Shown here: positions 1 to 40,273 of the stretch, in pieces | How the letters are laid out: the number at the start of each line of letters is the position of its first letter | Numbering within the stretch: the stretch's first letter is position 1 | Source of the DNA: an uncultured Succinivibrionaceae bacterium | GTDB lineage: Bacteria; Pseudomonadota; Gammaproteobacteria; Enterobacterales; Succinivibrionaceae | Direction: 5' to 3' | Assembly: GCA_944389835.1 (NCBI GenBank) | Contig: CALXNU010000013.1 | Coordinates: 1-40,273, forward strand | Length of the DNA stretch: 40,273 nt | The notes under the pieces: generated by a model | Told to the model about the DNA's origin: nothing | Database searches by the model: none | Seen by the model: the letters and a program-made list of their open reading frames with translations, nothing else | Made by a program: the position numbers and the translations under genes

Positions 1-74
1 AGCCGTGTGCGATAAAGTCGCACGCACGGTTCGGAGGGAGGGGCAAGGCGCTAAACGCCATCCCCTACCCCTAT
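1..74 (+). mobile_element. Group II intron, 3' end (domains V and VI)
   Basis: The first bases begin with the AGC catalytic triad of a group II intron domain V. AGCCGT (1-6) pairs with ACGGTT and GTGCGA (7-12) pairs with TCGCAC, leaving a two-base GC bulge, which is the diagnostic domain V shape. A GC-rich second hairpin follows, with GGGG near 40 facing CCCC at 62-65 and 68-71 and an unpaired A at 67 that would suit the branch point; this fits domain VI. The intron would end near 74 (terminal AT, matching the bacterial AY ending). The rest, including any reverse transcriptase/maturase gene, lies left of the window. The domain V loop looks one base shorter than the common GAAA-capped form. 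Confidence 0.82.
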
Positions 75-1292
<1,218 letters not shown>

Positions 1293-1316
1293 GCCTAAAA
1301 CGTATCTTACAGATTT

Positions 1317-1342
1317 AAAGGACTGCACAAGCAGAAAGTATT
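1317..1342 (+). promoter_or_regulatory. pheT ribosome binding site with intervening hairpin
   Basis: AAAGGA (1317-1322) is the only good Shine-Dalgarno, 20 bases before the pheT ATG. A small hairpin CTGC (1323-1326), loop ACAA, GCAG (1331-1334) sits directly behind it. With that hairpin folded, 8 bases remain between SD and ATG, the normal distance. The stem is only four base pairs, so this alone is weak; it matters because pheS and phoU show the same arrangement. Confidence 0.4.
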
Positions 1343-3724
1343 ATGAAATTTAATAAAAAGTGGGTTGATGAGTGGGTTGCCAATAACCTAAGTGCTCAAG
1401 AGCTTTCTGACATGATCACCATGGCAGGATTAGAAGTAGATACTACAACACCAGTTGCAGGTGACTTTTCAGGTGTCGTAGTAGCTGAGGTCGTTGAATG
1501 CTATAACCATCCAGATTCTGATCATTTACATGTGACCAAAGTAAATTGTGGTGAAGGTGAGCTTTTACAAATTGTTTGTGGTGCTCCAAATTGTCGCCAA
1601 GGCCTAAAGGTTGCTTTATCCAAGATTGGGGCAAAGCTTCCTGGCATTACCATTAAGGCTGCCAAATTAAGAGGCGTTGAATCCCAAGGTATGCTTTGCT
1701 CTTATAAAGAGTTAGGTATGGCTGAGGAGTCAGATGGCATTATTGAGTTGCCACAAGATGCACCAGTTGGCATGGACTTAAGAGAGTACATGCACTTAGA
1801 TGATTTCACCATTGATGTTGATTTAACCACTAACCGTCCAGATTGCTTAGGCGTGCGTGGTATTGCAAGAGAAGTTGCAGTTTTAACCCAAAGTAATTTC
1901 AAAGACTTATCAATTCCAAAGATCGATGTTGAGCTTGAGGATAAAGTAGGTCTTGAGGTTTTAAATCAAGAGGCTTGCCCACGTTATTTATGCCGTGTGG
2001 TAAGAGGTGTTGATCAAAGTGCAAAAAGCCCAATTTGGATGACTGAAAGATTGCGTCGCTGTGGTGTACGCTCCGTCTCTCCAATTGTGGATGTTACCAA
2101 CTACGTGATGTTAGAGTTAGGTCAGCCTTTACACTCTTTTGATTTAGACCAAGTCACTGACAAGATTGTAGTTAGAAATGCCAATGAAGGTGAGAAGTTA
2201 ACTGTTTTATCAGGTGAGGAGTTAACTTTAAAGAGCAATACTTTAGTGATTGCTGATGCCAATAAGGCTTTAGGTCTTGCAGGTATTTTTGGTGGTTTAT
2301 CCTCAGGAATTTCTGATAAGACTTGCAATGTGCTTTTTGAGTCAGCTTTCTTCAGCCCAGATGCAATCAAAGGTAGAGCTCGTCAATACGGTTTAGCAAC
2401 TGATGCCTCTCACCGTTTTGAGCGCGGAGTTGATCCTAACTTACAACGTTTAGCCATTGAAAGAGCCACAGAGCTTTTATTACAAATTGGCGGCGGTAAG
2501 TGCGGTCCTATCGTAGAGCAAGTTGCAGAAGATAAGTTACCACAAAGAGGCAAGGTCAATTTAAGAGTAAGTCGCTTAGAGAAACTTTTAGGCGCTAAGA
2601 TCTCCTATGATGAGTGCTTCTCAATTCTTGAGCGTTTGGGAATGAATCCTGAGCGTCTTGATGAGGACACCATGTGTGCTAAAGCCCCATCTTTCCGCTT
2701 TGATATTGCCATTGAAGAGGATTTAATCGAAGAGATCGCCCGCATTTACGGCTATAACAATATTGCCAATAAGACCCCAGTTTCAACTTTAGCTATGGGT
2801 ACGATGCGTGAGGAAGATGTTGAAGATCATGATTTGCGCGAGATCTTAGTGGCTTTAGGTTATAACGAGGCCATTACTTATAGCTTTACCGATCCTCAAA
2901 GCCTGAAAAATTTAAGTAAAGAAGGTGGTATTGTCTTGACCGCTCCTATTTCAAGTGAGATGTCAGTGATGAGAACTACTTTGCTTGCAGGCCTTTTAAA
3001 TGCTACTAAATATAATTTAAATCGCCAGCAAAAGCGGGTCCGTTTATTTGAAACCGGTCTTCGTTACGTAAAAGATGACAAGGCTGAGTTTGGTATCTTA
3101 CAGCAAGGCATGCTGGCAGGCGTCTTAACTGGTGAAGTTGAAGATGAATCTTGGGCCTCAAAGTCTCGTAATGTAGATTTCTTTGATGTTAAAGGTGATG
3201 TTGAAGAGCTTTTAGCTTTGACTCTAATGAAAGAAGAGTTTGAGTTTAAGCCTACTACTGAGGCTTATTTACACCCAGGACAAGGGGCTGATCTTTTCTT
3301 TAAGGGACAAAAAGTAGGTGCTTTAGGTATTTTACATCCTCAAGTACAAAAGGCTTTTGGCTTCAAACAAGCTGTTGGTGTGTTTGAGATTGAAAAGCAA
3401 GCTTTAGCTCAAAGAAAGATCCCAGTCTTTGAAGGACTTTCTAAGTTCCCATCAATAAGACGTGACTTTGCTTTCGTAGTCGATAAGAGTGTACCTTCCT
3501 TAGAGATTGAAAAGGCTATTAAGAAAGCTTGTGGTGCTCTTTTAACTGAGATTAAACTTTTTGATGTCTTCGAGGATGAAAGCTTAGGCAATAAGCGTAG
3601 TATTGCATTAGGTGTAATCTTGCAAGATAAAGAACGTACTTTAGATGATGAAACCATCGACAAAGTATCTGAGGCTATTGTAAAGACCGTCTGCGAAGAT
3701 TGTCAGGCAGAGCTTCGTTCATAA
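1343..3724 (+). CDS. pheT: Phenylalanyl-tRNA synthetase beta subunit
   Basis: PheT is the large subunit of phenylalanyl-tRNA synthetase and handles tRNA recognition and editing of mischarged Tyr-tRNA-Phe. At 793 residues it matches the family (E. coli 795). An N-terminal EMAP/OB-fold tRNA-binding domain is recognisable at about 40-150 (VVECYNHPDSDHLHVTKV, VCGAPN). The B3/B4 editing region follows at about 210-400, with the HRFERGVDP stretch. The B5 region and a catalytic-like core come next, and the C-terminal ferredoxin-fold anticodon-binding domain occupies about 700-793 (FPSIRRDFAFVVD, LFDVFEDESLG). It forms a complex with the upstream PheS and is probably translated from the same mRNA. 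Only 15 bases separate its stop from the next start, so transcription probably continues into xseB. Confidence 0.97.
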   Translation: MKFNKKWVDEWVANNLSAQELSDMITMAGLEVDTTTPVAGDFSGVVVAEVVECYNHPDSDHLHVTKVNCGEGELLQIVCGAPNCRQGLKVALSKIGAKLPGITIKAAKLRGVESQGMLCSYKELGMAEESDGIIELPQDAPVGMDLREYMHLDDFTIDVDLTTNRPDCLGVRGIAREVAVLTQSNFKDLSIPKIDVELEDKVGLEVLNQEACPRYLCRVVRGVDQSAKSPIWMTERLRRCGVRSVSPIVDVTNYVMLELGQPLHSFDLDQVTDKIVVRNANEGEKLTVLSGEELTLKSNTLVIADANKALGLAGIFGGLSSGISDKTCNVLFESAFFSPDAIKGRARQYGLATDASHRFERGVDPNLQRLAIERATELLLQIGGGKCGPIVEQVAEDKLPQRGKVNLRVSRLEKLLGAKISYDECFSILERLGMNPERLDEDTMCAKAPSFRFDIAIEEDLIEEIARIYGYNNIANKTPVSTLAMGTMREEDVEDHDLREILVALGYNEAITYSFTDPQSLKNLSKEGGIVLTAPISSEMSVMRTTLLAGLLNATKYNLNRQQKRVRLFETGLRYVKDDKAEFGILQQGMLAGVLTGEVEDESWASKSRNVDFFDVKGDVEELLALTLMKEEFEFKPTTEAYLHPGQGADLFFKGQKVGALGILHPQVQKAFGFKQAVGVFEIEKQALAQRKIPVFEGLSKFPSIRRDFAFVVDKSVPSLEIEKAIKKACGALLTEIKLFDVFEDESLGNKRSIALGVILQDKERTLDDETIDKVSEAIVKTVCEDCQAELRS

Positions 3725-3739
3725 AATTTGGAGTTTGAT

Positions 3740-3970
3740 ATGGCAGAGCAATTATCTTTAGAAGAAAGTCTTAAAAAACTTGAGTCTTTAATTGACGTTT
3801 TGGAAAAAGGTCAAATGGGTATTGATGAGGCAATTGAGACTTATGCTCAAGGCATGAAGTTATCTTCTGCATTAAGACGTCGACTTGAGGAGCTCTCAGC
3901 TAAAGTTAATGCCATATCAAATGAAGCTAATTCTGGGGCTCAGTCCCAAGATAAAGGGGCTGCCCTATGA
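3740..3970 (+). CDS. xseB: Exodeoxyribonuclease VII small subunit
   Basis: XseB is the small subunit of exonuclease VII, which degrades single-stranded DNA together with XseA. The 76-residue product has the family signature: LSLEESLKKLESLIDVLEKG, then LEEAI-like IDEAIETYAQG and a helical C-terminus, about the usual 75-85 residues. An in-frame TTG at 3728 lies inside the ribosome binding site TTTGGAG; the ATG at 3740 has that site 6 bases upstream and gives the normal N-terminus, so it is preferred. The stop TGA overlaps the ispA ATG (ATGA), a sign of translational coupling. The xseB-ispA-dxs order is standard in gammaproteobacteria. xseA is not in the window. Confidence 0.93.
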   Translation: MAEQLSLEESLKKLESLIDVLEKGQMGIDEAIETYAQGMKLSSALRRRLEELSAKVNAISNEANSGAQSQDKGAAL

Positions 3971-4866
3971 ATTTAAATTCATCTTTACAAGATTTTACCA
4001 AAGAGGTTCAAGAGCGCATTAATGCCTTTATGGCAAGAAAGCTTGAAACTTATGATGATCATGCTTTAGATTTAAAAGAGGCTATGGGATATGCTTTGCT
4101 TTTAGGCGGTAAAAGATCTCGTCCTTTTTTAGTTTATGCCACAGGTTTAGCTCTTGGTGTAAAAGAAGAGTTACTAGATTATCCGGCAGCAGCCATTGAG
4201 TGCATTCACGCTTACTCTTTAGTTCATGATGATATGCCGGAGATGGACAATGATAAATTGCGTCGCGGCAAGCCTACTGTACATTGTAAGTTTGGACAAG
4301 CTACAGCTTTGCTTGCAGGTGATGCTTTGCAATCTTTAGCCTATGAATTTTTAACTACTGCACATAAAGGTCTTGACCCGCAAGTTTCACTAAAGCAGGT
4401 AGCTATTTTATCTACTAATGCAGGTTTAAGTGGTATGTGTGGTGGTCAGGCTATGGATTTGCATTTTGAAAAGCAGCAAATCTCTCTTGATACTTTAAAG
4501 ATCTTACATCGCAAGAAAACCGGGGCTTTAATTAAAGCTGCGGTGATGATGGGGGCTTATGCTAAAAAAGATCTTGAGGAAAAGGAAGCTCAAATTTTAG
4601 AGCAGTATGCAACCTATGTAGGTCTTGCTTTTCAAATTTGGGATGATGTTTTAGATGTGATAGGGGATACTAAGATCTTAGGTAAAAGTGCGGGCGCTGA
4701 TATTGCTTTAGGTAAAAGTACTTATCCTGCACTTTTAGGTTTAGAGGAATCTAAAAAGCAGGCCTATGAGGCTTGTGATGGAGCCTTAAAGAGCTTAAGC
4801 TTACTTGATGGTAATTTTAAGCTTTTAGCAGATTTTGCTCGTTTTACTGTAAGTAGAGATCATTAA
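3967..4866 (+). CDS. ispA: Farnesyl diphosphate synthase (geranyltranstransferase)
   Basis: IspA condenses IPP with DMAPP and then with geranyl diphosphate to make farnesyl diphosphate, the precursor of undecaprenyl phosphate and quinone side chains. The 299-residue protein shows both aspartate-rich Mg-binding motifs: DDMPEMD (88-94) and DDVLD (226-230). It also has GGKRSRP (47-53), which binds IPP, and the KTGALIKAAV stretch (184-193). It overlaps xseB by four bases and its stop overlaps the dxs start by one base (TAATG), so the three genes are probably translated together. Length and motifs fit a short-chain farnesyl synthase rather than the longer-chain octaprenyl synthase; that choice also rests on the gene order. 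Confidence 0.95.
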   Translation: MNLNSSLQDFTKEVQERINAFMARKLETYDDHALDLKEAMGYALLLGGKRSRPFLVYATGLALGVKEELLDYPAAAIECIHAYSLVHDDMPEMDNDKLRRGKPTVHCKFGQATALLAGDALQSLAYEFLTTAHKGLDPQVSLKQVAILSTNAGLSGMCGGQAMDLHFEKQQISLDTLKILHRKKTGALIKAAVMMGAYAKKDLEEKEAQILEQYATYVGLAFQIWDDVLDVIGDTKILGKSAGADIALGKSTYPALLGLEESKKQAYEACDGALKSLSLLDGNFKLLADFARFTVSRDH

Positions 4867-6710
4867 TGTCAAATACACCACTTCTTGATCAGATCCATGA
4901 TGCTCGCGACGTTAGAAATTTAAGACGTCGTGATCTAGAACAACTATGCGCAGAGGTTAGACAGTGTCTTATTGATACCGTAAGTAAAACTGCAGGTCAC
5001 TTAGCCTCAGGTCTTGGGGTGGTAGAGCTTACAGTCGCTTTGCATTATGTCTATAACACCCCTCAAGATAAAATAATTTGGGATGTTGGACATCAAGCAT
5101 ATCCGCATAAAATTTTAACCGGTCATAGAAAAGAGCTTGCCACCATTCGTCAAAAGGATGGTTTACATGCTTTTATTTGGCGTGGTGAAACGGAGTATGA
5201 TGTTTTATCAACAGGTCATGCTTCAACTTCCATAGGTTCTGCTTTAGGGCTTGCTCTTGCTAATAAAGCTTTAGGTAAAGACGATAGAACCGTTGCAGTA
5301 ATTGGTGATGGATCTTTATCAGGTGGTATGGCTTTTGAAGGTTTAAATCATGCCGGATCTTTTGATGATCTTAATTTATTAGTCATTTTAAATGACAATG
5401 AAATGAGTATCTCAGAAAATGTGGGATCTTTAGCTCAAGGCTTAGCCCATGTTTTAGCTAATCCTCATTATGCTAAATTAGTTGAAGGTGGTAAAAAAGT
5501 CTTAGAGAAATTACCTGCGGTGCGTGATTTTGCAATGCGTGCGCAAGAACACGTCAAAGGCATGGTAATGCCTGGCACTTTATTTGAAGAATTTGGCTTT
5601 AATTATATTGGCCCTGTCGATGGGCATGATGTGGTGCGCTTAGTGAGCATTTTGCAAAACATCAAAGAGATGTCAGGACTTCAATTTTTACATGTGGTAA
5701 CGCGCAAGGGTAAGGGCTATGCTCCGGCTGAAAATGATCCAATTTGCTACCATGGTGTGCCAACTTTTGATCCTCAAACCGGAGTTCACCCAACTCCAAA
5801 ACCTGCAGATCTGTCTTTTTCAGCACGTTTTGGAAAATGGTTGTGTGACAGAGCCGCAGTTGATAATAAATTAGTGGGGATAACACCTGCCATGCGCATA
5901 GGATCTGCCATGCAGGAGTTTTCAGAAAAGTTTAAAGATAGATTCTACGATGTGGCAATTGCAGAGCAGCACGCACTAGTTTTAGCCTCAGGACTTGCTG
6001 CAGGTGGAATGTACCCAGTCGTTGCTATTTACTCTTCGTTTTTACAAAGAGCTTTTGATAGCATTATTCACGATATTGCCATTCAAGATTTACCTATAAC
6101 TTTAGCTATAGATAGAGCAGGTGTGGTGGGACCTGACGGGCCAACCCATCAAGGAGCCTTTGATATTGCTTATTTGCGCTGTGTGCCAAATATGACGGTG
6201 CTCGCTCCTGCTGATTTATATGATTTGTATGTAATGTTAAATACTGCGCGCAACTTAGGTCATCCTTGTGCGGTGCGCTATCCTCGCTGCAATGGCTTAA
6301 ATCATGATAAAGAAGTAGGCTTAGATGAGGTTATGGAACTTAAATCTAAGGTAGTCTTAAAAGGCTCAAAGGTTTTAGTTATCACGGTAGGTCCTCTTTT
6401 ATACGAGGTTCATGATTATTGCAAGGAACAAGGCTTTACGCTAATAGACCTTAGAGTAATAAAACCGCTTGATACTAAAACTATTTTAGACTCCCTTGAA
6501 GGTCACAGTTTAGTTGTAACCTTAGAAGATGGCTGTATTAAAGGCGGCATTGGTGAGGAGATTGCAGCTTTACTTTCAGGGAAAGTTAAAACTGTAACTT
6601 TAGGTCTTGAAGATAAGTTTTTAATGGAAGGTACGCGTAAAGAAATTTTAGATGAGGAAAAACTAAACCTTGAAGGACTTAAAGAAGTCATTGCCAAGGA
6701 AGGCCTTTAA
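4866..6710 (+). CDS. dxs: 1-deoxy-D-xylulose-5-phosphate synthase
   Basis: Dxs joins pyruvate and glyceraldehyde 3-phosphate, using thiamine diphosphate, in the first step of the non-mevalonate isoprenoid pathway; its product also feeds thiamine and pyridoxal synthesis. The 614-residue length is close to E. coli's 620. Visible motifs are WDVGHQAYPHKILTG (72-86), the TPP-binding GDGSLSGG (147-154) with the downstream LNDNEMSIS, and the transketolase pyrimidine-domain stretch AIDRAGVVGPDGPTHQG. A C-terminal transketolase domain is complete. It overlaps ispA by one base and ampG by one base. Placing dxs directly behind ispA couples early and late steps of the same pathway. Confidence 0.97.
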   Translation: MSNTPLLDQIHDARDVRNLRRRDLEQLCAEVRQCLIDTVSKTAGHLASGLGVVELTVALHYVYNTPQDKIIWDVGHQAYPHKILTGHRKELATIRQKDGLHAFIWRGETEYDVLSTGHASTSIGSALGLALANKALGKDDRTVAVIGDGSLSGGMAFEGLNHAGSFDDLNLLVILNDNEMSISENVGSLAQGLAHVLANPHYAKLVEGGKKVLEKLPAVRDFAMRAQEHVKGMVMPGTLFEEFGFNYIGPVDGHDVVRLVSILQNIKEMSGLQFLHVVTRKGKGYAPAENDPICYHGVPTFDPQTGVHPTPKPADLSFSARFGKWLCDRAAVDNKLVGITPAMRIGSAMQEFSEKFKDRFYDVAIAEQHALVLASGLAAGGMYPVVAIYSSFLQRAFDSIIHDIAIQDLPITLAIDRAGVVGPDGPTHQGAFDIAYLRCVPNMTVLAPADLYDLYVMLNTARNLGHPCAVRYPRCNGLNHDKEVGLDEVMELKSKVVLKGSKVLVITVGPLLYEVHDYCKEQGFTLIDLRVIKPLDTKTILDSLEGHSLVVTLEDGCIKGGIGEEIAALLSGKVKTVTLGLEDKFLMEGTRKEILDEEKLNLEGLKEVIAKEGL

Positions 6711-7996
6711 TGTCTGACTTAAAAGTACAGAATGCGTCTAATCTAAAGTGGTATCAGGCAATTTTTACTAGACGCATGGGCCTGTGCTTAGTCACAGGCT
6801 TTTCTTCAGGTTTACCTTTATATGTACTTTTAAGTTTATTATCGGCTTTTTTAAGAAAAGAGGGCTTAGATTTAAGGCTCATTGGTGTCTTATCTTTGAT
6901 TATGTTTCCATATACTTGGAAATTTCTCTGGGCTCCTTTTTTAGATCGCTATAGGATTTTAGGATTTTCAAGGCGCAAAGGCTGGATCATTCTGACCCAA
7001 ATTATTTTAATTTTAAGTATTGGCACTTTAGGTTTTTGTGAAGTTACAAGCTCTATACTTACTATTTCAATTTTAGCTTTAATTACCTCAGTAGCCTCTG
7101 CCACTCAAGATATAGCAATAGATGCACTAAGACGAGAGATCCTCCCTGATAATGAATTAGGTTTAGGAAATTCTTTGTTTGTTAATGCCTATCGCATCGC
7201 AAGTTTAGTGCCAGGGGGACTATCTTTGATTTTGGCAGATTTTCTGCCTTGGTCACAAGTTTTTATGTTAACGGCAGCCTGCTTAATTCCAGGGTTAATC
7301 CTAATCTTTTTTGTACATGAAAAAGAGGCTAATAAAGCACCTCGGACTTTAAAAGAAGCAGTAGTTGAGCCTTTTAATGAATTTATTCATCGCAATGGTT
7401 TAAAAGCAGCCTTACTTTGTGTAAGTTTTGTGTTCTTATACAAACTAGGTGACTCCATGGCCACTGCTTTGGCTACGCCTTTTTATCTTGATATGGGCTA
7501 TTCTTTAACCCAAATTGGCATTGTGGCTAAAAATGTAGGTTTATGGTCAATGGTCATAGGAGGACTGTTAGGTGGCATTTTGATGCTTAAAACTGGGATC
7601 AATAAAGCCTTATGGATTTTCGGTTTTGGGCAAATGATAACCATTTTAGGTTTTGTGCTTTTGGCCCATTTAGGGCAAAAAGGTCAGTCTTCAGTGATTA
7701 TGCTCGCTTTAGTAATCGGCGCTGAAGCTTTAGGCGCAGGCCTTGGTACGGCAGCTTTTGTCGCCTTTATTGCAAGGGAAACTTCACCTGCCTATACGGC
7801 AACACAATTTGCGCTTTTAACTTCTTTTTCAGCAGTGCCCCGAACTTTTTGCAATGCCGCAACCGGATTTTTGGTAGAAGGTCTAGGTTGGGAAAACTTT
7901 TTTATTTTATGTACGGCCTTAGCAATCCCTGGAATGCTTTTATTATTTAAGGTAGCTCCATTTTTTGCAGAAGAAAAGTCTCAAACTTCAAACTAA
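6710..7996 (+). CDS. ampG: AmpG-type muropeptide permease (MFS)
   Basis: AmpG imports GlcNAc-anhydro-MurNAc muropeptides across the inner membrane for cell-wall recycling. The 428-residue protein has about 12 hydrophobic segments. It shares with E. coli AmpG the patterns GFSSGLPLYV (residues about 30-40), KFLWAPFLDRY, RRKGWI, SATQDIAIDA, LYKLGDSMA, GILMLKTG and the late ATQFALLTSFSAVPR. E. coli AmpG (491 residues) has two further C-terminal helices that are missing here, which is common in the family. It overlaps the dxs stop by one base, so it belongs to the pheST-dxs run. A broader acetyl-CoA/permease-like MFS role cannot be excluded, but the motif match is strong. Confidence 0.85.
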   Translation: MSDLKVQNASNLKWYQAIFTRRMGLCLVTGFSSGLPLYVLLSLLSAFLRKEGLDLRLIGVLSLIMFPYTWKFLWAPFLDRYRILGFSRRKGWIILTQIILILSIGTLGFCEVTSSILTISILALITSVASATQDIAIDALRREILPDNELGLGNSLFVNAYRIASLVPGGLSLILADFLPWSQVFMLTAACLIPGLILIFFVHEKEANKAPRTLKEAVVEPFNEFIHRNGLKAALLCVSFVFLYKLGDSMATALATPFYLDMGYSLTQIGIVAKNVGLWSMVIGGLLGGILMLKTGINKALWIFGFGQMITILGFVLLAHLGQKGQSSVIMLALVIGAEALGAGLGTAAFVAFIARETSPAYTATQFALLTSFSAVPRTFCNAATGFLVEGLGWENFFILCTALAIPGMLLLFKVAPFFAEEKSQTSN

Positions 7997-8250
7997 AATT
8001 ATAGAAAAGATTGCTTATTTATTTATAAATCTACAAAAAATTTTTTAAATTTGCGCGCCTGATTGGCTTTTAAATAAAAAGTTTAAATTTTCTTCGTTTA
8101 AATTTTACGCAAACGTTTTAGATAAGACTTACTCTAGTATGAAATTTATGCGTAAAGGCTTGGTACGGCGTCATTTTGTGTTTCACGCTTATCGATCATC
8201 CTCACAATAATCTTTATTTTTGCCTTTGGAATTTGTGATAAAATTTGTCA
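7997..8250 (+). promoter_or_regulatory. nqr control region with LacI-type operator candidate and extended -10 promoter
   Basis: This gene-free stretch is AT-rich at its left, with GTTTAAATTTT present twice near 8090-8106. ACGCAAACGTTTTAGA (8107-8122) resembles the PurR/GalR/LacI-family operator, with an AAACGTTT palindrome. TTTACGCA (8104-8111) recurs inverted as TGCGTAAA (8149-8156), so two sites flank a TAGTAT (8135-8140). A clearer promoter lies downstream: an extended -10 TGATAAAAT (8236-8244) with a poor -35 in the T-rich 8213-8222 region; transcription would start near 8251. No terminator for ampG is obvious. Confidence 0.5.
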
Positions 8251-8381
8251 GTTGTAGCCTATCCTTGTTATTGAGGATGGTGTGCCCTAAGTTTATTAGT
8301 ACATAAAAATATGAGGGTGCTCCAAAAGGCCTGAGTTGTGGAGTTTATGTACCTCCAGAAGTTTTTAATTTGGAACCGCCT
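8251..8381 (+). ncRNA. Candidate structured 5' UTR / cis-regulatory RNA of nqrA
   Basis: The predicted leader of about 130 bases can form several helices. ATCCT (8261-8265) pairs with AGGAT (8274-8278). GTACATAAA (8299-8307) pairs perfectly with TTTATGTAC (8344-8352), and CTCCA (8320-8324) pairs with TGGAG (8339-8343) stacked directly inside it. Competing pairings exist: GTGCCCT (8282-8288) with AGGGTGC (8314-8320), and TGGAG with a second CTCCA at 8353-8357. Mutually exclusive helices just before a start codon are what a riboswitch or protein-binding leader would show. I recall that a candidate RNA motif has been described upstream of nqrA in Marinomonas; whether this is related I cannot tell. 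Confidence 0.45.
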
Positions 8382-9731
8382 ATGATTAACATCAAAAAAG
8401 GATTGGATCTGCCTTTAAGCGGACAACCGCAGCAGACCATTGGCGTCGGTCCCGAGGTAAAGCATGTAGCTTTAATTAGCTCAGATTACCCAGGGCTCCG
8501 TCCGTCTATGGCTGTTGAGGTCGGTTCGGTCGTTAAAAAAGGACAGATACTGTTCGAGGATAAGAAAAACCCTGGAACACGTTTCACCGCTCCTGCCGCT
8601 GGTAAAGTGGTTGCCATTAACCGTGGCGAGCGTCGTGCTTTCCAGTCTATCGTCATTGAAGTTGATCCGAAGGGAGCTTCAGTTGATTTTAAGAAGACTT
8701 CAGCTGATAAACTTCTTTCTCTTGCTTCAAAAGATGTCATTGACTTATTAGTTGAATCTGGAATGTGGACAGCTTTCCGTACTCGTCCATTTGACAAGGT
8801 CCCAGCAGTTGGCTCCTTGCCTCATTCCATCTTTGTAACCGCCATCGACACCAATCCTTTAGCTCCAGATCCTAAGGTGATTATTGGTGCTGAGGCCGAT
8901 GCTTTTGCAAATGGTCTTAAGGTTTTAAGTCGTATTGGTGAGTTCAAAGTTCACGTATGTAAGGACGCTGAATCCTTACCACGTTGCAGTGCTCCAAATG
9001 TAGATGAGCAAACCTTCGTAGGTCCTCATCCTGCAGGATTACCAGGCACTCACATTCACTTTGTAGACCCAGTAAATGAGAATAAGACTGTATGGCACAT
9101 CGGCTATCAAGATGTAATCGCTATCGGCCACCTCTTTACTGAAGGTAAGTACTATAACGAGCGCGTGATCTCAATTGCAGGTCCAAATGCTAAAGAGCCA
9201 CGTTTAGTTAAGACCTTACAAGGTGCTTCTGTAAGCGAGCTTACTCAAGGTGAGATTGTTGAGTCAGAAAATGGCGTGCGCGTTATTGCAGGCTCAGTAT
9301 TGTGGGGAAATACCGCTGTAGGTCCATATGCCTACTTAGGTCGTTACCACTTACAAGTCTCCATTATTGAAGAAGGCACTATGCACGAGTTCTTAGGCTG
9401 GTTAGCTCCAGGCTTTAAGCGTCACTCTGTATCTAATGCCTTTGCTTCTTCTTACTTCACTCCAGCAAGCTATACCATTAATACTGCTGTTAATGGTGGA
9501 TCTCGTCCAATGGTACCAATTGGGCTTTATGAGAAGGTAATGCCTCTTGATATTGAGCCTACCATGCTCTTGCGTGCTATTGAAATCAATGACGTCGATC
9601 AAGCAAAACTCTTAGGTGTCTTAGAGTTAGCTGAGGAAGATGTGGCTTTGTGCACCTATGTCTGCCCGGGTAAGACCGACTACGGTACTTTAATCCGCAG
9701 ATGTCTGACCAAGATTGAGGTGGAGGGCTAA
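8382..9731 (+). CDS. nqrA: Na+-translocating NADH:quinone reductase subunit A
   Basis: NqrA is the quinone-associated peripheral subunit of the six-part Na+-NQR complex, which couples NADH oxidation to sodium export at the inner membrane. The 449-residue protein starts [14 protein letters not shown], the family's typical N-terminus, which fixes the start at the ATG at 8382 rather than the in-frame TTG at 8370. The N-terminal barrel-sandwich (RnfC-like) region (about 30-100, GDVVKKGQ-like [14 protein letters not shown]) is recognisable, as is the KFLGWLAPG-like [19 protein letters not shown]. nqrB follows after four bases. A long structured leader lies upstream, suggesting control at RNA level for the whole operon. 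Confidence 0.96.
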
Positions 9732-9735
9732 GCTG

Positions 9736-10980
9736 ATGTTATTGGCATTATTTAAGAAAATTGCGCCAATGTTTGAGAAGGACGGCATCCTACAGGTGCT
9801 CTATCCTCTTTACGAAGGTGCATTCACTTTATTCTTTACTCCAGGAAAAGTAACTACTGGAAGAACCCATGTTCGCGACTTTATTGATTTAAAGCGCATC
9901 ATGATTATTGTTTGTATCGCTGCTATCCCAACTATGATTTTAGGTTGGTATAACGTAGGTGATCAAACAATTATGGCTTTGGCATCAATGCCAAATGGTC
10001 AGGAGATTGCAGAAACCTCCTATCGTTTATTTAGCTACGACTATCACTTTGCCATTGTGCAAATGTTAGGTGGTTCACTTACTGCTGATGCTGGACTTTA
10101 CAGCAAGTTCTTAATCGGTATTGTGCACTTCCTTCCAATTTACATTGTGGTCTTTGCAGTCGGTGCTTTCTGGGAAGTTTTATTCTGCATCGTAAGACAC
10201 CATGAGGTAAACGAGGGCTTCTTCGTTACTTCCTTGCTTTTTGCCTTGATCGTTCCTCCATCAATTCCTTTATGGCAGGCTGCTTTAGGTATTTCCTTTG
10301 GTGTAGTCATTGCCAAGGAGTTATTCGGTGGTACCGGTCGTAACTTCATGAATCCGGCATTAGCAGGTCGTGCTTTCCTCTTCTTCGCTTATCCTGCCAA
10401 CATTTCAGGTACCAATTGCTGGGTTCCTGTAGATGGTTTCTCAGGTGCAACTCCTTTAGCTCAATGGGCAGAAGGTGGTGAGGCTGCCTTATTAAACTTT
10501 GCAGGTGAAAAGATCACTTGGATGGATGCCTTTATTGGTAACATTCCAGGCTGTATCGGTGAAGGTTCAACCCTCATGATCTTAGTTGGCGCTGTCATTT
10601 TATTAGTAACTGGCATTGCCTCCTGGCGTATCATGGCAGGTATCTTAATTGGTGCCTTCGTGACCTCTTCATTGTTCAATACCATCGGTTCTGAGACTAA
10701 TTTAATGCTCTCCATGCCAATCTTATGGCACATCGTCTTAGGTGGTTTCGCCTTTGGTGCTGTATTTATGGCAACCGATCCGGTATCCTCCGCTTTCACT
10801 TCCAAAGGCAAGTGGGCATTTGGCGCTTTAATCGGCGTTATGGTAGTGCTGATCCGTGTAGTCAACCCAGCTTACCCAGAGGGCATGATGTTAGCAATTC
10901 TCTTTGCTAACTGCTGTGCACCTTTGTTCGACTACTTAGCTGCTCAGCGCAACATCAAGAGGAGACTGAGCCGTGCTTAA
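9736..10980 (+). CDS. nqrB: Na+-translocating NADH:quinone reductase subunit B
   Basis: NqrB is the large membrane subunit; it carries riboflavin and a covalently bound FMN and takes part in sodium movement. The ATG at 9736 is chosen because GGAGGG (9722-9727) lies 8 bases upstream and it gives the standard N-terminus ([16 protein letters not shown], then [14 protein letters not shown]); an earlier in-frame start would overlap nqrA. The protein has 414 residues and about ten membrane segments. The flavinylation motif SGAT is at 236-239, so Thr239 should carry FMN. The neighbouring [17 protein letters not shown] (198-214) is also family-typical. It overlaps nqrC by eight bases. Confidence 0.97.
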
Positions 10981-11767
10981 CTTAAAGCAATATAAAGATT
11001 CCCCAGTCGGAACATTAGTCATCATCGTTGCTTTCTGCTTGGTGTGCTCCGTATTGGTATCTTCTGCTGTCGTAGCATTAGGACCATTTAAGGCCGCAGC
11101 TGAGGCTAATGATAGACAGGTCAGCATCCTAAGAGTTTCTGGTTATGATCCAGGCGATGCTGTGGCACAAACTTATGCTGATCATATCGAAGCTCATCTT
11201 TTAGATGTAGAAAAGGGTGTGTTTGTTGAAGAGATGCAAGATCAAGCCGATGGCTATAATTTTGCTTCCTTAAGCCGCAAGCCAGAGACTTCAACTGCCA
11301 TTCCTGCTGAAAAGGATGTTGCAGGCTTAAGAGTTCGCGCAACCTATATGCCAGTCTACTTTGTAAAGGATGACGCAGGTGTGGTTACTCGTATCATTCT
11401 CCCATTCTATGGTAAGGCTTTGTGGTCAACCGCTTATGGCTATGTTGCCGTAGATACTGATGGTAATACCATTAGAGCTGTAACCTTCTACAGCCATGGT
11501 GAGACTGCAGGTTTAGGTGGTGAGATTGACAATCCACGTTGGCAAGCTCTCTGGGTCGATAAGAAGATCGAGAATGCCGATGGCGCTTATAGCTTTGTCA
11601 TTAAGAAGAATGCCGATCATGAAGGCGTAGGTAAGGACTTTGAGGTCGATAGCCTCTCTGGTGCTACCTTAACCTCTCGTGGTGTTGATAATGCTGTAAG
11701 ATACTGGCTTGGCGATGCTTATAAGCCATTCCTCGATAACGTTCGCAAGGGGGAGATCATTAAATGA
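10973..11767 (+). CDS. nqrC: Na+-translocating NADH:quinone reductase subunit C
   Basis: NqrC is a single-span subunit with a large periplasmic FMN-binding domain that relays electrons to the membrane part. The start is a GTG at 10973, with AGAGGAG eight bases upstream, inside the end of nqrB. The 264-residue protein has one N-terminal membrane segment (about 14-37). The periplasmic domain shows GYGLWST-like [13 protein letters not shown] (148-160), [11 protein letters not shown] (175-185) and the flavinylation motif SGAT at 229-232, so Thr232 should carry FMN. The flavin transferase ApbE that attaches FMN is not encoded next to the operon. The stop overlaps the nqrD start (ATGA). Confidence 0.96.
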
Positions 11768-12426
11768 GTGATGTAAAGAGCCCTACCTGGAAGGAGGCCT
11801 TACTAGATCCGCTCATTGCCAATAACCCGGTAATGATTCAGGTCTTAGGTATCTGTTCCACCTTAGCAGTAACTTCAAGCATGAAGACTGCATTCGTCAT
11901 GGGCTTATCCGTGACTGCAGTTACAGCCATCTCAAATTTTGCGGTGTCTGCAACTCGTAACTATATTCCAAGCTCAGTGCGTATTATCGCTCAGATGACC
12001 GTAATCGCCTCCTTGGTAATTTTAGTTGACCAGATCTTAAAAGCTTTTGCTTATGATCTGTCAAAGCAATTGTCCGTATACGTTGGTTTGATTATTACTA
12101 ACTGTATCGTGATGGGTCGTACTGAGGGCTTCGCTCTTAAGTATCCGCCAGTTCCATCTTTCTTTGATGGTATAGGTAATGGTCTTGGATATATGCTAGT
12201 GTTGTGCATTATCGGTACCATCCGTGAGATCTTCGGTTCAGGCTCATGGTTTGGTATTACTTTACTTGAGACCGTTAACAATGGTGGCTGGTATGTTCCA
12301 TGTGGTCTTTTAGTAATGCCACCTTGCGGCTTCTTCCTCGTTGGCTTGCTCATTTGGTTAGTTAAGTCCTTCCGTAAGGAGTTAATTGAGCCTGCTGAGT
12401 ATGATACCCATAGGGAGGATTACTAA
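11764..12426 (+). CDS. nqrD: Na+-translocating NADH:quinone reductase subunit D
   Basis: NqrD is an integral membrane subunit related to RnfE and NqrE; the NqrD/NqrE pair holds an iron centre in the middle of the membrane. The 220-residue protein has about six membrane helices. The two cysteines that bind this iron are visible at C31 (GICSTLAV) and C114 (NCIVMGR), near the positions known for Vibrio (29 and 112). The start ATG overlaps the nqrC stop, with GGGGGAGA just upstream as ribosome binding site. nqrE begins two bases after its stop. Together these spacings show a translationally coupled operon. Confidence 0.96.
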
Positions 12427-12428
12427 TT

Positions 12429-13028
12429 ATGCTGGAACATTATTTATCTCTATTTATAAAGAGCGTGTTCATTGAGAACATGGCTTTGGCCTTCTTCCTT
12501 GGCATGTGTACCTTCCTTGCCGTGTCAAAGAAGGTTACAACATCTGCAGGTTTAGGTGCTGCTGTGGTGATGGTGCAGATTTTATCTGTACCAGCTAATA
12601 ACCTCATTAACACCTATATCTTAATGCCAGATGCTTTAATGCCAGGCTTAGATCTGTCATTCCTTTCATTCATCACCTACATTGGTGTGATTGCAGCTAT
12701 CGTACAGATCTTAGAGATGGTGTTGGATAAGTATGTACCATCCCTCTATAGTGCCTTAGGTATTTTCCTGCCGTTAATTACCGTAAACTGCGTAATTTTC
12801 GCAGGTGTATCCTTCATGGTGCAACGTGAGTACAACTTTGCAGAGTCTGTAGTTTATGCTGCAGGTTCAGGTATTTCATGGGCTTTAGCTATCATCTTAT
12901 TAGCTGCAATCCGTGAGAGATTAAAGTACTCTGATGCTCCAGCAGGCTTAAGAGGCTTAGGTCTTACCTTTATTACCTCAGGACTGATGGCCATCGGCTT
13001 CATGTCCTTCTCAGGCATTCAGCTCTAA
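12429..13028 (+). CDS. nqrE: Na+-translocating NADH:quinone reductase subunit E
   Basis: NqrE is the inverted-topology partner of NqrD in the membrane core of Na+-NQR. The 199-residue length matches the family (198 in Vibrio). The iron-binding cysteines are C27 (GMCTFLAVS) and C121 (VNCVIFAG). About six membrane helices are seen. The start codon sits two bases after nqrD, with GGGAGGATTACT upstream within nqrD as the ribosome binding site. The C-terminus ends with MSFSGIQL, typical of the family. RnfA is the nearest alternative, but the complete nqrA-F context settles the call. Confidence 0.96.
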
Positions 13029-13037
13029 GGAGGAATC

Positions 13038-14267
13038 ATGCTTACTATCGTGTCCGGCGTGGTAATGTTTGTTGCTATCATCGTAGTCTTAGTAGCTTTG
13101 ATTTTAGTTGCTAAGCGCTTCTTAGTAAAAAGCGGTGATATCACAATTGGCATCAATGGCGATCCAAGTTTAGCCTTGACTTGCCCAGCCGGTGACAAAT
13201 TATTAAACGATCTCTCCAACAAGGGAGTCTTCGTTTCCTCAGCCTGCGGTGGCCGTGGTGCTTGCGGTCAATGCAAGGTTAAGGTTGTAAAGGGCGGTGG
13301 CGATGTGCTACCTATTGAGTATTCACACTTCACTAAGCGTCAGATCCGTGAGGGATGGCGTTTAGCCTGCCAGGTTTCCGTCAAGAATGACGTTGAAATC
13401 GAGTTACCTGCAGAGGTCTTTGGTGTTAAGAAGTGGGAGTGCACTGTTGAGTCAAATGAAAACGTTGCAACCTTTATTAAAGAGCTTCGTTTGAAGGTAC
13501 CAGAGGGCGAGGAAGTTCCATTCCGCGCTGGTGGTTACATTCAGATTGAGGCCCCTGCACATACTGTTTACTATAAGGATTTTGATATCCCAGAGCAGTA
13601 TCGCAAGGATTGGGAGCACTTTGGTTTATTTGATTTGGTATCAAAGGTTGATACTCCAACTATTCGTGCTTACTCAATGGCTAACTATCCGGATGAAAAG
13701 GGCTTAATTATGCTCAACGTCCGTATTGCAACTCCTCCACTTCGCCAGTTAAAGGAAATTCCACCTGGGATCATGTCTTCTTACATTTGGAGCTTGAAGC
13801 CTGGTGATAAGGTTACTATTTCTGGTCCATTTGGTGAGTTCTTTGCTCGTGAGACTGAAAACGAGATGGTGTTCATCGGCGGTGGTGCTGGTATGGCTCC
13901 AATGCGTTCACACATCTTCGATCAGTTAAAGCGCTTAAATACCAAGCGTAAGATTTCTTTCTGGTACGGTGCTCGTTCCTTGAAGGAAGCTTTCTACGTT
14001 GATGAGTTTGATAAGCTTGCAAAAGAGCATCCAAACTTCACTTGGCACTTAGCACTTTCAGATCCGCTTCCAGAGGATAACTGGACTGGTCTTACTGGCT
14101 TTATTGCTAATGTGTTATATGAGCAATACTTAAAGAACCACAAGAACCCAGAGGATTGTGAGTTCTACATGTGCGGTCCTCCAATGATGACCAAGAGCGC
14201 AGTAGATATGTTGCACTCCTTGGGAGTCGAAGATGAGAACATTCTCTTCGATAACTTTGGCGGTTAA
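13038..14267 (+). CDS. nqrF: Na+-translocating NADH:quinone reductase subunit F
   Basis: NqrF is the electron entry subunit: it oxidises NADH with FAD and passes electrons to a 2Fe-2S centre. The 409-residue protein has one N-terminal membrane helix (about 5-27). The 2Fe-2S domain has cysteines C70, C76, C79 and C111, the same numbering as in Vibrio. The FAD-binding RAYSMANYP starts at 210, and the NADH-binding part shows [14 protein letters not shown] and the late MCGPPMM. AAGGAGG (13027-13033) gives a strong ribosome binding site. It is the last operon gene and is followed by a terminator; apbE and nqrM, often adjacent elsewhere, are not found here. Confidence 0.97.
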
Positions 14268-14277
14268 TTAGATTATG

Positions 14278-14301
14278 AGGGCTCCATTTTGGGGCCCTTT
14301 T
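14278..14301 (+). terminator. Rho-independent terminator of the nqr operon
   Basis: AGGGCTCC (14278-14285) pairs with GGGGCCCT (14291-14298), eight pairs including one G-T, around the loop ATTTT, and runs into TTTT. It lies 10 bases after the nqrF stop. Confidence 0.88.
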
Positions 14302-14391
14302 CCAATATTTAGCTCTTCTTTTTGCTTTTCTTAATAATTCTCACGTCTTTTTTCAATAAATGCGCGTATTATAGGCAGTGGAAGCATGTCT

Positions 14392-16323
14392 ATGATTAAA
14401 CTAAGTTTTAAAACGCTACTTGCGGTGTTAATTTTGATGCAAGGAAGCGTACAAGCTCAACCTGCGATGTGGGAAGCAGGTCGACTTGATTATATTAATG
14501 GTCATGCTGAGGTTGCAGCTTTTGTTAATGCAGCAGGCAACACTCAGTTGCAGGTGGTTTTGTGTTCAAAAAATGAGCCACAAAATTATCGCGTAACTTT
14601 ACTTTTGCCAAAAGTTTTTGATGTTTCACAAATTTTTGAAGTAAAAATTGAATGTGATAGTCTTAAAACCGATGCTTTTGCAGAGTTAAACGGCAATTCA
14701 CTTGAATTTCAATTAGACAGTAATGTTTATACGAGTCTTCCAGATACGCCAAATTTTACGATTACATTTAATAAAGAAGATGCACAGTATCTTGAAATTC
14801 CAGAGGTAATTGATATTCCGATGGTAGGTGCGGCTCAAGTTTTAAGCCGCGTTGCCTCAGAGTGTACGGTTTTATGTTTAAATGATGATTTTAGTTGTCG
14901 TAAAGCTTTAGTCTCTTCAGTGTTATGGCCAAGAGGAGGTTTTAGTGATGAGAGTAAAGCTGCCGCTACCCACCTTTGTACTAAGATGACTGAAGATGGA
15001 CTCGCCTTTGAGTTAACTAATGCCTGTAAGGTTACTTTAAATCGTTTTTACGAACGTGAAGGCAAAGGTCCTTTATCATTTCTTGAAGCCTTATTTGCAG
15101 ATGAGAGTGGATCATTTTCACGTTATGTAGAGCTTTGGAATCATACCGTAGGGATGATGGCCAATGGTCCGGTAGGAATTAAAGCTTATGCAGATGATAG
15201 GGAGTGGTATCTTCTTTTATATACTTTAGCAGGTGGAGAAAAAGTTATTGATTTACCGTTAAGTTATCAGCATATTTTACAGCATAGCGAAGATCCAACG
15301 ACCTTAATTTATGATATTGAAAATCGCTATGAAATGGAAAATTTAAAATATACTTCAGTTTTAATGAGGCGCAATCAAAGCTCAATTAGTATTATGAATG
15401 CTATAGATAATGCTCTGAAAGTATGGCAAGAGTTTTATCGAGATTTTACTTATGCTTTGCCTGTCTCAAGACAAGCTCAAGCTTTACGTCCTTTAATTTA
15501 TCGTGAAATGTTAATGCGGGTGTGGCGCATGGCAGGGATGCCTCAGGGGTTAAATTACCGCCCAGAGTTTGCTTTTGTGCAAGGGACGGGAGGTAAAACT
15601 GTAACTCATGAGGCTCTTGAAAAGCAATGTGCTTATTTTGAAGGTGTAAGACGCGATGAGTTTTTCTTTGCAACGCCTGATTGTATACGCGGCATTGAAA
15701 CTGGTATTCGCCATCAAGGATTTAAAAATGAATACTATGATGAAGTAATTAAAGCTTGGGATACCTTTGCTAAAGCTTGGAAGGAATCTCAATTCTATCA
15801 AGAAAGCGTTGATGATGCGGTAGGAGAGCATTTACACTCAAGCTTAGGTTTAACTTTATTATCAATGTTTCGTATTTATGGATTTGGAGATTATTTTCTT
15901 TTAAGATCTTGCATATCAACACGAGATAACGATATTTGCTCCTTTGAAGCACAACGCTCTTATAATCAATTAACGCATGAATTTCATAATAAATTAGCCT
16001 CAATTATGGCAGTTTCGCGCTCTGATGGAAAAAAATTACAAGAGTTACAAGACTTGTGGCAAAACTATCAAGACACTTTGGAATTTTATTTAAATCATGA
16101 AGTGATGCGTGGAGCTTTACCTTTGTGGAGGGCAGAGTTAGTTAAGGGAGTTTCGGCAATTGTACAGACTGATGCCATAATTAATGCACCCTATCGTGAA
16201 GAAATGCCTGATGTAACTTTAGATGGATCAGAAGATGATTTTGAAAGTATGGATAATTATGAGGTAAATTCAGAAATTGTTGACGCCCACAATATGGGAG
16301 GTATTAAGGAGCATCAACCTTAA
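14392..16323 (+). CDS. Exported protein of unknown function (about 640 residues)
   Basis: I do not recognise this protein's family. An N-terminal signal peptide is clear (MIKLSFKTLLAVLILM, then VQA before QPAMWEAG), so it is periplasmic or secreted. The ATG at 14392 is preferred because GGAAG (14380-14384) lies 7 bases upstream; the ATG at 14386 is an alternative. The mature part is mixed alpha/beta and later mostly helical, with about eleven cysteines, including SECTVLCLNDDFSCR and CISTRDNDIC, which suggests disulfides. The segment around 560-600 (SYNQLTHEFHNKL, LQDLWQNYQDTLEFY) faintly resembles LprI/DUF1311 lysozyme-inhibitor repeats, a weak guess. The C-terminus is acidic. It stands alone behind the nqr terminator. 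Confidence 0.75.
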   Translation: MIKLSFKTLLAVLILMQGSVQAQPAMWEAGRLDYINGHAEVAAFVNAAGNTQLQVVLCSKNEPQNYRVTLLLPKVFDVSQIFEVKIECDSLKTDAFAELNGNSLEFQLDSNVYTSLPDTPNFTITFNKEDAQYLEIPEVIDIPMVGAAQVLSRVASECTVLCLNDDFSCRKALVSSVLWPRGGFSDESKAAATHLCTKMTEDGLAFELTNACKVTLNRFYEREGKGPLSFLEALFADESGSFSRYVELWNHTVGMMANGPVGIKAYADDREWYLLLYTLAGGEKVIDLPLSYQHILQHSEDPTTLIYDIENRYEMENLKYTSVLMRRNQSSISIMNAIDNALKVWQEFYRDFTYALPVSRQAQALRPLIYREMLMRVWRMAGMPQGLNYRPEFAFVQGTGGKTVTHEALEKQCAYFEGVRRDEFFFATPDCIRGIETGIRHQGFKNEYYDEVIKAWDTFAKAWKESQFYQESVDDAVGEHLHSSLGLTLLSMFRIYGFGDYFLLRSCISTRDNDICSFEAQRSYNQLTHEFHNKLASIMAVSRSDGKKLQELQDLWQNYQDTLEFYLNHEVMRGALPLWRAELVKGVSAIVQTDAIINAPYREEMPDVTLDGSEDDFESMDNYEVNSEIVDAHNMGGIKEHQP

Positions 16324-16325
16324 AT

Positions 16326-16598
16326 TTAGGCATTAGCAATATAATAGAAGCAACCCATAATGCCGAGTGCTCCTAAAGCTAAAATTAAAAGGTAATTAAC
16401 AGCTCTTTGATAGCTTACGGCAAGGCAAAAGAAAATTCCCATAAATAACACGCAACTTGTAGCAGTTACGACTGATGGGAATATATAAACAAAAGCTGAC
16501 ATTACCACAGTCAGAAGAATACAAGAAAAGGCGATGTGGAGTTTTCTTTTTCGCCTAAGCTTTTCTTCTTGAAATTTATTTTTATCGTGATAAACCAA
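16326..16598 (-). CDS. Small membrane protein of unknown function
   Basis: A 90-residue protein with a basic N-terminus (KLRRKRKLHI) followed by about three hydrophobic segments (near 22-42, 44-62 and 68-88). The start is a TTG at 16598, supported by AAAGGA 8 bases upstream (16607-16612); no ATG is available before the first membrane segment. It lies downstream of dapD on the same strand, separated by 52 bases with a hairpin, and its stop is two bases from the stop of the opposing gene. No function can be named. The clear ribosome binding site, the membrane pattern and the lack of any overlapping gene argue that it is real. Confidence 0.6.
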   Translation of the reverse strand: MVYHDKNKFQEEKLRRKRKLHIAFSCILLTVVMSAFVYIFPSVVTATSCVLFMGIFFCLAVSYQRAVNYLLILALGALGIMGCFYYIANA

Positions 16599-16623
16599 AA
16601 CTAAAATCCTTTAAACCAAAGGT

Positions 16624-16645
16624 TGCAGGAGATCTCTCTCCTGCA
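16624..16645 (-). terminator. Hairpin behind dapD, possible weak terminator
   Basis: TGCAGGAGA (16624-16632) and TCTCCTGCA (16637-16645) form a perfect nine-pair stem with a four-base loop, six bases after the dapD stop. On the minus strand only ACCTTTGG follows, so the T-tract is poor; it may be an attenuator or a 3'-end protector rather than a full terminator. Confidence 0.5.
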
Positions 16646-16650
16646 GTGGA

Positions 16651-17502
16651 TTATATGCCGTTGGCTACTTCATCTTGAGCTTGACGTAAAAGCTCATTTA
16701 AGCCAATTTTAGATAAAGTTCTATCATCTACCTTCTTAACAATTATAGCGGCATATAGGGAATATTTACCATCTTTTGATGGAAGATTTCCTGAAACTAC
16801 CACAGAGTGTGGAGGAACCTTGCCGTACATAACTTCGCCTGTGGTTCTATCATAGATGCGAGTTGATTTACCAATGAACACACCCATAGAAATTACGGAG
16901 CCTTCACCGACAATCACACCCTCAACGATTTCAGATCTTGCACCAATGAAGCAATTGTCTTCAATGATAGTAGGACCTGCTTGCACTGGCTCTAATACAC
17001 CGCCGATACCAGCGCCGCCTGAGAGGTGAACGTTTTTACCCACTTGTGCACAAGAGCCTACAGTAGCCCAAGTGTCAACCATGGTACCAGAGCCTACATG
17101 AGCGCCAATATTTACAAAGGATGGCATTAACACTACGTTAGGATCGATATGGCAGCCTCTTCTGACAATAGCACCTGGAACTACTCTTAAGCCTTCTTTC
17201 ATGAAGCGCTCTTGAGTGTAACCTGCAAACTTTAAAGGTACCTTATCATAATAAGCTCCACCTGGAACTTCAGTTATAAAGTTGTTTTCAATTCTAAATG
17301 AGAGAAGAACAGCTTTTTTAACCCATTGATTGACAACCCACTGACCATCAATCTTATTGGCAACTCTTAAAGAACCATCATCTAAACCTGCTATAACTTC
17401 GTTAATGGCGTCTTTTACAGAAGGATCGACACTCTGCGCTGTAATGGCACTACGATTGTCAAAAGCACTTTCGATAATGTTAATTAACTTAGTATCGGAC
17501 AT
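16651..17502 (-). CDS. dapD: Tetrahydrodipicolinate N-succinyltransferase
   Basis: DapD transfers succinyl from succinyl-CoA to tetrahydrodipicolinate in the lysine and meso-diaminopimelate pathway, supplying peptidoglycan. The 283-residue protein (E. coli 274) has an N-terminal helical domain and a left-handed beta-helix of hexapeptide repeats, visible as [40 protein letters not shown] and [23 protein letters not shown] lies 13 bases before the ATG, rather far. It is the third gene of map-glnD-dapD, the same order as in E. coli, with 25 bases to glnD. Confidence 0.96.
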
Positions 17503-17527
17503 GATAAGTTATATTCTCCTATGATTA

Positions 17528-20179
17528 CTAATCTGCCTTTAAAGCTTTATAGATAGCATTTTCAACTTGAGCTTTTTCCTCGTTATTTAGAGGTTTAGCC
17601 TCTTTGTTGACAATAATAAAAAAGTCATCAGCTCTCTCACCTGTGGTGGTAATTCTTGCTGATAAAATCTGACAATTAAGGCTCCCTAAGGCTATCCCGA
17701 TCTTAGCTAATAGTCCTGGGGTGTCAAGGGTTGAAATTTCCACACTAGTATGTTCACAAGAGCTGTGCTCAAGGAAAGTAACTATCGTGGGAACATTAAA
17801 AATCTTTTTATTTTTAATAGTATTAGAGGTAGGTTTAGGAGCTTTTGGGGCTTGATTTAAGCCATTTAGTAAAGAGCGTCTTAAACTTTGTAAACGCTCA
17901 TTATCAAGTGGTAAACCATGTTGCGTCTGAAAAGTTATGGTGCACAATGATTCGTTATTGTGCAAACGAGAAATTCTAGCACTTTGTACATTCAGATTTT
18001 TCTCTGCTAATACTGTAGCAATTTGTGGAAACTTAAAGGGGCTTTCTTTTACATAAATGAAAGCTTCAGTTCCCAGATCGGGCAATTGAGCAAATAAAAT
18101 TAAAGGATCAGAACTATCTCTTGGGGTTAAGATATTTTTGGTATGCCAAGCAATTTCTTGCGGATGATAGGAGCTAAAGTAATTAATAGAAAAATTATTC
18201 CACAAAGCACGAGCTTTTTCCTCAGGTAAGCCTTTTAAGATCCTAAGTACTTGTTCTTGATTTTCACTAGCATGCAAACGCAAATCCTGTGGAGACTCAA
18301 GGCCTTGACGTAAGGCTTGGCGCGCTGCGAAATAAAGTTGCCTAAAAATTGAATCTTTCCAAGAACTCCATTCTCTATCATTAGTGGCTGCAATGTCTGC
18401 TATGGTTAGACAGTATAAGAAATTTAAATGCTCTTCATCTTGCATGAGCCTTGCAAATTCAGTGACCACATTAGGATCTGAAATATCACGTCTTAAAGCG
18501 GTCGCGGACATTAAAAGATGGTTTTGAACAAGCCAGGTAACAAGGCGGCTTTGATATTGGCTAAAGCCGTGTAATTGGCAAAAATAAGTTGCATCTTTTG
18601 CACCAACTTCTGCGTGATGTCCACCCCGACCTTTGGCAATATCATGTAAAAAGGCTGCTACATTTAAAAGTTCAGGTTCTGAGAGCTGATGGTAGACGTT
18701 TTTAAATAAAGAGTGGATAGGTGAGGTTGATTGATTGAAGAGGGCGATATTTTTAAGTACGCGAATAATATGCTCATCAACACTGAAGGTATGGAACATA
18801 TCAAATTGAGTTTGGCCTTCGATATGTTCCCATTGCATCATATAGGCAGAAAGCATACGATGCTCATGCATTAAAGGTAAAGTTGCGGTGAGGGATTTAG
18901 GATCGGCTAAGATTTGTCTGAAAAGTTTGCGACATTGAGGCATCTCTACTAGATAAAAATTAAGCGAGCGTCTTGCCTCTCTTAAGATCTTAAGACAGTT
19001 AACATGTAAACCTACAATGTCTTGAAATTGAGAAATTAAATAAAAGACCTCAAGCATTCGCCAGGGTTCTTGAAAAAAGAGCTCCGGATCTGCAATATCA
19101 ATTAAAGGACCGCGTTTTAAAAAGTTGGAGTTAATAAAATGAGGTTCGTCATTTTCTCCAAGGTGACCTGTGATCCTTAAAGTTTCAAGTTGCAAGGTCA
19201 TGGAATTAAGCTCACGGATCCTTCTTACTACCCTGAAGAAAGAGCGCATAAGTTTTTCAACAGGACGATTGCCATCATCTCCATAACCTAGAAGTTTGGC
19301 CACATTCTTTTGACTATCTAAGGTGAGCCTATTGTCTTCACGGGTAATTGAGACATGCAAGGCGTAGCGTACCGCAAATAAAAAGTCTTGGCAGGTTTTA
19401 AGCTCTTCATATTCACTTTGTGAAAGAAGACCTAGTTTTAACATATCTTCCATGGTATAGGCTTTAAAGTGAAAGTTTGCAATCCACTGCATAACTTGAA
19501 TATCTCTCAAGCCCCCTGGGTTATTTTTAATATCAGGCTCTAGCAAATAGGCCGTGTCTTTGTAGAGATGATGTCTTTCAATTTGTTCTTTTAGTTTGGC
19601 GCGTAAAAATTTTTTAGGATCCCAAAAAGTATCATTATTTAAAGCAATTTCAAGTTTATCAAAACTTTCCTGAGAGCCACAGATAAGCCTTCTTTCTAAA
19701 AGATTAGTTTCAACTGTTAAATCTTGGCGACTTTCCAAAATGGTCTCATCAATGGTTCTTACTGAAGAGCCAATATCAAGTTTTAAATCCCATAAAAAAG
19801 AGATGAAATTTTCAATAGCGTTTTTATCATCACTGCCAAGTTTTTCTTGGGTTAAAACTAAGATATCAATATCTGAGCGCAGAAATAATTCTTGACGCCC
19901 AAAGCCACCTACCGCGATTAAAGCTAAAGAAGGCTGCAAGTCTAGAGCAAAATGTTTATAAAGTTTGGTTAAAAGGCTGTCTATAAAATCAGAGCGTAAT
20001 TTTAAAAGGGTCGGGACTTTATAGCCATCATTAAAGAGCATGATTAAATGCTCATTAAAGCTATTTAATAAAGCTCTACCATCTTTTACCGTGTAATTTA
20101 AAAGATGTCCTTCAAAGGGCCAGGTTTTACGCGGATCTTTATCATGAAAATGTTGAGGAACACTAATTACCTCGTACAT
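17528..20179 (-). CDS. glnD: PII uridylyltransferase / uridylyl-removing enzyme
   Basis: GlnD senses glutamine and adds or removes UMP on the PII signalling protein, so setting glutamine synthetase activity and nitrogen control. The 883-residue length fits the family (E. coli 890). The nucleotidyltransferase motif is GGFGRQELFLRSDIDILVL (91-109), with catalytic D103 and D105. A helical linker follows, then the HD hydrolase domain (FLHDIAKGRGGHHAEVG, around 510). Two C-terminal ACT domains, beginning FIYVKESPFKFPQIA and EISTLDTPGLLAKIG, bind glutamine. GAGGG lies 7 bases before the ATG. It sits 24 bases after map. Confidence 0.97.
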   Translation of the reverse strand: MYEVISVPQHFHDKDPRKTWPFEGHLLNYTVKDGRALLNSFNEHLIMLFNDGYKVPTLLKLRSDFIDSLLTKLYKHFALDLQPSLALIAVGGFGRQELFLRSDIDILVLTQEKLGSDDKNAIENFISFLWDLKLDIGSSVRTIDETILESRQDLTVETNLLERRLICGSQESFDKLEIALNNDTFWDPKKFLRAKLKEQIERHHLYKDTAYLLEPDIKNNPGGLRDIQVMQWIANFHFKAYTMEDMLKLGLLSQSEYEELKTCQDFLFAVRYALHVSITREDNRLTLDSQKNVAKLLGYGDDGNRPVEKLMRSFFRVVRRIRELNSMTLQLETLRITGHLGENDEPHFINSNFLKRGPLIDIADPELFFQEPWRMLEVFYLISQFQDIVGLHVNCLKILREARRSLNFYLVEMPQCRKLFRQILADPKSLTATLPLMHEHRMLSAYMMQWEHIEGQTQFDMFHTFSVDEHIIRVLKNIALFNQSTSPIHSLFKNVYHQLSEPELLNVAAFLHDIAKGRGGHHAEVGAKDATYFCQLHGFSQYQSRLVTWLVQNHLLMSATALRRDISDPNVVTEFARLMQDEEHLNFLYCLTIADIAATNDREWSSWKDSIFRQLYFAARQALRQGLESPQDLRLHASENQEQVLRILKGLPEEKARALWNNFSINYFSSYHPQEIAWHTKNILTPRDSSDPLILFAQLPDLGTEAFIYVKESPFKFPQIATVLAEKNLNVQSARISRLHNNESLCTITFQTQHGLPLDNERLQSLRRSLLNGLNQAPKAPKPTSNTIKNKKIFNVPTIVTFLEHSSCEHTSVEISTLDTPGLLAKIGIALGSLNCQILSARITTTGERADDFFIIVNKEAKPLNNEEKAQVENAIYKALKAD

Positions 20180-20203
20180 GGGCTGGCCCTCTTTATTTAA
20201 AGG

Positions 20204-20995
20204 TTAGTGATGAAAAATACGCTCAAAATTTTCATCAGAGCGCAAGGTTAAAACTTCACAACCATCTTCGGTGACTAAAATGGTGTGTTCATATTGAGCA
20301 GAAGGCAAACCATCTTGAGTGGTTACGGTCCAACCGTTTTTACGGTTAACGCGAGTTTTATAAGTACCTGCATTAATCATAGGCTCAATAGTAAAGGTCA
20401 TACCTGGGCGTAAAATTAAATCAGCTTTATTAACATAGTGTAAAACTTGTGGGTCTTCATGGAAATCGCGACCAATACCATGACCACAATAATCACGCAC
20501 TATAGAAAAACCATAAGGTTTAACAACTTTTGAAATTACTTGACCCACTTCAGTTAAGTTAGCCCCAGGACGGACAATTTTTATGGCCTCATAAAGTGAT
20601 TTTTGTGAGCACTCACAAAGCCTTCTTTTAAGTTCAGTAGTTTTATCACCTACCACAAACATCATAGAGGTATCACCGTGGAAACCATCTTTAATTACAG
20701 TGACATCAATATTAACAATATCGCCTTCATGAAGGTGATGAGGACCTGGAATACCATGGCAGACTACTTCATTGGGACTTATGCAAGTACATTTTGGGTA
20801 GCCGTGGTAACCTAGGCAAGCACTTATTGCATGTTGGGTGTTTTCAATATAATCAAGACAAAGATTGTCTAATTCTAAGGTGGTAATGCCTGGAACTACA
20901 TGAGGACCTATCATTTCAAGAACTTGAGCCGCAAGCTTGCCTGCGACACGCATTTTTTCAATTTCACTTTTAGATTTGATTGTTACATTGCTCAT
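20204..20995 (-). CDS. map: Methionine aminopeptidase type I
   Basis: Map removes the initiator methionine from new proteins. The reading frame extends 30 codons further upstream, but the family N-terminus is MSNVTIKSKSEIEKMRVAGKLA, so the ATG at 20995 is chosen; TTGGAG lies 12 bases before it. The 263-residue length equals E. coli's. Metal-binding residues are visible in NIDVTVIKDGFHGDTS (two Asp), YCGHGIGR (His), FTIEPM (Glu) and QYEHTI (Glu), and the substrate His in EVVCHGIPG. It begins the map-glnD-dapD cluster. In E. coli rpsB is divergent to map; here a binding-protein gene is. Confidence 0.97.
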   Translation of the reverse strand: MSNVTIKSKSEIEKMRVAGKLAAQVLEMIGPHVVPGITTLELDNLCLDYIENTQHAISACLGYHGYPKCTCISPNEVVCHGIPGPHHLHEGDIVNIDVTVIKDGFHGDTSMMFVVGDKTTELKRRLCECSQKSLYEAIKIVRPGANLTEVGQVISKVVKPYGFSIVRDYCGHGIGRDFHEDPQVLHYVNKADLILRPGMTFTIEPMINAGTYKTRVNRKNGWTVTTQDGLPSAQYEHTILVTEDGCEVLTLRSDENFERIFHH

Positions 20996-21209
20996 TGCTT
21001 TAAAACTCCAAGCATAAATTTTGTGATCGATTTCACCAAGTAAATTATAAGAGACTCTAAAGTGTGATAAAAGCGATTTTTCCAAGATTAAAAGAGGATC
21101 TTATAAGAAGTCTTGTGCCACAATAGTCAAGGCTTAATAGAAAGAACGATAGTAGCAATCGGTTCTGTTTATTTTTATTAAAAATTTTGGGTTTAAGGTT
21201 TTTTTACAA

Positions 21210-21992
21210 ATGTGCAAGATTTTAGGTTTTGCTCTGACTTGTTTGTCTTTAATTTTTTCATCTTTATCCTTTGCAGATGAAAAATTACCTATGGAAGGCG
21301 TGGTTTTAAAGATTGCAGTAGATCCTCAATCTGCGCCAATTTCTTATATTAAAGATGATTTTGCACACCCAATTGGCATGGATATAGATATCCTGCAAGA
21401 GCTCTCTAAACGTTTAGGTTTTACTTTAGAAGATGATCGTTTTTATGTTTTAGATAGAAACTCTGCTATTGATTGTTTACAAAAAGGAATTGTTGATGTT
21501 GTAGCAGGAGGTATGGCCACGACTGAAGAGCGTCGTCAACTTATGGAGTTCTCGCCTGTTTATTATCAAACAGGTCTTGGTATTTTATACTCAAAAGTCC
21601 ATACTGAAGGCAAAGTTAATTTAGGATCTTTATCAGGCAAGAAAGTTGCAGTAGTAAAAGACTCTCCGGCTTTTGTTTATTTAAATAGTGTTTTTAAAGA
21701 TTCAATTGAGATTGTACCGATTGCAAATTTAACCTTAGGTTATTTCATGGTGGCCTATGGCAAAGTAGTAGCCTTAGTCCATGATTATCCTTTAATTAAG
21801 GATTTCGCAAGAACTATGCCCTCTTTAAATCTTGCCTTATCAGGGGATATTTTCTCTCTTGAAAGTGGGCAAATAGGTTTAGGCTATGCTAAAGATTTTA
21901 AATATAAGATGCAAATGAATATGGCCATCCGCGAGATGATGAATGATGGGCAAATGCAAAAATTCATCAATAAATGGATTAGAAGAAGGTGA
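21210..21992 (+). CDS. Periplasmic amino-acid-type substrate-binding protein (family 3), copy 1
   Basis: A secreted solute-binding protein of the family 3 (PBP2) type, which usually bind polar amino acids for ABC importers. The 260-residue protein has a signal peptide (about 1-22, ending SFA). The ligand-site patterns are recognisable: APISYIKDD (aromatic wall), GGMATTEERR (the Arg that binds the carboxylate) and VHDYPL (the Asp that binds the amine). No permease or ATPase gene is adjacent. A paralogue follows after 106 bases and a chemoreceptor after that. It is divergent from map across a 214-base gap. The true ligand cannot be read from sequence. Confidence 0.85.
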   Translation: MCKILGFALTCLSLIFSSLSFADEKLPMEGVVLKIAVDPQSAPISYIKDDFAHPIGMDIDILQELSKRLGFTLEDDRFYVLDRNSAIDCLQKGIVDVVAGGMATTEERRQLMEFSPVYYQTGLGILYSKVHTEGKVNLGSLSGKKVAVVKDSPAFVYLNSVFKDSIEIVPIANLTLGYFMVAYGKVVALVHDYPLIKDFARTMPSLNLALSGDIFSLESGQIGLGYAKDFKYKMQMNMAIREMMNDGQMQKFINKWIRRR

Positions 21993-22098
21993 TCCTGTTT
22001 ATAAATTAAAACTTACAAACCTTAAAATTTTCTATATTTTGCCGAAAATTAGTAATAAACTAGAGAAACAAGGGAGTAAGTTTGGTACAGGAGGCATT

Positions 22099-22869
22099 AT
22101 GTCAAAGACTTTATTAGCTCTGTCGATGGCTATGGCTTGTGCTTTTTCATCAAATGCTATGGCAGATGGAGAATTAAATGGTGTGTCTTTGTTAGTTTAT
22201 GTAGAACCAACAACTGCCCCATTTGCATTTTTAGAGGATGATTTTACAAAACCGGTAGGTTTTGATGTTGATGTAATTTATGAATTACAAAAGCGTTTAG
22301 GTTTTTCTTTGCAAGAAGATAGGATTTTCCCTCTATTGCGTTCCGATCAGTTTGAACGTATGAAAGCAGGGCAAGCAGATTTGATTGCAGGAGGCATGTC
22401 ACTTACAGCAGATCGGGCAGAGTTTATGGATTTTACGCCCATCTATTTTAATACCGGTCTTGTGGTAGTGCATTCAAAGCTTCATACGCCAGAGATTAAA
22501 AGTTTAGAAGATCTAGAGGGTAAAACAGTTTTAGTCTCAGCCAATTCTTCAGGTGAGTCTTATGTTAAAAACAATCTTAAAAATATTAAAATAGAAAGTA
22601 TTGCTAATTTAACTTTAGGCTTTTTTGATGTAGCTCAAGGCAAAGTGGATGCCATAATTTATGATTATCCAATTTGTGAGTATTTAATTGCAACTATGCC
22701 ATCTTTGCAACTTGAAGCAGTCGGCGAGCTTTTTGCAAGAGAAGATTCGCAGTATACCATGGGACTTAAAAGAGACAGTCCTTATACACGCTATTTCTTC
22801 AATGCAATGACTGCTTTGAGAATGGATGGCACGCTTGATAGATTGCGTGAAAAGTGGAAGATTAAATAA
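22099..22869 (+). CDS. Periplasmic amino-acid-type substrate-binding protein (family 3), copy 2
   Basis: Paralogue of the gene before it, 256 residues. The ATG at 22099 follows AGGAGG (22089-22094) and opens a signal peptide (MSKTLLALSMAMACAFSSNA before MADG). An upstream in-frame start inside the previous gene is rejected because it would hide the signal peptide. It shares with copy 1 the fold and spaced motifs (GGMSLTADRAEFMDF, NLTLGFFDVAQGKVDAI, YDYP, ATMPSL), and several positions in the pocket differ, so the ligand may differ. No transporter genes are adjacent. It is followed after 37 bases by a methyl-accepting protein, which suggests a sensing role; that is inference. Confidence 0.85.
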   Translation: MSKTLLALSMAMACAFSSNAMADGELNGVSLLVYVEPTTAPFAFLEDDFTKPVGFDVDVIYELQKRLGFSLQEDRIFPLLRSDQFERMKAGQADLIAGGMSLTADRAEFMDFTPIYFNTGLVVVHSKLHTPEIKSLEDLEGKTVLVSANSSGESYVKNNLKNIKIESIANLTLGFFDVAQGKVDAIIYDYPICEYLIATMPSLQLEAVGELFAREDSQYTMGLKRDSPYTRYFFNAMTALRMDGTLDRLREKWKIK

Positions 22870-22906
22870 GAATTTTATTAAATAATAAAATAAGTAGGTG
22901 TTTATT

Positions 22907-24529
22907 ATGAGCTTTTTTTCTAACCTAAAACTTAAAGCCAAGCTTATGATAGGCTTTGGGGTAGTAATTGTATTTTCCTTGATTATCTCTGCTATCGCTG
23001 TGCAATCATTACATGCAAGTACGGTAGCAGCAGATCAGGTAAATTATACGATTACGGTACGCTTTACTCGTTTGAGCGCATCCTCAGAGGAGACTAATGC
23101 TTTAAATAATGCCATGGCTTTGTATTTAAGCCCAGGTCAGCAAACTGCAGAAAATCGCAAAGCTGTTGAAGATATTTTAGCTTCAGCCACTAAAGATGTA
23201 GGCGCTTTAGATGCTTCAGCCTTCCCGCAAGATGTGCCACAGCTTCGCGAGCTTGTTAATCAATATGCAAATTACTATCGTGAAACAATTATTCCTTTAG
23301 TGGAAGCTGGAAAGCCATTTGATGCTTTAGCTTTTTACTTAGCTGAAATGCTCCCAATGGGCACTCAAGCTTCAAACATCCATGCTTCAATTACCACCCG
23401 TCTTATGGATATGGTCTCAAAGGATGTAAATAGCCTGCAAGATAAAGGTGCCACAATTTTAGTAATTTGCATGGGTTTAGCTATCTTAGTCTTTGGCTTT
23501 TTAATCGCCCACTTCTTTACCAATTCCATTGCCAAGCAATTAAGAGAGCAATGTGACGTAGCAAGGGCCATTGCCAATAATGATCTCTCAGTTGAGATTA
23601 ATACTCATGGTAAAGATGAAATAGGTCAACTTGCAAGTGCGATGCGCAATATGAGAAACGATCTTTCAGATTCATTGCGTTTAGTAATTGACACCGCAGT
23701 TGATTTACAAAAAGAGTTAAATAAGGTTACACAATCTTCAGATAGAATGGGCTCTAACGCTAAGTCCATGGAATCTCAAGCAATTACTGTAGCTGCCGCC
23801 TCTGATGAGATGGTATCAACTACACAGGATATTGCTCGTAACTGCGAAAGTGCAGCAAGTCTTTCAGATCAGTCAAGCCACATTACCAATGATGGCATGG
23901 CTATTGTGCAAACCACGGTCAGTGAAATTCGTGAGCAAAGTTCAAGAACTCAAGAGGATGCTGCTAAGATCCAAGCTCTTGCAGATCAAACTCAGCAAAT
24001 TGGCTCTATTGTAGGTACGATTGAAGACATTGCGGCACAAACTAATTTACTTGCCTTAAATGCTGCTATTGAGGCGGCACGTGCAGGTGAGGCAGGTCGC
24101 GGATTTGCGGTGGTAGCTGATGAAGTACGTGCTCTTGCCTCAAGAACTACTAAGAGCACTCAAGAGATTTCTCAGATGGTCTCACAAATTCAAAATGATG
24201 CTCATGTGGCAACTCAGTCTATGGCGGCAAGTGTTGATAATATGGGAACCATAGCTGAGAGAGCTGCAAACGTTGAGAATACTTTAGTTGACGTGGTAAA
24301 CCATGTAGCTCAGGTGAACGGTCAAATTACTCAGATTGCAACTGCAGCAGAGCAGCAGACTACGGCTACATCTGAGATTTCAACTAATATGCAGAAGATC
24401 TCAACCGCTGCCCAACAAGTTGCCGCAGATTCTAATGATGCAGTAGATGTTGTAGCTAAAGCTGTAGATGCTTTAAATGCTCTTTTACAAAATCTTTCAC
24501 GTTTCAAGTTACGTGATACTAAAGATTAG
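22907..24529 (+). CDS. Methyl-accepting chemotaxis protein
   Basis: An inner-membrane chemoreceptor that signals through CheA/CheW to the flagellar motor. The ATG at 22907 has AGG 8 bases upstream; a GTG at 22898 is in frame but lies on that site. The 540-residue protein has TM1 (about 12-34), a helical periplasmic sensor of about 145 residues of four-helix-bundle type, TM2 (about 181-205), a HAMP domain (about 206-258) and a long signalling coiled coil. The conserved tip is [20 protein letters not shown] (376-395). No C-terminal NWETF-type CheR tether is present. The upstream binding proteins could present ligands to it. A terminator follows at 24694. Confidence 0.95.
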
Positions 24530-24541
24530 TAAAAAGTTTTT

Positions 24542-24566
24542 GTACCTTAAGTTAAGCTTAAGGTAC
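24542..24566. other. Perfect 10-base-pair inverted repeat behind the chemoreceptor gene
   Basis: GTACCTTAAG (24542-24551) and CTTAAGGTAC (24557-24566) with loop TTAAG lie 12 bases past the stop. No T-tract follows, so it is more likely an mRNA 3'-end protecting hairpin than the terminator, which is at 24694-24722. Confidence 0.6.
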
Positions 24567-24693
24567 GTTTAAAAGAACTTATAAAGTCAAAGAGGAGCTT
24601 TTTAAAGTAGCTTCATGCAAAGAGAGTTTTAGATTCACAAGCTTTAAGCATTAGGTTGTGAATATAGATAAAACACTACTTATTAAGTTGTAT

Positions 24694-24722
24694 TAGCCTA
24701 GGGGGACCTAGGCTAGTTTTTA
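24694..24722 (+). terminator. Rho-independent terminator between the chemoreceptor gene and phoR
   Basis: TAGCCTAGG (24694-24702), loop GGGA, CCTAGGCTA (24707-24715), then GTTTTTAT. The T-tract is on the plus strand, so it ends transcription coming from the chemoreceptor side. It lies 165 bases past that gene; the bases between also hold an ATTCACAA/TTGTGAAT inverted repeat (24633-24640 and 24656-24663). Confidence 0.82.
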
Positions 24723-24741
24723 TGTGGAAAAGCTTTTTAAC

Positions 24742-26520
24742 TTAAAGTTTAGGTAAAGTTACTTTAAAAGAAGATCCCACACCTAATTCACTTTTAAGTT
24801 TAATCTTGCCATGATGGAAAAGTACTACTCGTTTGACAATAGAAAGTCCCAAACCTGTACCACCACTTTGTCTTGAGTGACTATTATCTACACGATAGAA
24901 ACGCTCAAAAATACGTGCTTGATGCTCTTTGGCAATACCAATGCCCGTATCATCAACAAAAATGACAATTCCTTTATCCCCTTTATCTTGGACTTTAATG
25001 GTTACTGTGCCTTCATCTTTGCCCATATAGCGGATGGCATTGTCAGTAAGATTATAAATAAGCTCATAAATATAGCGGTACACACCATTAAAGAAGATAT
25101 CCTCACCTTCATAAATAAGTTTTATATTATGTTTTTGAGCTTTGCTTTGGAGCATTTCAAAAACATCTTGGATAACAGATTTTAAAGGGAATCTCTCTTT
25201 AACTGTATGGGTGTCGCATTCATCAAGTTTAGATAAAAAGATAATATCTTCAATTAAGGTAATTAATCTTGTGCTTTGGCTTCTTATTTTAGAGGCAAAG
25301 TTTTTAATATCACCATTTTTAACTAAGCCACTTTCAATAAGCTCGGCAGCACCGATAATGGATTGTAATGGAGTTTTAAGCTCATGAGAGACATTAGCGG
25401 TAAATTCTTGACGTAACTCTTCGGCGCGTTTAGTGTCAGTAATATCAATAATAAGTAAAGCATAACCTGCAATTTTGCCATTAAAGCGAATTTTATTAAA
25501 TCTTAATTGATAGTCGCGACCATCTTTAGTAATTTCGCAACTTTTTTTATCGCCTCGGTTTTTAATGGTACTTTGATCTTTAACATTTAAAGAATCAATA
25601 AGAGTTTGCTCTTCATGTGGATTTGAGTTTTGATCTTTTAAATTAGCTTTAAGATCTTTAAAAGAGGCGTTTTCATCTTTAAAAAAGAAGGAACGAGCTT
25701 TTTCAGATCTATCTAAGGTTAAAAAGCTTTTACCAATAACATCGTCACTTATATTAAAGATTTTCTTGGCAGTTTTATTGATGGTCAGAATAATGCCTTC
25801 AGCATTTAAGAGCACTAAGCCTTCAGACATGGATTTAGTGATAGTTAAAAACTCTTCATTTTTATTGCGCAAGGTTTCATTTTGCGCATCTAAGGCTCTT
25901 TGTCTTTTATCTATTTCATATAAAAAAGGCATGATCTCAGGATAGGTTTTAACTTGAGATAAAGGCCCATTTAAATCAATATCATACAAGGGCTGTAAAA
26001 TGCTTTGGGAAATTTTAAAGGAGGTAAAAAGACAAATAATAGCGACGATTAAGAAGATGGCCACTAAATAGCCTGAAAGTTGCAAAACATAATTTAAAAT
26101 TGTTTCAGTGGATATTGCAACTCTTAAGATATTGCCATCAGCGGTTTTCATGGCGCTATAAAAAGTGCGCTTTTTAAGGGTATTAGAAAATCTTGCACTT
26201 TCACCATAACCGGTTACTAGCGCTTCTTGTATTTCTTCACGGTTTAAATGATTTTCGCTAATTTCATCTTTAAGAGAATCAAAAAGAACTACACCTTGAT
26301 TATTAATTAAAGTTAAGCGATAGTTTTCAAGATGAAGTGATTTAAAAGAATCAATACCGTGTTGATTATAAGCATCAAGAAAAACTAAACCTGCATTTTG
26401 AATGCGATTGTGTTCTTCATTAGAAATGGTGTTGTAGCTTATAAAAATAACCGCAACTAAGGAAAGAATTAGCGCGGCAAGTGTTGAGAATAAAACTGAA
26501 CGGAAGATTTTTCTGTTCAT
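24742..26520 (-). CDS. phoR: Phosphate-regulon sensor histidine kinase
   Basis: PhoR senses phosphate supply with PstSCAB/PhoU and phosphorylates PhoB. The 592-residue protein has TM1 (9-29), a periplasmic domain of about 120 residues (30-148), TM2 (149-169), a PAS domain (about 225-360), a HisKA domain with the phosphoacceptor H379 in SHELKTP, and a complete HATPase (NLTDNAIRY, DDTGIGIA, GGTGLGLSIV). E. coli PhoR (431 residues) has no such periplasmic domain; the stretch RLTLINNQGVVLFDS to HLNREEIQEAL resembles the Firmicutes type. The PAS part holds an extra charged loop (about 281-325). It follows phoB by 11 bases. No strong ribosome binding site is seen, which suggests coupling to phoB. 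Confidence 0.93.
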   Translation of the reverse strand: MNRKIFRSVLFSTLAALILSLVAVIFISYNTISNEEHNRIQNAGLVFLDAYNQHGIDSFKSLHLENYRLTLINNQGVVLFDSLKDEISENHLNREEIQEALVTGYGESARFSNTLKKRTFYSAMKTADGNILRVAISTETILNYVLQLSGYLVAIFLIVAIICLFTSFKISQSILQPLYDIDLNGPLSQVKTYPEIMPFLYEIDKRQRALDAQNETLRNKNEEFLTITKSMSEGLVLLNAEGIILTINKTAKKIFNISDDVIGKSFLTLDRSEKARSFFFKDENASFKDLKANLKDQNSNPHEEQTLIDSLNVKDQSTIKNRGDKKSCEITKDGRDYQLRFNKIRFNGKIAGYALLIIDITDTKRAEELRQEFTANVSHELKTPLQSIIGAAELIESGLVKNGDIKNFASKIRSQSTRLITLIEDIIFLSKLDECDTHTVKERFPLKSVIQDVFEMLQSKAQKHNIKLIYEGEDIFFNGVYRYIYELIYNLTDNAIRYMGKDEGTVTIKVQDKGDKGIVIFVDDTGIGIAKEHQARIFERFYRVDNSHSRQSGGTGLGLSIVKRVVLFHHGKIKLKSELGVGSSFKVTLPKL

Positions 26521-26531
26521 AAAAATAAAGT

Positions 26532-27212
26532 CTATATATTTTCTATTTTGTAGCCAATGCCTCTGACCGTTTTGATCATAGCGCCAGCTTCGCCTAATTT
26601 TTGTCTTAAGGTCTTAATGTGCATATCAACTGTGCGGCTTTCACCGTCATAGTCAACACCCCAGACATGATTTAAAAGATCATCTCGGGAGAAGACCCGT
26701 CCTTGATTCTTACATAAAAGATTTAAAACATCGTATTCTTTTAAGGTAAGTTCAACTTTTTCTTTATTTACAGTTACGGTATGACCTATATTATCAATAG
26801 TTAATATACCTAAATGTAAAAGTGAGTTTTTATCTTCTTCTTTTAGAGGTTGAGTGCGTCTTAAAACTGCCTTTACGCGAGCTACCATTTCAAGCATAGA
26901 AAAAGGTTTTGATAAGTAATCATCAGCTCCTAAATTTAAAGCCTGAATTTTTTCAATTTCAGTATCTCGTGCGGTAGCCATAATTACGGCCAAATTTTTA
27001 GTACGCGGCTTTTCTCTTAATGTTTTGAGAATCTCAATGCCATCCATACCCGGGAGCATAACATCAAGCAGAACTAAATCAGGTAATTGAGTTTCAATTG
27101 CCTCTAAAAAAGAAGTCCCGTCACTAAAACCTTTGACTTCAAAGCCCATGGTCTCTAGGGTGTAGATCTCAATTTCTCTAATGCTATTATCATCTTCAAC
27201 GCAAAAAATCAT
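26532..27212 (-). CDS. phoB: Phosphate-regulon response regulator (OmpR family)
   Basis: PhoB is the DNA-binding partner of PhoR and activates genes under phosphate starvation. The 226-residue protein has a receiver domain with the acidic EDD (6-8), phosphoacceptor D50 in LLDVMLPGMDG and the conserved Lys in LSKPF. An OmpR-type winged helix follows (about 130-226, SRDDLLNHVWGVDYDGESRT, ending TVRGIGYKIEN). The N-terminus MIFCVEDDNSIREIEIYTL resembles clostridial homologues more than E. coli PhoB, judged from memory. AAGGAAA lies upstream of the ATG. A GC-rich hairpin separates it from phoU. Confidence 0.94.
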   Translation of the reverse strand: MIFCVEDDNSIREIEIYTLETMGFEVKGFSDGTSFLEAIETQLPDLVLLDVMLPGMDGIEILKTLREKPRTKNLAVIMATARDTEIEKIQALNLGADDYLSKPFSMLEMVARVKAVLRRTQPLKEEDKNSLLHLGILTIDNIGHTVTVNKEKVELTLKEYDVLNLLCKNQGRVFSRDDLLNHVWGVDYDGESRTVDMHIKTLRQKLGEAGAMIKTVRGIGYKIENI

Positions 27213-27233
27213 GGTCTATTTCCTTAACTATAT

Positions 27234-27253
27234 GGCACGGCGTGTGCCGTGCC
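27234..27253 (-). terminator. GC-rich hairpin between phoU and phoB
   Basis: GGCACGGC (27234-27241), loop GTGT, GCCGTGCC (27246-27253): a perfect, very stable eight-pair stem. On the minus strand only ATATAGTT follows, so it is more an attenuator or processing barrier between phoU and phoB than a strict terminator. Confidence 0.55.
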
Positions 27254-27272
27254 TTAAGTTTAACCTAAGCGT

Positions 27273-27947
27273 TTAATTTAGTTGATGCTCAAGTTCTTCA
27301 AAATTTTTAGAACCGTGCTTTCCGGTGATAGCAAACTTGACCCAGCCTGCAATATTGCAAGCATGATCACCAATACGCTCTAAATATTTGGCAATCATTA
27401 ACAAATCAAGAGCAGTTTCATCGCTCTCATCATGAGCTTTAATGCGTGCTAAAAGCTTGTCTTTGACTTTAATAAAGTAGTCATCTACTTCATCATCCAT
27501 GTTGTAGACTTCTTCAGCGATATTTTCATCATGCTTTACATAAGCATCAATGCTCTTTTTAACCATCTCAGTTGCAACATTGCACATTGCATCAATAATG
27601 GTGAAGTCATTGGCATGTTCAAAATCTAAAGTTAAAGTGATCTCTGCAATGTCAGCTGCTTGATCGGCAATACGCTCCATGTCAGTGATCATCTTTAAAG
27701 CTGCACTAATGTTTCTTAAATCACGAGCAATTGGCTGTTGATGTAGGATAAGAGATAAACATAAAGACTCAATCTCACGCTCTTTTTTATCAACGAGAGA
27801 ATCTGAGGCATAAATTTCTTGTGCAACTTCACGATTGTGTTCTTTTAGGGCTAAAACTGCTTTATTAATTGCAGTTTCGCACATAGAACCCATGTTAATA
27901 AGTTCGTTATTTAAAATTGCAAGTTGGGCGTCAAAATGTGTTCTCAT
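27273..27947 (-). CDS. phoU: Phosphate signalling protein PhoU
   Basis: PhoU links PstB and PhoR and silences the Pho response when phosphate is plentiful. The 224-residue protein is all helical, with the two metal-binding repeats DMERIADQAADIAE and YLERIGDHACNIA, one in each three-helix bundle. The N-terminus MRTHFDAQLAILNNELINMG resembles Firmicutes PhoU. The start is unusual: the strong AGGAGGA (27985-27991, minus strand) is 37 bases from the ATG, and a perfect 10-pair hairpin lies between. It sits between pstB and phoB in one transcription direction. Confidence 0.95.
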   Translation of the reverse strand: MRTHFDAQLAILNNELINMGSMCETAINKAVLALKEHNREVAQEIYASDSLVDKKEREIESLCLSLILHQQPIARDLRNISAALKMITDMERIADQAADIAEITLTLDFEHANDFTIIDAMCNVATEMVKKSIDAYVKHDENIAEEVYNMDDEVDDYFIKVKDKLLARIKAHDESDETALDLLMIAKYLERIGDHACNIAGWVKFAITGKHGSKNFEELEHQLN

Positions 27948-27991
27948 AAATTATTTTGTAGCGCTTTAAATTATTAAAGCGCTATCCTCCT
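27948..27991 (-). promoter_or_regulatory. phoU translation start region: Shine-Dalgarno, hairpin, start
   Basis: Read on the minus strand: AGGAGGA (27991-27985), then AGCGCTTTAA / TTAAAGCGCT (27960-27969 with 27974-27983, loop four bases), then 12 bases to the phoU ATG at 27947. No ATG, GTG or TTG stands at a normal distance behind the SD. Either the hairpin bridges the SD to the ATG, or it blocks phoU translation or marks a processing site. Confidence 0.55.
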
Positions 27992-28000
27992 TAGCATTGA

Positions 28001-28774
28001 TTAACCAAATCTACCGGTGATGTAATCTTCAGTGCGCTTGTCTTTTGGCTCAGAGAAGATAGTGTCAGTCTTATCGCACTCAATTAAATCGCCTAATAAG
28101 AAGAAGGCAGTAGTATCAGAAATACGCACAGCCTGTTGCATATTGTGAGTTACGATAACGATGGTATATTCTTCTTTAAGCTTTAAGACTAATTCCTCAA
28201 TCTTAGAAGTAGAAATTGGGTCTAAGGCTGAGGTTGGCTCGTCCATAAGTAAAACATCAGGTTTTACGGCAAGAGCTCGAGCAATGCATAAGCGTTGCTG
28301 TTGACCTCCTGATAATGATAAAGCACTATCTTTAAGACGATCTTTAAGTTCGTCAAAAATTGCGGCATCAGTTAAAGATTTTTCAACGATTTCATTTAAA
28401 ACTGATTTGTTTTTAATGCCATGAGTTCTTGGACCATAGGCAATATTGTCATAAATTGACATTGGGAAAGGATTAGGCTTTTGGAACACCATACCAACCT
28501 CCTTTCTTAAGTCGTAAACATTAATATCAGAGTTTACAATTTCCTGCCCTTTGTACTTAATTGAACCCTCTAAGCGTACAGAAGGAATTAAATCATTCAT
28601 GCGATTTAAAGTCTTAATAAAAGTAGACTTACCGCAACCTGATGGGCCAATTAAAGCTGTGATGGCATTTTTGTAGATCTGCATATTGATATTGTGCAGA
28701 GCATGGTTTGAGCCATAGTAAAGGTTAAAGTCCTTTACATCAAAAATTACATTATCTTTTACTTGTTCAGTCAT
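28001..28774 (-). CDS. pstB: Phosphate ABC transporter ATP-binding protein
   Basis: PstB hydrolyses ATP to drive phosphate import through PstA and PstC. The ATG at 28774 (MTEQVKDN) is chosen: GGAAAAG lies just upstream, whereas the longer reading starts at a TTG within that site. The 257-residue protein shows Walker [10 protein letters not shown] (43-51), the Q-loop region [16 protein letters not shown], the signature LSGGQQQRL and Walker [13 protein letters not shown] followed by the switch His ([13 protein letters not shown]). It is 23 bases from pstA. Confidence 0.97.
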
Positions 28775-28797
28775 GATCTTTTCCAAAAATTAAACCT

Positions 28798-29676
28798 TTA
28801 ACGCTGTCCTTGTGGGTTGTGGGCATTTCTCATACGATTTGCCAAGTATTGGGACAGATAATTGGTGATAAAGCAGAGGATAAGTAAGATAGCTGCAATT
28901 ACGAAGGCTACTTCAAATTCACCTTGCTCTTTAGCATACACGTACAAAGCTACAGTTAAGGTGGCACCTGAGCTTGTAATGCCATCAAAGTAACCATTTA
29001 AGGTATGAGCAAAACCTGCAGTGAAAAGTAAAGCAGCAGATTCGCCTAACATACGACCGGTAGCTAAGATACAACCTGTAACAATACCATCAATACAGCA
29101 AGGTAGAACTACAGTTCTTATCATATAGAATTTTGCAGCACCAAGACCAAAAGAACCTTCACGATAGCCTTGAGGAACTGTCTTTAAGCTCTCTTGAGTG
29201 GTACGGATGATAATTGGGATGTTCATAATTACTAAGGTTAAAGAACCTGCTAAAAGTGAGGTTTGAAAACCTAAGAATTGACAGAAGAACAACATACCCA
29301 CAAGACCGTAGATAATAGATGGAATACCTGCTAAGGTCTCAACTGCATACTCAATAACTTTAACAAGCTTTGGGCTATTGGCATACTCAGTTAAGTAGAT
29401 GGCTGCACCTACGCCTAAAGGCAATACGATCACAATGGCGGTTAATACTAAATAGATAGTATTTAAGATATCAGGAAGTACACCAATGGTGCCTCTTAAA
29501 TAACTAGGCTTAGTAGTTAAAATATCAATTGAGAAATATGGTATTGAACGGAAGAGAATGTATGCAATAAGGAAGAAGACTAATGCAATAGTCAAGCTTA
29601 CGCAAAGTAGCATACAGCCTCTCATAAAGTTCTTATATAACTTACGGCTTGCCGCATTACTTGCAGTGTTAAGCAT
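28798..29676 (-). CDS. pstA: Phosphate ABC transporter permease PstA
   Basis: PstA forms the inner-membrane channel with PstC. The 292-residue protein has about six membrane segments and the binding-protein-dependent transport signature with the EAA loop (ESLKTVPQGYREGSFGLGA, around 165-185). PstA-typical GVGAAIYLTEYA and GIPSIIYGLVGM are visible. AGGAGG in the end of pstC is the ribosome binding site. Its ATG overlaps the pstC stop by one base (TAATG), so the two permeases are made in equal amounts. Confidence 0.96.
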   Translation of the reverse strand: MLNTASNAASRKLYKNFMRGCMLLCVSLTIALVFFLIAYILFRSIPYFSIDILTTKPSYLRGTIGVLPDILNTIYLVLTAIVIVLPLGVGAAIYLTEYANSPKLVKVIEYAVETLAGIPSIIYGLVGMLFFCQFLGFQTSLLAGSLTLVIMNIPIIIRTTQESLKTVPQGYREGSFGLGAAKFYMIRTVVLPCCIDGIVTGCILATGRMLGESAALLFTAGFAHTLNGYFDGITSSGATLTVALYVYAKEQGEFEVAFVIAAILLILCFITNYLSQYLANRMRNAHNPQGQR

Positions 29677-30554
29677 TAGCGCTTACCTCCTCTCTTTAAT
29701 AGCATATTTAAAGTAGCGTTAATGAGCATAATGAAGACGAAGAGAACTAAGGCAATGGAGAATAGAGCATCACGTTGTAAACCTGAGGAGTAGGACATTT
29801 CACTTGCTACAGCGGTAGTTAAGAAACGTACGGACTCAAATAAGGATGGCATATTAGCAGCATTACCTGCAACCATCATAACTGCCATTGCCTCACCAAT
29901 GGCACGGCCTACGCCTAAAACTACAGCAGCGGCAATACCAGATTTAGCAGCTTTTACAGTTACTCTAAAACAAGTCTCAATTTCATTAGCACCTAAAGCT
30001 AAAGAGCCTAATTCATACTCGTTAGGAACCGCTTCAAGGGAGGTAATGGATATTTTAATAATGGATGGCAAAATCATAATTGCAAGCACAATGATAGCTG
30101 CAAAAAGAGAAGCTCCGTCTGGAAGATTAAAAATTACCTGAATGGCCGGTACTAAGACTAACATACCGACGAAACCGTAAACTACTGATGGAATACCTGC
30201 TAGAAGATCGATTAAAGGTTCAATAGTAGTACGTACTTTTTTGTTGGCAAATTTGGCTAAGTAAACTGCTGAGAAGAAGCCTAAAGGCAAACCGATTACA
30301 ATAGCACCTGCAGTACCGTAAATGGAAGTTAAAATAAAAGGAAGAATACCAAACTCAGGCTCTGTTGCAGTTGAAGCCCAGCGAGTTCCGAATAAGAAGT
30401 CTATAATTCCAATTTCTTTAATGGCTGGTAAACCTGCAATAATAAGATAAATGCAGATTAAGAGCACGAAAGCAATATTTACGATACCTAGAATTAAAAA
30501 GACTAGACTTGCAATGCTTTCTGAGCCATTAAATGAAGATTTTTTATCTAACAT
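29676..30554 (-). CDS. pstC: Phosphate ABC transporter permease PstC
   Basis: PstC is the partner channel subunit of PstA. The 292-residue protein has about six membrane segments and the EAA loop (TSLEAVPNEYELGSLALGA). DLLAGIPSVVYGFVGM and GRAIGEAMAVMMVAGN are family-typical, the last marking PstC rather than PstA. E. coli PstC is 319 residues and starts differently; the IIDFLFGTRW stretch resembles the Firmicutes form. A hairpin (30580-30602) separates it from pstS. Confidence 0.95.
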   Translation of the reverse strand: MLDKKSSFNGSESIASLVFLILGIVNIAFVLLICIYLIIAGLPAIKEIGIIDFLFGTRWASTATEPEFGILPFILTSIYGTAGAIVIGLPLGFFSAVYLAKFANKKVRTTIEPLIDLLAGIPSVVYGFVGMLVLVPAIQVIFNLPDGASLFAAIIVLAIMILPSIIKISITSLEAVPNEYELGSLALGANEIETCFRVTVKAAKSGIAAAVVLGVGRAIGEAMAVMMVAGNAANMPSLFESVRFLTTAVASEMSYSSGLQRDALFSIALVLFVFIMLINATLNMLLKRGGKR

Positions 30555-30579
30555 GGCATTGATCTATTTTGTTTTATTA

Positions 30580-30602
30580 ATACAGGGCGTAAGGCCCTGT
30601 AT
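30580..30602 (-). terminator. Hairpin between pstS and pstC, likely attenuator
   Basis: ATACAGGGC (30580-30588), loop GTAAG, GCCCTGTAT (30594-30602): nine perfect pairs. On the minus strand TAATAAAAC follows, a poor T-tract. In many bacteria such hairpins let the binding protein be made in excess over the membrane parts. Confidence 0.6.
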
Positions 30603-30636
30603 AGATGTGTATCTTTTTTGAAAGGGTATTTAGCAA

Positions 30637-31437
30637 TTACTTGTTTGGAACAGCTCCAGCCATCTCAATGATTGGTTTAGCTTCCTCTGACATTGCATAA
30701 TCGAAGAAAGCTTGAGCAGCCTCAGAGAGCTTTTCGCCCTTGCGAGTTACTAATACGAATGGACGTTGTAACTTGTACTCTCCGCTTTGAATGGTCTCTT
30801 TAGTAGCAGAAACACCACCTACGGTAACAACGTGGATCTTGTCAGATACAGCAGCTAATGAAGCATAACCGATAGCATTTGGATTTTGAGAGACGGTAGT
30901 AATAACGTCGCCGGTGGAGGTTAACTCTTGACGATACTTGCAAGCATCTTTAGTGTTGGTAACAGTCTCAAAGCCATCACGGGTACCTGAACCTGCCTCA
31001 CGACCGATTAATACGATCTGAGAGTCAGCACCGCCTAAATCCTTCCAGTTTGCAATCTCGCCCTTGAAGATTTGAGCAATTTGCTCAACGGTTAAATCTT
31101 TAACTGGGTTTTGTGGGTTAACAACAACTACAATACCATCTAAGCATAAAGTAGTACCATCTAATTTGGCAGCCTCATCAGCTTTTAATGCACGAGAGGA
31201 TAAACCGATATCGCAACGTCCTTCTAAAGCAGCATTGATACCAGCACCTGAACCGGTTGGATTATAAGTGAAGTTAACATCGCTGTTGGCCTCTGAAAAA
31301 GCTTCACCTAATGAACCAATAACTTTCTCCATTGAGGTAGAACCGTCAGTTGAAATGTTCATGTCTGCAAAAGCAGGTGTGGCAACAACGGCACTCATAC
31401 CAAGAGCCATTAAAAGAGAAGCTAATTGTTTTTTCAT
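30637..31437 (-). CDS. pstS: Periplasmic phosphate-binding protein
   Basis: PstS captures phosphate in the periplasm and delivers it to PstCA. The ATG at 31437 is chosen (TTGGAGTT 7 bases upstream; the longer reading starts at the TTG of that site). The 266-residue protein has a classical signal peptide (MKKQLASLLMALG, ending AFA before DMNI) and no lipobox cysteine. Ligand-loop motifs are STDGSTSMEKVIG, NPTGSGAG, EGRCDIGLSSRAL and IGREAGSGTRDGFE. It is far shorter than E. coli PstS (346 precursor residues) and, from memory, resembles the clostridial type. As first gene of the operon it should be the most abundant product. Confidence 0.96.
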   Translation of the reverse strand: MKKQLASLLMALGMSAVVATPAFADMNISTDGSTSMEKVIGSLGEAFSEANSDVNFTYNPTGSGAGINAALEGRCDIGLSSRALKADEAAKLDGTTLCLDGIVVVVNPQNPVKDLTVEQIAQIFKGEIANWKDLGGADSQIVLIGREAGSGTRDGFETVTNTKDACKYRQELTSTGDVITTVSQNPNAIGYASLAAVSDKIHVVTVGGVSATKETIQSGEYKLQRPFVLVTRKGEKLSEAAQAFFDYAMSEEAKPIIEMAGAVPNK

Positions 31438-31707
31438 TTCTAACTCCAAAATAGGAAAAATTCATTTAAGTTGAAGCTAAGATACTTTTCGTGTGTAAAG
31501 TAAAAAAGAAGGTGAATGTAAAATTTGCGTAAATTTTAAAAAACTCATAATTTATTGATAATAAATATTTTTTATCAAAATTGGATATAAGGGGCTATCC
31601 TAAACCTAAGATTTTAAGCTAATCTTAAAAAGTAAAATCTAAGTAAAATTTAAGCTTTGATCACAATTTTCTTAAAAATTTCTAGTATTTTTTTAGGTAA
31701 GAGAGAC
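31438..31707 (-). promoter_or_regulatory. pst operon control region with 11-base direct repeats (Pho-box candidates)
   Basis: The 270 bases before pstS hold no gene and are AT-rich. Two pairs of direct repeats have the 7-4-7 spacing of Pho boxes. On the minus strand TTTTACT occurs at 31642-31648 and 31631-31637, separated by TAGA. TTTACGC and TTTACAT occur at 31527-31533 and 31516-31522, separated by AAAT. Their bases differ from the E. coli CTGTCAT. Inverted repeats TTGATAA/TTATCAA (31555-31561, 31572-31578) and TAAGATT/AATCTTA (31607-31613, 31621-31627) are also present. A -10 may be TAAAAT at 31611-31616; no firm promoter is seen. Confidence 0.45.
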
Positions 31708-31731
31708 GAAAAAGCCACCTCAAGGGTGGCC
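31708..31731 (-). terminator. Rho-independent terminator of kduI
   Basis: On the minus strand GCCACC, loop CTTGA, GGTGGC (31714-31719 with 31725-31730) runs into TTTTT. It lies about 20 bases past the kduI stop and insulates the pst region. Confidence 0.88.
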
Positions 31732-31749
31732 TTAAAGAGAAGTTTTGAC

Positions 31750-32592
31750 TTAACGTAAATCTTTAACTTCAATATTATCCATATCATCAAAAGCTTTATT
31801 TTCACCTGCCATGGCCCAAATAAAGGTGTAATTTGAGGTGCCACAACCTGAGTGAATTGACCAAGAAGGTCCAATTACAGCTTGCTCATTGTGCATAATG
31901 ATGTGACGAGTTTCTTGTGGTTGACCCATCATGTGGAAGACTGCTTGATCTTCTGGGATCTCAAAGTAGAAGTAAAGCTCCATACGACGCTCATGAGTAT
32001 GAGCTGGCATGGTGTTCCATACTGAACCTACTTGTAATTGGGTAAGACCCATGGAAAGTTGGCAGGTTTCTAACACATCTGGGTGAATGAATTGATTGAT
32101 GGTACGGGCATTTGCAGTCTTAGCATCACCACAAGGACGGTGATTAGCCTTGCTCATTGGAATAAAGGTAGTCTTGCATGGTTTGTGAGCAGGTGTTGAA
32201 GCCATATAGAATTTTGCCGGATGTGCAGGATCGGCACTCTTGAAGAGAACTTTCTTAGTTCCCATAGAGACGTAGAGGCAATCTTCAAAATCCATCTCAA
32301 AGGTTTGATCGTCAACTACAATAGAGCCTTTGCCGCCGACGTTGAAAATACCCATTTCACGACGCTCTAAAATATAGTCGGTACCGAAGTTGTGCCAAAC
32401 ATCAATGCCATCGTCAAGGCTTACTTCACGGCTTACTGGCATACAGCCAAAAGCACACATTCTATCAACGTGAGAGTAGGTAACTAAAACCTTGTCAGCT
32501 TCAAAAAGTTTTTCAATTAAAAACTCTTTTCTCATCTCCTCAGTTGTCATTCTCTTAAAATGCTCAGGGGAGGTGCTATAACGAATATCCAT
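31750..32592 (-). CDS. kduI: 5-keto-4-deoxyuronate isomerase
   Basis: KduI interconverts 5-keto-4-deoxyuronate and 2,5-diketo-3-deoxygluconate in the cytoplasm, a step in the use of pectin or glycosaminoglycan fragments. The ATG at 32592 gives MDIRYSTSPEHF, as in the family, with GGAG upstream; a longer reading starts six codons earlier, before that site. The 280-residue protein (E. coli 278) keeps VLETCQLSMGLTQL, the zinc-site HTHERRMELYFYF and FHMMGQPQETRHIIMHNEQA. No other sugar-acid genes are adjacent. It has its own terminator and a palindrome in its upstream region, so it is a single-gene unit. Confidence 0.95.
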   Translation of the reverse strand: MDIRYSTSPEHFKRMTTEEMRKEFLIEKLFEADKVLVTYSHVDRMCAFGCMPVSREVSLDDGIDVWHNFGTDYILERREMGIFNVGGKGSIVVDDQTFEMDFEDCLYVSMGTKKVLFKSADPAHPAKFYMASTPAHKPCKTTFIPMSKANHRPCGDAKTANARTINQFIHPDVLETCQLSMGLTQLQVGSVWNTMPAHTHERRMELYFYFEIPEDQAVFHMMGQPQETRHIIMHNEQAVIGPSWSIHSGCGTSNYTFIWAMAGENKAFDDMDNIEVKDLR

Positions 32593-32648
32593 ACAAAAAC
32601 TCCAAAACATTTATGATGCTAAAAAACGCTTAAATATTAGATCCAAGC

Positions 32649-32670
32649 ATTAAAGAAAAACATCTTTAAT
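32649..32670 (-). promoter_or_regulatory. Palindrome upstream of kduI, operator candidate
   Basis: ATTAAAGA (32649-32656) and TCTTTAAT (32663-32670) form a perfect inverted repeat with a six-base gap, 57 bases before the kduI start. It sits where a repressor site would be, next to a possible -10 (TAATAT on the minus strand near 32635). It resembles in layout, not clearly in sequence, the TGAAA/TTTCA type site of KdgR. Confidence 0.4.
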
Positions 32671-32694
32671 CGTAATTTTTTTTAAATTTGTGAA

Positions 32695-32725
32695 CTAAAA
32701 AGCCTTCTTGTGGATAAGAAGGCTT
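32695..32725 (-). terminator. Rho-independent terminator of tolC
   Basis: AAGCCTTCTT (32700-32709), loop of six bases, AAGAAGGCTT (32716-32725): ten perfect pairs, followed on the minus strand by TTTAG. It lies just past the tolC stop. Confidence 0.85.
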
Positions 32726-32737
32726 CTTTAAATTAAT

Positions 32738-34066
32738 CTACTTGATTAAACCTTTATTCACAAGTTCGATATCTTTTACCTGCAAGATACCTTCAGTATA
32801 AAGTAAAGTAAGACGCGAAATAATATAGTTGTAGCGCGCTGCAGATAAGTTTTGTTGAGCACTATAGAAGTTTTGTGTGGCATCAAGAACATCAGCCATG
32901 GTACGAGTTCCTACCTCGTAGCCTGCTCTCGTGGCAGCAAGGGCTGATTGTGCTGATTTTACAGTTTGCTCATAGGCTCTAACTGAACTTATGTTAGCAC
33001 TTACGTTGTTGTAACCATTATTAGTGTTAGCTACAACATTGCGATGGGTAAGCTCTAAAGCTTCAGAGGCTGAAATATATCTTTGCTCAGCTTGGGCAAC
33101 TTGTGAAGAGGTAGCGCCACCGTGGAAAATTGGGATATTAAGTTGAAGACCAATTGAGCCACCGTGAGTATTACCATCTACCATTGAAGATGCTGTAACC
33201 TCGGGTGAGTAATCATTATAGGCAGTAGAGAGTGATCCTACTAAGTCTAAAGTAGGCTCGTGTCCGGTTTTTGCAAGAGAGATATTATCTTTTGCAATAT
33301 CACGGCCAATAATGGCAGCTTGTAAGGAGAGATTATTAACCTCTGCACTCTTTAAAATGACTTGTCTTTCCCTTTGAATCGCTTCAGGTGAGAAACGGGA
33401 CGCATCAAGTTTTGCAAGATCAGTTACAGGGCGACCAATTAAAAGGCGAATATCCTCATAAGAGTTGATTAAATTATTTTCAGCACTAATTACCTGTGCA
33501 GTTGAGAGATCGTAGGCCGCTTGGGCTTCTAACTGATCTGTTTCGGCAATTAAACCTACTTGAAAACGACGGGTGGCTTCATTTAATTGAGTTCTTAAAG
33601 CTTCTTGATTGGCTCTTGCGAAGGTTAAAGTATCCTCAGCATTTAAGACGCCAAAATAAGCATTAGACACGCGAATAATTAGATTTTGTAAAGCATCGTT
33701 ATATACAAGATCTTGTTGAGCTGCGGTCTTTTCTGCGATGGTCCGATTAAGCCAGGATGAGTGACGCCATAAAGCTTGGCTTAAATTAATGCCACCTGAG
33801 GCGGTTTTGGTATCGACACTATCCCCACGAGAACTATTTGTGGCAGCACTTAAAGATCCAATGACATCAATTTGTGGAAGTAAAGCTGCAGTGGCCTCTG
33901 AGATTGCTTCAAAAGATGCATCTCGATCTGCTTTAGATTGTAAGACTACTGGATCTTTTAAGTAGGCTTCTTTATAAATATCCATTAAATCTGAAGTGGC
34001 GGCTGATGCCGTTTGCACTAAGCTACCAGCTACGGCTAGTGCTAATGCCAGGGTTTTGCAGTGCAT
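32738..34066 (-). CDS. tolC: TolC-family outer membrane efflux/secretion channel
   Basis: A TolC-type trimeric outer-membrane channel, which works with inner-membrane pumps in drug efflux and type I secretion. The 442-residue protein (E. coli precursor 493) has a signal peptide (MHCKTLALALAVAGSLVQ, ending ASA) and the two repeated halves of long helices with barrel strands (YNDALQNLIIRVSNAYFGVL; the second half includes LQLNIPIFHGGATSSQ and TRAGYEVGTRTMADVLDA). AGGA lies 5 bases before the ATG. An extended -10 promoter lies upstream. No pump or adaptor genes are adjacent, so it may serve several systems. Confidence 0.9.
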   Translation of the reverse strand: MHCKTLALALAVAGSLVQTASAATSDLMDIYKEAYLKDPVVLQSKADRDASFEAISEATAALLPQIDVIGSLSAATNSSRGDSVDTKTASGGINLSQALWRHSSWLNRTIAEKTAAQQDLVYNDALQNLIIRVSNAYFGVLNAEDTLTFARANQEALRTQLNEATRRFQVGLIAETDQLEAQAAYDLSTAQVISAENNLINSYEDIRLLIGRPVTDLAKLDASRFSPEAIQRERQVILKSAEVNNLSLQAAIIGRDIAKDNISLAKTGHEPTLDLVGSLSTAYNDYSPEVTASSMVDGNTHGGSIGLQLNIPIFHGGATSSQVAQAEQRYISASEALELTHRNVVANTNNGYNNVSANISSVRAYEQTVKSAQSALAATRAGYEVGTRTMADVLDATQNFYSAQQNLSAARYNYIISRLTLLYTEGILQVKDIELVNKGLIK

Positions 34067-34101
34067 ATGTCCTGTCTAACCTCTAGTTTAAAAAATGAAT
34101 T

Positions 34102-34118
34102 AGTCATGATTATAGCAA
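34102..34118 (-). promoter_or_regulatory. tolC promoter (extended -10)
   Basis: On the minus strand TGCTATAAT contains a perfect TATAAT (34109-34114) with the extended TG. The -35 region is weak (AT-rich, TATTTG-like). Transcription would start near 34102, about 35 bases before the ATG. Confidence 0.65.
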
Positions 34119-34169
34119 GATCCTTTTTTTGCAAATAATCAAAATCCGCAATTTTGCTAAATAGAACGC

Positions 34170-34225
34170 ATACTTTTTAAGTATTAAACCTCAAGATTTT
34201 CTATACAGTACAGAAAATGATGAGG
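34170..34225 (-). terminator. Double hairpin behind dsbD, probable weak terminator
   Basis: CCTCA (34189-34193) pairs with TGAGG (34221-34225), and ATTTTCT (34196-34202) with AGAAAAT (34212-34218), giving one long hairpin with a small internal loop; on the minus strand TTTAATAC follows. A second small hairpin, ATACTT / AAGTAT (34170-34175, 34179-34184), lies next to it. The T-tract is short, so termination may be partial and some dsbD transcripts may run into tolC. Confidence 0.5.
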
Positions 34226-34241
34226 GTGTATTAATTATGCT

Positions 34242-35993
34242 TTAAAAAGGGGCAATCAAAGTTTTAAACTCTTCTTCAGTTAAATAACCGGTATTTTTAA
34301 TAAGAGGATTTAGCTTATTGTCTAAAATTGCAATAAAAGGAACACCGATTATTTTAAAGTAATCAACTAAAGCTTGATTGTTTTCACTTTGCATATCACT
34401 TACATCAAATCTTAAGCAGTGAAATTTACTCTCACAAAGATTTTGCATAAAATCTTGAGTAAAGATTTCTTTATCCATCGCATGACAGTTAGTACACCAA
34501 GAGGCAGTAAAATCAATAAGTAAGGGTTTAGTGCTTTGTTTGTAAGCCTCTAAATCTTGAAGCTTTGTTAAATTTGTAAAGTAATTTACCCCTTTAACCT
34601 CTTGAGGTAATACTAGTAAGGTAAAAACCGTGCTTACAACAAAAACTATACCTGAAAAGATATTTCGTAAAGTTAAATTTTTTGCACTTAAATATTTAAG
34701 AGCAATAAAACTTAGATAAGCTACACATAAGCCCGTACTTAAAGAGATAACCCATAAGTTTTGTTCTTGATAGAAATTGCGCGTTAAGTAAATTGCCGCA
34801 AGAAACAAAGGAATGGCAATAAGCTCTTTGATAAGCTCACTAAAGCGCCCGGCTTTCATAAAAAGTTGGCGGCCAAAAATACCAATTATAAAAAGAGGCA
34901 GAGACATACCAAGGCCAATGGCAAAAAAGGATAGGGCTCCTTGCAAAAGCTTACCGTCTTGAGTGACAAATAAAATGGCTCCAGCAAGAGGCGCTGAAGT
35001 GCAGGGGGTGGCGATTAAAGCTGAGATTAAGCCTAAAAAGAAAGCCCCTTTTAGAGAATGTGCTTGTTTAAAGTTAAGTTTTGCTTGAAGTTTTGAAGAG
35101 AGATTTTCAATTAAATTACCGCCAACTAAGCCTGCACAATTTAAGGCACATAAAATTAAAATAAAAGCGATAGTAAAAATTACGAGAGGATGTTGGAAAA
35201 AAGCTTGGGCTTTAGCGCCAATTAAAGAAAGTATAAGTCCTAATAGCATGTAAGCGATACTCAAGCCTAAAGCATAGGATAGGGATCTTAAAATCGTCTC
35301 TTTTTTAGAGCTTTGATTGCCACCTGTAATCATTGCTGAGAAAACTGGCAACATGGGTAGTACACAAGGGGTGAGGTTAAGCCCCATACCAAGGAGTAAA
35401 CATAAAAAGAGACCTGCAATAAAGCCTTGATTTAAATCTTGTTGGAGAGCATCGGCAAGTGGGGTATAGCTTACATTTTGATCATTTTGCGTGGTAATTA
35501 ACTGAGTAAAAGGTGCGTTAATAGTCTTGGGTGGAAAGCAAATCCCATCTTTAGAGCAACCTTGATATTCAAGTGAGATCTTTGCATTGGAAGATGAGTT
35601 TAAAATTTCCACACTTACCGTAAAATCTTGAGTAAAGATTTTTGATTTGCCTTGCAAGTCCTGATGTTCATGGCTTTTACCTTTTATGATAAAAGTTTTG
35701 ATAGTGGCATTAGAGGCTTGTGCTTTAAGTGAGTGCTCGTAAATATAGGCATCATTTAAAAGTTTAAAATTAAAATCAAGCCCACCCTCTTTTTCTATAA
35801 CAGTTACGCTAAAGGGCTCTTTTACCTTTTCAACTGACTTATTTTGTTGATTATGATTAAAATTTTGAAGCGTATTTAATAAATCTGAGCTTATAAGAGA
35901 GTCATCATTTGCTTCACTTAAGGGGGCGCAAAAGAAGATAATAGATAAAATTACAAGTAAAAATCTTTTAGTTAATAACAATTGTGGCCTCAT
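34242..35993 (-). CDS. dsbD: Thiol:disulfide interchange protein DsbD
   Basis: DsbD carries electrons from cytoplasmic thioredoxin across the inner membrane to periplasmic DsbC, DsbG and cytochrome c maturation. The 583-residue protein (E. coli 565) has a signal peptide (about 1-28) and the alpha domain with redox C146 and C152 (CSKDGIC). A membrane part of about eight helices has C210 (TPCVLPMLPVF) and the second Cys in ATPCTSAPLAG. A C-terminal thioredoxin-like domain has CTNC at 500-503. All three redox pairs are intact. The ATG lacks a good Shine-Dalgarno. It is divergent from fxsA across only 36 bases. Confidence 0.95.
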   Translation of the reverse strand: MRPQLLLTKRFLLVILSIIFFCAPLSEANDDSLISSDLLNTLQNFNHNQQNKSVEKVKEPFSVTVIEKEGGLDFNFKLLNDAYIYEHSLKAQASNATIKTFIIKGKSHEHQDLQGKSKIFTQDFTVSVEILNSSSNAKISLEYQGCSKDGICFPPKTINAPFTQLITTQNDQNVSYTPLADALQQDLNQGFIAGLFLCLLLGMGLNLTPCVLPMLPVFSAMITGGNQSSKKETILRSLSYALGLSIAYMLLGLILSLIGAKAQAFFQHPLVIFTIAFILILCALNCAGLVGGNLIENLSSKLQAKLNFKQAHSLKGAFFLGLISALIATPCTSAPLAGAILFVTQDGKLLQGALSFFAIGLGMSLPLFIIGIFGRQLFMKAGRFSELIKELIAIPLFLAAIYLTRNFYQEQNLWVISLSTGLCVAYLSFIALKYLSAKNLTLRNIFSGIVFVVSTVFTLLVLPQEVKGVNYFTNLTKLQDLEAYKQSTKPLLIDFTASWCTNCHAMDKEIFTQDFMQNLCESKFHCLRFDVSDMQSENNQALVDYFKIIGVPFIAILDNKLNPLIKNTGYLTEEEFKTLIAPF

Positions 35994-36029
35994 TATGCGA
36001 TAATCTTAAAACCTAAATTTGGAGTAATT

Positions 36030-36536
36030 ATGCCACGAGTTGTCCTCTTTTTTCTCTTGTTCTTTGTCTTAGAACTTTTTGTGTTAATCACTATAGGTTC
36101 AAGGATTGGAGCCTTAATGACTATTTCTTTAATGTTTTTGGCAATGGTCATTGGCGGAGTTTTAATTAAATTTAGAGCAAGATCTTTAATTCAAACTCTA
36201 CAAAGTGGTGATGGCAGGAAAGTTTTAGAAGGCAATGTCAGCCTTTTAATGTTACCTCTTGCAGGTATTTTATTTATAATTCCAGGCTTTATTTCAGATA
36301 TTTTGGCTGTTTTAATTTTAATTCCAGGTCTTGATAAATTAATTGCCAGTCTTTTTATCGTAAAGTTTAGCAATGTATATTTTGGCAATGGCAAAGGCTT
36401 TAGCTCTCATACCTTTTATTCACAAGGCACTTTTCATGAGCAAAGTACAGATGATGGTACCGTAATTGATGGTACTTATTCAGAAGTTCCAGAACACTCT
36501 TTAGAGCATAAAAGTAAAGAGCCTACTAAAAAGTAA
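36030..36536 (+). CDS. fxsA: FxsA family membrane protein
   Basis: FxsA is a small inner-membrane protein, named for easing F-plasmid exclusion of phage T7 when overproduced; its normal role is unknown. The ATG at 36030 is chosen: TTTGGAG lies 5 bases upstream and it gives the usual N-terminus; the longer reading runs into the dsbD promoter. The 168-residue protein has about three to four membrane segments, the family's GAL(M/L)TI and VIGGVLIKFRA, and the LAGILFIIPGFISDILAVLILIP pattern in the second half (seen in parts), then a polar, acidic C-terminus. In E. coli fxsA also lies close to groESL and dsbD. Confidence 0.9.
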   Translation: MPRVVLFFLLFFVLELFVLITIGSRIGALMTISLMFLAMVIGGVLIKFRARSLIQTLQSGDGRKVLEGNVSLLMLPLAGILFIIPGFISDILAVLILIPGLDKLIASLFIVKFSNVYFGNGKGFSSHTFYSQGTFHEQSTDDGTVIDGTYSEVPEHSLEHKSKEPTKK

Positions 36537-36627
36537 TTAGAAAAATTTTTAATTAACTTTCAGACAAAAAGGACCCCAAATAGTCTAAGATCGCATAGGC
36601 TATAGATTATAGGTGTTTGAGGTGTTT

Positions 36628-37860
36628 ATGGCGCAAGCAAAATACTACGTCATGCTCTTATTAGTGACCTTAATTTGGGGTGCTACTCCTGCAAACGGAA
36701 AACTAGTTGTTGATGCTCTATCCCCGCTTTTAATTACTGGTTTGCGCTTTTTATGTATTGCTGTAATTTTGTTTGCTTGGTTATTTATAACCGGGCAGAA
36801 AAAAGCTTTTCATCCAGATAAAAGGACCATGCTCATCTTAATGGTGATGGGCTTTTTAGGAGTTTTAGTGCACAATGGCCTTTTATTTACAGGTTTAAAA
36901 TATACCACTGCTACTAATACTGCTTTAATTGAAAGTATAGGTCCTACAGTAACTACAGTTTTAGCTTTTCTTTTCATTGGAGAGAGGCTAAATAAAAGTG
37001 GTTGGCTTGGAATTTTAATTTCTTGTTTGGGAGCGGTTTGTATTGTTACGCGAGGCTCTCTTGAGGTCCTTTTAAGCTTATCTTTTAATATTGGTGATTT
37101 AATTATTATCGCCTGTGAGGCCGCTTGGTCTGCTTATGTTATTGTAAGTTGGTTTATTCAAGGACGTGCTTCAACTGTTGAAATGACCGCCTGGATGGGT
37201 TTGTGGGGCGCTATTATGTGTTTTGTCGTAGGCCTTTTTACTGGAGGGCTTACAGTAGGTCATATCGATCTTAAAGCTGTCTTTGGCTTTACCTATTTGA
37301 CTTTAGCCTCAGGTGTGTTTGCTTTCGTGGGCTGGAATTGGGCTTGCGCAGGTGTTGGAGCAAGTAAGGCTGGCTCTTTTATCTATATCGTACCTTTAAC
37401 CGGCGCTATTATTGGCACTGTCCTTTTAGGCGAGCATTTAGCTTTAGGTCAGGCTATAGGTGCTTTGCTTATTATAGGGGGTGTGATTGTAACGGTGCGG
37501 GCTAAGGTTAGAATTAAAACTCAAACTGAGCAAACTAAAGTACAAAATCCACTTGAACAGTATCCAGAGCTTACTGAGCACTACAATAAGGTTCGAGCAA
37601 AGTTAAGTTCAGAGCAAAATCTTCTAAAAGAACATGCCGACAATTTGATAAAGAAAGAAGAAAGTGTCAAAGAGATTGAAGGTGAGGTTGTAGTTCACGA
37701 AAAACCGCACTTGCAATTAAATTTAGGTGAGGGTTTTGTTAAAAAAGCTCCAAGTGATAAATCAAAGCGACTTAGAGCTTTGATTTTAAAACGTCAAGGA
37801 TTAAATAGTCGAGTGCATAAAAAGCGCTCAATCTTAGATAGATTAGAAAAGTTACGCTAA
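36628..37860 (+). CDS. EamA/DMT-family transporter with charged C-terminal extension
   Basis: A drug/metabolite transporter superfamily exporter of unknown substrate. The ATG at 36628 has GAGG 5 bases upstream; a GTG at 36613 is in frame but less likely. Residues 1-291 form two EamA repeats with about ten membrane helices (TLIWGATPANGKLVV; SIGPTVTTVLAFLFIGERL; YIVPLTGAIIGTVLLGEHL). After residue 292 comes a tail of about 119 highly charged, mainly helical residues (QTEQTKVQNPLEQYPEL onward, ending KKRSILDRLEKLR) that is not part of the usual family. Such transporters are normally about 300 residues. The tail should be cytoplasmic. A terminator follows directly. Confidence 0.88.
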   Translation: MAQAKYYVMLLLVTLIWGATPANGKLVVDALSPLLITGLRFLCIAVILFAWLFITGQKKAFHPDKRTMLILMVMGFLGVLVHNGLLFTGLKYTTATNTALIESIGPTVTTVLAFLFIGERLNKSGWLGILISCLGAVCIVTRGSLEVLLSLSFNIGDLIIIACEAAWSAYVIVSWFIQGRASTVEMTAWMGLWGAIMCFVVGLFTGGLTVGHIDLKAVFGFTYLTLASGVFAFVGWNWACAGVGASKAGSFIYIVPLTGAIIGTVLLGEHLALGQAIGALLIIGGVIVTVRAKVRIKTQTEQTKVQNPLEQYPELTEHYNKVRAKLSSEQNLLKEHADNLIKKEESVKEIEGEVVVHEKPHLQLNLGEGFVKKAPSDKSKRLRALILKRQGLNSRVHKKRSILDRLEKLR

Positions 37861-37865
37861 AAAAG

Positions 37866-37897
37866 AACATGGTAAGCGTAAGACCTTACCATGTTTT
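37866..37897 (+). terminator. Rho-independent terminator of the EamA transporter gene
   Basis: AACATGGTAAG (37866-37876), eight-base loop, CTTACCATGTT (37885-37895) with TTTT: eleven perfect pairs, five bases after the stop. Confidence 0.85.
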
Positions 37898-38033
37898 AAA
37901 CTTTCATTTTTAAATTTACCAAGCTTACGCACGTTCTTAAATTAATTTTATACGCTTAACTTCTTGTAAAAATTAGCTTTTACGAGAGTGGTTATGGAGT
38001 TTTTAAAAAGTTACGTAAAAATTTTTATTAAAG

Positions 38034-38065
38034 GCCTTGAATTTTTTTTAACTAAACCCCATTTA
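38034..38065 (+). promoter_or_regulatory. Sigma-32 (RpoH) heat-shock promoter of groESL
   Basis: GCCTTGAA, with CTTGAA at 38036-38041, then 15 bases, then CCCCATTTA (38057-38065), a near-perfect match to the RpoH consensus (CTTGAA, CCCCATNTA). No CIRCE (HrcA) inverted repeat is present in 37898-38183. The remaining leader to 38183 holds the GGCAG/CTGCC pair near the ribosome binding site TGGAG. Confidence 0.9.
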
Positions 38066-38183
38066 CAGTGATGTTGAAAGAGGCTTTAGAAAAATTAAAG
38101 TCTTGGGTAAAGGCTAGGCCCGTTTAAGTTAGCCGGTTGAGAATTTTTAGGGGCAGATATATTGCCTGCCTGGAGTTATCCAA

Positions 38184-38477
38184 ATGAAATTAGTTCCATT
38201 GTATGATCACGTCATCGTTAAGCCTTTTGAAGTCGAGACCAAGTCTGAGGGTGGTATTGTTTTAACTGGCAGTGCTGCTGAGAAGTCAACTCGTGGTAAG
38301 GTAATTGCTGTTGGTAAAGGCAGAATGTTAGACAACGGTTCATTTGCCTCTATGAGCGTTAAAGAAGGTGATACTGTAGTTTACAACGAAGGCTATGGTA
38401 CTAAGAAAGAGCGCTTAGACGGTGAGGACGTAATTATCCTCTCAGAGAGCGATATCCTCGCAGTGGTTACTGAATAA
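38184..38477 (+). CDS. groES: Co-chaperonin GroES
   Basis: GroES is the heptameric lid of the GroEL folding chamber. The 97-residue protein matches the family in length and in motifs: [27 protein letters not shown] (mobile loop at about 17-32, seen in parts), [10 protein letters not shown] and [17 protein letters not shown], ending ILAVVTE. TGGAG lies 9 bases before the ATG. It is co-transcribed with groEL, 28 bases on, from the sigma-32 promoter. Confidence 0.98.
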
Positions 38478-38487
38478 GAATTCGTAG

Positions 38488-40146
<1,659 letters not shown>

Positions 40147-40166
40147 TTTAATTACAACGCTCAACT

Positions 40167-40202
40167 AAAAAAAGACACCCACCAAGTTGTGGGTGTTTTT
40201 TT
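40167..40202 (+). terminator. Rho-independent terminator of groESL
   Basis: ACACCCAC (40175-40182), loop of six bases, GTGGGTGT (40089 + 100 to 40196), then a seven-base T run to 40202. An A run before the stem makes it work on both strands in principle. The stem is at 40175-40182 and 40189-40196. The group II intron begins directly behind it. Confidence 0.92.
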
Positions 40203-40203
40203 A

Positions 40204-40273
40204 GTGTGCGCGGCATGCACGCAATCCAATGGGTGAAAGTCCCTGGACCAGCTGTACAGAGCAAGGTCGAAGT
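40204..40273 (+). mobile_element. Group II intron, 5' end (start of domain I)
   Basis: The sequence from 40204 begins GTGTG, fitting the bacterial group II 5' boundary GUGYG, and GTGTGC pairs with GCACGC (40217-40222). The following CCAATGGGTGAAAGTCCC resembles the start of domain I in many bacterial group II introns, where GGG and CCC close a GUGAAAGU loop. It is cut by the window end. The orientation is the same as that of the intron end at 1-74. Its position directly behind a terminator T-tract is the known preference of class C introns. GTGCG at 40206 is an alternative first base. Confidence 0.72.

Follow-up and report, generated by a model that had tools for sequence, protein, structure and literature searches.

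For many bacteria of the gut and the sea, the Na+-NQR pump is one of the main points at which energy enters; to our knowledge, control of this pump at the RNA level is essentially uncharted except for two orphan motifs. These two nqrA-associated motifs are described in the literature as nqrA, from Marinomonas, and nqrA-II (PMC11109978). The latter, which corresponds to RF04310 (PMC11701678), has 36 representatives in the Pasteurellaceae and is a strong riboswitch candidate (SRC-35-1) with an unproven ligand, while the Marinomonas nqrA motif is rare and is reported to have nothing in common with nqrA-II (PMC11109978). Na+ riboswitches, according to White et al. 2022 as cited in PMC11109978, regulate Na+ transport genes.

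We analyzed a stretch of 40,273 nucleotides from an uncultured Succinivibrionaceae bacterium (hereafter, the window), in which a first-pass annotation had marked positions 8251-8381 as a candidate switch-like RNA ahead of nqrA. Like nqrA-II, this leader is a structured RNA directly upstream of nqrA; however, nqrA-II has four stems with conserved nucleotides, whereas the window leader gave no covariance-model match and no shared core sequence was seen. RF04310 found no match in the window at the gathering score and none up to an E value of 5 within 7997-8420, and no hit in the genome exceeded the cut-off, the best (19 bits) lying at another place; with an Avibacterium leader (L106), the same model reached E 0.001 but not the gathering score. 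The Marinomonas motif likewise lies upstream of nqrA, and no Rfam match of such a family was found in the window. Na+ riboswitches, too, sit on Na+ transport genes, whereas the window leader has no conserved aptamer-like core and was matched by no Rfam family, the Rfam 15 riboswitch models (FMN, Na+, Li+, and others) included. These searches, of a kind that the first-pass annotation had proposed, included nqrA-II, and they agree with its remark that no known riboswitch core could be recognized. As in translational expression platforms, where an anti-Shine-Dalgarno segment is contested by a mimic, the order GGAG-CUCC-(UU)GGA in the leader would permit mutually exclusive pairings, but switching of the leader is putative and no known sensor is attached to it. 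On these comparisons, we file it as a structured nqrA leader of unproven function that appears to be neither a member of nqrA-II nor a known riboswitch.

The nqr locus and its predicted promoter

The nqrA open reading frame (8382-9731, forward strand; protein matches in family genomes) starts with the ATG at 8382, reads ATG ATT AAC ATC AAA AAA GGA..., and is followed by the open reading frames of nqrB-F, up to 14267. A gap of 385 nt separates it from the end of the upstream gene at 7996. Among the Succinivibrionaceae genomes, 55 of 57 carry nqrA, with protein identities of 53-89%. The source genome belongs to the genus of Candidatus Avisuccinivibrio pullicola (L087; best nqrA segment 88% identical), and comparison within this genus comprises two species, the leader L033 being the sole same-genus relative of the window leader. 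A search for other copies of the leader found none. In Rfam, positions 1-74 match the 3' domain of a group II intron (48.7 bits), which the edge of the window truncates.

An extended -10 promoter element, TGATAAAAT, which matches the consensus at 8236-8244 on the forward strand, predicts a transcription start near 8251. An element of the form TGnTAAA(A/C)T lies 81-143 nt upstream of the nqrA ATG in nearly all Succinivibrionaceae leaders outside genera g2 and g14; in g2 leaders, no recognizable promoter was found at the equivalent place. The predicted start coincides with the beginning of the interval that had been marked, and the conserved putative promoter contradicts a start downstream of 8300, which the first-pass annotation had set against its own proposal.

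From the promoter to the ribosome-binding site, the sequence is hardly conserved, even inside one genus, and MAFFT misregisters the helix arms of nqrA leaders. Because MAFFT cannot register these sequences, we used alignment-free partner-swap tests in place of a standard R-scape result, comparing 23-32 Succinivibrionaceae leaders (33 leaders from 7 genera for the hairpin P3). The swap tests ignore phylogeny, such that kinship makes them conservative and differences in composition could inflate them; we therefore included shuffled-partner and pckA controls. Several of the fold results vary with the amount of coding sequence included.

Paired elements of the leader

Comparison across the leaders shows selection on predicted pairing for a 5' hairpin domain and P3, and on sequence for the ribosome-binding site and the first 11 codons. 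The 5' hairpin domain (8257-8330, forward strand), which shows strand covariation at the family level, takes a branched form by comparison with L033: P1 (8257-8260/8327-8330), P2 (8261-8265/8274-8278), and P2b (8282-8288/8314-8320). With codons included, the window probabilities of P1 and P2 are 0.004 and 0.15, and P2b, with 7 pairs including two G-U, reaches 0.88-0.96. P2b is the pairing of GTGCCCT with AGGGTGC that the first-pass annotation had pointed out, and it is borne out by L033, where CGTCCCTG/CAGGGATG forms in the structural register at a probability of 0.94-1.00 with three double changes relative to the window (G-C to C-G, U-G to G-U, and G-U to U-A). At the family level, a sliding scan of contacts along the leaders gave an anti-diagonal band, i.e., one extended hairpin.

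When the 26 nt at the 5' end of each leader were paired with the segment from -72 to -39 relative to the ATG, own partners averaged -14.6 kcal/mol vs -10.5 kcal/mol for segments from other genomes (z -7.3, 0 of 20000 permutations). Comparison with dinucleotide shuffles of the own segments likewise gave a z of -7.3. Controls with the same geometry gave z values of -2.4 upstream of the promoter and -0.2 upstream of pckA, and the effect held within g8 leaders alone (0 of 20000). The window is an exception in this test, as its own 5' duplex fails to beat swapped partners, and in its genus the support for the 5' domain comes from P2b. Across genera, the domain has no invariant sequence core in the Succinivibrionaceae leaders and is conserved as pairing only, which argues against a classical aptamer.

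As a separate observation, the 5' end of the leader (GTAGCC-ATCCTT, 8254-8266) is complementary to nqrA codons 6-11 (about 8397-8412), with 12 pairs in the window that also occur in L033 (z -1.9 and -3.9). With a mean z of -0.02 over the family, we rejected this pairing as a family feature; it is at most genus-specific.

The hairpin P3, TGGAG-(TTTATGTAC)-CTCCA (8339-8343/8353-8357, forward strand), lies ~25 nt before the ATG and, in the window, has an ensemble probability of up to 0.998. Its position is fixed in most of the 33 leaders from 7 genera, with the 3' arm ending ~19-29 nt before the ATG, although the arms are diverse (GGAGC/GCTCC, AGGGGA/TCCCCT, TCTTTGCAGA/TCTGCAAAGA, and ACGGGGGAG/CTTCCCTGT). 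Shuffled leaders form weaker hairpins than P3 (z 5.2), and the two arms of P3 show covariation (z -4.0, 4 of 20000 permutations). A UCC is kept in the 3' arm in 26 of the 33 leaders, and a clean P3 with UCC was not found in the other seven. In L033, its probability is 0.03, as a competing fold pairs the leader with early codons. P3 comprises the pairing of TGGAG with the second CTCCA, and this half of the switch proposed by the first-pass annotation is the conserved one. Covariation among relatives, which that annotation had suggested examining, was thus present for the leader as a whole in the alignment-free tests.

The 5' arm of P3 is a plausible Shine-Dalgarno mimic because GTGGAG serves as the Shine-Dalgarno of pckA in these family genomes. 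The pckA loci (L197-L217) themselves carry a near-invariant ribosome-binding site, GTGGAGAAAAAA-ATG, about 12 nt before the gene. Pairing of the 3' arm of P3 with the leader's own Shine-Dalgarno region beats swapped partners (z -4.0, from few variable positions). Predicted sequestration of the Shine-Dalgarno varies from leader to leader and involves different partners; therefore, no single OFF structure is conserved. Sequestration by 8320-8326, a strong prediction in the window only, was rejected accordingly, as relatives use different partners.

The other half of the proposed switch fared differently. All quoted segments are present in the sequence, i.e., the arms GTACATAAA/TTTATGTAC (8299-8307/8344-8352, forward strand; nine perfect pairs), GTGCCCT and AGGGTGC, the two copies of CTCCA (8320-8324 and 8353-8357), and TGGAG (8339-8343), which with the first CTCCA extends the 9-bp helix. 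In an ensemble that includes part of the coding sequence, this helix nevertheless has a probability of 0.00 when nested, and enforcing it costs ~7.4 kcal/mol; moreover, it is not present in L033, the sole same-genus relative examined. When the 131 nt are dinucleotide-shuffled, 1.6% of the shuffles contain an inverted repeat of at least 9 bp, as do 6.3% of the 131-nt segments across the window, and one is therefore expected in a 40-kb scan. Being at chance level, thermodynamically disfavored, and not conserved, the helix was rejected as the core of the leader, and we judge the pairing to be probably fortuitous. Its arms coincide with the apical loop of P2b (8299-8307) and the loop of P3 (8344-8352), a geometry that allows a kissing contact. 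Geometrically neat as it is, this contact was also rejected, since the P3 loop of L033, TTAGTAC, has no partner. A 12-codon open reading frame preceded by GGAG occupies 8347-8385, its TGA (8383-8385) overlapping the nqrA start codon; we rejected it, as its ATG at 8347 is missing in L033.

The nqrA start element and the function of the leader

The Shine-Dalgarno core of nqrA, TTGGAA (8370-8375, forward strand), lies 6 nt before the ATG, and its GGA is found in nearly all leaders. It opens a nearly invariant element for initiation, TTGGAACCGCCT-ATG with codons 2-11 (8370-8414, forward strand), which is marked by invariance of synonymous codons. Across six genera, the DNA from TTGGAACCGYCT through codon 11 is almost invariant: in 23 genomes from these 6 genera, the modal-codon fraction is 0.99 over codons 1-6 and 0.97 over codons 7-12, vs 0.63 for nqrA as a whole, with the GGA and TTG codons identical in 23 of 23. 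No rise at the start was seen for groEL (0.66 over the first 15 codons, 0.66 overall) or pckA (0.67 at the start, 0.72 overall); for nqrB, the 4 sequences were too few to serve as a control. At nqrA starts elsewhere, the fraction is 0.72 in the other Succinivibrionaceae branch and 0.74 in the Vibrionaceae. The 24-mer TTGGAACCGYCTATGATTAAYATC is present in 11 genomes, each of which has a single site (at most 3 mismatches), located at nqrA. Over -12 to +33, it is sequence rather than pairing that is conserved, and this is specific to nqrA.

Our favored reading, held with moderate confidence from these comparisons, is that 8251-8414 unites a structured 5' leader with the translation-initiation region of the nqr mRNA, in a form particular to one Succinivibrionaceae branch, and controls the initiation of nqrA. 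Most relatives in the family have leaders of this kind, which probably tune the amount of pump that is made. The leader would act on translation initiation of nqrA and, we infer, probably also on mRNA stability. Along the leader, the putative mimic would be followed by the anti-Shine-Dalgarno and the Shine-Dalgarno. With P3 closed, CUCC would pair with its own GGAG, the mimic, leaving the real UUGGAA free; with P3 open, CUCC could pair with the real Shine-Dalgarno, and translation would be lowered. A trans-acting partner would most likely contact the leader at the invariant start element. A conserved structured leader, a hairpin, and a constrained start are consistent with the earlier suggestion of a cis-regulatory RNA on nqr, whereas the specific switch helix (9 bp with CTCCA/TGGAG) is not supported.

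A constitutive leader, in which the 5' hairpin shields the mRNA from decay, P3 closes a mis-spaced, Shine-Dalgarno-like GGAG, and the start is fixed to give this major energy operon strong initiation, would have structure without switching, and we regard it as a possible though clearly less probable explanation. It would fit with a 5' domain that is kept in pairing rather than in sequence, without conservation of an aptamer-like core, and with GTGGAG being a working Shine-Dalgarno elsewhere in the Succinivibrionaceae. The synonymous invariance at the start of nqrA is harder to accommodate, as it is absent at the starts of groEL and pckA and plain efficiency rarely requires it.

As another explanation, the start element would be the target of a trans-acting sRNA or RNA-binding protein, of an Hfq-dependent or CsrA type, with the hairpins doing no more than presenting the element. 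The genome encodes Hfq and a CsrA-like protein that falls below the family cut-off, and such a partner is therefore possible; GGA motifs occur at the Shine-Dalgarno and at codon 7, within the nqrA-specific stretch conserved as sequence. No partner was found, however, and near-matches to TTGGAACCGCCTA in the genome were not commoner than those to the reversed pattern, which leaves this explanation slightly less probable than a constitutive leader and, on its own, rather unlikely.

Sensing of small molecules, including a Na+ or flavin riboswitch, is possible but unsupported. By analogy with nqrA and nqrA-II, themselves orphan candidates, a riboswitch for Na+, flavin, or another small ligand could be envisaged here, as the leader shares the genetic position of nqrA-II, a strong riboswitch candidate (PMC11109978), is structured and start-proximal, and has a P3 arrangement resembling an expression platform. 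Yet, the 5' domain has no conserved core across genera, no riboswitch family matches, the switching helix that had been proposed is not conserved, and we found no positive evidence for the response to sodium, flavin, or redox state that the first-pass annotation had envisaged, making this an improbable explanation. That the pairings are due to chance in an AT-rich intergenic region, with nothing functional, is highly improbable: the fold of the 131-nt leader (z -1.81; 7 of 200 shuffles equally good), the near-chance 9-bp repeat, and the weak P1 of the window would agree with it, but it is contradicted at the family level by controlled covariation and the invariance of the start region.

nqr leaders across lineages

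Other nqrA leaders showed features of their own. In the Vibrionaceae (Vibrio and Photobacterium; L158:1836-2003 and the other loci of alignment A4), the leader is a strongly conserved structured RNA, in which a closing stem, AGGATGTTGCG...CGCAA, and an inner hairpin whose positions show as many as four pair types are followed by GTCGTGTC and then AGTGCAAGTGCGT-ATG. It has no Rfam 15 match at the gathering score or up to an E value of 5, and it appears more aptamer-like than the Succinivibrionaceae leader. Zobellella/Oceanisphaera (L100, L105, and L107) and Rheinheimera/Alishewanella (L110, L122, and L160) each have their own conserved-looking leader, about 170 nt before nqrA, with no Rfam match among the loci tested. 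Just before the ATG, both carry AGTGCAAGT, which is common to the Vibrionaceae and, partly, the Pasteurellaceae.

It is conceivable, though we consider it doubtful, that regulatory RNAs linked to nqr include two further classes as yet unrecorded, one represented by the Succinivibrionaceae leaders and a strongly conserved one in the Vibrionaceae, and that gammaproteobacterial lineages evolved unrelated switches on the same pump that all respond to one signal, such as Na+, flavin, or quinone state. The leader described here brings the independent structured nqr leaders to three, and its start region is unusually invariant. Its promoter, 5' domain, P3, and start element provide defined sequences for asking whether, and by which signal, translation of the pump is regulated.
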